DNA of 41,630 bases from an uncultured Candidatus Saccharibacteria bacterium (GCA_947302765.1 CAMYWN010000002.1:1-41630); one strand, 5' to 3'; positions 1 to 41,630 are shown, counted from the stretch's first letter. Numbers and translations: made by a program. Notes: generated from the sequence alone by a model not told the origin.

Positions 1-60
1 ATGGGAATAACTATTCATCTTAAAAAAGTGTCCACGATGTAGTGAGGACGAACAAAGCCA

Positions 61-89
61 TTGACAGCACAGCATATTCATGTTACAAT
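61..89 (+). promoter_or_regulatory. Sigma-70 type promoter for the 191-aa gene
   Basis: TTGACA at 61-66, a 17-bp spacer and TACAAT at 84-89, preceded by TG (extended -10). The predicted start is near 96, giving a leader of about 74 nt that contains two small hairpins (AGAG/CTCT near 107-120 and TAGCC/GGCTA near 131-144). Confidence 0.7.
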
Positions 90-169
90 CTACCTAGAGT
101 CCAGAGTATAGCTCTTACGCTCTACAAATCTATAGCCGACAGGCTAAAAACGTAAGGAGGACAACGCCT

Positions 170-745
170 ATGTTGTATAAGAACCTTTCAACTCGGGAGC
201 TTTACGCTTCCATCCCTGATACCAACATTATTACGGTATTTTTCGAGACTGGACTGAAATTCGGTAGCACGCAGCTCGCCGTCTCAGCCATGGAGGAGTT
301 AATGATCCGCGAGGATACAGACATTATCGCCGCAGTACTCCAGTCGGCCGCCGACACAGGAAAGCTGGTACCCGGCACCCCCATGGCCGGCATGATTGGT
401 AGATCCTTAAAAGAAAGCTGCCGTCACGATCCTCTTCTCCAGAAATACGGCATAGCCCTCCTGAAAGGTGAAGGGGGAAAAGGACCCTTCAAATGGGCAA
501 AATCCGGCGAGGCTACCAAGTACTTCGACCACAGCGAAGGATACGTGAAACTACGCGACGGCATCGAAGCAAGGTATAAGACCGCTACGACTGCGTATCT
601 CACGAAGCACAGCGAGAGGTTGAAGAAAATACTCGAAGCATCCAATCTCGCCCCGATGGAACGCACCGCCTCAGAAGGTGTCGCATCCATACATGACGAT
701 TGGATCGAAGAAGCACTTCGCGAAATTACCCAGCCTCAAGGGTAA
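170..745 (+). CDS. Hypothetical protein, 191 aa
   Basis: I do not recognise this family. The start is supported by a strong Shine-Dalgarno AAGGAGG at 154-160, nine bases before the ATG, and by the consensus promoter at 61-89. The protein is soluble-looking, without signal peptide or membrane segment; it is mixed alpha/charged, with a G/K-rich stretch near residues 100-110 (GEGGKGPFKW) and a helical, basic second half. It ends just before a perfect bidirectional terminator shared with the convergent pnp. A single-gene transcription unit is likely. Function unknown. Confidence 0.75.
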   Translation: MLYKNLSTRELYASIPDTNIITVFFETGLKFGSTQLAVSAMEELMIREDTDIIAAVLQSAADTGKLVPGTPMAGMIGRSLKESCRHDPLLQKYGIALLKGEGGKGPFKWAKSGEATKYFDHSEGYVKLRDGIEARYKTATTAYLTKHSERLKKILEASNLAPMERTASEGVASIHDDWIEEALREITQPQG

Positions 746-762
746 CCATCAGCACATTACTC

Positions 763-793
763 AAATCCCGTTAACAAGGTTAACGGGATTTTT
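763..793. terminator. Bidirectional intrinsic terminator
   Basis: Perfect 13-bp inverted repeat (763-775 and 779-791, 3-nt loop) with A-run on one side and T-run on the other, between the stop of the 191-aa gene and the stop of the convergent pnp. Confidence 0.85.
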
Positions 794-816
794 AATTGCC
801 AAACTTAGATGCTACG

Positions 817-2991
817 CTATTTTACACCAATCATCGAGAGACTCAGCTTCCCATGGTCAATCGCCACCAGCTTCACCTTCACCTTATCGCCCACATGGAG
901 CACCTCATCCACAGATTTCAGTCTCTTCCCCTCACGAATCTGCGAGATATGTAGCATCCCGTCAATTCCTGGCATAATGTTCACAAACGCACCAAAGTCT
1001 TTAATCGATACCACAGTGCCTTCGTAAATCTTACCAACTTCCGGCTCCTCTACTAGCGACTTAATCCACTCCAAGGCCTTAGCGATCTTCTCCGGATCAT
1101 TACCAGAGACCGTCACAAGTCCAGAATCTTCAATGTCTACTTCAGCCCCAGTCTCGGTCGTAATCTTATTGATCATTTCTCCGCCCTTACCGATAATCGC
1201 ACCAATTTTCTCCGGCTTCACCATTAGCTTCTCAATCTGTGGCGCATACTTAGAAATCTCCGCCCTCGGCTTATCAATCACTTCCATAATATGTTTCAAG
1301 ATAAACATCCGCCCCTCATGCGACTGCCCGATCGCTTTCTCTAGAATCTCTACCGGTAAACCATGTACCTTCATATCCATCTGAAGCGCCGTTACACCCT
1401 CTGAAGTTCCAGTCACCTTGAAATCCATATCTCCAGCAAAATCCTCCGCATCCATAAGATCCGTTAGTACATAAGCCTTGTCAATATCATCCGCCGTAAT
1501 CTCAGTACCCTTCGGCACATCCACCATCAGCCCCATCGCGACCCCTGATACTGGCCTCTTAATTGGCACACCGGCATCCATCAAAGCCATACAGGACGAA
1601 CAAGTCGCCGCCATCGAAGTAGAACCGTTCTGCGACATAATCTCAGTCACCGAGCGAATCGCATAAGGAAAGTCCTCTTCTGACGGCAGTACCGGAATCA
1701 AAGCTCTTTCTGCTAGATACCCATGCCCAATCTCGCGCCTACCAGGAGAGCCAATCCTACCGGGCTCACCCACAGTATAAGACGGCGCATTGTAATGATG
1801 CATATAGCGTCTTTTACCATCCGTCACCTCCATCGTATCTACATCCTGCGAATAGGACAAAGGTGCCAAAGTTACGATATTCATCGCCTGCGTTACGCCC
1901 CTAGTAAATAGCGACGAACCATGCGTTCTTGGCAAAATCCCAACCTGGCTCGACAACGGTCTCACCTCATCAAGCTTACGACCATCTGGGCGTACGCCTT
2001 CCTCAACAATTCCACGCCGTACCTCTTTGTGTACCGCAAGTTCAAACGCTTGATCATAAATATCACGCAAGTTTTCATCATACCATGCCACCTTTTCATT
2101 ATCCGTCTCACCTTGCCCCTTAGCAAGCGCAAACTCATCATGCATCGCATATTTAATATCATCCAAAATATGTGCTCTCTCCATTACATTACCACGCACT
2201 TTGGAACCAAACTTACCCTTAGTCCACTCTTCAACTTCCTTCAAAATCGCCTCATCCGGGAGCACCAATTCATACTCTTGCGGCGTCGCATCTACCTGTT
2301 TTGCTAGCTCCCTCTGGAGATTTAGCACCGGCTGTACGTTTGAAACCGCCCAATGCATCGCCTCGATAATGGTCTCTTCTGGTACTTCTTTCATCCCGGC
2401 TTCCACCATCATCACCTTACCATCTTTACAAGCTACCACAAGGTCCATCGGCGAAAGTTCACGCTCTTCCGGGCTTAAGAACCCCTTGAATTCACCGCCA
2501 ATTCGCCCAATCCGAATTCCAGCCACCGGCCCATCAAAGGGCACACCGGCATTCATCAGTGCCGACGACGCCGCAATCATCGCTACACAATCTGGTCTAA
2601 ATGATGGGTCCATCGACAGAACTGTACAAACTACCTGCACCTCCTGTCTGTAGCCTTTCGGGAATAGCGGTCGTATCGGCCGATCAATCAACCGCCCCAC
2701 CAGCACCGCTTCATCCGCTGGCTTTCCTTCACGCTTGATAAACCGCGACCCAGAGATTTTGCCTGCCGCATACCACTTTTCTTCGTAGTCAATCGATAGC
2801 GGGAAGAAATCCTGTACCACTGGCTTAGTCCCCACCACGACAGAACCCAGCACCACAGTATCACCATAGGTCACCAAGACCGAAGAAGTCGAACGAAAAC
2901 CAACTCTGTTCACTTCCAACGTCAGTTCTCGCCCTAACCATTCCGTCGAAACCCTCACCGTCTTCTTGCCATTAGGGTTAATAATTTCCAT
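817..2991 (-). CDS. pnp: Polyribonucleotide nucleotidyltransferase (PNPase)
   Basis: 3'-5' phosphorolytic exoribonuclease/polymerase of mRNA turnover. The 724-aa length and order match the family: two RNase PH-like domains (about residues 1-220 and 320-550) around an alpha-helical linker, then KH (KPEKIGAIIGKGGEMINKI) and C-terminal S1 (GKIYEGTVVSIKDFGAFV). Diagnostic motifs include GDTVVLGSVV near the N-terminus and the second-core stretch GVPIKRPVSGVAMGL. The start is supported by GAAAGG nine bases upstream. It is monocistronic, divergent from an alarmone synthetase gene and preceded by a leader of roughly 235 nt carrying a large branched hairpin, which recalls known autoregulation of pnp through its leader in enterobacteria (analogy only). 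Confidence 0.97.
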   Translation of the reverse strand: MEIINPNGKKTVRVSTEWLGRELTLEVNRVGFRSTSSVLVTYGDTVVLGSVVVGTKPVVQDFFPLSIDYEEKWYAAGKISGSRFIKREGKPADEAVLVGRLIDRPIRPLFPKGYRQEVQVVCTVLSMDPSFRPDCVAMIAASSALMNAGVPFDGPVAGIRIGRIGGEFKGFLSPEERELSPMDLVVACKDGKVMMVEAGMKEVPEETIIEAMHWAVSNVQPVLNLQRELAKQVDATPQEYELVLPDEAILKEVEEWTKGKFGSKVRGNVMERAHILDDIKYAMHDEFALAKGQGETDNEKVAWYDENLRDIYDQAFELAVHKEVRRGIVEEGVRPDGRKLDEVRPLSSQVGILPRTHGSSLFTRGVTQAMNIVTLAPLSYSQDVDTMEVTDGKRRYMHHYNAPSYTVGEPGRIGSPGRREIGHGYLAERALIPVLPSEEDFPYAIRSVTEIMSQNGSTSMAATCSSCMALMDAGVPIKRPVSGVAMGLMVDVPKGTEITADDIDKAYVLTDLMDAEDFAGDMDFKVTGTSEGVTALQMDMKVHGLPVEILEKAIGQSHEGRMFILKHIMEVIDKPRAEISKYAPQIEKLMVKPEKIGAIIGKGGEMINKITTETGAEVDIEDSGLVTVSGNDPEKIAKALEWIKSLVEEPEVGKIYEGTVVSIKDFGAFVNIMPGIDGMLHISQIREGKRLKSVDEVLHVGDKVKVKLVAIDHGKLSLSMIGVK

Positions 2992-3030
2992 AAAAATAAT
3001 CCTTTCTTGGGAAAACTTCAGGTATCATCA

Positions 3031-3185
3031 GTCAAAGTCACCAGATACCAAAAACGCCAAATCGAAGGACGTAAAGGTCAAATCTATGATTTGACCGCCG
3101 AAGGGGCGAAGCGATGTGATAAAATCTCTGATTTATCACATCACGAAGCTCCTGAGATTGGCGTTTTGGTATTTGGGACTTTGAC
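3031..3185 (-). promoter_or_regulatory. Branched hairpin element in the pnp leader
   Basis: The ends form a long imperfect stem: 3031-3039 pairs perfectly with 3177-3185, continuing through 3041-3063 with 3156-3176 (two one-base bulges and one G-T or mismatch). Inside are a perfect 9-bp hairpin (3076-3084/3088-3096), a 4-bp hairpin (3096-3099/3105-3108) and a 13-bp hairpin with one bulge (3113-3126/3130-3142). CGAAG recurs at 3063, 3099, 3107 and 3144, at the junctions. No T-run follows on either strand, so it is not a terminator. It lies wholly between the predicted pnp start site and the pnp SD. Confidence 0.75.
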
Positions 3186-3232
3186 AACATAATATCTGCC
3201 GTCTTCCCAATTTGTTAAATATCCTGCCCCCA

Positions 3233-3261
3233 ATTATACCAAATCTTGCCTTTTAGAGCAA
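3233..3261 (-). promoter_or_regulatory. pnp promoter
   Basis: On the minus strand TTGCTC (3261-3256), 17-bp spacer, extended -10 TGG-TATAAT (3238-3233). The -35 interlocks with that of the divergent promoter (3246-3274). Confidence 0.7.
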
Positions 3262-3274
3262 AATATGGTATAAT
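3246..3274 (+). promoter_or_regulatory. Promoter of the alarmone synthetase gene
   Basis: TTGCCT (3246-3251), 17-bp spacer, extended -10 TGG-TATAAT (3269-3274). It overlaps the divergent pnp promoter, so the two may compete for polymerase. Confidence 0.7.
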
Positions 3275-3332
3275 AGAAAAGGTTACGTTTAGTTACTTGA
3301 TTAACAGTACTTTAGAAAGCGAGGTCGAAATA

Positions 3333-3953
3333 ATGACGCCCCAAGAGCAACTCGAAAACTATACCTTTTGCCAAGTTCTCTGTGAAAGAGCCATGGAACA
3401 CATTAAGACAGATATCAATGACTACTTACGGGAACTGGAATTAGGAAACGAAAAACCACCAATAAAACCTATCGAAACACGAATCAAGAGTTTCGAGTCT
3501 GCGAGGGAAAAATGTCGCAGTCGAAAGATAAAGATGACCATCGACTCTATGCTAACTAGTCTTAGAGATATAGCTGGCATCAGGATCACCACATTGTACA
3601 TAGATGATGTATACAGCATCGCGGAGGCCCTTAAAATACGGTTCCATTCAAGTATCCCGGATGACGGGATAAGAGATCGCATCGTCGAGCCAAAGGATAA
3701 TGGATATCGGAGCTTTCATATTGTTGTACAGAAGGCATTGTTTTTCAAAGGAAGGACTTATATTGTCCCAGTTGAAATACAAATCCGAACAATCGTGATG
3801 GACGTATGGGCGGCACTAGAACACGACCTCGTCTACAAAAAAGAAGGTTGCTCAGAAGCAGTCAAGACGAAATTCAGGGATATGGCCGATTATTTGAACG
3901 AAGTTGACACGGCAGCAAATGCCCTGCATCAGAAAGCAGTAGCCAAACCATAA
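3333..3953 (+). CDS. Small alarmone synthetase, RelA/SpoT (p)ppGpp synthetase domain
   Basis: Predicted to transfer pyrophosphate from ATP to GDP/GTP, making (p)ppGpp. The 206-aa protein is a stand-alone synthetase domain without HD hydrolase, TGS or ACT domains, like the RelQ/YjbM group. Visible family motifs are DIAGIRI (mid-domain), EPKDNGYRSFHIVV and PVEIQIRTIVMDVWAALEHD, which carries the conserved EIQIRT strand and the WAALEH helix. I chose the ATG at 3333 because AAGCGAGG precedes it and the upstream in-frame ATG at 3246 lies within the promoter. It is divergent from pnp. RelQ subtype assignment is inference; the domain call is firm. Confidence 0.9.
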   Translation: MTPQEQLENYTFCQVLCERAMEHIKTDINDYLRELELGNEKPPIKPIETRIKSFESAREKCRSRKIKMTIDSMLTSLRDIAGIRITTLYIDDVYSIAEALKIRFHSSIPDDGIRDRIVEPKDNGYRSFHIVVQKALFFKGRTYIVPVEIQIRTIVMDVWAALEHDLVYKKEGCSEAVKTKFRDMADYLNEVDTAANALHQKAVAKP

Positions 3954-3954
3954 C

Positions 3955-3989
3955 AAAAACCCCGCGCTTTTACAGGCGGGGTCTTTTTT
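3955..3989. terminator. Bidirectional intrinsic terminator
   Basis: ACCCCGC (3959-3965) pairs with GCGGGGT (3976-3982), flanked by an A-run before and a T6 run after; serves the alarmone synthetase gene and the convergent rpsO. Confidence 0.85.
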
Positions 3990-4254
3990 ATTTCCTAAGT
4001 CCTAACTTGCTGATGGTCTTCTTGTACAGCTCAAAATCGGTCTCTTCTAGATACTTTAGAAGCTTCTTACGCTTCCCAACCATCTGCATTAAACCTCTTT
4101 TGGCCATAAAGTCATGTTTATTATTCTTGACATGCTCGGTCACTTCTTTAATCCGCTCAGTCAGAATAGCAACTTGAACTTCAGGAGAACCAACATCCGC
4201 CTTATTACGGGCGACTTTGGCAATAGCCTTAGTTTTATTCTCTTTTGTTATCAT
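3988..4254 (-). CDS. rpsO: 30S ribosomal protein uS15
   Basis: 88 aa, the usual size of S15. Recognised from GSPEVQVAILTERI, the central KNNKHDFMAKRGLMQMVGKRKKLLKYL and the C-terminal Y-K-L-GLRK ending. It binds 16S rRNA helices 20-22 in the platform. A longer reading frame begins six codons upstream, but that start falls inside a promoter: TGC-TATAAT ends exactly six bases before the ATG at 4254, so this ATG should be the first transcribed codon (leaderless). In many bacteria rpsO precedes pnp in one operon; here they are near but separated by the alarmone synthetase gene. Confidence 0.95.
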   Translation of the reverse strand: MITKENKTKAIAKVARNKADVGSPEVQVAILTERIKEVTEHVKNNKHDFMAKRGLMQMVGKRKKLLKYLEETDFELYKKTISKLGLRK

Positions 4255-4260
4255 GCTCAC

Positions 4261-4269
4261 ATTATAGCA
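4261..4269 (-). promoter_or_regulatory. Extended -10 of leaderless rpsO
   Basis: Minus-strand TGC-TATAAT, six bases from the rpsO ATG; no Shine-Dalgarno fits between. Confidence 0.7.
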
Positions 4270-4359
4270 CACTCCACCCCTAGCGTCAACGGAGAGTAAA
4301 ACCTAGCCACAACTCTAGGACGAAACTTAGTTACAACCCCGCAAGTAAAGTCTCAAGAA

Positions 4360-4839
4360 TTACTCGTTCTCTTCAACAACCTCTACAAATTCCGGTCGCG
4401 TCTTAATAATATAATAGAGTGTCGATTTTTCAATCACTTCGCCAGAAATCACTACCCGTTCCCCATCTTGAGGATATTCGTCTTCGTCTAGCCCCTCGAT
4501 TACAAACTCCGTCCCAATCTTATTTCCATCCTCATCTTCCTGAACAATCGAATATTTCGTCATCGGGTGTGACACAATTCCTTCAATTCGGACCGTCTTA
4601 CCCAACATCTCGCCATTTTGAATCGCCTTTGATTGCGCTCGCATCGTATCATAATCGCCGTACTCTACCACTACATCTGGCTCCGAATAATCCATCTGTA
4701 CAACGATACCACCATCCCCAGATTCGATCGTTTCTTCCCGATCGCTTTTCGTAACCAGCACTACTGCCACCACCGCAATCAGCACAACTACCGCCACTAC
4801 TATACCAACTATAATGCCTTTGTTTTTCTTTTCCACCAT
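4360..4839 (-). CDS. Membrane-anchored OB-fold-like protein
   Basis: 159 aa. A short basic N-terminus (MVEKKNKG) leads into one hydrophobic helix (residues about 8-30), an acidic linker and a C-terminal beta-rich domain from about residue 65 to 155. The segment GKTVRIEGIVSHPMT...FVIEG...GERVVISGEVIEKS resembles the tRNA_anti-like/OB-fold domains found in extracytoplasmic bacterial proteins; that assignment is by pattern only. A strong SD (AAAGGAGGA) sits four to six bases before the ATG. It lies 38 bp after the aquaporin stop on the same strand and may be cotranscribed with it. Function unknown. Confidence 0.6.
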   Translation of the reverse strand: MVEKKNKGIIVGIVVAVVVLIAVVAVVLVTKSDREETIESGDGGIVVQMDYSEPDVVVEYGDYDTMRAQSKAIQNGEMLGKTVRIEGIVSHPMTKYSIVQEDEDGNKIGTEFVIEGLDEDEYPQDGERVVISGEVIEKSTLYYIIKTRPEFVEVVEENE

Positions 4840-4877
4840 TTTATCCTCCTTTTGCTAATTAAAACAGTTGGTTTCAG

Positions 4878-5567
4878 CTATTTACTCTCAAGCGCCTTGT
4901 ATGTATAAGCCGCAAGTAACCCGCCCACGAGTGGCCCTGCGATAAATACCCACAATGCCCCCATTGGTGCGCCATTTCCACTAAATGCCGCAACTATCGC
5001 TGGCCCAACCGACCTCGCCGGATTCACACTCGTGCCAGTTAAACCTATTCCTAAAATATGCACTGCAATTAGAGAAAGTGCGATTACTAGTCCAGCAACA
5101 TGGCCGTGCTTGGCCTTTTCCGAAGTTACGCCGAGAATCGAAATCACAAACACAAATGTTAGCAGCACTTCTACCAAAAGTCCTACCCATGCATTATCAT
5201 TTACACCAGCAAGACCATTCGCTCCAAACCCTCCAGTCATATCCACAATACCAGCCCCATTAAATATTAAAGCCAAAACTCCAGCTCCAACAAAAGCACC
5301 TAATACCTGAGAAACCACGTAGCCACAAAAGTCTTTTCCTGACATCTTTTTCGAAATCAACATCGCAAGCGATACTGCTGGATTAATATGACAACCCGAA
5401 ATATTCCCAATACTATACGCCATCGTAAGTAGCCCTAATCCAAACGCAAGCGCCGTCAGAACATAGCCACCACCCAGCATCGCATCGCACCCCACCGCCA
5501 TAGCCGTACCGCAACCAATCAGCACCAACACCATTGTGCCGATAAATTCAGCAATGTATTTTTTCAT
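4878..5567 (-). CDS. Aquaporin, MIP family (AqpZ-like)
   Basis: Integral membrane water channel, 229 aa with six predicted helices and both NPA loops: GCHINPAVSLAM and TSVNPARSVGPA. The His in AVHIL before the second half-helix and the Arg after the second NPA match the narrow aromatic/arginine filter of water-selective AqpZ rather than glycerol facilitators, which usually carry Asp after the second NPA and lack this His. The start at 5567 (MKKYIAEFIGT) is chosen because TTGGAGGAAC precedes it; the reading frame is open 17 codons further up without an SD. Confidence 0.92.
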   Translation of the reverse strand: MKKYIAEFIGTMVLVLIGCGTAMAVGCDAMLGGGYVLTALAFGLGLLTMAYSIGNISGCHINPAVSLAMLISKKMSGKDFCGYVVSQVLGAFVGAGVLALIFNGAGIVDMTGGFGANGLAGVNDNAWVGLLVEVLLTFVFVISILGVTSEKAKHGHVAGLVIALSLIAVHILGIGLTGTSVNPARSVGPAIVAAFSGNGAPMGALWVFIAGPLVGGLLAAYTYKALESK

Positions 5568-5601
5568 ATTGTTCCTCCAATTAGTTATCCTAATAATAAC
5601 A

Positions 5602-6507
5602 TTATTTGCAAAAATCATCCAGTTTTATCGCGTCATCTACGCTGTATTTTCCCACCTTCGTCCGCCGCAATGCCGTCAGATACGCCCCAAGCCTTAATTT
5701 CTCACCAATATCTTCGGCTAACGTTCGAATGTACGTTCCGCTCGATACGGCACATCTTATTTCAAGCTCCGGCCATTCATATCGCAAAATCTCAATCTCG
5801 TAAATTTCCACCTCCCGACTCGGCATTTCAAAATCTTCACCTTTCCGAGCTAGCTTATACGCACGCTCCCCACCAACCTTAATCGCCGAATACCTCGGCG
5901 GCACCTGTTTTATTTTTCCAACAAAAGATTTAATAACAGTCTCAATCGTCTTCAGAGAAGGCAAATCTTGACAAGATAAGGGATCATGAACTGGCTGAAC
6001 AGCGCCAGGAGCAGACGAAAAGTCATGAGTCGACTGAACAACGTCAGAAGCAGACGAGGAACCATGAGCTGATTGAACGGCGCCAGAAACAAGCGCCGCG
6101 CCCTGAGTTGAATATGATTGAATCTCCCCTTCGGGATCACCCGTAGTAGAAACGTACCCAAGTTTCATTGTCGCTACATATTCTTTGTCCAGCTTCAAAA
6201 ATTCTGCAGATTTTTTCGTCATCTTCCCGGTCAAAACAATCAAAAGCCCCGTAGCAAATGGGTCAAGCGTACCCGTATGCCCCACTTTTACTTTCTGACC
6301 CAACTCCTTCCGCATCTTGCCACGCACTTTCGCCACAACCCCAAACGACGAAATCCCGCTCGGTTTATCAATCAAAATCATTCTGTCTTTCGGACGGTCG
6401 CTACTCTCCGCTTTCAAATAGTTGTCACTCTGCACTCTCAAACGGTTATCACTTTGCACCTTCAAATAGTCGCCGCCTTGCGCCTTCAAATCATCATCAC
6501 TTTGCAT
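5602..6507 (-). CDS. truB: tRNA pseudouridine-55 synthase with repeat insertions
   Basis: Isomerises U55 of the tRNA T-loop. The core is normal: MILIDKPSGISSFGVV, GHTGTLDPFATGLL with catalytic Asp82, PRYSAIKVGGERAY and SSGTYIRTLAEDIG. Two unusual parts stand out. Residues 1-40 precede the normal TruB start and are five imperfect eight-residue repeats (unit like SDNYLKVQ). Residues about 131-180, in the loop after GDPEGEIQ, hold three 13-15-residue repeats (AVQSAHGSSSA-like). A C-terminal PUA domain is absent. Start: minus-strand TATAAT ends seven bases before this ATG, so the transcript is likely leaderless; Met43 is the alternative start if the repeats are not translated. Confidence 0.93.
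   Translation of the reverse strand: MQSDDDLKAQGGDYLKVQSDNRLRVQSDNYLKAESSDRPKDRMILIDKPSGISSFGVVAKVRGKMRKELGQKVKVGHTGTLDPFATGLLIVLTGKMTKKSAEFLKLDKEYVATMKLGYVSTTGDPEGEIQSYSTQGAALVSGAVQSAHGSSSASDVVQSTHDFSSAPGAVQPVHDPLSCQDLPSLKTIETVIKSFVGKIKQVPPRYSAIKVGGERAYKLARKGEDFEMPSREVEIYEIEILRYEWPELEIRCAVSSGTYIRTLAEDIGEKLRLGAYLTALRRTKVGKYSVDDAIKLDDFCK
5968..6117. repeat. In-frame tandem repeat inside truB
   Basis: About three imperfect copies of a 42-45-bp unit encoding SGAVQSAHGSSSA, SDVVQSTHDFSSA and PGAVQPVHDPLSC. Frame is kept. Confidence 0.8.
6388..6507. repeat. 24-bp tandem repeat at the 5' end of truB
   Basis: Five degenerate 24-bp copies encoding an eight-residue unit (DDLKAQGG, DYLKVQSD, NRLRVQSD, NYLKAESS, ...). 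Confidence 0.75.
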
Positions 6508-6514
6508 AGAGACA

Positions 6515-6534
6515 ATTATAACATGTGTTATAAT
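6515..6534. promoter_or_regulatory. Back-to-back leaderless promoters of truB and the PRC-barrel gene
   Basis: ATTATAACATGTGTTATAAT is a near-palindrome holding two divergent extended -10 boxes (minus TGT-TATAAT for truB, plus TGT-TATAAT for the PRC gene), eight bases apart. ATGs lie 7 and 6 bases away. Only 33 bp separate the two start codons. Confidence 0.75.
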
Positions 6535-6540
6535 TTAATC

Positions 6541-7143
6541 ATGTTAGTGTATAATTCTCGCCTTATTGGTACTCCTATTCTTAGCATTCAAGCCTCAAGC
6601 CCCATCGGCCGCATTGACTCTATCATCGTAGACCCAGACAACCTTAAAATCGTCGCCTTCAGGCTAAGCGGCCCCACTATTTCAAAAGGCTCTAATAGCT
6701 TACTCGATATCAAAAGTATTCGTGAGTATTCAGATCTTGGTATGATTATCGACAGCACCGACGAGCTCATCGCCGATGATGACGTTGTTAAAATTAGCAA
6801 AATTCTTGCCCTCAATTTCGACCTTATCGATCTCAAAGTCGAAACCAAAAAAGGTTCCAAACTTGGTAAGGTTTCAGCCTTTACTGTCGACTCTAATGAT
6901 TTCACTGTCAAGCAAATCATCGTTAAACGCCCACCACTTAAGGCTTTCATCGACCCCGAGCTCACCATCTCTTGTCGAGAAATCGTCGAAATCACAGACT
7001 ACAAAATCATCGTCAAAGACGAAGAAAAAGTCCTCAAACGTCGCGCCGAAAAAGAAGATTTCATCCCAAATTTCGTCAACCCCTTCCGCGGACAAAACCT
7101 TGCCCAAATCGAAGCAGACAAAGAAGAAAAAGAAGCTAATTAA
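6541..7143 (+). CDS. PRC-barrel domain protein
   Basis: 200 aa with two consecutive beta-barrel modules: residues about 1-85 (GTPILSIQASSPIGRIDSIIVDPDNLKIVAFRL, cut here as GTPILSIQ...GRIDSIIVDP) and about 92-165 (KVETKKGSKLGKVSAF, TVDSNDFTVKQIIV). The pattern of strand-G-x-(I/L)G+(I/V)-x-x-(I/V)-x-D is typical of PRC-barrel proteins such as the RimM C-terminal domain. The C-terminus is charged (KEDFIPNFVNPF...EEKEAN). Start at 6541 follows TATAAT by six bases (leaderless); longer frames upstream run antisense through truB and are not credible. Specific role unknown; PRC-barrels mediate protein or RNA contacts. Confidence 0.8.
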   Translation: MLVYNSRLIGTPILSIQASSPIGRIDSIIVDPDNLKIVAFRLSGPTISKGSNSLLDIKSIREYSDLGMIIDSTDELIADDDVVKISKILALNFDLIDLKVETKKGSKLGKVSAFTVDSNDFTVKQIIVKRPPLKAFIDPELTISCREIVEITDYKIIVKDEEKVLKRRAEKEDFIPNFVNPFRGQNLAQIEADKEEKEAN

Positions 7144-7292
7144 TACCATCGGCATTCAAAACCATTAAACCCTAACTTATCAAATAACCCGCACAAACTT
7201 CAATCGCATCCTCATTCATGAGTCATACTTGAAACTACAAGCCCCCCAAGCTTACATTTTCAAAAACATAATCCAAGAATCGCTAAGCTAGC
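7144..7292. other. Short intergenic region, nothing recognised
   Basis: Between convergent PRC-barrel gene and recX. No clear terminator hairpin with T-run or ORF seen. Confidence 0.5.
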
Positions 7293-8072
7293 TCAATCTT
7301 CCTCTTCAAGCACCACTTGTCGCACTAAATCATACGAAAACCCTTGCCTACATAAATAAGCAATCAGTTTTTCGTCATCATATTTGGCTCGCTTCCTTGC
7401 AATTATCTTTTTAATTTCCTCTTCATCTACTCGTCCACCTAGGACCTCCTCAACCACGTCCTGCTCAATCCCCTTTTTGATTAGCTCCATCTTAAGTCTC
7501 TTCTGGCTAACCCCCTTTTTCACAAACCGGTTTTCCACATACCATGCCGCAAATTTCCGATCATCCACATAACCACGTTCACATAATCTCTCTACGATTA
7601 AATCAGTAAAATCATACTTCCGCAATGCGCCACGTCTCGACTCCCTCTTACTAACCCGCCTAGCATTCGCATCCTCGCCCTTTGCTATCAAATCTGCAAT
7701 TTCCCGCTCCTTCTGCCACTCTCTCTTCCTCTCCTCCGCTTCATCTCTCATTTCCCGCCTCTTGAGATAATCCCTTAATTCTCCCACGCTCCTCGGCCTA
7801 ACCAAAACCCATTCTAGCGCCCTCTGGTATGCCTTGCCAAACTCCGAAGCCCGTTTCATCTCCTCTAACTCTGTCTCATTCAATGCCCGCCCAACTTTCA
7901 CACCAAAATCCACTACCTGCGCCACATCTAACGAAAAGCTATATTTTCCATCTACAAAAACATTCACTCGATTCGGATTCTTCGCTCCCTGCTTCAAATT
8001 AGTAATGAGAAGTGGGGCCCTAGATTCCTCTTCCTCGTCTAGTTCACCATCTGCCAATCTATATATTTGCAC
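7293..8072 (-). CDS. recX: Regulatory protein RecX
   Basis: Modulator of RecA filaments. The 259-aa protein has the three-helix RecX repeats: VRPRSVGELRDYLKRR, then LCERGYVDDRKFAAWYVENR and KKGVSQKRLKMELIKKGI with AYLCRQGFSYDLVRQVV at the end. The N-terminal FVDGKYSFSLD matches the family's leading domain. A highly charged insertion (about residues 112-150, Arg/Glu-rich) separates the first and second repeat. Start is GTG at 8072 with AAGGAA eight bases upstream. It follows recA on the same strand, with only a broken Nudix gene between, a remnant of the common recA-recX pairing. Confidence 0.88.
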   Translation of the reverse strand: MQIYRLADGELDEEEESRAPLLITNLKQGAKNPNRVNVFVDGKYSFSLDVAQVVDFGVKVGRALNETELEEMKRASEFGKAYQRALEWVLVRPRSVGELRDYLKRREMRDEAEERKREWQKEREIADLIAKGEDANARRVSKRESRRGALRKYDFTDLIVERLCERGYVDDRKFAAWYVENRFVKKGVSQKRLKMELIKKGIEQDVVEEVLGGRVDEEEIKKIIARKRAKYDDEKLIAYLCRQGFSYDLVRQVVLEEED

Positions 8073-8154
8073 TATTGACTATTCCTTAATCTTATGTTAT
8101 AATTAAATATTCTACTTTACATCAACCAAAAGCCAAAAAGCCGTCCTATTCGCT

Positions 8155-8663
8155 CTAATTTAACAACCCCCACGCCCTTAGCCACACGTCAAGTTGCAAA
8201 AACGATAGATCGGCACGTCTTAAAGGTTCTCTTGCGAAGGTCTTCCGAAAATTCTCCATTTCATCATACTTGATCCATTTCACTTTTGATACTTCACCGT
8301 CGTCAAATATAAATTTGTCTGGTCGACCCGTCCAATCCACTAAATACATCCAGGCCATTGTGTTCTGATCTACTAACACGCTTGTTACAAATTTCAACTC
8401 ACCCATCTCAATCTTCGCACCGATTTCCTCCTTTACTTCCCGAATTGATGCTTCCACCGGTGTCTATCGACTTCCATCGAGCGCTTCTGCCACAAAAACT
8501 CCAATTCACCATCAAAATTAATCCTGTACAGAAAAACTACCACACCTCCAATAATCGCCTTCGATTCCCCGTACTTCGGGTTTCCTAACGCCGAATCCCA
8601 CCCCTCCCCCGGGATAGCTTCGCCATTCGGCGCATAAACTTGCCACATTTCGTCATGATGCAT
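8155..8663 (-). pseudogene. Nudix hydrolase, frameshifted and lacking part of the Nudix box
   Basis: Two frames together read as one Idi-like Nudix protein. The 5' part (from ATG 8663, SD GAAAGGAGA) gives MHHDEMWQVYAPNGEAIPG...GVVVFLYRI...LEFLWQKRSMEVDRHRW and then stops after a shift. The 3' part, in another frame, resumes with EASIREVKEEIGAKIE, the second half of the Nudix box (REx2EExG). The expected stretch with the first half of the box (Gly and Glu of Gx5E) is missing, so a small deletion, not a mere one-base error, best explains it. Catalysis is probably lost. A sequencing error cannot be excluded without reads. Confidence 0.7.
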
Positions 8664-8710
8664 AATTCTCCTTTCTTGATTAGGTATTATTGTGAATGCT
8701 ATACGAGGAT

Positions 8711-8766
8711 AGAGGAGCAACGGAGCGAGCCGTACTTATGGTACGGTGAGCGAGTAGCGCACCTCT
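8711..8766. repeat. Imperfect hairpin between recA and the Nudix remnant
   Basis: AGAGGAGC (8711-8718) pairs with GCACCTCT (8759-8766) and CCGTAC (8730-8735) with GTACGG (8741-8746); GAGCGAG is repeated on both sides. No T-run, so role uncertain (3' end protection or processing site of recA mRNA is possible). Confidence 0.5.
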
Positions 8767-8793
8767 AGACGAAGTAGAGCACCACAAGAATGC

Positions 8794-9840
8794 CTAATCA
8801 ATTGCCTTTTCGCGGACTTTCGCCTCAATCTCCGCCATCAGCTCCGGCTTTTCGCGGAACAATTTCTTCACCGCTTCGCGTCCCTGTCCCAGCGTCTCGC
8901 CGTTATACTTAATAAATGCTCCGGCCTTATCCAGTACGCCATATTGCACACCAAGGTCGAGTACGTCTCCAGACTTCGATATCCCCTCATTATACATAAT
9001 ATCGAATTCCGCCGTACGAAATGGCGCCGCAATCTTATTTTTCACCACCTTAATCTTCGTCCGGTTCCCAGAAATATTATCGCCATCCTTAATCTGCCCA
9101 ATCCGCCGAATATCCACTCGCACGCTCGCATAAAACTTTAGCGCATTACCACCCGTCGTGGTCTCTGGATTACCAAACATCACACCAATCTTCATCCGAA
9201 TCTGGTTGATAAATATCACCGTCGCTCGCGACTTCGAAATAATCCCAGTTAACTTCCGCATCGCCTGCGACATTAATCTCGCCTGGAGCCCCATCTGCGC
9301 GTCACCCATATCGCCATCAATCTCTGCCTGTGGCACCAACGCCGCCACCGAGTCTACCACAATCAAATCCACCGCATTGGATCTTACCAATGTCTCGCAA
9401 ATCTCTAACGCCTGTTCCCCATTATCTGGCTGCGAGATTAATAAGTTCGCCGTATCGACTCCTATCTTCTTAGCATAAGCCGGGTCCAACGCGTGCTCCG
9501 CATCAATAAATGCCGCTTGCCCGCCCTGCTTTTGTATTTCTGCAATCGCGTGAAGCGCCAAAGTCGTCTTACCAGAAGACTCTGGCCCGTATATCTCAAT
9601 AATCCGCCCCTTCGGCCAACCACCTCCAAGCGCCAAATCTAGCGACAAAGACCCCGACGGCAAAAGTTCTACATCCATTTTTGGCGTCTCACCTAGCTTC
9701 ATAATCGAACCATCACCAAATTGCTTCGTAATCTGCGCAATCGCCAGCTTCAAAGCTTCACTTTTTCCGTCCTTAGCTTTATCGGCCGCACCGCCATCAG
9801 TCTTATTATTATTTTTATCCACCGCATCCTTTTTTGTCAT
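8794..9840 (-). CDS. recA: Recombinase A
   Basis: 348-aa RecA/RAD51 ATPase for strand exchange and repair. Walker A is GPESSGKTT (about residue 84), Walker B is [10 protein letters not shown], and the L2-region stretch [27 protein letters not shown] is shown by [20 protein letters not shown]. The N-terminus carries a Lys/Asp/Asn-rich extension of about 30 residues and the C-terminus lacks the usual long acidic tail. The start has SD AGAAAGG; a -10 TATAAT (plus coordinates 9864-9869) places the start site about 17 nt upstream. No LexA-type (GAACN4GTTC or CTGTN8ACAG) box was seen. recX lies two genes downstream. Confidence 0.98.
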
Positions 9841-9863
9841 AAATATTACCTTTCTTTTATAAC

Positions 9864-9869
9864 ATTATA
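9864..9869 (-). promoter_or_regulatory. -10 box of recA
   Basis: Minus-strand TATAAT, giving a short leader of about 17 nt with SD AGAAAGG. No convincing -35. Confidence 0.55.
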
Positions 9870-9964
9870 ATACATTTTCTCACTCTATGTAACACGCTCC
9901 AAAGTTCATTGCAACCCCACTACCGCACAATCCCTAGCATAACCAATTTCCTCCCCTCAAAATA

Positions 9965-9973
9965 TGTTATAAT
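9965..9973 (+). promoter_or_regulatory. Extended -10 of leaderless murB
   Basis: TGT-TATAAT ending six bases before the ATG at 9980. Confidence 0.7.
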
Positions 9974-9979
9974 CATACT

Positions 9980-10990
9980 ATGATAACATACGAAAATGTC
10001 CCTATTTCAAAGCTCACTACCATGCGCCTCGGCGGCCCCGCCCGCTACGTTATTGAGATCGAATCGCCGCAAGACATTATCGACGCGTACGATTTCGTCG
10101 AAGAATTTCATTATCGCACTTTCATCCTAGGTTATGGCGCAAACACTATCGGCCACGACGAAGGCTTCGACGGTGTCATCATCAAGAACCGCATACTCGG
10201 CATCACAAAAACCGACCTCGAAAACGGCGCCGAACTCGAAATCATGGGCGGCGAATACTGGGACGACGTAGTCGCATTTGCCTGCAATAATAATCTTACC
10301 GGTATCGAGGCCTTAAGCAAAATTCCAGGTTTCGCTGGAGCTGCCCCAGTTCAAAATATCGGCGCATACGGCCAAGAACTCGCCGACACTTTCGTCTCGG
10401 CCGAAGTTTACGACACCAAAGAACGCCAGTTCAAAACCCTCACCAAATCCGACATGCAATTTTCCTACCGTCACAGCCTTCTCAACACCTCCGCCAAAGG
10501 CCGTTTCTTCGTAGTCTCTATCAAGCTAAGGCTCACCTACGGCCAAATGTCACGCCCCTTCTACAAATCCATCGAAACCTATCTCGCCGAACACAACATC
10601 ACCGACTTCAGCCCACAATCTATTCGTTCTATCGTCAGCGCCATTCGCGCCGATAAACTCCCCGACCCCCTAGAAATCGCCAGCGCCGGTTCCTTCTTCA
10701 AAAACATCTATCTCTCCCGCGAAGAAGCCGAAAAGGCCGAAGAAAGAGGCTACCCAGTCCATCACGGTCAAGATGGTCACAAAATTAACTCCGGTTGGCT
10801 CATCGAGCAAGCCGGCTTCAAAGGTCAACTCCTCCATGGCATCCGCGTCAATGAAAAAGCCTGTCTCGTTCTCATCAACGAATCCGCCACCTCTTACCAA
10901 GACCTCAAAAAAGCTCGCGACGAAATTGCCAGCACAGTCTACGACAAATTTGGCTATTGGCTAGAACAAGAGCCAGAAGAGCTCCAGTAA
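9980..10990 (+). CDS. murB: UDP-N-acetylenolpyruvoylglucosamine reductase
   Basis: NADPH/FAD-dependent reduction of UDP-GlcNAc-enolpyruvate to UDP-MurNAc in peptidoglycan synthesis. The 336-aa protein begins with NVPISKLTTMRLGGPARY (FAD-binding start), has GYGANTIG for the FAD loop, IEALSKIPGFAGAAPVQNIGAYGQE, SYRHSL, and the proton-donor Ser in SAGSFFKN; the C-terminal GWLIEQAGFKG matches as well. It is of the longer (E. coli-like) class rather than the short Gram-positive type. Predicted leaderless: TATAAT lies six bases before the ATG and no SD exists. folD follows 113 bp downstream with its own SD. Confidence 0.96.
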   Translation: MITYENVPISKLTTMRLGGPARYVIEIESPQDIIDAYDFVEEFHYRTFILGYGANTIGHDEGFDGVIIKNRILGITKTDLENGAELEIMGGEYWDDVVAFACNNNLTGIEALSKIPGFAGAAPVQNIGAYGQELADTFVSAEVYDTKERQFKTLTKSDMQFSYRHSLLNTSAKGRFFVVSIKLRLTYGQMSRPFYKSIETYLAEHNITDFSPQSIRSIVSAIRADKLPDPLEIASAGSFFKNIYLSREEAEKAEERGYPVHHGQDGHKINSGWLIEQAGFKGQLLHGIRVNEKACLVLINESATSYQDLKKARDEIASTVYDKFGYWLEQEPEELQ

Positions 10991-11103
10991 CCCTTCTCCG
11001 CAGATCGTCAAGAGCCCCATTCGTCAAGCACAACCATTAAAATTATAGCCAAAAACGTCATTATCTGACTAAAAATCATCATTTCACTAAGGAAAGGATT
11101 ATT

Positions 11104-11886
11104 ATGAAAATTCTAAACGGCCAAGACCTAGCAGATTTCGTCAAAGCCCGTCAAGCACAACAAGTTTCCACTCTTCAAAACCCTCCAAAACTTCTCATCA
11201 TACGAGACAGCGACAACCCAGTCATCACCAAATACGTCAACCTTAAGATTGAATACGGCAACGATATCGGTATTACGGTCGAGGACTACCTTGCTAAAGA
11301 TTCAGCCGATATCGCCACAAAAATCCAATCCGCCAATACCGATCCAACCATTTCCGGCATTATCCTCCAATTACCCATTCTAGAAAAAGCCAAAACCGAC
11401 GAACTCTGCAACCTTATCGCTCCAGCAAAAGACGTCGACGGTCTCGGCCAAAACGCTAAATACGACTCTGCCACCGCCACGGCTATTAACTGGCTGCTCG
11501 CTGGCTACGACATCAAACTAAATACCGCCAAAATCGCCATCGTTGGTCGCGGCAAACTCGTCGGAGCACCTTTGTACCGCATGTTTATTAACTCCGACTA
11601 CGATGTCACTCTCTTTCATCGCGGCGACGACTTGACAAAGCTTAACCAGTATGATATAATCATCACCGCAACCGGCGTTCCCGGCTTGGTTTCTGATTCA
11701 ATGATTAAGCCTGGCGCCATTCTCGTCGATGCTGGTACCGCCAGCGAAGACGGAGTCTTAAAAGGCGACACCGCCCCAGAAATCCGCAGCCGAACCGACC
11801 TTGCCGCCATTACACCCACCACCGGCGGCGTCGGCCCGCTCACCATCTCCTGCCTCTTCGACCACGTCATCCAGGCCAGCAACTAA
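11104..11886 (+). CDS. folD: Methylenetetrahydrofolate dehydrogenase/cyclohydrolase
   Basis: Interconverts 5,10-methylene-THF, methenyl-THF and 10-formyl-THF. Family features: active-site Lys in YVNLKIEYGNDIGI, SGIILQLPI, KDVDGLGQN, the NAD(P) loop VGRGKLVGAPL and TTGGVGPLT. At 260 aa it is about 20-25 residues shorter than typical FolD, with shortened N-terminal and tail regions. The start is fixed by GGAAAGGATT just upstream. It is convergent with the VirB6-like gene; only about 15 bp separate the two stops and no terminator is evident there. Confidence 0.95.
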   Translation: MKILNGQDLADFVKARQAQQVSTLQNPPKLLIIRDSDNPVITKYVNLKIEYGNDIGITVEDYLAKDSADIATKIQSANTDPTISGIILQLPILEKAKTDELCNLIAPAKDVDGLGQNAKYDSATATAINWLLAGYDIKLNTAKIAIVGRGKLVGAPLYRMFINSDYDVTLFHRGDDLTKLNQYDIIITATGVPGLVSDSMIKPGAILVDAGTASEDGVLKGDTAPEIRSRTDLAAITPTTGGVGPLTISCLFDHVIQASN

Positions 11887-11901
11887 ATCTAAACTGCCGC
11901 A

Positions 11902-14900
11902 CTAGCCCTGCATGTTCTTCGAGTTTGTATTGCGACGCCCAGCATTCGAATCATTGTACCCCCCTGCACTTCTGGCTGCATCAATACTCCCACCCAGAAT
12001 AATACCGGAAGGGGTAGTGCTAACCGGCGTTGGAGCACGCGAAGCACCAGCCGTAGAAGCAGAACCAGGAGCCGGATTAAGTCGAAATCTTTCTTCTAGG
12101 TATGCTTTATTCTTATCACTCAATCGATTATAAAATGCGGAACTTGGCTCGTTATTTGCCTTAAGAATTGCTTGAGCTTTATCGCGATCCAAAACACCTG
12201 AATTCGCAGCCCTATCAAGCGCTTCCGTACTTTGCGTCACCCAGTGTTCCATCTTATTCTTCTGAGCTTCTTGACTAGTAAAATAGCTAAGTCCATCAAA
12301 TTCTCCATCCCCACGCTTCCCCCCGCTCGTTAACATACTGAGGATATCCTTATTGTCTTCCTTTAGCTCTTTCATTATAGCTGGGTTAGAAATTATATGT
12401 TCTTTAGCAGCGCCAATGCTTCTACGTAATTCTTTCGTATCCAAGTTTCTACCCTCCCCCGCATAAAACTTTCCCAAGAAACCGGCTGTTCCTTTTGCAC
12501 CATGCAATTCTGTCATTGCACCAAGCAAAGCTTCCGCTTTTTCCACATCGCCGTTCCTCAACGCCTTTTCGGTATCATCGTTTAATTCCGTAACACTTTT
12601 ACCTTTATATCGTTCTCTAGCTGCAAAGATGTTTGCTACCTTATCCTCATTTTCAAGTTTTTTCAGTGTACTACCAGCGGACAACATCTGCATCTTCTGC
12701 GAAGCACTTAGTTTTTCTTTACCGGATAATCTATCGATTGTTTTCCTCGCAGCATTTAGCTGGTGTGTTCTTTCCATATTTTTAACCGGTTCACTTTTTA
12801 GAGCTGCGCCTTTAGCCACGCCCGAGAGATTTCTAGCTCTATCTCCAAGCCCACTAAACATCTGGCCAATTCTCGGCAACGCAGTAATGGCTTCTTTGAG
12901 TAGTGATGGTAAGAAGAAAATCGGCACAATTCCTACCACCATCGCGGTTAGGGCCATATAAAACTCACCAGGAGCCGCCAAAAGCAACAGTTTCGATACA
13001 TAGTTTCCCCCCCCCGTAAGAAGTCCCATAATAGGATAAACCAGTAACAAAATTTGGAACATTTTAATAAACCTACTATACACAGACTTCGTATTTGGCA
13101 ATGCGCTAAACAACACAATTACAGGAGAAACCGTCACAAGTACGACGATCGCCGACTGCCTCGCCCCCAACAAGAAGAAAGTAAATACAATCGATATTAA
13201 TACGCCCAATCCAGCAAATAATAAAGAAATTAGAATCATTGGACCAATACCCGACGCCCAAATCGGCCCCAGCATAGTTGCAAATCCAACCAGTAGACCA
13301 ACACCTACCATTCCCTCGATGGCCGTAGCAGCAAAACCGCTCCCTGCACTAGCACCAGAAGGGTACGCCTGAGCCGGCTGATCAATCACGACATTATTCA
13401 CGCTTAGTTCATTTCCGAGATTATCAAACATTAGTTTTAATCCATTACCCAAGATATTCGATAAATCAATCAATATTGCGCAAATCAAATATGACATATT
13501 TATTAATACGATGCAGACAATTAGCTTTGGTAGTATCCGCTTTATCCCATAATTGTCAATGCCAATCCCCGTCACTTGTGAGAATATCACCACAAGCAAT
13601 ACTATTACAAACATCACATTAGCCATATCCCTAAAAGTAGACCACGCTCTATACACAGCAGTATCCTGTCCGTTAAAAAGATAACTCTTTATCTCTAACA
13701 TCGGCGCTACCATATTTTGATATATACCTTCCGCCCCATCTCCAATAAGCTCTAAAATCGGACACAGGATCCATCCAAGCGAACGACCTGCCCCCATACC
13801 GCGACAATCATCCGTTGGACCACTATATTCCCTAGCGCCACTCTCAATTTCGCTCAGCTCAGCAAGCTCACTTTCGTCAAATTCCCTCAACGCCTGCGAA
13901 TTCAGCTCCGCCTTCAAAGCGTCCACTCCAGCAATGCTATGATAAACAAAATCACCATTGACGATTCCATTAACGGGATCGTCGTCTTTTCCATTACCAG
14001 TATTTGTAATGTAGCATTCCTTTACCGCACCGCTGGCACTATCATACCACCATATCTTCTCCGAATCGGTGTGTTCACTAGCGCAATCAACCTCATAACC
14101 ATAATATCCTGTAAAATACTCCTGATACAAAATCCTCTGTTCCGCACGAGACACAGATAAATCTTCACCAACAGCTCCATTAGACAAATAATTAATTGCT
14201 TTGTTAGCCGATACAAGAAGACCATTCGCCCCTGGAACATTACTCGGCGCACCAGGTATAGAAGATTGCAAATTGGCTACCAGACCACTACGTCCAGGAA
14301 CCTGTCCGTAATCACCGAGAGCATCACTGAACTTATACTCAGGTGCATTTTGACCCTTAAAATAACACAAGCCCGGCTCAGGCGATTCACCATCGGAGAA
14401 CCCCGTCTGCGCTTGTTCATTCCCAGACTTAGAATCGTTACAAATATTTCGCAAAGTCTTAGAAAGGCTATTCGAAGTCAGCTTGCCTCCACCCCATTCA
14501 CCGCATCTTTCTGCGTTCCCTTCGTCAAGAAAAACAAGACACAGTTCATTCTCATCATTATTAACCTTAAAACCCACTCGTCCACCACTGCTAATTCCGT
14601 CGAATTCCTCAACGAATAGCTTTCCATCCTCGGATTGGCAAATCTTATTTTTGGTTTTCCATTTTCTAAAATGTGTATACGTCGGCTGGAAACATGTATT
14701 CTGGCCAGTTTCGGTCACAGTATAACCCATGCCCTCAAGAAATTCTTTTAGTTTTGTAGTATCCTGACCGTCCAAGGGGGCCTTTCCTTCTACTAATCCA
14801 TCACTAGACCCGCCCGTACCCCTAAATGTCCCCAAAAACAATTCGCGACACGATAACGCCTCGTCTGCAAGATTATAATTCAACTGGCTATAGTTAGTTA

Positions 14901-15201
14901 TACGTCCTACCAGTCCATCCTCTTGAGAGCCACTAACTAAAGGAACAAAATGATGATCATTGTTAGAGTTGCCGTCCAAAAAATAATCTGACGAGTCATA
15001 ATACTCTAACTCTATCGAAGGCTTCAACATCCCATTCGTATAACACTTACGCACCCCCTGATATTCAGCTTTATCCATAATACGTTTTTGGATATTTACA
15101 TTGGGTGCAGCATACGCAGTTTCTCCAAGAGAATACAAACAAAAACATAATAACAAAAACCCGATTATTCTAAAACCAATTTTGTTTGCTCTTTTCATCA
15201 T
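11902..15201 (-). CDS. VirB6/TrbL-like type IV secretion membrane protein
   Basis: 1099 aa. Signal peptide (residues 1-32, ending AYA), a large extracytoplasmic domain with several Cys (about 33-510), a cluster of about six hydrophobic helices at 525-765 (e.g. MFVIVLLVVIFSQVTGIGI, LIVCIVLINMSYLICAILI, AIVVLVTVSPVIVLFSAL), and a long charged cytoplasmic C-terminus (770-1099) ending in a low-complexity tail. The helix cluster, with the ARQSAIVVLVTVSPVI segment, resembles VirB6/TrbL-type channel proteins common in Saccharibacteria. Known family role: inner-membrane part of the T4SS conduit; a role in host attachment or DNA uptake here is inference. Second gene of an operon, 29 bp after the upstream gene. 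Confidence 0.75.
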   Translation of the reverse strand: MMKRANKIGFRIIGFLLLCFCLYSLGETAYAAPNVNIQKRIMDKAEYQGVRKCYTNGMLKPSIELEYYDSSDYFLDGNSNNDHHFVPLVSGSQEDGLVGRITNYSQLNYNLADEALSCRELFLGTFRGTGGSSDGLVEGKAPLDGQDTTKLKEFLEGMGYTVTETGQNTCFQPTYTHFRKWKTKNKICQSEDGKLFVEEFDGISSGGRVGFKVNNDENELCLVFLDEGNAERCGEWGGGKLTSNSLSKTLRNICNDSKSGNEQAQTGFSDGESPEPGLCYFKGQNAPEYKFSDALGDYGQVPGRSGLVANLQSSIPGAPSNVPGANGLLVSANKAINYLSNGAVGEDLSVSRAEQRILYQEYFTGYYGYEVDCASEHTDSEKIWWYDSASGAVKECYITNTGNGKDDDPVNGIVNGDFVYHSIAGVDALKAELNSQALREFDESELAELSEIESGAREYSGPTDDCRGMGAGRSLGWILCPILELIGDGAEGIYQNMVAPMLEIKSYLFNGQDTAVYRAWSTFRDMANVMFVIVLLVVIFSQVTGIGIDNYGIKRILPKLIVCIVLINMSYLICAILIDLSNILGNGLKLMFDNLGNELSVNNVVIDQPAQAYPSGASAGSGFAATAIEGMVGVGLLVGFATMLGPIWASGIGPMILISLLFAGLGVLISIVFTFFLLGARQSAIVVLVTVSPVIVLFSALPNTKSVYSRFIKMFQILLLVYPIMGLLTGGGNYVSKLLLLAAPGEFYMALTAMVVGIVPIFFLPSLLKEAITALPRIGQMFSGLGDRARNLSGVAKGAALKSEPVKNMERTHQLNAARKTIDRLSGKEKLSASQKMQMLSAGSTLKKLENEDKVANIFAARERYKGKSVTELNDDTEKALRNGDVEKAEALLGAMTELHGAKGTAGFLGKFYAGEGRNLDTKELRRSIGAAKEHIISNPAIMKELKEDNKDILSMLTSGGKRGDGEFDGLSYFTSQEAQKNKMEHWVTQSTEALDRAANSGVLDRDKAQAILKANNEPSSAFYNRLSDKNKAYLEERFRLNPAPGSASTAGASRAPTPVSTTPSGIILGGSIDAARSAGGYNDSNAGRRNTNSKNMQG

Positions 15202-15230
15202 TTTCTTTTTAAATCCTTCCTTTACCTTTT

Positions 15231-16682
15231 CTAATCAATAAAGTATCTTATACTAAACAAACCGCTAATAATACTGTTTTGGGTATTATCTACTATCGCA
15301 AAAATACGATTCATTCCATTAGATGTCATTCGTAAGTATTCAAGCATATCCGCATTTTCCCTCTCTGTAGCACACCCGTAATCTATTTCTTGATCTACTA
15401 TACACCCAACAATACGGTATTCTTCAATCGTTGCTAATTGATTGTCACCATACCTGCCCACCAAATCAGCTATATTATTATTGTATAATACCCCGACACT
15501 ATTATATTCACTCGCAACCTGCCAGACGTATTCTTCAGCCTTGTCGTATCCTAATTGTTCATACACTTCTAATATGTCGTCCCTATCCGGCACCCCCACA
15601 TTATAATACTTGTCCAAAAACTTTATCTTCTTACTATAATCTTCCACCATGCTCGTCATCTCGTCCGATCGGTCCTCTAGCTTCATAAACATCCCCTGAA
15701 AAACCTCGTAATCCGCATCCATTATTGCAATCTCGCCTCCTACCGTCTTCTCACCAGATTTAATCGCTTCAATTTCAAACGGCTTGTCTACTACCTTCCT
15801 AAAATAGCTTTCAAACCCATCTTCGACCGTTGCATCCCAGTTCACCGCCTGCTTACTTCTCTCTCCAAACAAGAAATAATTTGCATAAATATTAAATGCC
15901 TCTTCGTAATTCTTCGCCTTTATTCCTGTCCCAGTTTTAGGTTCCGAAGTTAATATGATTGCAAGCACTAGCGCTACTACGCCAACCACAGCCACAATTC
16001 CACCAATCACGCCAAAAATCAACCATTTCTTTTTCTTCTTACCACCAAGAATAATGTCACCATCGTTCGCACTCAAGGCATCAACGGATTGCTTAAAATC
16101 AGTATAAAAACTATCCCCTTGAACCTGACTATCCTCATTGCTAAAGTCATCATTATTCACGCTAACATTAGCATTATTCTCATTGCCAAAACCAATATTA
16201 TTAGCATTAGCATTATTCCCACTACTAATACCATTATTATTGGCATTGGCATTATCCCCACCACCAAAGCCATTATTATTAGCATCAGCATCAACGCCGT
16301 TCCCATTACCAAAACCACCGTTATCAACATTAGAGTTATTATTCAAATTCGCACTAAAGTCAACACCATGATTACCGGCTACGTTAGCGCGAATATCAGC
16401 GCCGACATTGATGTTAGAATTATTCGCTGCGCTAGCATTGACATCAAGGCCCGCACTAGAGTTAACATTGCCACTGATCGCCCCAGAATTAACATCACCA
16501 CGAACCATCCCAGGATTAACGTTACTACGACCCATTCCAGAATTAACATCGCCGCTGACCATTCTAGGATTAATATCGCCACGAATCATTCCAGAATCAA
16601 CGCCACCACGACTACCACCGGTACCTAGCCCGCCTTTGTCGCCATTTTGTGGCCGCATAGAATTATCATATGACGAATCCAT
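15231..16682 (-). CDS. Asn/Gly-repeat single-TM protein upstream of the VirB6-like gene
   Basis: 483 aa from ATG 16682. The first about 190 residues are cytoplasmic low-complexity repeats, first GDVNSGM-like then NNNGFGGGDNANAN-like. Next comes KKKKK and a single hydrophobic helix (IFGVIGGIVAVVGVVALVLAI), then an extracytoplasmic helical domain of about 220 residues with two Cys (VGCIVDQEIDYGCATE). I do not recognise the domain. I chose ATG 16682 because TATAAT (plus 16692-16697) lies nine bases upstream; the frame is open 12 codons earlier, but that lies in the promoter. The operon position just before the VirB6-like gene suggests an accessory T4SS or envelope role (inference). Confidence 0.7.
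   Translation of the reverse strand: MDSSYDNSMRPQNGDKGGLGTGGSRGGVDSGMIRGDINPRMVSGDVNSGMGRSNVNPGMVRGDVNSGAISGNVNSSAGLDVNASAANNSNINVGADIRANVAGNHGVDFSANLNNNSNVDNGGFGNGNGVDADANNNGFGGGDNANANNNGISSGNNANANNIGFGNENNANVSVNNDDFSNEDSQVQGDSFYTDFKQSVDALSANDGDIILGGKKKKKWLIFGVIGGIVAVVGVVALVLAIILTSEPKTGTGIKAKNYEEAFNIYANYFLFGERSKQAVNWDATVEDGFESYFRKVVDKPFEIEAIKSGEKTVGGEIAIMDADYEVFQGMFMKLEDRSDEMTSMVEDYSKKIKFLDKYYNVGVPDRDDILEVYEQLGYDKAEEYVWQVASEYNSVGVLYNNNIADLVGRYGDNQLATIEEYRIVGCIVDQEIDYGCATERENADMLEYLRMTSNGMNRIFAIVDNTQNSIISGLFSIRYFID
16080..16620. repeat. Degenerate coding minisatellite (Asn/Gly-rich)
   Basis: Successive degenerate units within the 483-aa gene, for example GDVNSGM/RSNVNPGM/RGDVNSGA and NANANNNGISSGN/NANANNIGFGNEN. 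Frame is preserved throughout. Confidence 0.7.
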
Positions 16683-16691
16683 ATTAATTCC

Positions 16692-16697
16692 ATTATA
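16692..16697 (-). promoter_or_regulatory. -10 of the repeat-protein/VirB6-like operon
   Basis: Minus TATAAT preceded by TGT (extended -10), nine bases before the ATG, giving an expected leader of only about 3 nt. Confidence 0.6.
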
Positions 16698-16718
16698 ACA
16701 TAACCTTTTTATTTTCAA

Positions 16719-16919
16719 TTACAAAAAGCCCCAAGCATAAACATCTCCAAATGCAGATATGAACATCTTCAAAAACAGGTATAAAACAACTCCAAACACA
16801 AGCATAAACATTCTCAAACACGATTATCACATCCGGCCAACAAGCAAATACAAGCATCTCCAACCACAATTATCACAACTAACCAACTACATTTCCAAAC
16901 ACCGAAATATCGCAACACA
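16719..16919. other. A/C-rich intergenic region
   Basis: About 200 bp of strongly strand-biased A/C sequence with degenerate recurrences of CAAACACAAGCATAAACAT-like words. No credible ORF or RNA gene seen; contains the promoter described at 16692 at its edge. Confidence 0.5.
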
Positions 16920-16953
16920 AAAAACAACAGAGCCGTTTGGCCCTGTTGTTTTT
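16920..16953. terminator. Bidirectional intrinsic terminator
   Basis: AAAAACAACAG (16920-16930) pairs with CTGTTGTTTTT (16943-16953), with an inner GCC-GTTT-GGC. It follows the stop of the DUF11-type surface protein gene. Confidence 0.85.
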
Positions 16954-16992
16954 ATCCCCCCTCTAAGACCACCCGTGTAAAGCGGTCAGTCT

Positions 16993-18381
16993 TTATTGTA
17001 GTTTTTTGCGGCTAGCAATGTAGTAGCCAAGCGTGGTTACTACCGAACCCGCACCAAGTGCACCAGTCACAATTGTTTCCGGACCAGTGCTCACGATAGC
17101 CTTAGGAGTCTCCACTGGAGTCTCTGGCTTCGGATCCTCCGGAGTCGGAGTTGGCGTTGGTGTTGGTGTTGGTGTAGGTGTTGGTGTAGGTGTTGGCTCC
17201 GGATCATCAGGCTTTGGAGTCTCACAAGTCTTTGCTACGTATACCTGCGCCGAATCCTGTACAGCAAATCCGTTAGCACTTGCTTTAGCCCAGTTAATTA
17301 ACCTATTGGTTTTATTACACTCTAGGTTTTCATCAACAACTTCCGCAACGAAGTAAAGGTACGCATCACCATTGACGGCGTAGTTACCAACATTTACTGC
17401 ATCAATCGTCGGATCTTTATAAGCTAATCCCTTCGGATGACTTGCGTTCTTTAATTGTGCAGAATCTTTCACGTACTTCAAGTTCTTTGGCAAAGAATCT
17501 CGAATCATTACATCTTTTACCATAGAGGCATTTAAGTTCTTATAATGAATTCTAAACTCTACTTTGTCGCCAACTTTTGCATCAACAGACTCGGTAAACT
17601 TATCCGAAGTACCTGCCTTGCGTACAACCTTTTCGATCGAAGTGGATTCAAAGACTGGTTTGACTTCAATCGTATAGTATGAAGCATATTCGTAACAACC
17701 AGGAACTTTACCGTCTTCCTTGGTCTTATAGCTTACTTTCACGCCATTACTACCAACGATCGAATCGCCAACAGTTTTACCACCTTTTGCACCATAATAG
17801 TTGCTTTCTAGAAGCGAGCTCCCCTCAACATAGTCAAGGAAAAAGTTTCTTCCGTCCGCACTCTTAAAATCAACATAGTCCCAGTAAGAACTAATCGCTG
17901 TTCCAGGAGCGTCAATAAAACCATTCACTCGCTGAGTCGTCCCCACTACCTCGGGAATCTGGAAAGAAACCTTCACATCATTCGCCGTAGCTTTCTCACC
18001 ATTTGGGTTATTGTTGTGTACATAAAGGCGAACAACGTAAGTCTTCCCCTCTTCTACGGTAATCGTATTACCTTCCCAAACGTTGTTTTTTCCATTATTG
18101 CCAGTCGATGCATCTCTCGCGCCCACGAAATTCCTTTCGTCAGTTAGCGGGATAATCACCCCTGCTTCTTTATCCTTTGCGGATAGATTATCATTAGAAT
18201 CTTTAATTGAGTTAAAAACGATTTTATCCCCCAATGCACCGTCGTTAATCTCTGCAATAGTATAGGTCCTCCGACCTTCGCCCGCGTTACCCCAAGCACT
18301 AACAACCGCTGGAGCAATCGCTACGGCGGAAACAGCTATTGCAACTGTCGCGCCGAGCGTAATTTTTAATTTCTTACTCAT
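16993..18381 (-). CDS. Cell-surface protein with DUF11-like domain, TP repeat and STGP sorting-type tail
   Basis: 462 aa. Signal peptide MSKKLKITLGATVAIAVSAV..VVSAW, two extracellular beta-rich regions, and a DUF11-like module (about 255-385: AKVGDKVEFRIHYKN...VMIRDSLPKNLKYVKDS...). A Pro-Thr repeat (about residues 396-416) spans the wall. The C-terminus has a tripartite sorting-type signal: STGPET, a hydrophobic stretch (VTGALGAGSVVTTLGYYIA) and SRKKLQ. The motif is not LPXTG; the STGP variant and its use by a sortase are inferred. No sortase gene is in the window. SD AAGAAAGGA precedes the start, and a perfect 8-bp hairpin (18489-18508) lies in the long leader. Confidence 0.8.
   Translation of the reverse strand: MSKKLKITLGATVAIAVSAVAIAPAVVSAWGNAGEGRRTYTIAEINDGALGDKIVFNSIKDSNDNLSAKDKEAGVIIPLTDERNFVGARDASTGNNGKNNVWEGNTITVEEGKTYVVRLYVHNNNPNGEKATANDVKVSFQIPEVVGTTQRVNGFIDAPGTAISSYWDYVDFKSADGRNFFLDYVEGSSLLESNYYGAKGGKTVGDSIVGSNGVKVSYKTKEDGKVPGCYEYASYYTIEVKPVFESTSIEKVVRKAGTSDKFTESVDAKVGDKVEFRIHYKNLNASMVKDVMIRDSLPKNLKYVKDSAQLKNASHPKGLAYKDPTIDAVNVGNYAVNGDAYLYFVAEVVDENLECNKTNRLINWAKASANGFAVQDSAQVYVAKTCETPKPDDPEPTPTPTPTPTPTPTPTPTPEDPKPETPVETPKAIVSTGPETIVTGALGAGSVVTTLGYYIASRKKLQ
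17147..17195. repeat. Hexanucleotide repeat encoding Thr-Pro
   Basis: GGTGTT/GGTGTA/GGCGTT units in tandem (plus strand), about eight copies, coding the PT linker of the surface protein. Copy number change would alter linker length in frame. Confidence 0.75.
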
Positions 18382-18488
18382 ATAATTCCTTTCTTAAACA
18401 TTTATGAATAATATCTTTTTGCTAGCCGACTTGTTAATATTCGTCTTTACAGCCAAATCATCTCAAATTTCAATTCTTGGAGTGAGGC

Positions 18489-18508
18489 CTGGCGATACTA
18501 ATCGCCAG
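18489..18508 (-). promoter_or_regulatory. Leader hairpin upstream of the DUF11-like surface gene
   Basis: CTGGCGAT-ACTA-ATCGCCAG, perfect 8-bp stem extended by partial pairing, no T-run. It lies about 110-125 bp before the start codon. Confidence 0.45.
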
Positions 18509-18570
18509 ACCCAAATAAAGTACAAAAGATCTTTTGCCTATCTTCCAGGCCCCACCCTCTATGCTATCTA

Positions 18571-20466
18571 TCAATCCTCGGGGACGAATTCTCCGTCCCC
18601 TCCTTCAGTTTCAGTTGGCGCTGTTGCGCCGTCCGCAGCACCTCGGTTCGAGACAGGATCCTGTGTATAGTCCATTTTGTTTTCATGGTCTACAACCGAT
18701 TTCTGCTCTTGTTTATGCTGCTCAACAGGCGGTGTCTCCGGCTTTTTCTGGGGCGTCTCTGAGACAGGCTTCGTTTCCTGTCTCGGATCGCTCTTCTGCT
18801 CCTCACCAGAGCTACTACCGCCAGAAGAACTGCTGCCTCCACCGCTATTGTCTCCGCCACCTTTGGACGCCTCTCCCCTGTTTACGGGATCCTGCTTCGG
18901 AGCCTTGGGCTTCGGAGTTGGATCGCTTCCGCCACCAGGAACCGGTGTCGGCGTTGCTGTCGGCTTCGGCGTTGGCGCTGCTGTCGGCTTCGGTGTCGGC
19001 GTCGGCGGATCATAGCCCTTCGGCATCTCCGGCACCTTCTCCGTCGGGATATTCATCTCCTTAGAAATAGGAGTAACAGTTCCGTCCCTCCGGAAAACGG
19101 CACAGACATTACAACATTGAAGCCTGAAGCCCAGGCCAACGTCATTTTGGCGATCACCCCCCTTAGTCCTGAGCCAAGCAATCAAAATGTCGCCACTCTG
19201 ATGAGTCTCAGCGACCACTACGTGCGGAATTCCTTCTCGAGTATAGATGTCGAGATAATACTGGTCTATGACATCCTCACTCTGGACTAGGTCCAATTCT
19301 CTGGTCTCGTTGTTCAGCATATCCAGAAACTTTTCGGAAAGATTCACGAAAGTTCCGGGCGTATTGAAAAAGTCCTCAACCATAAGGTTTATGGACTTTG
19401 CCCACTCGGCATTGTCCCCATTGTAGTAATCACCACAAAGGTCAGTATGCCTGATCTGGTCCGCGGTCGAAATTGCTTCGGCCAGAATAAACGGGTCCTC
19501 TTCCATCATTGCTTTGATGGTTCGCCAATAATCGGACTTCGTTTTGTCCTGGCTAAGGATGTTTGGCCCAAAATAACTATTGTTATCCGGGTCATCATCC
19601 GTCGTCAACGGAAAATTATGAAACACAAATTCCGGATGCTTCTTTACAACACCAGCATAAGTATTCCATTTTACCGGGACAGATTCCTCAGCTTCCGCCT
19701 CGGTTTCTGTCGCAGCTGCTACAGACTCCTCTGCCGCCTCAGCGGCGACAGATTCATCATCTGCCACCTCGGCAACGACAGATTCGTCATCAGTCTCAGC
19801 CGGAGCGGCCTCCTTAGAGTTGCCAAAGATTCTTCCGAAGAATTCCTTCAGCCCCTCAAAGGCCTCACTGTCTGTAGCAAAGACAGACGGAATGCCCGCC
19901 TTGACTGATTTCGACTGCGGTACTGCTACTGCAGCAGATACGACCGAAGAAATGGTCATGATCACCACCAATGCGATAGCAATCCACCGCACAGCAGCGA
20001 CACCTCGGCTGTACCGCCTCTGACGGCAGAAAGTCGACCAGACAGCGGCTAGCAGCACAATAAAAGCAATTGCCAGAGCCCAGCTCCCGAACACCATCGC
20101 TGAATGATTACTGCCAAGCCCTCTCACGAAACAATCGAGAGAGTAAGCCAGCGGCAGCCAGCAAAAGCAAGGGATAAGGATAGTAGCACAAATAGCACTA
20201 CTTACCCTCAGAGAGTCCCTTTCTCCAGCAGCAATATCGCGCCACGCAATAAAAGAATACACAATATTAATGCCAGCAACGAGTTGCAGCCCAAAGCTCA
20301 CCAAGGGACGAGAAGCTACCGCAAATCTCATTACAGCCGTCGCCATAAGCGCAACAACTGCCCCGTTTGTCGCTGCTCTACGCTTTCTCTGCCCCGTTGT
20401 CTTCGGGAAAATAGCATAGAACAGAAGACTACAGATCACAAAATAAAACACATACATAACTAACAT
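18571..20466 (-). CDS. Polytopic membrane protein with large Pro/Ser-rich surface domain
   Basis: 631 aa from ATG 20466, chosen because GGGAGG lies nine bases upstream. Residues about 1-200 hold five to six hydrophobic helices (MYVFYFVICSLLFYAI, YSFIAWRD, LALAFIVLLAAVWS-like, IAIALVVIMTISSVVSAAVAV). After that follows a Glu/Ala-rich repeat (ESVVAEVADDESVAAEAAEE), a folded domain (about 270-490) with several Cys, then TPKPTAAPTPKPTATPTP, GGGS/SSGG runs and a Glu/Gln-rich tail without membrane anchor. I do not recognise the folded domain. Transcription comes from the consensus promoter at 20611-20639, with a long leader holding a hairpin and an AGAT repeat. Confidence 0.7.
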   Translation of the reverse strand: MLVMYVFYFVICSLLFYAIFPKTTGQRKRRAATNGAVVALMATAVMRFAVASRPLVSFGLQLVAGINIVYSFIAWRDIAAGERDSLRVSSAICATILIPCFCWLPLAYSLDCFVRGLGSNHSAMVFGSWALAIAFIVLLAAVWSTFCRQRRYSRGVAAVRWIAIALVVIMTISSVVSAAVAVPQSKSVKAGIPSVFATDSEAFEGLKEFFGRIFGNSKEAAPAETDDESVVAEVADDESVAAEAAEESVAAATETEAEAEESVPVKWNTYAGVVKKHPEFVFHNFPLTTDDDPDNNSYFGPNILSQDKTKSDYWRTIKAMMEEDPFILAEAISTADQIRHTDLCGDYYNGDNAEWAKSINLMVEDFFNTPGTFVNLSEKFLDMLNNETRELDLVQSEDVIDQYYLDIYTREGIPHVVVAETHQSGDILIAWLRTKGGDRQNDVGLGFRLQCCNVCAVFRRDGTVTPISKEMNIPTEKVPEMPKGYDPPTPTPKPTAAPTPKPTATPTPVPGGGSDPTPKPKAPKQDPVNRGEASKGGGDNSGGGSSSSGGSSSGEEQKSDPRQETKPVSETPQKKPETPPVEQHKQEQKSVVDHENKMDYTQDPVSNRGAADGATAPTETEGGDGEFVPED

Positions 20467-20500
20467 AATTCGCATCCTCCCAACATATAACAATAATCAT

Positions 20501-20520
20501 AGATAGATAGATAGATAGAT
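20501..20520. repeat. (AGAT)5 tetranucleotide repeat in the leader
   Basis: Five perfect AGAT copies 34-54 bp upstream of the 20466 start codon, between a hairpin and the SD. Confidence 0.9.
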
Positions 20521-20523
20521 TTT

Positions 20524-20547
20524 CTCAGATTTCTTTTGAAACCTGAG
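20524..20547 (-). promoter_or_regulatory. Leader hairpin before the AGAT repeat
   Basis: 10-bp arms 20524-20533 and 20538-20547, loop of four; the only irregularity is a G-U pair in the minus-strand RNA. Not followed by a U-run. Confidence 0.6.
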
Positions 20548-20610
20548 ATGATTTGGTTGTTAAGGGCCCTCTTGTTTCGTGAGAAAATACCCAAAACTCA
20601 GACTGATTTC

Positions 20611-20639
20611 AGTATATCACACTTTAGCAATTTTGTCAA
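20611..20639 (-). promoter_or_regulatory. Consensus promoter for the 631-aa surface gene
   Basis: Minus-strand TTGACA (20639-20634), 17-bp spacer, TATACT (20616-20611). Predicted leader is about 138 nt. Confidence 0.8.
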
Positions 20640-20810
20640 TAAAAATACCACTTTTCTCGCTTATGTCTAAATACCTTTCCATAAAACTCTAAATTATAGC
20701 ATTAGCTAAAGCAATATAGACTCTTAGAAAGAGATACACTGAGTCAAGTAAAACAACCCGGAAGCCTGCATCACTTTCATCATCTCGCAACCAGAAAACG
20801 TCCCAATTTA
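20640..20810. other. Intergenic region, no gene seen
   Basis: AT-rich sequence between the promoter at 20611-20639 and the terminator at 20811; no ORF or RNA gene that I can support. Confidence 0.5.
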
Positions 20811-20834
20811 AAAAGCCAGCCCTTTGGGCTAGCT
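20811..20834 (-). terminator. Terminator of the 195-aa membrane protein gene
   Basis: AGCCAGCCC (20814-20822) / GGGCTAGCT (20826-20834), G-U tolerated in the minus RNA, followed on the minus strand by a T-run. Confidence 0.8.
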
Positions 20835-20839
20835 CACTT

Positions 20840-21427
20840 TTAGATAAATAATTTCACTATAGATACAAACATCCGCCAGAATATTATTAATCCAGCTATC
20901 CACCCAATTATGACCACTGGCGCTCTCCAACGCCGAAGCCCCAGTCGACTCAAGTACACAATCCACACTACAACCTCGATTAACACTAAGAATCCTAAAT
21001 TATAGTACCAGATCATTATCCGTGTAACATCTTTCACACCAAGGAGCCCCTCGATAAAGCTTGCAAACGTAAATGCAAACCCAAGCCACAGTAGAAAGAA
21101 TAATATGGTAGCGAAAAATGCGCGAGAAACCCCAATTTCTGAAACCCCCGGCCCAGAAAGCACTACCCAAGCGACTAAGCTTAACAGGATGACAAACACG
21201 GCTAAACTCATTGCAAGCACAGACGTCACGGGGCTTATTAAGAGTAATCTACTTAAGATAATTGCAAGAGTAACAAAAAAACTATACACTCCAGAACTCC
21301 GAGTTTTCCCTGTATCGTTCAAATAAACAGTTTCGCCAATCACTTCCACAGAAAGCCACCAAATCACAAAGAAATAAAGTGCAATTATACCGAATTCTCT
21401 TAATGCAAATAATACTTCCTCTAACAT
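20840..21427 (-). CDS. Hypothetical polytopic membrane protein, 195 aa
   Basis: About five to six hydrophobic helices with little loop sequence (FGIIALYFFVIWWLSVEVI, VTLAIILSRLLLI, VLAMSLAVFVILLSLVAWVVL, FFATILFFLLWLGFAFTF, LGFLVLIEVVVWIVYL, VVIIGWIAGLIIFW). No charged motif that identifies a family. SD GGAAGGG sits five bases upstream of the ATG. It is a single-gene unit: TTGACA-N17-CATAAT promoter with a palindrome at the -10, and an intrinsic terminator directly after the stop. Function unknown. Confidence 0.7.
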   Translation of the reverse strand: MLEEVLFALREFGIIALYFFVIWWLSVEVIGETVYLNDTGKTRSSGVYSFFVTLAIILSRLLLISPVTSVLAMSLAVFVILLSLVAWVVLSGPGVSEIGVSRAFFATILFFLLWLGFAFTFASFIEGLLGVKDVTRIMIWYYNLGFLVLIEVVVWIVYLSRLGLRRWRAPVVIIGWIAGLIIFWRMFVSIVKLFI

Positions 21428-21516
21428 TCCAACCCTTCCTTTCCTTAGTCATACCAAGCGCTACTGTGTTGTTCGGAATCTAATACTAGATACTTCCATG
21501 CCTCATGAACATGAAC

Positions 21517-21534
21517 TGTGTCTATTATGACACA
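21517..21534 (-). promoter_or_regulatory. Palindrome overlapping the -10, possible operator
   Basis: TGTGTC-TATTAT-GACACA, perfect 6-bp arms around a 6-bp centre that contains the -10 of the promoter at 21524-21552. Confidence 0.5.
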
Positions 21535-21552
21535 GCCCATAATATTTGTCAA
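21524..21552 (-). promoter_or_regulatory. Promoter of the 195-aa membrane protein gene
   Basis: Minus-strand TTGACA (21552-21547), 17-bp spacer, CATAAT (21529-21524); leader of about 90 nt. Confidence 0.75.
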
Positions 21553-21850
21553 AATAACACCTCAGTGGACCCCTAAATCATTTTGCTCACTAATAGGGTT
21601 CCTTCAAAATCTATGCTTTATCCATAGGCGACCGAATCTGAAGACTCACGTTCAAAATACATAAATACCTAGCCAATTTTACCTGTATAGTTATTTTTTT
21701 CGATTAAATAATATCATTTAGGTATGCGAGTCAACTAGTAAAACGTTCAGCCCTCTATCTCCACCCTAAACAAAGTATCCTAGCTGTCACCCTCCAAATT
21801 TGAACTAATCATTCAATAAAACAGTCCAAATCATCTAAATCTTGAACATT
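21553..21850. other. Intergenic region of about 300 bp, nothing recognised
   Basis: AT-rich, no ORF with a plausible SD, no tRNA-like fold or tandem repeat noticed. Confidence 0.5.
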
Positions 21851-21876
21851 TAAAAAGACCAGCCCGAAAGCTGGTC
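21851..21876 (-). terminator. Terminator of the 160-aa gene
   Basis: GACCAGC (21857-21863) / GCTGGTC (21870-21876), with a T-run on the minus strand after the stem. Confidence 0.8.
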
Positions 21877-21892
21877 CATTGTTGGTGGGATT

Positions 21893-22375
21893 TTAGAACT
21901 TGAGCTTACTTCCAGTATTATACTTTTTCAGCTCAATGGTGAACATGCCGCCGAGATCTTTATCATAATCACCCTCCAGATCTTCTCCGCAGCACACGTA
22001 AAAATCCAAAGGAATATATGTATCCACTTCGCGAAGTTCGAACGTGTTTGCCAAAAACACAACCCCTGATTTTTTCAGGTCCTCTTTTTTTGGTACACCA
22101 AGCTGCACGTGGATACGGCTAGAGTAATTTTTACCCTTCTCAACCGCTTCGCGGTCCGGGTCAATATCCACGTCGACATCCTCGGGACGTCTCCCCACGA
22201 GATCAAGTCCCAGATACATCGTAGTCGAACCAGTTGTGAATGTTTTTTCGATGATGGCATACTTAACTCCGGCTTTTACGCCAGAATTTCTTACGACCAC
22301 AGATGGAGAGGACGATGTCCTATTTACGTCTTGCCCCGTCATCCAATCGTACGCACTCTTAAATACATTCGCCAT
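21893..22375 (-). CDS. Hypothetical protein, 160 aa
   Basis: Soluble-looking, no signal peptide. An N-terminal amphipathic segment (MANVFKSAYDWMTGQ) and Ser-rich linker lead into a beta-rich domain with patches GVKYAIIEKTFTTGSTTMYL, VDVDIDPDREAVEKGKN and TFELREVDTYIPLDFYVCCGEDL (two adjacent Cys). I do not recognise it. SD AAGGAGGGA lies six bases before the ATG; promoter at 22431-22459; terminator right after the stop. Monocistronic. Confidence 0.65.
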   Translation of the reverse strand: MANVFKSAYDWMTGQDVNRTSSSPSVVVRNSGVKAGVKYAIIEKTFTTGSTTMYLGLDLVGRRPEDVDVDIDPDREAVEKGKNYSSRIHVQLGVPKKEDLKKSGVVFLANTFELREVDTYIPLDFYVCCGEDLEGDYDKDLGGMFTIELKKYNTGSKLKF

Positions 22376-22430
22376 ATATTATCCCTCCTTAAATGACATT
22401 TTTTAAACAACTTCCCCAACCAACACCATC

Positions 22431-22459
22431 ATATTATCACACTATACACTATTTGTCAA
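22431..22459 (-). promoter_or_regulatory. Promoter of the 160-aa gene
   Basis: Minus-strand TTGACA (22459-22454), 17-bp spacer, TAATAT (22436-22431). Confidence 0.65.
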
Positions 22460-22558
22460 TACTTTCATAATAAACTTATCCTAAATCAAGTTTTCCCCAT
22501 TACAACACCCCCTGCCAAAACGAGCAATTACAACAAACTACCAAAACGTATATTGAAG

Positions 22559-22670
22559 CCGGCCACTAGAATAGCTTATCAAAGCAACCCTCTAGGATAG
22601 TTTATCGAGGCAACCCTCTAGGATAGCCCATCGAGGCAACCCTCTAGGATAGCTTATCGAAACAGCTCAT
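22559..22670. repeat. 26-bp tandem repeat array
   Basis: Units start at 22585, 22611 and 22637 (CAACCCTCTAGGATAG...ATCGAGG), with degenerate partial copies on each side. No unique spacers between units, so not CRISPR. It sits just after the stop codon of the minus-strand gene at 22670. Confidence 0.85.
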
Positions 22671-23257
22671 CAAATAAAGCCGTCGAAACCAACCGCCGGA
22701 CCAGTCTCAATATCGTATATCAGGTTCCCACAATACTCAATAAACATCCGCTTGGGTATAACTTTAGACACACCGCCAGTCGTGCTGTTAGGCACACCAT
22801 CGGTCGTGCTGTTAGGCACACCATCAGCTGCACTATTGAGTGCACTATCAGCCACGCCGCCAGGCACAGCATCAATCGCAACGTCAAGCGAATTATCAAG
22901 CGGATATCCGCTGATTTCTACCCACGCCTCACGCCAACCTATCGTAAGAAGACCAAGCATGCGTTCGCTTATCTTCTTTTCCCAATCATTCTTCAACTCC
23001 GCAAAATGTAACGACTCTTTTTTACCAGTTTTATGATAAAAAACCACTACTGTTACATTGATATCCCTCAACCCCCTATAGCCCTCAAGCGCTTGCATAA
23101 ACATTTCCCAAAACTCCCGAGTACATTTACCCATCTCGTTAGATTCATTCAATGCATCAAACGCCACAAAAGTTGCCGTTATACATTTCTCATATCTATA
23201 AATCACAAAGATAAGCACAGCCCCAACTATTTTCACTATTTCACAAATATGCAACAT
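22670..23257 (-). CDS. Hypothetical protein with N-terminal hydrophobic segment and internal repeat
   Basis: 195 aa from ATG 23257 (SD AGGTGA; an in-frame GTG nine bases upstream is too close to the SD). A short hydrophobic start (IVKIVGAVLIFVIYRY) may anchor it. The middle (ECITATFVAFDALN region to ELKNDWEKKISERM) is alpha/beta. Residues about 130-170 are imperfect eight-residue repeats (DGVPNSTT type) encoded by 24-bp units, after which MFIEYCGNLIYDIE resumes a structured region. Not recognised. Promoter at 23352-23380. Confidence 0.6.
   Translation of the reverse strand: MLHICEIVKIVGAVLIFVIYRYEKCITATFVAFDALNESNEMGKCTREFWEMFMQALEGYRGLRDINVTVVVFYHKTGKKESLHFAELKNDWEKKISERMLGLLTIGWREAWVEISGYPLDNSLDVAIDAVPGGVADSALNSAADGVPNSTTDGVPNSTTGGVSKVIPKRMFIEYCGNLIYDIETGPAVGFDGFI
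22765..22875. repeat. 24-bp in-frame tandem repeat
   Basis: Successive 24-bp units (with GTGCTGTTAGGCACACCATC as core, plus strand) encode GVPNSTTD/GVPNSTTG, flanked by more degenerate copies. Confidence 0.8.
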
Positions 23258-23351
23258 TATCTTCACCTCTTTCTTAAACTACAATTTCAAGCTAATCCTC
23301 ACAGATTTACAGCCTAGACACCAATTCCACCGACTGGTGCAATCTATCTTT

Positions 23352-23380
23352 ATTATATCATATAATACGCGATTAGTCAA
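23352..23380 (-). promoter_or_regulatory. Promoter of the 195-aa repeat-containing gene
   Basis: Minus-strand TTGACT (23380-23375), 17-bp spacer, TGA-TATAAT (23357-23352). Confidence 0.75.
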
Positions 23381-23414
23381 TAATTCACCCCTGTTGCATT
23401 TTTCTCCCAAGTAT

Positions 23415-23422
23415 GCTACAAT
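23415..23422 (+). promoter_or_regulatory. Extended -10 of rpsJ
   Basis: TGC-TACAAT; start expected near 23429, leader of about 67 nt. Confidence 0.5.
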
Positions 23423-23448
23423 TAAAACATATTAACATTAATTATCAA

Positions 23449-23483
23449 GCCCGAAAAACTCATGTCTTTCGAGGTTATCGGGC
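23449..23483 (+). promoter_or_regulatory. rpsJ leader hairpin
   Basis: GCCCGA (23449-23454) pairs with TCGGGC (23478-23483), directly before the SD AGAAAGG at 23485-23491. Possible autoregulatory site; inferred only from position. Confidence 0.45.
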
Positions 23484-23495
23484 CAGAAAGGTAAT

Positions 23496-23822
23496 ATGCC
23501 AGAAGCAAAAAAAGATGAGGGCCTCAAAATCAGGATTCGCCTCAAAGCTTACGATCATCGCGTAATTGATCAAAGCGCCAAACAAATCGTCGATACGGCT
23601 ATCCGTACCGGCGCCAAGGTGAGCGGGCCTATCCCTCTACCTACTAAACGTTCAACTTTCACCGTCGTGAAATCCCCACACGTCTACAAGACTGGTGGCG
23701 AAGCTTTCGAGATGAAAGTCCACAAGCGTCTAATCGATATCTCAAACGCCACCCCAAAGACCATCGAGAGTTTGCAAAACCTCTCCCTCCCGGCCGGCGT
23801 AGATGCAGAAATCAAGATGTAA
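23496..23822 (+). CDS. rpsJ: 30S ribosomal protein uS10
   Basis: 108 aa. S10 features: [61 protein letters not shown], as expected for the 30S head protein that also acts in NusB-dependent antitermination. Start fixed by AGAAAGG. Unusually, it is not followed by rplC/rplD: an intrinsic terminator and convergent tRNA genes come next, so it stands alone here with its own promoter and leader hairpin. Confidence 0.96.
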
Positions 23823-23836
23823 TCCATCTTATCGTT

Positions 23837-23867
23837 CCAAACCTCTCCCACTCGGAGAGGTTTTTGG
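23837..23867 (+). terminator. rpsJ terminator
   Basis: AAACCTCTCC (23839-23848) / GGAGAGGTTT (23854-23863) followed by T-run. Confidence 0.88.
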
Positions 23868-23877
23868 TATCAAACAA

Positions 23878-23900
23878 AAATAACCATAAATGGTTATTTT
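23878..23900. terminator. Terminator of the tRNA unit (bidirectional shape)
   Basis: AAATAACCA (23878-23886) / TGGTTATTT (23891-23899); T-run on both strands. Ends the minus-strand tRNA-His/tRNA-Gly transcript. Confidence 0.75.
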
Positions 23901-23909
23901 TACTTTTCT

Positions 23910-23984
23910 TGGTGCGGGTAGAGAGAATCGAACTCTCATCTCAAGTTTGGAAAACTTGCATACTAACCACTGTACTATACCCGC
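23910..23984 (-). tRNA. tRNA-Gly (anticodon TCC)
   Basis: Cloverleaf with 7-bp acceptor GCGGGTA/TACCCGC, T-loop GTTCGATTC, anticodon loop TTTCCAA, and genomically encoded CCA. Located nine bases downstream of tRNA-His on the same strand. Confidence 0.95.
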
Positions 23985-23992
23985 ATTGTTAA

Positions 23993-24070
23993 TGGGGTGG
24001 GATATCGGGATCGAACCGACGACCTTCTGGACCACAATCAGACGCTCTAACCATCTGAGCTAATCCCACC
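23993..24070 (-). tRNA. tRNA-His (anticodon GTG)
   Basis: Acceptor GTGGGAT/ATCCCAC with encoded G-1 opposite C73, the histidine identity element, anticodon loop TTGTGGT and CCA encoded. The anticodon stem (TCTGA/CCAGA) has an A31-C39 mismatch. Promoter -10 lies nine bases upstream. Confidence 0.94.
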
Positions 24071-24079
24071 ATACCCTAT

Positions 24080-24088
24080 ATTATATCA
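24080..24088 (-). promoter_or_regulatory. Extended -10 of the tRNA-His/tRNA-Gly unit
   Basis: Minus-strand TGA-TATAAT nine bases before G-1, so the primary transcript would have only about 2-3 nt of 5' leader. Confidence 0.6.
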
Positions 24089-24204
24089 TATAGATCCCAA
24101 AAATCCCAATAACTCTTCATATCAAAACTTACTCTCTACAGAACCTAAAAACTCATAAAAACCTTAACCCAACCCATTTTCTACTACACTATCAGCCCCT
24201 ACTA

Positions 24205-25422
24205 CTATTTCGGTAACAATAAGAAAGCCACCGTCCCCGCAGCCGCCCCTAGCACAATCGTTAGGATAATAGTTACCAACAAACCAACCTTTGAATCCTT
24301 CTCCGAATTGGTAATAATCGTTACTGGACCTTTCTTCTCCTCTTTAGCGACTGGTTTTTGATAAACATTTCTAGAGGATAGCGGCCTTTTTACAACTTTA
24401 TCCTGATTAATGAATGGCGATCGCGGAGCAACAAAAGTTGCGCTAGACGGTGCCTTCTTATCCCGTTCTTTCCCAAAACTAGCTCGCACTTCTTTAGCAC
24501 CCATCCCTTTCTCAGCGCTCATCACCTTTCCAATATTCGTCCCTCTTGCATTACTCATCACCTTTCCAGCATTCATCACTCTTGCGGTACTTGTCGCCTT
24601 TCCAGCGTCCATCCCTCTCCTAACATCCGCTTTCCTTCCAATATTCGACGTAGTCTCACCCACAGTCGACAAACCATTTTTCGCTCCACCCCTTGTTGCA
24701 GAAAACGCTTTGTTATCTTTCTCGGCATTTCTTTGCGCCATAGATATTTTGTTGTCTATAGGTATTGCTTCTCGTTTCTTGCGTCCCAATAGACCACGCT
24801 TGACCTTCTGTGTTTTAGCTTGAGCGATTTCTTTCTTCCCTTGATTCGCTAAAGCCACACCTGCAGCCTCCGCCATTGTAGTATAGTCTGCCGATTCATT
24901 GTGCAATGGGCGCTTCGGCACGTCGGTGTTTACAAACCTTGGCTTATAATCCTCCACCACGCCAAGCTTCGGAGCCGGCTTAATAGAAAAAGCATCATCT
25001 TCACGATACCTAACTGCCGCTTCCTTCCAAACATCATCTTCACGATACCTAGCCGCCGCCTCCTTCCAAGCATCATCTTCACGGTGATTTGTTACCAATC
25101 CTTTCCGATCAGCACCCTTTTTCGCTGTTTCATCAATGCCACCAACCTCGTCAACGCCGCGAGCACCATTAACACCACGAACGCGACCAACACCGCGAGC
25201 ACCACTAGTACTACGAACGCGCCCAACACCCTGAACAACGCCCGTATCTTTACTGACAGCACGAACAACCCTCGTTCGAGAAACCTGTTCCGCATTCGGC
25301 AGTGCCACCACCACATCCTCTTCCCTGATTTCTCTCACGACTTTCCTTCGCGGAGCAACCACCCGCGAGCCCACACCTCTCGCCCTCGAAGACGGCACAA
25401 AATCTATATACTTTTTGTTCAT
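24205..25422 (-). CDS. Tail-anchored, repeat-rich basic protein
   Basis: 405 aa. The N-terminal 370 residues are basic, disordered and full of internal repeats: GARGVGRVRG-like (about 62-98), RYREDDVWKEAA three times (113-144) and AGKVMSNARG-like (262-310). The only membrane segment is at the C-terminus (379-403, LLVTIILTIVLGAAAGTVAFLLL), so the bulk should face the cytoplasm. Start ATG overlaps the tpiA stop (ATGA), implying translational coupling. No known domain recognised. Its base composition is like its neighbours. Confidence 0.7.
   Translation of the reverse strand: MNKKYIDFVPSSRARGVGSRVVAPRRKVVREIREEDVVVALPNAEQVSRTRVVRAVSKDTGVVQGVGRVRSTSGARGVGRVRGVNGARGVDEVGGIDETAKKGADRKGLVTNHREDDAWKEAAARYREDDVWKEAAVRYREDDAFSIKPAPKLGVVEDYKPRFVNTDVPKRPLHNESADYTTMAEAAGVALANQGKKEIAQAKTQKVKRGLLGRKKREAIPIDNKISMAQRNAEKDNKAFSATRGGAKNGLSTVGETTSNIGRKADVRRGMDAGKATSTARVMNAGKVMSNARGTNIGKVMSAEKGMGAKEVRASFGKERDKKAPSSATFVAPRSPFINQDKVVKRPLSSRNVYQKPVAKEEKKGPVTIITNSEKDSKVGLLVTIILTIVLGAAAGTVAFLLLPK
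24991..25086. repeat. 39-bp in-frame repeat (RYREDDxWKEAA)
   Basis: Two full and one partial copy coding residues 113-144 of the tail-anchored protein; copies are nearly identical at DNA level. Confidence 0.85.
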
Positions 25423-26189
25423 ACTCTCACTCTTTTAGCTATTTCTATTATATCAACAAACTCCCCCAAAATCAAACTAGCCCCACCAATCAAAAGCCCA
25501 TTCACCCCAGGCACAGTCAAATAAGAGCCTGCATTAGAAGCATTCACGCTTCCCCCAAATAAAACAGGTACATTCTCAGCTGCATCTTTCCCGTAAATCT
25601 CCCTAAGAGCACCCCGAATCAGCCGCACTACTTCCGCAACTTCATCTGGAGTTGCTAATTTTGCTGATTTTACCGAAGAAATCGCCCATACTGGCTCATA
25701 AGCAATTACTATTTTATCCAATTCATCATCTCCAACCTGAGACAAACCGCTAGCCAGTTGATCCCTGATTACATCCGCTGTTTCACCAAAAGCCCGCTCC
25801 GACTCCGTCTCGCCAATACACAAAATCGGCGTAATCTTATTTCGGATCGCCGCCGCAACTTTCTTCTGTATAAACTTTTCATCCTCACCAAAAATATATC
25901 GTCTTTCTGAATGTCCAATAATTGCATAGTCTACCATTCCGCGTAGTTGGCTAAAAGATGTTTCTCCTGTAAACGCTCCATAATCGCGATAAAACCCATT
26001 TTGTGTCGCCAATTTTATCTTGTGCCTATCAATCTGTAGAGATAATGGCTGCAACGCAATTGTTGATGGCGCCACTACCACTTCCATTCCCCTATGCACC
26101 GGTAAAGCCTTCATTAGCTTATGTAGATAAATCGACGACTCACCCACTGTAAAGTTTAACTTCCAATTGCCCACTACGTAAGTTTTCAT
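25419..26189 (-). CDS. tpiA: Triosephosphate isomerase
   Basis: Interconverts DHAP and glyceraldehyde-3-phosphate. 256 aa with all catalytic residues: Lys in GNWKLN (Met of the usual NWKMN is Leu), His in IIGHSERR, Glu in AYEPVWAI, then the phosphate loop VLFGGSVNASNAG and GLLIGGASL. GAFTGETS matches as well. Predicted leaderless: TGG-TATAAT ends six bases before the ATG. It is divergent from a HAD phosphatase gene with only 45 bp between the start codons, and the next gene downstream overlaps by 4 nt. Confidence 0.97.
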   Translation of the reverse strand: MKTYVVGNWKLNFTVGESSIYLHKLMKALPVHRGMEVVVAPSTIALQPLSLQIDRHKIKLATQNGFYRDYGAFTGETSFSQLRGMVDYAIIGHSERRYIFGEDEKFIQKKVAAAIRNKITPILCIGETESERAFGETADVIRDQLASGLSQVGDDELDKIVIAYEPVWAISSVKSAKLATPDEVAEVVRLIRGALREIYGKDAAENVPVLFGGSVNASNAGSYLTVPGVNGLLIGGASLILGEFVDIIEIAKRVRV

Positions 26190-26195
26190 ACTTTC

Positions 26196-26228
26196 ATTAT
26201 ACCACGCATATTTAAGCCATGCTATAAT
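26196..26228. promoter_or_regulatory. Divergent leaderless promoters of tpiA and the HAD gene
   Basis: Minus TGG-TATAAT (26204-26196) for tpiA and plus TGC-TATAAT (26220-26228) for the HAD gene; each ATG is exactly six bases from its -10. No room for independent -35 elements without overlap. Confidence 0.75.
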
Positions 26229-26234
26229 AAAGCC

Positions 26235-27002
26235 ATGAAAAAAGTTTTAGCATTCGACATAGATCAAACCTTAAACGTCGCCAAGACCCCTATCACTGAC
26301 GACATCGCAGAGCTGCTCCTAGCCTGTCTCAATCATTTCGAAATCTGCCCTATTTCTGGCCAGAAATTCGATCAATTTCTTATTCAAATCGTCAATCGCT
26401 TACCAAACCCCACCCCAGAGCAGCTTAGCCACCTACATCTTTTTGTTGCCCAGGGTACTCAATATTACCGCTATAACACCGAGAAAAAAGATTGGGAACA
26501 AGTCTATAATTATCCCCTCACAGATGAACAAGTTACCAAAATCACTTCCACCATCGAGCAAGCCGCCAAAGAGCTTGGCTATTGGGAAGAAGACAAACTC
26601 ACCCCTGGTGACGAAATTATTGAAAACCGCCTCTCTCAAGTTACCTTTTCCGCCCTCGGTCAGAAAGCTGACACCGAAGCCAAATACGCCTGGGACCCAG
26701 ATTGCAAAAAACGTGAAAAAATCGTCGCGAGATGCAAAGAACTTAGTCCTGAGTTCGAATATGAAATTGGTGGTACCACCTCTATTAATGCCATTACTCC
26801 GGGTATGAATAAAGTCTTCGGTATGACTCATCTTCTAGAAGAGCTCAAAGTCGAAAAATCCGACATTCTCTACTTTGGCGACATGACTCAACCAGGCGGC
26901 AACGACTACCCTGTCGTCCAAATGGGTATCGATACTATCACTGTTCGCAGCCACGAAGACACCGCATTCGCCCTTCGTGGTATCCTCGGTGTCATCAACT
27001 AA
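26235..27002 (+). CDS. HAD-IIB hydrolase, eukaryotic-type phosphomannomutase-like
   Basis: 255 aa. HAD motif I is FDIDQTL (both Asp present). The cap and later motifs resemble the eukaryotic PMM family: ENRLSQVTFSALGQKA, GGTTSINAITPGMNKVFGM, and motif IV YFGDMTQPGGNDYPV, where typical PMM has GDKTxPGGND. PMM interconverts mannose-6-P and mannose-1-P for nucleotide-sugar synthesis; a phosphatase role is the alternative. The Lys-to-Met change in motif IV is a reason for caution. Leaderless start six bases after TATAAT. Confidence 0.8.
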   Translation: MKKVLAFDIDQTLNVAKTPITDDIAELLLACLNHFEICPISGQKFDQFLIQIVNRLPNPTPEQLSHLHLFVAQGTQYYRYNTEKKDWEQVYNYPLTDEQVTKITSTIEQAAKELGYWEEDKLTPGDEIIENRLSQVTFSALGQKADTEAKYAWDPDCKKREKIVARCKELSPEFEYEIGGTTSINAITPGMNKVFGMTHLLEELKVEKSDILYFGDMTQPGGNDYPVVQMGIDTITVRSHEDTAFALRGILGVIN

Positions 27003-27111
27003 TCAATCTTATCACAACCTCACTAAACAAATCTTGGCAACCTAAAGTTTATTTCTGATTTTTTCTTGCAAAAGACAACCTCGGCATTTTTATTCTCCCT
27101 CCCCGAAATGG

Positions 27112-27120
27112 TGATATAAT
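27112..27120 (+). promoter_or_regulatory. Extended -10 of the VirB2-like/NlpC-P60 gene
   Basis: TGA-TATAAT, six bases before the ATG at 27127. Confidence 0.7.
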
Positions 27121-27126
27121 AGACAT

Positions 27127-28215
27127 ATGCGTAATAGGAAGCTGTTTCTTATCTGTCTACCATTACTTTTTCTCGCCTCATTTTGTTTGTCATCAACAGC
27201 TTCCGCTATAGAATGTGGCGGAGTCAACACAATCATTCTCAGCTGTGAAGGCGAGGCCGAAGATTCCATCTTCGAAATCCTCCAACTCATCGTCGATATT
27301 ATGTCTATCGGTGTCGGCATCCTTGCCGTTATCGGTATTACTATTACCGGTATTCAATGGATCACATCCGGAGGCAACGAACAAACCGCCACCAAAGCCA
27401 AGCGTCGTTTCTTTGAAATCATTGTCGGCGTCGCTATTTATGTTACTGCCTTTCTCTTACTCGAATGGGCATATATCGCACCAAACAGAGAAAGGTCCAG
27501 TGGCCAATCTAGCACCAATACTTCCCAATCGGGGACCACATCGCATACTCAACCAAATAGCAACAACTCAACAACCCCCACCAGTGCCAATCAAACCGGC
27601 GCTGGCCCCGGCAATAGCAACAATACGGCATCAAACAATAATAGCAACAGCGGTTCATCCTCAAATAACAACAGACGCAATACCAGTTCCTCGAGTGGGC
27701 CAAAATATATGGGAGTACCATTAGCGCACTATTCCAATCTTAGAGGCATCACCGCCGATATGCTAGTCGAACGTGCGGACACCATTATGAATTACGCACA
27801 AAAACACGGCTGGACCTATGGCGATTCTCACGGTGTTCCACCAGGTAGCGACAAACTCATTAGTTGCGACCGTCTCGCTTCCATTGATTTGTACACTCTA
27901 GGCTTTACTCTCCAACCCCCCGGAGGCTATACCATTGGAAACATGTTCCCCTGGCTCCGCAGACTTGGCTTCAAAGAAAGTCACAGTCTCAGCTCAATCA
28001 AACGAGGCTCCATTGTCTGGCTTAAATATGCAGGCGGCACCAACGGCGGCCATGTCTTCATTGTTTCACAGTGGAACAGAAGCACTAATCAATTTATCAG
28101 GTATGATGCCGGAAGGTACTGGAACCACAAACAACCAATAACCACGAACGGTTTTCCTTACAATATCGTTGATAATAACTATAACGCTTACTTAAAAGTG
28201 TTTAATTTACCATAA
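27127..28215 (+). CDS. VirB2/TrbC-like membrane segment fused to NlpC/P60-type hydrolase domain
   Basis: 362 aa. Signal peptide (1-27), then a VirB2/TrbC-like part with two Cys and two hydrophobic helices (about 47-78 and 97-116: IMSIGVGILAVIGITITGIQ; FFEIIVGVAIYVTAFLLLEW), as in small T4SS pilin-like proteins of this phylum. A Ser/Asn/Thr-rich linker (121-190) follows. The C-terminal domain (191-362) looks like a papain-like NlpC/P60 or CHAP amidase: Cys247 in SCDRLASIDLYTLGF, His309 in GGHVFIVSQWN, and an Asp in RYDAGR. It would be displayed outside and cut peptidoglycan (inference). The next gene starts 18 bp downstream with its own SD. Confidence 0.75.
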   Translation: MRNRKLFLICLPLLFLASFCLSSTASAIECGGVNTIILSCEGEAEDSIFEILQLIVDIMSIGVGILAVIGITITGIQWITSGGNEQTATKAKRRFFEIIVGVAIYVTAFLLLEWAYIAPNRERSSGQSSTNTSQSGTTSHTQPNSNNSTTPTSANQTGAGPGNSNNTASNNNSNSGSSSNNNRRNTSSSSGPKYMGVPLAHYSNLRGITADMLVERADTIMNYAQKHGWTYGDSHGVPPGSDKLISCDRLASIDLYTLGFTLQPPGGYTIGNMFPWLRRLGFKESHSLSSIKRGSIVWLKYAGGTNGGHVFIVSQWNRSTNQFIRYDAGRYWNHKQPITTNGFPYNIVDNNYNAYLKVFNLP

Positions 28216-28233
28216 AATAACTAAAGGAGCAAA

Positions 28234-28920
28234 ATGCAACCACAAGACAATCAACAAACAAATCCAGAACCACAGCTGGTCCAGCCAGAAGTTTTACAAT
28301 CAGTACCCAACTCTCCCCAAGGGGATTTATCTCAAACTGATTCTTCTACCACATCATCTTCGCATAATCTCCCGAAAGTTTTATCCATTACCGGAATTGT
28401 GGTCGCTGGCCTCAGCCTTGTCCTTAGCGTCATTAGCCTTGTCATCTCCCTCCAAAACAGCCAACCATCAGACCAAACAAACGACATAGTTGCTGGTTCT
28501 TTCGAAAGTCAACCCGTCAAGATCAGTTGCAACCTTCCTAAATCCGCAGACGATATTGTTTATTTATACTTGAGCACCAACAGCGGCACAACCGGTATCT
28601 TCGTTAGCCCAGAAGGCAATATCGAATCCTTCACCAAAGACTCCAGTAGTACCGGCGACATCCTCACTACTACCAAGAATGTCGAGACCGACACTAGCGA
28701 CATCTTCGAGCAGCTATTAAATAACGGCATTAATGATTTCTCAAGCTACGAGTACCCCGGCTACTCTCAAAACGAAAACCCCGAAGAGCAGGCAAATTGG
28801 GGTTGGCTTGCCCAGATTGACAATTCAGACTCGAGTTCCTGCGAAGCAAAAGGCAATGACGCTCCTCCTGCTTGGTTCAACGATCTAAAAGGCCTTATCG
28901 ATAGCAAATTTGCCCAATAA
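28234..28920 (+). CDS. Single-TM hypothetical protein
   Basis: 228 aa. A Gln/Pro/Ser-rich cytoplasmic N-terminus (1-45), one hydrophobic helix (about 48-72, VLSITGIVVAGLSLVLSVISLVISL) and an extracytoplasmic domain with two Cys (about 96 and 209). The layout resembles the 483-aa protein before the VirB6-like gene, with a different domain. SD AAAGGAG. Cotranscribed with the VirB2-like/NlpC-P60 gene, hence perhaps part of the same envelope machinery. Domain not recognised. Confidence 0.65.
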   Translation: MQPQDNQQTNPEPQLVQPEVLQSVPNSPQGDLSQTDSSTTSSSHNLPKVLSITGIVVAGLSLVLSVISLVISLQNSQPSDQTNDIVAGSFESQPVKISCNLPKSADDIVYLYLSTNSGTTGIFVSPEGNIESFTKDSSSTGDILTTTKNVETDTSDIFEQLLNNGINDFSSYEYPGYSQNENPEEQANWGWLAQIDNSDSSSCEAKGNDAPPAWFNDLKGLIDSKFAQ

Positions 28921-28997
28921 CACTTCCAACCTTTGTTGACCCAGTATTACGAATAGCACCGGCAGCCCATTTCCTAACACACCGCTCGGTATTCGTA

Positions 28998-29006
28998 TGA
29001 TATAAT
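28998..29006 (+). promoter_or_regulatory. Extended -10 of the aldolase fusion gene
   Basis: TGA-TATAAT, six bases before ATG 29013. Confidence 0.7.
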
Positions 29007-29012
29007 ATAACC

Positions 29013-30839
29013 ATGAACGTTTTAATCGTAGGCACAGTTCTAAAAGACGTTTATCTTAATCTCGATTCCAGAAAAGAATCTTTTGAAATAGATAAACATG
29101 GCACCAGATGGCTAAATCTTAGTTTTGATGCGAGTAAACATTACTTTTTTCACCGCAAAAGCTGCCTTGGTGGTGCTGCTGTCTCCTTAGAGGTTCTTTC
29201 TAAAATGGGCCTAGAAGCAAATATTATTAACTCCAATCTCCATCTCACCGAAGACGGCCTATCATCATCATCCGCCGATTCCTGCCGATATATTCTCATT
29301 TCAGACCAACAAGCCTGTTACTTTGCACCTAGCGATTTTGCTAACACACCCTTTATTCCCCCTGAAGAGTCCTACGATTATATCTTCGTCGACCGCTCCG
29401 CAAACCTCAAAGAAAGCACAATTAATCGCCTCGTATCATATTTAGAGTCCCACCCCCGTACTATTTTCGCATTCTACCTACCCGCAACGCACAACCCAAA
29501 ACTCGAGTTTCTGGCTCAAATCGCCGATATCGTTTTTGTCGAAACCCCTTCATCAAACTCATCCAATCTATCACTAAAAAACGACTCTCGGCTCCTTGTT
29601 TATCTAGACGAACATTCAATTTCTTGCCGCAACCTCACCGAGCCCATTTCTCCTAACCGTGTTGATTTATCTACTCATCTATCCACCTACACAACTGCCT
29701 CAGCCACCATCTTGGGCGGTATCATTCTCGGTCTTTCCCTTGAAACTTGCCTCAAAATGGCCCGCATTAACGTCGAAAACTCCAAACTAGATTCCACATT
29801 ATCTCTTGCAAAACTGAGGTACCTTGCCAGTACTAGCTCCTCCAGCCAAAATCTCGAGCTCATCGCCGCCAACCTCCTTATTAAACCCAAAGGCATTCTT
29901 GCCGCCGACGAATCTGGTGGCTCAATTAAGAAAAAATTCGCTAAACTAAACATCCCTGATACCTACGAGTCCCGTCGCTCTTACCGCAATATCCTCATCA
30001 CGGCTCCCGACCTAGAAAAATACGTTAGTGGCGTTATCCTATTTGACGAAACGGCTCGTCAAAGTACCAACACTGGCGAAAACTTCGTTGAATACCTCAC
30101 TCGTCATCGCATCATTCCTGGAATTAAGGTCGACCAAGGCCTCCAAAAGTACCCTAATTCCGAAGAAACTTATACTTCTGGCTTAGATGGCCTAGATCGT
30201 CGTCTTAATGAATACTACAAAATGGGCCTTCGCTTCGCTAAATGGCGCGCCGCCTTTGAAATCCGCCTAGATCATGAGAATCGCATCCTAACCCCCACCA
30301 AACATGCCGTTATAAATAACTGTTATATTCTCGCCAAGTACGCCAAAACCTGCCAAACGCACGGCATCGTACCTATCGTCGAACCAGAAGTTGTTTATGA
30401 CGGATACTATAGCATCGAACAATCCGCCGCAGTGACCGCAAAAATCCTCGACATCCTCTTCTCGGAGCTAAATACCGCCGGTGTCAATCTTGCAGCCTGC
30501 ATCCTCAAGACCAGCATGGTCATCGCTGGCAAGCACTATCCTTCTCCTTCTACTCCAAAAGCAGTCGGCTCTACCACCGCCAAAGTTCTCAAAAACCACG
30601 TTCCACCAGAGCTCGCCGGCATTGTCTTTCTCTCTGGCGGCCAAACCGTGGAGCAAGCCACCGACAACCTCGCTGCAGTCATCAAAAACGGTCCTTTCCC
30701 CTGGCCTGTCACCTTTAGTTTTGCTCGCGCACTTCAAGACCCCGCACTCTACGCCTGGAAGGGTGACAATTCTAACGCCGAGCCAGCAAAAAGCGCCCTG
30801 ATCGAGCGCCTCATTGCCAATACTTCTGTATTAAATTGA
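29013..30839 (+). CDS. PfkB-like domain fused to class I fructose-bisphosphate aldolase
   Basis: 608 aa. Residues 1 to about 270 resemble PfkB/ribokinase sugar kinases (MNVLIVGTVLKDVYLNLD, CLGGAAVSLEVLSKMGLEA), but the usual anion-hole and base motif (GAGD) is degenerate: TTASATILGGIILGL lacks the catalytic Asp. Residues about 275-608 are a class I aldolase: GILAADESGGSI, FDETARQ, RFAKWRAAFEI, VPIVEPEVVYDG, Schiff-base Lys499 in CILKTSMV and GIVFLSGGQTVEQA. Predicted role: cleavage of fructose-1,6-bisphosphate, with a possibly regulatory pseudokinase. The reading frame is intact with no internal SD before the aldolase part. Leaderless start. Confidence 0.88.
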   Translation: MNVLIVGTVLKDVYLNLDSRKESFEIDKHGTRWLNLSFDASKHYFFHRKSCLGGAAVSLEVLSKMGLEANIINSNLHLTEDGLSSSSADSCRYILISDQQACYFAPSDFANTPFIPPEESYDYIFVDRSANLKESTINRLVSYLESHPRTIFAFYLPATHNPKLEFLAQIADIVFVETPSSNSSNLSLKNDSRLLVYLDEHSISCRNLTEPISPNRVDLSTHLSTYTTASATILGGIILGLSLETCLKMARINVENSKLDSTLSLAKLRYLASTSSSSQNLELIAANLLIKPKGILAADESGGSIKKKFAKLNIPDTYESRRSYRNILITAPDLEKYVSGVILFDETARQSTNTGENFVEYLTRHRIIPGIKVDQGLQKYPNSEETYTSGLDGLDRRLNEYYKMGLRFAKWRAAFEIRLDHENRILTPTKHAVINNCYILAKYAKTCQTHGIVPIVEPEVVYDGYYSIEQSAAVTAKILDILFSELNTAGVNLAACILKTSMVIAGKHYPSPSTPKAVGSTTAKVLKNHVPPELAGIVFLSGGQTVEQATDNLAAVIKNGPFPWPVTFSFARALQDPALYAWKGDNSNAEPAKSALIERLIANTSVLN

Positions 30840-30916
30840 TAATACTATCTCCTTAGCGTTGTCACTAAACCCTGCTTCAGTATTAAACCAACTCAATAAC
30901 CCCCTCATCAGCTTAA

Positions 30917-31597
30917 CTATGCAGCCTCTTCAATGTCACCTTCCGGCTTAGCGTCGCCACTTTCAGCTGGAGCCTCCTCGTTAGCAGCCTCAGTAGCCGC
31001 TTTTTCCTCCGCCTCACGCTTTTCCGCTTCAGCGGCCGGGTCATAAAGCGACACTACTACTTGCTCCATATCAAGCTCCTTATCAGCAAATTCCACACCT
31101 TCGGGCAGCTTAATATCTGCAATCGTCAACTTATCATCCAACTCCTTAAGATTGGCAGCATCTACCGTCAATTCCTTCGGTAAATCAGAAGGCTTCGCCT
31201 TTACGTCAATCTCATCAATCTGATGCGACAAGACATAATGAAAGGTCTTCGCTGCCTCGGACTGTTCAAAATTCGTTATTACAATCGGAGTAGTCGCCTC
31301 CACCGCTTCTTTTGCCGAAACCGCCAAGAATTCAATATTGATAATTCTACGCGAAACCGGATTAAATCCTACATTCTTTATGATCGCGATTCTTTTCTTC
31401 CCTTCAATATCCAAATCAATCGGCGAATGATAGCCTGCTTTCTCTAAAACTTTCTCGGTTTCCACATAAAAAGAGGCCGTCAAAATCGGCGCTTTACCGC
31501 CATAAACCACCGAAGGAATCATTCCTTCATTCCTTAAAGCCGCTAACTTCTTACCAGTCAATTCTCTATTTTTTAACTTTAACTTATATTCAGCCAT
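30917..31597 (-). CDS. rplY: 50S ribosomal protein bL25 (CTC family)
   Basis: 226-aa long form. The 5S rRNA-binding N-terminal domain (KNRELTGKKLAALRNEGMIPSVVYG) is followed by the beta-rich C-terminal TL5/CTC domain (IDVKAKPSDLPKELTVDAANL, LPEGVEF) and an Ala/Glu-rich acidic tail. SD AGAAAGGA sits seven bases before the ATG; -10 TGA-TAAAAT is at plus 31621-31626, so the leader is short. Monocistronic. Confidence 0.95.
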   Translation of the reverse strand: MAEYKLKLKNRELTGKKLAALRNEGMIPSVVYGGKAPILTASFYVETEKVLEKAGYHSPIDLDIEGKKRIAIIKNVGFNPVSRRIINIEFLAVSAKEAVEATTPIVITNFEQSEAAKTFHYVLSHQIDEIDVKAKPSDLPKELTVDAANLKELDDKLTIADIKLPEGVEFADKELDMEQVVVSLYDPAAEAEKREAEEKAATEAANEEAPAESGDAKPEGDIEEAA

Positions 31598-31620
31598 AAA
31601 AATCCTTTCTACTTCCCCTT

Positions 31621-31629
31621 ATTTTATCA
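31621..31629 (-). promoter_or_regulatory. Extended -10 of rplY
   Basis: Minus-strand TGA-TAAAAT, about 24 bases before the ATG. Confidence 0.5.
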
Positions 31630-31771
31630 CCCCACCTCTTAAAAGTAAACCCCGCTCCTCATTTAATAAGATGACATTTTAATAAAATATGCAACATCTT
31701 AGCGCAATATCGATGTCCACCCTTGCTTCCCTATCCAATACATCCCTACCCCCATAATAGCATTACGGCAT

Positions 31772-31797
31772 TAAAAAGGACACTCAACTGAGTGCCC
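31772..31797 (-). terminator. Terminator of the 133-aa/52-aa gene unit
   Basis: GGACACTCA (31778-31786) / TGAGTGCC (31789-31796), followed on the minus strand by T5. Confidence 0.8.
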
Positions 31798-31818
31798 TAT
31801 CTTAGCCTACTTGTAAAG

Positions 31819-31977
31819 CTACGACCATGTCGAGCCGTCCGGCTTTTGTCTTCCGCAGGAGTTACTGGCATCAGGACCAGTCTTACGGCCAACTTCAGAT
31901 TTTGATTTTTCCTCTCTCAACTCCGCCTCGATTCTTGACCACTTTACGGAGCCTTTTTGATATCCCGGTTTACTCAC
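31819..31977 (-). CDS. Possible small protein, 52 aa (GTG start)
   Basis: Open frame from GTG 31977 to TAG 31819, lying between the 133-aa gene (stop at 31991) and a good terminator. The protein is hydrophilic, rich in Lys, Ser and Glu (SKPGYQKGSVKWSRIEAELR at the start) with one Cys. Its exact fit between stop and terminator argues for a second cistron, but the SD is poor (GGTGTG region) and no family is recognised. Confidence 0.35.
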   Translation of the reverse strand: MSKPGYQKGSVKWSRIEAELREEKSKSEVGRKTGPDASNSCGRQKPDGSTWS

Positions 31978-31990
31978 CACACCATGCCCA

Positions 31991-32392
31991 CTACGCATCT
32001 CGAATTACCTCCTCTCTTATTTTACCATTAAATGGTGCGCCGTTCGATGAAAGAATATTAAATACTCCATTCGCCGAGTTCAGTTTTCCATTCCTCAAAT
32101 AATACCCCCATCGCTTACCATCACGACCTTTTGGGAGGATTAATACGTTACTTGATAATCGAAGGACAAAACCGTCTTCGTCTGTCGTCGAGCCAGGGTT
32201 CATCTTACCGAGTATCTTAAGAACATAATCCTGAGGCAGCTTATAGCTCCATCGACCACCAAAGCACCACATACGCAGTTCGTCATCCTTAGTCCATACC
32301 GGCTCCCCAATCGAGCGTGGTTCATCTACTGTCTCCATATGATTAGCTAAGAGGTTCGGGAACATTCCCGTAATTAGTCCGCCAAAACACAT
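31991..32392 (-). CDS. Hypothetical protein, 133 aa
   Basis: Not recognised. Start supported by AGGAGA seven bases before ATG 32392. The N-terminal segment (MCFGGLITGMFPNLLAN) is mildly hydrophobic; the remainder is beta-rich and Gly/Lys-rich (WCFGGRWSYKLPQDYVLKIL, FVLRLSSNVLILPKGRDGKRWGYYL), without membrane helices. It lies about 380 nt downstream of a perfect-consensus promoter, behind a strongly folded leader, so its expression may be controlled by attenuation (inference). Confidence 0.6.
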   Translation of the reverse strand: MCFGGLITGMFPNLLANHMETVDEPRSIGEPVWTKDDELRMWCFGGRWSYKLPQDYVLKILGKMNPGSTTDEDGFVLRLSSNVLILPKGRDGKRWGYYLRNGKLNSANGVFNILSSNGAPFNGKIREEVIRDA

Positions 32393-32434
32393 AAATACAT
32401 CTCCTACTTTTTAAAGAACTACTAAAGGAAAATT

Positions 32435-32458
32435 GGCTCGAGCAATGCCGCCCGAGCC
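32435..32458 (-). terminator. Possible attenuator hairpin
   Basis: GGCTCGAGC (32435-32443) / GCCCGAGCC (32450-32458), one G-U pair, followed on the minus strand by AATTTT, 35-40 nt before the SD of the 133-aa gene. Confidence 0.5.
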
Positions 32459-32611
32459 ATAATATGTAATGTTATCCCCCAAAAGGCTTTTTGTGAAAAT
32501 ACCTTTTCAAGGAATAACAGAGGGGGCTGACGCCCCCAGCCCTATTTGAGAGAAGACGTAGACTGATGATACTCCCCTATAGTCCCTACGTAAGGCCATG
32601 GCGAGGCGTGT

Positions 32612-32644
32612 TTACTGTCCCGCCGGACTACTCAGTGTTGTCAT
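32612..32644 (-). CDS. Putative 10-codon leader peptide MTTLSSPAGQ
   Basis: ATG at 32644, stop TAA at 32612, preceded at eight bases by AAAGGGGG. Position within the structured leader suggests a regulatory uORF, but chance occurrence is quite possible. Confidence 0.25.
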   Translation of the reverse strand: MTTLSSPAGQ

Positions 32645-32783
32645 CTTAGTTACCCCCTTTCTTCCCTCTATCAACTGGATGGGATGACTAAAGACAATAA
32701 AACTAACATGTTTTTCCTATCATCCCCAATCATCCCATCCCGTATTTGGGCCTTTTAAATGTACTTAGTTACCTATATTCACT

Positions 32784-32812
32784 ATTATAGCACAGATTGC
32801 TATTTCTGTCAA
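32784..32812 (-). promoter_or_regulatory. Perfect-consensus sigma-70 promoter
   Basis: Minus-strand TTGACA (32812-32807), exactly 17 bp, TGC-TATAAT (32789-32784). Strongest promoter in the window by consensus match; it starts right after the grpE stop region. Confidence 0.85.
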
Positions 32813-32838
32813 AAGCCCTACCCTCGGAATCTCAGGGT

Positions 32839-33312
32839 TTAGACCCGTTTCACCTTCACCATTGCAGGGCGGAGCACCTCTCCTTGATAATAGTACCCAG
32901 TCCTTAGAGTCTCTGCCACTACTTCCTTTTCACCGTCGCCCTCTACCATTACCGCATCATGAATGCCCGGGTTAAATTCCGTCCCTTCATCTGAAACTAT
33001 CTTAGCAAGTTCCAACTCCTTCATCGTCTTCGCTAACACCCCGGATACTGGACCTAGCTCATTCTTATAGCTCGCCACCGCTCTATCTATATCGTCAATT
33101 AGTGGCAAAAACCTCATAACCGTCGCAAACTTCGCCGTCTTAGCCGCATTTTCGCGTTGTACCTCCACCTGCTTACGATAGTTCTCAAAATCTGCCCTCG
33201 TTCGCTGCAAATCGTTAGTCAGCTCAGCAATTTTTGCTTTAGACTCTTCTGAAATTTTAGTAATTTCCGCTTCAAAATCACCCTTGCCTTGTGTTTTTTC
33301 TACTTTTTTCAT
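32839..33312 (-). CDS. grpE: Nucleotide exchange factor GrpE
   Basis: 157 aa. N-terminal long helix/coiled coil (ITKISEESKAKIAELTNDLQ) with RTRADFENYRKQVEVQ, then the C-terminal beta-wing domain (EGTEFNPGIHDAVMVE, VAETLRTGYYYQGEVLRPAMVKV), as in GrpE proteins that release ADP from DnaK. ATG overlaps the hrcA stop by 4 nt and has SD GGAGGAAGG. dnaK and dnaJ do not follow here, so the chaperone operon is split. Confidence 0.96.
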   Translation of the reverse strand: MKKVEKTQGKGDFEAEITKISEESKAKIAELTNDLQRTRADFENYRKQVEVQRENAAKTAKFATVMRFLPLIDDIDRAVASYKNELGPVSGVLAKTMKELELAKIVSDEGTEFNPGIHDAVMVEGDGEKEVVAETLRTGYYYQGEVLRPAMVKVKRV

Positions 33313-34046
33313 AATCCTTCCTCCAACATATTACCGGCATATTTTACCAGTGACATTACTTTTAAATAATCTTGCCTTGTCGGCCCTAGCACCCCGATAT
33401 AGCTTCTATCCGAAAAAGGCGAACGAAACTTCGATATAATCAAAGATACCTGTGAATTCCTTCCAATCGGGTTTTCCTGTCCAATAAAGATATTCAGTGG
33501 CTCACCCGGCGCCGCCTCCATCAACCACGGCTCCAGATTATCCAGTAGTTTTGCCACCGCCTGCACGCGGTTATTATCTAAAAACTCCGGTTGCGTAAAA
33601 AGCTTAGATATCCCTGCTAAATACAGCTGCCCTCCTATCGTCGCTAGCCCCAAATTCCCAGTCAAATCCACCAACACATCCACCGCCCGCCGAATCGCCG
33701 CATCAGCCCGCGACTGCGAGCTCACTCGTACTTGCAGAGCATGTTCTCCCCGCTCAAACGACCGTTGTCTCATTTCTCTCTTTTCAATATCGCCCAGTTG
33801 CTCCCTATTATCACTGATATGGTTCACATAAAAACGATATCCCGCATCAGTAGGCACGCGTCCCGCCGAAGTGTGCGGCTGCGCCACTAAACCAAGCGCC
33901 TCCAATCTTGCCATCTCGGCCCGAATTGTTGCCGGAGATACACCAAACAGCTTCGCCATTGTCATACTGCCTACCGGCGCAGCCGTCTCCGCATATTCTT
34001 CCACTACCTGACAGAGAATCTGTCTCTGTCTTTTTGTTATTTCCAT
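33309..34046 (-). CDS. hrcA: Heat-inducible transcription repressor HrcA
   Basis: 245 aa, shorter than the usual about 340. Winged-helix N-terminus is intact (ITKRQRQILCQVVEEYAETAAPVGS, SPATIRAEMARLEALGLVAQPHTSAGRVPT; shown here as SPATIRAEMARLEALGL and TSAGRVPTDAGYRFYV). The GAF-like and dimerisation parts are condensed; the C-terminus retains GVLGPTRQDYLKVMSLVKY. Start at 34046 rather than eight codons upstream, because TATAAT ends six bases before it (leaderless). A CIRCE operator overlaps the -35 area. Confidence 0.94.
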   Translation of the reverse strand: MEITKRQRQILCQVVEEYAETAAPVGSMTMAKLFGVSPATIRAEMARLEALGLVAQPHTSAGRVPTDAGYRFYVNHISDNREQLGDIEKREMRQRSFERGEHALQVRVSSQSRADAAIRRAVDVLVDLTGNLGLATIGGQLYLAGISKLFTQPEFLDNNRVQAVAKLLDNLEPWLMEAAPGEPLNIFIGQENPIGRNSQVSLIISKFRSPFSDRSYIGVLGPTRQDYLKVMSLVKYAGNMLEEGL

Positions 34047-34052
34047 AACTAC

Positions 34053-34058
34053 ATTATA
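34053..34058 (-). promoter_or_regulatory. -10 of leaderless hrcA-grpE
   Basis: Minus-strand TATAAT six bases before hrcA ATG; unlike the others it lacks the TGN extension. Confidence 0.65.
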
Positions 34059-34063
34059 CAAAA

Positions 34064-34090
34064 TTAGCACCCAGAATGCAAGAGTGCTAA
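34064..34090. promoter_or_regulatory. CIRCE operator
   Basis: TTAGCACCC-N9-GAGTGCTAA against the consensus TTAGCACTC-N9-GAGTGCTAA (one mismatch). It spans the -35 position of the hrcA promoter, so HrcA should repress its own operon. Confidence 0.93.
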
Positions 34091-34196
34091 TTTCATCATG
34101 TCCATACTAATTTCATCCTATCTATACTAACCCAGCCCTGTCTACACTTCAAATCCCCAGTAGCAACAAATACCCCACCCTAATTCAGTCATTCTA

Positions 34197-34205
34197 TGAT
34201 AACAT
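34197..34205 (+). promoter_or_regulatory. Probable extended -10 of the adenylate-kinase-like gene
   Basis: TGA-TAACAT ends six bases before ATG 34212, matching the leaderless spacing. The six intervening bases are themselves TATAAT, which is too close to the ATG to be its -10. Confidence 0.5.
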
Positions 34206-34211
34206 TATAAT

Positions 34212-34835
34212 ATGGAATCAAAAATCGAAGTTATCAAACAATGGCTAGGCGCAGGCTCTATCAATATTTTTGGCCTCCCGATGTCAGGTAAAGACACTCA
34301 AGGCATCAAACTAGCCGAAACTCTAGGCGCCAAATTTCTTTCTTCTGGCATCATTATCCGCGCCATGGAAGCAAAAACCAATAAATCTTATACCGCCTCT
34401 GGCGCTCTCACTCCCACCGACGTCTTCTACGAGTGGGTTCTACCATATTTTGAACGCCCCGATCTCTTCCGCACCCCCCTCATCCTATCCTCCATCGGGC
34501 GCTGGTCAGGTGAGGAAAACCCAGTCATGTCCGTCGCCGCAGGCGCCGGTCACCCAATCATGGCCGCCATTATCCTCGATTTATCCGAGGCCGATATCAA
34601 TGAAAGATTCACAAAATCCAAAGAACTAAATGATCGCGGCAACCGTTCAGACGATCAAACCCCGGCAATCTTCCAAAATCGCATTAAAGAATTCCGCGAA
34701 AAAACCATCCCAGTTATCCAGCACTACAACGAACTCGGCCTCCTCATCAGAGTTAGAGGCGACCAACCTCGCGACGCTGTCTTTAATGAGATAATCGCAA
34801 AGCTCTACGAAAAAGCCTTACAAGCTCGCTCCTAA
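34212..34835 (+). CDS. Adenylate kinase-like nucleoside monophosphate kinase
   Basis: 207 aa. P-loop INIFGLPMSGKDTQG (residues about 17-31), then a core of the short-LID NMP kinase type, with NDRGNRSDDQTPAIFQNRIK matching the R-x-DD lid/arginine region and VIQHYNELGLLIRVRGDQP near the end. Expected to phosphorylate (d)AMP or another NMP. It is divergent from typical Adk: an N-terminal extension precedes the P-loop, which has GLPMSGKD in place of GxPGSGKG, and the AMP-binding part is altered. Another adk may exist elsewhere. Its last 53 nt overlap the convergent lamin-tail gene. Confidence 0.8.
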   Translation: MESKIEVIKQWLGAGSINIFGLPMSGKDTQGIKLAETLGAKFLSSGIIIRAMEAKTNKSYTASGALTPTDVFYEWVLPYFERPDLFRTPLILSSIGRWSGEENPVMSVAAGAGHPIMAAIILDLSEADINERFTKSKELNDRGNRSDDQTPAIFQNRIKEFREKTIPVIQHYNELGLLIRVRGDQPRDAVFNEIIAKLYEKALQARS

Positions 34836-36162
34836 ATTCGTAGGCCAAATATAATACACCTACTAAGACTACAATCCCTACAATCCACCAAGCTACGAAT
34901 GACGATTCGCCCTCATTCTCTGATGGTTTCAATTCGTAGTCCGCCCCCTTATTCTCCACAATCTTACGGCAACGATTTGTCTCCGGATTTAAATAATAAC
35001 CCTCCTTACATTCCTTTTTTGCCGACTCTTGAGGTATATTTCTGCACCGGCCAGTCAGAATATTCAAATATTGACCTTCGGGACATGTTTTTACTGCCAC
35101 GCTTGTTACTTTTACGCAATTTCCAGTCTCTTCATTAATTACTTTCCCCTCCTCACAGGTTTTGTATTCCTGATAAACATTCCCAGCTCCCGGCGTAGGA
35201 GCATATGTCGTCCTCCATGTCTCCTCCCCCTTCGCATCGTATCCAATCAGGGCGTAAGCCGTCCCCTTCCTCTGTCCGTTATAATAATCTAGCTTGTCAA
35301 CCACCTCCCCATCCACATCTATTAACTCAATGGTATTCTTATTTGTCGGATTTTTCGTCAAAGCAAAATCTCGTGGATAATAAGCCATGTACCCTTCCGG
35401 CTTTACTATTCCCATAAGGTCATAACTTTTATTCTTATATTTTAGATTACAACCGTCCAATAACACTTGCTCCGAGCCAGAATTATATATTTCTATAAAC
35501 TGCTCCGTTCTTGCCGTATCGTAATAACTTAATATCTCTGAAAACTGCAAGCTTCTACACTGCGGTAGCAATTTATCGTCACTTTCGTTCACCTCCTCTT
35601 TTATCAGAAAAGCCTTTGCATCATAAATCGCCTCATACTCCTTAACGTGCTCAAATAAATTAGTTTCCACATTCCGTACCAAAACCGTTGGCTCAGCCGA
35701 TTTAAAATCCTTATAACATTCATCCTTTCCCGTCCAACACACCTTATCTATTACTTCATCTCCCCTTTTTATAGTCAAACCCGCCCGAAAAGCCAGCGTC
35801 TTTGTGTAGTTCATAGCGGCTAGCTCGTTCTCGGGCGAGCTAGCCAAACGAAGGAGTATGCTCTCGCCAGTCAAAAAACTATTCTCGGGAAACTCCACCA
35901 AAACCGAGTCGTTCCCGCTTGAGTTAGTATAGCCTATAGTTATGCCAGCGAGCGAAATCATTTCGTCGGAGCTATTCTTGCCAATTTCAATCATTTCTCC
36001 GACATTACTTTTGCCGTCAATCGTATATCCAGGATTAATTGCTTTTATATATATTTCTGGCAAATCACTATTTACTTCTACCGCAAATACACGACAACAC
36101 ATCGCTATCAAAGCAATCATTAAGCCACACATTAAGACGACAATTCTATTTTTTCTTTTCAT
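34783..36162 (-). CDS. Lamin-tail-domain surface protein with Cys-rich repeats
   Basis: 459 aa. Signal peptide (1-27), two lamin-tail-like beta-sandwich domains (about 30-150: EIYIKAINPGY...EMIEIGKNSSDEMISLAG; and about 200-325: LQFSEILSYYD...QFIEIYNSGSEQVLLDG), then three copies of a C-x2-G-x3-N-x2-T-x2-C-x-x motif (CEEGKVINEETGNC, CPEGQYLNILTGRC, CKEGYYLNPETNRC), a linker and a C-terminal TM helix (about 427-447) with a basic tail. Displayed on the surface; adhesion is a guess. No SD is evident before the ATG. Confidence 0.8.
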   Translation of the reverse strand: MKRKNRIVVLMCGLMIALIAMCCRVFAVEVNSDLPEIYIKAINPGYTIDGKSNVGEMIEIGKNSSDEMISLAGITIGYTNSSGNDSVLVEFPENSFLTGESILLRLASSPENELAAMNYTKTLAFRAGLTIKRGDEVIDKVCWTGKDECYKDFKSAEPTVLVRNVETNLFEHVKEYEAIYDAKAFLIKEEVNESDDKLLPQCRSLQFSEILSYYDTARTEQFIEIYNSGSEQVLLDGCNLKYKNKSYDLMGIVKPEGYMAYYPRDFALTKNPTNKNTIELIDVDGEVVDKLDYYNGQRKGTAYALIGYDAKGEETWRTTYAPTPGAGNVYQEYKTCEEGKVINEETGNCVKVTSVAVKTCPEGQYLNILTGRCRNIPQESAKKECKEGYYLNPETNRCRKIVENKGADYELKPSENEGESSFVAWWIVGIVVLVGVLYLAYEFRSELVRLFRRALRLSH

Positions 36163-36206
36163 GCCGCAAACTTAGCACTCAAGCTATAGAAACGCAACCC
36201 CCTTCG

Positions 36207-36215
36207 TGGTATAAT
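36207..36215 (+). promoter_or_regulatory. Extended -10 of the leaderless three-gene operon
   Basis: TGG-TATAAT, six bases before ATG 36222. Confidence 0.7.
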
Positions 36216-36221
36216 CAAAGC

Positions 36222-36923
36222 ATGAGTGTTTTCGCCTCTATCGGAATCGTTATCCTGTCTATGCTAATCATGTCGTCTCTCCAAATCGTACCTGGAGTTT
36301 TTGCTTTGTTTTATCATTACGCCCTTGGCAAACGCTCACGCCGCAAGGCTTCCATATTAGGGCTCTTTTTTATTCTAGGTACCGAAGTTATCTCTGCTTG
36401 CCTTTTCCTTTCCTCCTATTATCTAGTAAACCTCTTGTTTCTCGGCGAAGCTCGACCAGAAAATAGTTTCGTTGTCTGGCTAGCCGCCGGAGTTACTCTA
36501 GCATTAGCATTTTCGAGCTTCTTCTTTTATTATCATAAAGGCTCCACTACTACTTTTCTATCCAGAAAATACGCCAAATCCCTCCATCGCTATGCCACAA
36601 AAACCAATCGCCTATCCGACGCTTTCACACTTGGCGCACTTTCAAATGTCTGCGAACTCCCTTTTACACTTCCTCTGTTTATTATTACAGCAATCGAAAT
36701 CATGGAGATGTCAGCCGCATATGTCGCCAACGACCTCCTTACCGTCTTATACATTATCACCCCCACCATTCCACTTTTTATCATTTATTACAAATATCAT
36801 ACTCACCACAACCTTGCCGACATTTTAAGATCGCGCGCCAAAGAAAAGACCTTCACAAAATTTATTATCAGTTTTAGTTATCTAATAATCGCATTATTAA
36901 TTATAATCTTCAGGGCAATTTAA
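36222..36923 (+). CDS. Polytopic membrane protein, CcdA/DsbD or LysE-like
   Basis: 233 aa with six hydrophobic helices, internal two-fold pattern and the motif FTLGALSNVCELPFTLPLFI, which resembles the Gx(S/N)xCxxP segment of CcdA/DsbD-type electron conduits; the paired second Cys of CcdA is absent. A LysE-superfamily transporter is the alternative. Start chosen six bases after TATAAT; the frame is open 61 codons upstream but that part overlaps the divergent gene's start. First gene of a tight operon: the next ATG is one base after the stop. Confidence 0.65.
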   Translation: MSVFASIGIVILSMLIMSSLQIVPGVFALFYHYALGKRSRRKASILGLFFILGTEVISACLFLSSYYLVNLLFLGEARPENSFVVWLAAGVTLALAFSSFFFYYHKGSTTTFLSRKYAKSLHRYATKTNRLSDAFTLGALSNVCELPFTLPLFIITAIEIMEMSAAYVANDLLTVLYIITPTIPLFIIYYKYHTHHNLADILRSRAKEKTFTKFIISFSYLIIALLIIIFRAI

Positions 36924-36924
36924 A

Positions 36925-37164
36925 ATGGAAGAATTCGATCTCGACAAAATCACTAAAGCACTAAAAATCGACGCCAAAGCTATAGGCATACCCTCTGGTG
37001 CCGCCGAAGATTTTATCCAGAAGTCCCTTAAAGCCGCCACAAAAAAGCTTAGCACAAAAACTATCATTACAGAAAAAGATCTACAACGTACCCTAGCCAA
37101 AGAATTAAAAAAATACCATCAAGATTTAGCTTATGTTTATGAAAATCGTGATACAATTATATAA
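36925..37164 (+). CDS. Orphan ATP-cone-like small protein
   Basis: 79 aa. MEEFDLDKITKAL, AEDFIQKSLKAATKKL, ITEKDLQRTLAKEL and LAYVYENRDTI follow the order of ATP-cone domains (FD+xKI..., aexI..v, It..eIq..Ve..L, A..Yi.yR), which elsewhere sense ATP/dATP in ribonucleotide reductase or NrdR. The first beta-strands with the VxKRDG nucleotide-binding signature are missing, so nucleotide binding is doubtful. Located one base after the membrane protein and two before the oxidoreductase. Confidence 0.6.
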   Translation: MEEFDLDKITKALKIDAKAIGIPSGAAEDFIQKSLKAATKKLSTKTIITEKDLQRTLAKELKKYHQDLAYVYENRDTII

Positions 37165-37166
37165 AG

Positions 37167-38534
37167 ATGGGCAAAAAATACGATTTTAAATACATAGTCA
37201 TAGGCAGTGGCCCAGCCGGCAGTGCTGCAGCCTTAACTCTTGGCAAAGCCAAAAAACGTGTCGCCCTCGTCGAAGGACGTTATTTTGGTGGCTCAAACCT
37301 CAACACTCGTGACATCCCCTATGCTGTTGCGCTGGATTTTTCCCACACATATTCCAAAGCACGTTCACTCCCAGAATTTGGGCACCAAGATTTAACCTTT
37401 AATTTTTCCACTATTGCTTCTCGTGAGCTTAAAGCTATCGTCAATGCCGGCGGTAACAATCAAAAGCTCTACGAAGAATCCGGCATAATTTGTTTCAATG
37501 GTTTTGCTAACTTTCTTGACCCTCATACTATTGCTATCGGTAATCGCAGAATTACCTCAGAGAATTTCATCATCGCTACTGGCTCACACCTCAAAATTAG
37601 CGAAATTTCTGGCACCGAAACCGTCGGATTCTTATCCCCCGAAACTGCAATTAAAACTAGACGTCTTCCCAAAGTTCTCGCTATCGTTGGCGGCGGTTCC
37701 ACCGGTTGCGAAATCGCCTCGTTTTATGCGGAACTTGGTGTCAAAGTAATTCTATTTGAATTCGCCGAACGTCTCCTCCCCAAGGAAGATCAAGAAGTCG
37801 GAGAAACTATCTCGAACTACTTCACACAAGAATTAGGTATGTCCGTCTTTACCAGCACCAAAGTCGTCGCCATTCAAGAAGACAGCTTTAGTAAATCCGT
37901 TATTTTCCGCTTCGAAAACCAAGAAAAACTCATCCGCGTAGACAATATAGTCCTAGCCACCGGTAGCGAACCTAACTTAGATTGCGGCCTCGAAAACGCC
38001 AAAGTCAAATACAAAAACTCCGGCATTGTTGTTAATAAACACTTTGAAACCACAGCCAAACACATTTACGCCATCGGAGATTGTATCAGCACCGAATCTT
38101 CCACTGAGCGCGCCTACACCGAGGGTCTCACTCTCGCCACTAACCTCATCCATAAGTCAAAAAACATCCTCAACTATCATGGCTTCATTCGTCAAACTAA
38201 TACCTTCCCAGAAGTCGCCACTATTGGCTATAGCGAAGACGATCTAATTAAACGCGATCGCAAATACAAAAAAGCCATCATCAAACTAGACGAGATCCCA
38301 GCAAGCAAGATTTATAATTTCAACTATGGTTTCATCAAGCTCTTGTCTGATAAGAATAATCGCCTCATCGGCGCCAGCCTCGTCTGTCCTAACGCTAGCC
38401 TTATCGCCAACGAAGTTTCTGTTGTCATCAGACATCACCTCACGGCTCTCGAGTTAGCTAGCACCCCCCATATCATGAATAGTTTCAATTATGCTCTTAA
38501 ACTAGCTGCGAAAAAAATAGTCGAAAAAAAATAA
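37167..38534 (+). CDS. FAD/NAD(P) disulfide-oxidoreductase-family protein lacking the redox cysteines
   Basis: 455 aa, full length for dihydrolipoamide dehydrogenase/glutathione reductase relatives. FAD site VIGSGPAGSAAAL (11-23), NAD(P) site AIVGGGSTGCEIASFY, second FAD motif IYAIGDC, and the C-terminal dimer domain with NTFPEVATIGYSE and TPHIMNSFNYAL. The CxxxxC region is GGSNLNTRDIPYA, where Asn44 and Asp49 stand in place of both Cys, and the HPT base motif is also altered. It therefore cannot be a thiol-disulfide enzyme of the normal kind; a transhydrogenase, quinone or flavin reductase is possible. Confidence 0.85.
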   Translation: MGKKYDFKYIVIGSGPAGSAAALTLGKAKKRVALVEGRYFGGSNLNTRDIPYAVALDFSHTYSKARSLPEFGHQDLTFNFSTIASRELKAIVNAGGNNQKLYEESGIICFNGFANFLDPHTIAIGNRRITSENFIIATGSHLKISEISGTETVGFLSPETAIKTRRLPKVLAIVGGGSTGCEIASFYAELGVKVILFEFAERLLPKEDQEVGETISNYFTQELGMSVFTSTKVVAIQEDSFSKSVIFRFENQEKLIRVDNIVLATGSEPNLDCGLENAKVKYKNSGIVVNKHFETTAKHIYAIGDCISTESSTERAYTEGLTLATNLIHKSKNILNYHGFIRQTNTFPEVATIGYSEDDLIKRDRKYKKAIIKLDEIPASKIYNFNYGFIKLLSDKNNRLIGASLVCPNASLIANEVSVVIRHHLTALELASTPHIMNSFNYALKLAAKKIVEKK

Positions 38535-38536
38535 AC

Positions 38537-38550
38537 CCAGATAATTCTGG
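38537..38550 (-). terminator. Possible terminator of tRNA-fMet overlapping its CCA end
   Basis: CCAGA (38537-38541) / TCTGG (38546-38550), followed on the minus strand by a T-rich run formed by the A-run at the end of the oxidoreductase gene. Confidence 0.4.
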
Positions 38551-38624
38551 TTGCGGGGGTTGGATTTGAACCAACGACCTTTTGGTTATGAGCCAAACGA
38601 GCTACCAGGCTGCTCTACCCCGCG
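38548..38624 (-). tRNA. Initiator tRNA-fMet (anticodon CAT)
   Basis: Acceptor CGCGGGG...CCCCGCA with the C1xA72 mismatch typical of initiators; D-arm AGCCTGGTAGCTC, anticodon loop CTCATAA, CCA encoded. The anticodon stem is TTTGG/CCAAA, so only pairs 30-40 and 31-39 are G-C, while 29-41 is U-A instead of the conserved G-C. Confidence 0.95.
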
Positions 38625-38635
38625 ATGTACCATAC

Positions 38636-38641
38636 ATTATA
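38636..38641 (-). promoter_or_regulatory. -10 of tRNA-fMet
   Basis: Minus-strand TATAAT 11 bases before the tRNA 5' end, leader of about 5 nt. Confidence 0.5.
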
Positions 38642-38767
38642 GCTCATTAGCATCATTATGTCAATATTTTCCAATATCTCAACACCTTCGGCTAGCAACC
38701 AACATAACGATCATAGTAAGCTACCAACCCATCGATTATGGCTAATAGCTAAGCCATTACGCCAACG

Positions 38768-39907
38768 CTATTCTTTAAAGTTATGCTCCGTCGTCACTGA
38801 AAAGTCTTTCCACAAGCCATCATCGCCCAGGATTAATGGGCCACCTATCACTAAGTCACCCTGCCCTTCTGCGTCTAGAGTCACTTTAACCCTTTTATAC
38901 AAATCGTTTGCCCTACCTGTCGAATCCACCACAAATTGATTCTCAATACTAACCGGCTCGTCACCATCTTTAAGATAATTAATACTCACAGGTTCCTCAT
39001 TATTGTTGCCACTATCGAAGCTCATAATCGCTATTTCAAACAGACCGTCCGCTTTCTTTACCGAATCACTCCCATTATAAACGGCAGGTAATTCTATAAT
39101 AGCCTCACATTTATCAGCGCCCTCATTACAGCTAATAGTACGCATCTCATTCTGGACAGTCTTGTCATTGGACTTCATTACAACCTCCTTAGAAACAGAC
39201 CCATCACCCCCAGTATCGCCACTAGTCAAAAATACTGTACCCAAGTTAGTCCCAGTCTCGTCATTATCACCATCTAATGACGGAAAAGTAAAATCATCAA
39301 AATTAAAGCCACTCGGTGCCTGCAAAATCGTCACGGATAATTTAGAATTTCCGCCCCACCGGACCTTTATCTTTTTTATTTCGCTCGCCGAACCGGATGC
39401 GAACACTGGTTTAAACACTGCTGTCTCATATGGCCGAAGACTCTTAGTTTGTTCTTGCGGCTGATTATTTATCTTCACGCAGGTATAGTATTGCTGCATA
39501 TTATTCCCATTCCCATCTTCTTCTACCTCTATACCTACATTTGAAGTTACAGTTCGGCCAAGCATTTTGGCCACCATGTCACAATCAGGATTATTCATAT
39601 AATATAAGATATAGCTACAGGCACCACTATCGTCATTCGGTAGTCCCCCGTCAGGATTAACACTCGACGCTGCCGTGTATCCGGCCGCCTTGCAATTCTT
39701 ATAGTTCAGATACGCCAACTTAGCGTCTTCTACGCCAGCCATCGCCGCATCATAAGCAGACTGCGACAAATCCGCGTTCGAAGTTCGCTCCATTTGTGAA
39801 ACGATTAGCGTGGCAAAACTCGCCACGACAATAACAAGTATCAACGTAGATATCGCCACAATATAAAAAGACGCAGCACCTTTTCTCCTATCACCTAGAC
39901 TAATCAT
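38768..39907 (-). CDS. PilX-like pilus assembly protein
   Basis: 379 aa from ATG 39907 (SD GTGGAGGAAG; the frame is open 38 codons upstream inside the previous gene). The N-terminus GDRRKGAASFYIVAISTLILVIVVASF has the single hydrophobic helix and small-residue pattern of PilX-like minor pilins, followed by AAMAGVEDAKLAYLNY, typical of the helix continuation. The remaining about 300 residues are beta-rich with several Cys and low-complexity Asp/Gly/Ser stretches. The start overlaps the upstream pilin gene by 8 nt, indicating coupling. Ending of the operon lies near 38768, with no obvious terminator. Confidence 0.75.
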   Translation of the reverse strand: MISLGDRRKGAASFYIVAISTLILVIVVASFATLIVSQMERTSNADLSQSAYDAAMAGVEDAKLAYLNYKNCKAAGYTAASSVNPDGGLPNDDSGACSYILYYMNNPDCDMVAKMLGRTVTSNVGIEVEEDGNGNNMQQYYTCVKINNQPQEQTKSLRPYETAVFKPVFASGSASEIKKIKVRWGGNSKLSVTILQAPSGFNFDDFTFPSLDGDNDETGTNLGTVFLTSGDTGGDGSVSKEVVMKSNDKTVQNEMRTISCNEGADKCEAIIELPAVYNGSDSVKKADGLFEIAIMSFDSGNNNEEPVSINYLKDGDEPVSIENQFVVDSTGRANDLYKRVKVTLDAEGQGDLVIGGPLILGDDGLWKDFSVTTEHNFKE

Positions 39908-40874
39908 TTTTTCTTCCTCCACTCGCCAAAGCGGTAATATTAAATTTATTAATCGCACAAAAATCCAAATCATTCGCCCCGCCCGAAACCTTACAGTTTT
40001 CGTCATTGATATTAATCCCACTGTCTATCGTTCCAAGCGTAATCGATAGATTATACAAAGTTCCATCTCCAATCGCCGGCGTCTCAACGTCAAATCCATA
40101 CACCGCCACCTTGCTTTCATTCGTCAAAATCTCCGCCATATCTTCACCAATATCAAAACCATTATCTAGCGTGAACAGGATACTATCATTAATATCACTA
40201 GACTCAGCTCCACTGGGCCCATTATTAAAGTAACTAAACGCATCTCCTGGCGGATTAATCAAATCCCTACATACCGCTCTTTTCTCATCCTTAATTCTCA
40301 GTAAACGTCCACCCTTTTCCTTCCCCCAAATCTCTGTAAAACCGCCAGAGCTATTATCTTGTACCCTAAAGGAAAGCCCGTTCATCTCCGCACTATTACG
40401 ATCTTCCACTTCATAGTCACTATTGAAAAAATATCCCGAATTCCAGATGTACGAATAATTTCCCAGACACACCGCCCCATAAACTGGCACACCTTCAAAA
40501 ATCCTGTCTCCGCCCTTATAAATATCTCCCCTCTGAGACACCGCAATCAACCCCGCGCCATTATAATCCAAACATTTATCCTTGTCACTCCCATCCCCAT
40601 ACACCCCACGACACAAAGACTCAAAACTCATAATCATTGGCGCCTTATGTACAGTTGTTTTTATCTCCTCGGTCACCTCAGTACCTACAGTATTAACTAA
40701 ATTCAAGGTTATTCCTCTTCTATACGACGAAACCGCCCCATTAATCACAAACACAATAATAATTGAGAGAACTCCAATAAACGCCATTGATAAAGAAAGT
40801 TCGACCAAGGTAAATCCACTCCGAAATAATCGCTTTTTACTCCAATCGGACTGCTTCTTTTCAAAATATCTCAT
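39900..40874 (-). CDS. Type IV prepilin-like protein (PilW/PilV-like minor pilin)
   Basis: 324 aa. Class III signal: a basic leader of about 19 residues, then SGFTLVELSLSMAFIGVLSI with Gly/Phe cleavage site and Glu at +5, which prepilin peptidase (PilD) should cut and methylate. A long globular domain follows with Cys pairs (ESLCRGVYGDGSDKDKCLDY and NCKVSGG...FCAIN). Member of the minor-pilin operon; the neighbours start and stop within 8 nt of it. SD GGAGACG upstream. Confidence 0.88.
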   Translation of the reverse strand: MRYFEKKQSDWSKKRLFRSGFTLVELSLSMAFIGVLSIIIVFVINGAVSSYRRGITLNLVNTVGTEVTEEIKTTVHKAPMIMSFESLCRGVYGDGSDKDKCLDYNGAGLIAVSQRGDIYKGGDRIFEGVPVYGAVCLGNYSYIWNSGYFFNSDYEVEDRNSAEMNGLSFRVQDNSSGGFTEIWGKEKGGRLLRIKDEKRAVCRDLINPPGDAFSYFNNGPSGAESSDINDSILFTLDNGFDIGEDMAEILTNESKVAVYGFDVETPAIGDGTLYNLSITLGTIDSGININDENCKVSGGANDLDFCAINKFNITALASGGRKND

Positions 40875-40876
40875 CG

Positions 40877-41630
40877 CTACACACGTCTCCTACATCTATT
40901 ATTTCCAGAATCCATAATTACATCTATCCCAACGGCATTGCCCGCATTATTCGCAATTCTCACATCAGCACTAATCGCACTCGGGGCCCCATCAATTCCA
41001 TTTGGGTTAATACAAAAATCCACATCTTCATATGAAAACTTCAGATCATCTGCACGAAAAGCAGCCGATAACTCACTCTCCGTCATCGCTTTATTCGAAA
41101 ACAGCGTATGAACTTTACCAGAATACGGATGTCTAACTATCAAAATAGTCCCCTCAAAAGGTTTAGGACTAGAATCTCCTACAACCTTCTCCTGAACCCC
41201 CACCCCCCACTTTGGTGAATATGTTTCAATAACTCCAGCTAAAGCCTCCCCGCCTCCAGTACTCTCACCCGAATCATCACTATTCGCTGGGACCGTTGTA
41301 CTCAATCCCACAATTTGCAATAAAGCAGTCAATCCAGTATTTTCCATAACGTCAGCCATTTCAGGATTATTACGCACCCACCAATCAGGATCTTTACCCA
41401 CCAACGTATAAACACAAAAACCTTGCTCCGTCTCCAAACCAGCCCCCTTCAAATGTTCCAAGCATCCGCTACTATCACCACTCCCGCTATCGCCGCCATC
41501 GCTATCACCACCACTACCCTCATCATCGTTCTCCTCGCTATCAAAAACTATCATCTTACCATACACTACCGTGTCTTCGCTTCTACCGTAACCCGACCCC
41601 TGCACATTTAGCACCCCATCATAAACACCT
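40877..41630 (-). CDS. Pilin-operon protein, 5' part beyond the window
   Basis: The frame is open to the window edge, so this is the C-terminal portion (at least 250 aa). The visible part is Gly/Ser/Asp-rich at first (DSEENDDEGSGGDSDGGDS) and contains three or four Cys (SSGCLEHLKG, FCVYTLVG, FCINPNG, NRCRRRV). DGVLNVQGSGYG at the start and DVRIANNAGNAVGIDVIMDS near the end fit a minor-pilin-type beta domain, but the N-terminal prepilin signal would lie outside. The stop is two bases before the next ATG. Confidence 0.6.
   Translation of the reverse strand, partial: GVYDGVLNVQGSGYGRSEDTVVYGKMIVFDSEENDDEGSGGDSDGGDSGSGDSSGCLEHLKGAGLETEQGFCVYTLVGKDPDWWVRNNPEMADVMENTGLTALLQIVGLSTTVPANSDDSGESTGGGEALAGVIETYSPKWGVGVQEKVVGDSSPKPFEGTILIVRHPYSGKVHTLFSNKAMTESELSAAFRADDLKFSYEDVDFCINPNGIDGAPSAISADVRIANNAGNAVGIDVIMDSGNNRCRRRV

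Follow-up and report, generated by a model that had tools for sequence, protein, structure and literature searches.

What can an operon do for its bacterium once its redox partners have lost the cysteines that define them? The question is raised by a three-gene set (the trio) in the DNA of an uncultured Candidatus Saccharibacteria bacterium, of which a stretch of 41,630 nucleotides (the window) was analysed; the genome comprises 0.92 Mb in 110 contigs and is 87% complete. ORF calling placed the trio at 36222-38534, with all genes on the plus strand and separated by 1 and 2 bp. The original prediction, made from the sequence, described a disulfide-reductase homologue without redox Cys, an orphan truncated ATP-cone and a six-TM CcdA-like protein, which together might donate electrons from NAD(P)H to a membrane partner under gating by nucleotide level. 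The features of the locus, in window coordinates, are as follows.

36222-36923, plus strand: six-TM membrane protein of LysE/CcdA fold, 233 aa, without conserved Cys (from the ORF, AF2 model and hhalign)
36285-36287, plus strand: Ile22 of the membrane protein, at the site of the TM1 Cys (INPCAIG) of thiol-complete relatives
36663-36665, plus strand: Phe148 of the membrane protein, at the site of the TM4 Cys (VELPCTGAP); Glu145 of the same motif is kept
36925-37164, plus strand: cone protein, a 79-aa helical ATP-cone remnant without the N-terminal VxKR nucleotide hairpin
37167-38534, plus strand: flavoprotein (FAD/NADH) of class I disulfide-reductase fold, 455 aa, without redox thiols
37203-37220, plus strand: FAD-binding GxGxxG of the flavoprotein, residues 13-18
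37296-37313, plus strand: Asn44 to Asp49 of the flavoprotein, at the CxxxxC dithiol site
37689-37706, plus strand: NAD-binding GGGxxG of the flavoprotein, residues 175-180, with an acidic Glu198 after the second strand (NADH type)
38466-38483, plus strand: PHIMNS of the flavoprotein, residues 434-439, at the HxHPT site, of which the first His (435) is the sole residue kept
38548-38624, opposite strand: tRNA-Met gene 3' of the trio

Upstream of the trio, the window encodes an HrcA-like heat-shock repressor (33309-34070, minus strand; judged by eye), a 207-aa adenylate-kinase-like protein (34212-34835, plus strand; Pfam ADK 8e-10) and, divergent from the trio, a Lamin-tail-domain (LTD) protein anchored in the membrane by its C-terminus (34783-36162, minus strand); LTD-type genes were found near the trio in 11 of the 13 loci of group g1. 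Three pseudopilin-like proteins in the style of type IV pilus minor pilins are encoded downstream (38768-41614, minus strand), and relatives of these genes were seen in nine same-genus loci with long flanks. The best matches with trio-type flavoproteins in named genomes belonged to Candidatus Saccharibacteria, the closest of them largely from the rumen or gut of ruminants.

The flavoprotein is homologous over its whole length, dimerisation domain included, to the class I disulfide reductases (Pfam Pyr_redox_2 8e-52, Pyr_redox_dim 3e-14), and the solved structures closest to it are those of lipoamide dehydrogenases and mercuric reductases. It shares their FAD and NAD sites but lacks CxxxxC and HPTxxE and scores far under the family cut-offs (273.4 bits for TIGR01350, lipoamide dehydrogenase, against a curated cut-off of 408.8). 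At the dithiol site it reads GGSNLNTRDIP versus GGTCLNVGCIP, which places Asn44 and Asp49 at the CxxxxC positions, as had been predicted; both dithiol Cys were missing from 30 of 30 same-genus flavoproteins (30 genomes including the window's, with relatives 40-66% identical to the window's protein), and Asp49 was retained in 27 of these. The predicted replacement of the HPT motif holds for the second His, the PT and the E, which are gone from the sequence TPHIMNSFN found where HxHPTxxE is expected, but not for the first His, which persists as His435. The FAD residues G13, G15, G18, E36 and D305 and the NAD residues G175, G177, G180 and E198 are each kept in 29-30 of the 30 genus members, as anticipated for intact FAD and NAD(P) sites. 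There is a good chance that the flavin of the window's flavoprotein can still be reduced by NADH. The flavin-adjacent lysine (residue 53, IPxK) is gone in 26 of the 30 members, and by analogy with other disulfide reductases its loss may have slowed the flavin chemistry.

The AF2 model of the membrane protein (pLDDT 89.5) contains six TMs with breaks within TM1 (helices 3-19/22-37) and TM4 (131-144/146-162). This agrees with the TM count first proposed, and the CcdA-like assignment is supported by hhalign, which aligned the window's protein to the CcdA-like proteins with Cys that the operon encodes in other genomes with a probability of 98.1 (E 1.3e-13). Among the membrane proteins, 4 of 29 members matched DsbD_2 (best 9e-4). 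The modelled six-TM fold with its breaks resembles that of the CcdA/DsbD relays of the LysE superfamily (PF02683, PF13386), and same-operon relatives elsewhere carry a single Cys in each of TM1 and TM4, as these relays do; the window's protein has neither Cys, the TM1 Cys being replaced by Ile22 and the TM4 Cys by Phe148, and no other Cys is conserved in it. A further difference is that the well-studied CcdA/DsbD systems are fed by thioredoxin, whereas the trio has NADH flavoprotein and ATP-cone genes next door. A Foldseek search of the model against the PDB returned no match with E below 0.001 (best E 0.04, with a low TM-score). Nor did profiles of the membrane proteins retrieve anything informative from the PDB sequences.

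The cone protein matched the Pfam ATP-cone (PF03477) weakly and in part, with 22.6 bits against a cut-off of 25.8 over profile positions 11-74 only, and Foldseek paired its AlphaFold model (pLDDT 79) with the NrdB ATP-cone in 5olk (probability 1.00, E 0.05), in keeping with the truncated orphan ATP-cone originally described. Searches of PDB sequences with the cone-protein profile returned chance matches alone (histones and others), and the full-length cone profile found none at E 0.01. Profile-profile comparison linked the window's cone to those of the Cys-containing operons (probability 98.8, E 5e-17). The VxKR motif, which from general background and its conservation within the operon we take to be the nucleotide hairpin of the ATP-cone, no published statement of such a motif having turned up in the ATP-cone literature searched for one, is absent from the cone proteins of the window's genus and kept in most other genera and in other families. 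Gating by nucleotide level was therefore rejected for the window's genus. The protein appears to share its helical core with the ATP-cones of ribonucleotide reductases and NrdR, and operons of other families encode the full cone including VxKR; it differs from them in standing alone, neither on a ribonucleotide reductase nor on a zinc ribbon, and in having lost the hairpin in the window.

The arrangement of the trio is conserved far beyond chance: of 30 loci from the genus, 28 have the cone and membrane genes beside that of the flavoprotein, which answers the synteny check proposed with the original prediction. One exception (G016) carries an insertion of about 2.6 kb, with the membrane gene near the flavoprotein gene and the cone present, and in the other (G030) the membrane gene is nearby but inverted and the cone was not detected. 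Across the window's family, the membrane gene was found in 100 of 107 genomes and the cone gene in 99 of 107, with coordinates that interlock with the flavoprotein gene (counts tallied by hand from tables in a survey of 295 genomes of the order). In the single unsaturated pair available (L032/L126, dS 0.18-0.20), omega was 0.063 for the flavoprotein, 0.036 for the membrane protein and 0.029 for the cone; these values, together with the retention of the genes, indicate that the trio is under purifying selection. Nearly all the Cys have been lost, yet the trio is kept under strong selection, and its present job therefore probably needs no thiols.

The nature of the ancestral system is suggested by thiol-complete operons in families f6, f12, f25, f26, f27 and f36, plus f3 (a contig-edge copy), which belong to the same order as the window (Candidatus Saccharibacteria). 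Their flavoprotein carries GGECPNYGCVPTK with both Cys, and IHAFPTWSE; their cone carries HIVKRAGHTEPYDERK, a full ATP-cone start with VxKR kept; and their membrane protein carries DSINPCAIGVL in TM1 and VELPCTGAPYL in TM4, one Cys in each, which is the arrangement of CcdA/DsbD. The ELPCTGAP segment resembles the PCT motif of DsbD. All eight Cys-operon cones scanned matched PF03477 (best 7.6e-12). One Cys-containing membrane protein matched DsbD_TM (3.6e-8), and a hit to the NCBIfam DsbD model, at 3e-6, fell far under that model's own cut-off. The SfLAP/GAP family (PF11139) was matched above its cut-off of 35 bits by Cys-containing relatives (40.1 bits), unlike the window's protein, which scored 18.5 bits and has no lipid-export context in view; DsbD and GAP are both families within the LysE superfamily (PMC4608589).

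Directly upstream of the Cys-containing membrane gene lies a gene for a membrane-anchored Cys/His protein with the conserved motifs GPVHWHADxExWxCG, HEHxDxxIHLEG, PPGDC and TDKLC, for which no Pfam family was matched (representative loci L082:8450-9505, L089:9631-10569, L098:8537-9487 and L221:6133-6837). In a survey of 159 genomes, this family was found in 21, essentially those with thiol-complete or eroded operons plus family f24; all 33 genomes surveyed from the window's family lacked it. It is likely that the Cys/His protein serves as the electron acceptor of the thiol-complete relay. A P-type cation ATPase gene usually lies beyond the Cys/His gene; the ATPase is about 880-1000 aa long and usually divergent (L089:10567-13287, L221:2731-5358), and genome G450 also has a gene for an MgtE-domain protein (L221:5345-5908). 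In G450, which belongs to another class of the phylum, the ATPase, the Cys/His protein, the CcdA-like protein and the cone are encoded in a row with no flavoprotein there, so the membrane-cone core may be older than the recruitment of the flavoprotein. In a genome of another Patescibacteria class (G324, L225), a CcdA-like gene is followed 0.7 kb downstream by a flavoprotein gene whose product matches the trio profile weakly and is perhaps thioredoxin-reductase-like.

When 66 flavoproteins were placed on a tree, those of the trio type grouped as a single clade (SH-aLRT 100) in which the earliest branches, like the outgroups, mostly carry CxxxxC, and the fewest changes required are seven for the flavoprotein thiols and four for the membrane thiols. 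Two genera at the base of the window's family (g29 and g35; loci L064 and L070) keep CxxxxC in the flavoprotein and already lack both membrane Cys, and because of these intermediates we infer that the membrane Cys were lost before the flavoprotein dithiol in this family. In the other genera of the family that were examined, the dithiol site is mostly Ser/Ala...Asp/Glu/Asn, and in the window's genus it is mostly Asn...Asp. Retention of CxxxxC by operon relatives had been named beforehand as the observation that would speak against the finding; it occurs outside the family and in the two basal genera, and in 0 of 30 members of the window's genus, a pattern that reflects a history of loss rather than a refutation.

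Erosion of the relay recurs elsewhere. In G084, the flavoprotein has Gly...Cys, the TM1 Cys is replaced by Tyr and the HWH motif of the Cys/His protein is damaged; in G057, flavoprotein, membrane protein and Cys/His protein are all damaged; and in G080, G052 and G095, the thiols of both partners are gone. The operon flavoprotein gene of G051 (L232:2813-3910) is far decayed, without GxGxxG, and one membrane Cys remains; a separate CcdA-like gene (APCILPLLPV) lies close by in this locus, at 726-1463. Cone and flavoprotein alone were detected in G037, G120 also shows erosion, and in G058 (family f24, L233) the Cys/His gene is followed by one for a divergent Cys-less membrane protein, with cone and flavoprotein not detected. 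Damage to several partners at once is as expected if the partners work together. An independent-pairs test for correlated Cys loss gave 2 pairs versus 0, in the expected direction and not significant; with two informative pairs alone, we claim no statistical proof of correlated loss. From homology and branching order, the trio is very likely a thiol-stripped descendant of a relay that ran from NADH through FAD and a dithiol to a CcdA-like transmembrane protein.

The working order of the ancestral relay can be pieced together from its parts. NADH would have reduced FAD in the disulfide-reductase-type flavoprotein, electrons would have passed through the CxxxxC dithiol to the Cys pair of the CcdA/DsbD-like membrane protein, and the last step would have been the membrane-anchored extracytoplasmic Cys/His protein, with the small ATP-cone subunit presumably adding nucleotide control. 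In the window's family, the membrane Cys were lost first and the flavoprotein dithiol next, the acceptor being absent from sampled members, and the cone of the window's genus has lost its nucleotide hairpin as well. The electron donor of the original prediction is well supported by sequence for the thiol-complete operon, where both partners have Cys pairs, but the window's trio can be no dithiol relay any more, because its membrane protein has also lost both CcdA Cys, a loss that the original prediction did not mention. The surviving proteins would still form a complex in which NADH reduces FAD, the flavin still turns over, and FADH2 hands electrons directly, without thiols, to a non-disulfide membrane acceptor; the LysE/CcdA-fold protein would provide the dock or channel, and the cone remnant would be the connector.

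Precedents for a flavoprotein of this kind exist. The Cys-less yeast protein Irc15p is rapidly reduced by NADH and passes electrons to ferricyanide, DCPIP and menadione and not to disulfides, and LpdA of M. tuberculosis, which has no working dithiol, is a quinone reductase without disulfide reductase activity (PMC6296175). Like the trio's flavoprotein, both are disulfide-reductase homologues without a working dithiol; they differ in that no membrane partner or ATP-cone operon has been described for them and in that their losses are independent of those in the trio. These precedents, together with the near-perfect FAD and NAD sites, favour an NADH-reducible docked flavoprotein. Judged from the sequences, the chances are about even that the trio is now such a flavoprotein, docked on the membrane protein and with a thiol-free electron output; that direct non-thiol electron transfer is its main function falls a little short of this.

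There are several potential alternatives to this explanation. The trio may transfer no electrons at all, NADH binding or flavin reduction instead reshaping the flavoprotein so that it gates a LysE-superfamily transporter through the cone remnant, with an ATP or dATP signal added by the cone in genera that keep VxKR. Exporters make up most of the LysE superfamily (PMC4608589), the membrane protein retains His32 in TM1, Glu145 in TM4 and the cytoplasmic Arg205/Lys209 despite the loss of its Cys, and Irc15p changes shape with NADH (PMC6296175); the best argument is the widespread loss of Lys53 in the genus, which is easier to reconcile with a sensor than with an enzyme. None of the solved transporters fits the membrane-protein model well and the window's genus has lost the nucleotide hairpin, and on balance we consider such a gate rather unlikely, although it is the main rival. 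A related reading, which can be offered tentatively, is that the whole relay has turned, family-wide, into a thiol-free NADH-responsive complex, either a sensor-gated LysE-type transporter or a thiol-independent electron output, with an undescribed ancestral system that would have combined a flavoprotein for NADH, a relay of the CcdA type, a subunit with an ATP-cone and acceptors from a new family of extracytoplasmic Cys/His proteins. Were the relay simply on its way out, the window would represent a late stage, and erosion does recur in the other lineages named above; but the Cys-less trio persists in 99 of 107 family genomes, its frames are intact, its FAD and NAD residues are nearly invariant and omega is 0.03-0.06 in the close pair. 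A pseudogene or relic was rejected on omega and retention and is very improbable.

The redox context of the genus bears on the acceptor. COX1 was found in 0 of 8 same-genus genomes tested and in 0 of 15 genomes with a thiol-complete trio, compared to 60 of 111 others outside the family (Fisher p 3e-5, uncorrected for kinship); since COX1 never accompanies the thiol-complete trio, the system appears to belong to lineages without that oxidase. Cytochrome bd, VKOR and DsbB were not found in 15 genomes of the window's genus, and with no quinone-using enzyme found there, it is doubtful that the trio passes electrons to quinone, the acceptor preferred by Irc15p and LpdA. An NDH-2-like NADH:quinone dehydrogenase supplying a terminal oxidase would accord with the quinone reduction by related Cys-less homologues (PMC6296175), but the COX1, cytochrome bd and VKOR surveys stand against it, and a separate single-subunit NADH dehydrogenase has been assigned to a respiring Saccharibacterium (PMC6031116); the respiratory reading was rejected, and we regard it as most improbable. 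The least credible reading is that the trio still relays thiols through other Cys or another thiol partner. An extracytoplasmic DsbA-like CPGC protein is kept in the window's genome, where (at 87% completeness) no DsbD_TM match was found, and VKOR and DsbB were not detected either, which would speak for this reading. No conserved Cys is present in the membrane protein, however, and the conserved Cys181 and Cys109 of the flavoprotein lie away from the dithiol site, and most of the family's other genera have Val/Ile in place of Cys181. DsbA-like CxxC proteins of the genus were recorded at L239 (G000:C51) and L240-L242.

The electron-transferring, docked flavoprotein is the reading preferred here. 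The window's trio lacks the defining residues of disulfide reductases, of CcdA/DsbD and of ATP-cones, and the ancestral system had all of them. In a limited literature search covering few subscription journals, neither the trio nor its thiol-complete form was found described. The host group consists of ultra-small bacteria, and related genomes in it carry a four-gene set that resembles a pathway for electrons from NADH to the outside and that includes a free-standing ATP-cone and an acceptor family as yet without a name. Cysteines are the defining feature of CcdA/DsbD-type thiol relays, and their stepwise loss in two partners, with the operon kept and selected, amounts to a natural experiment on thiol-free function.
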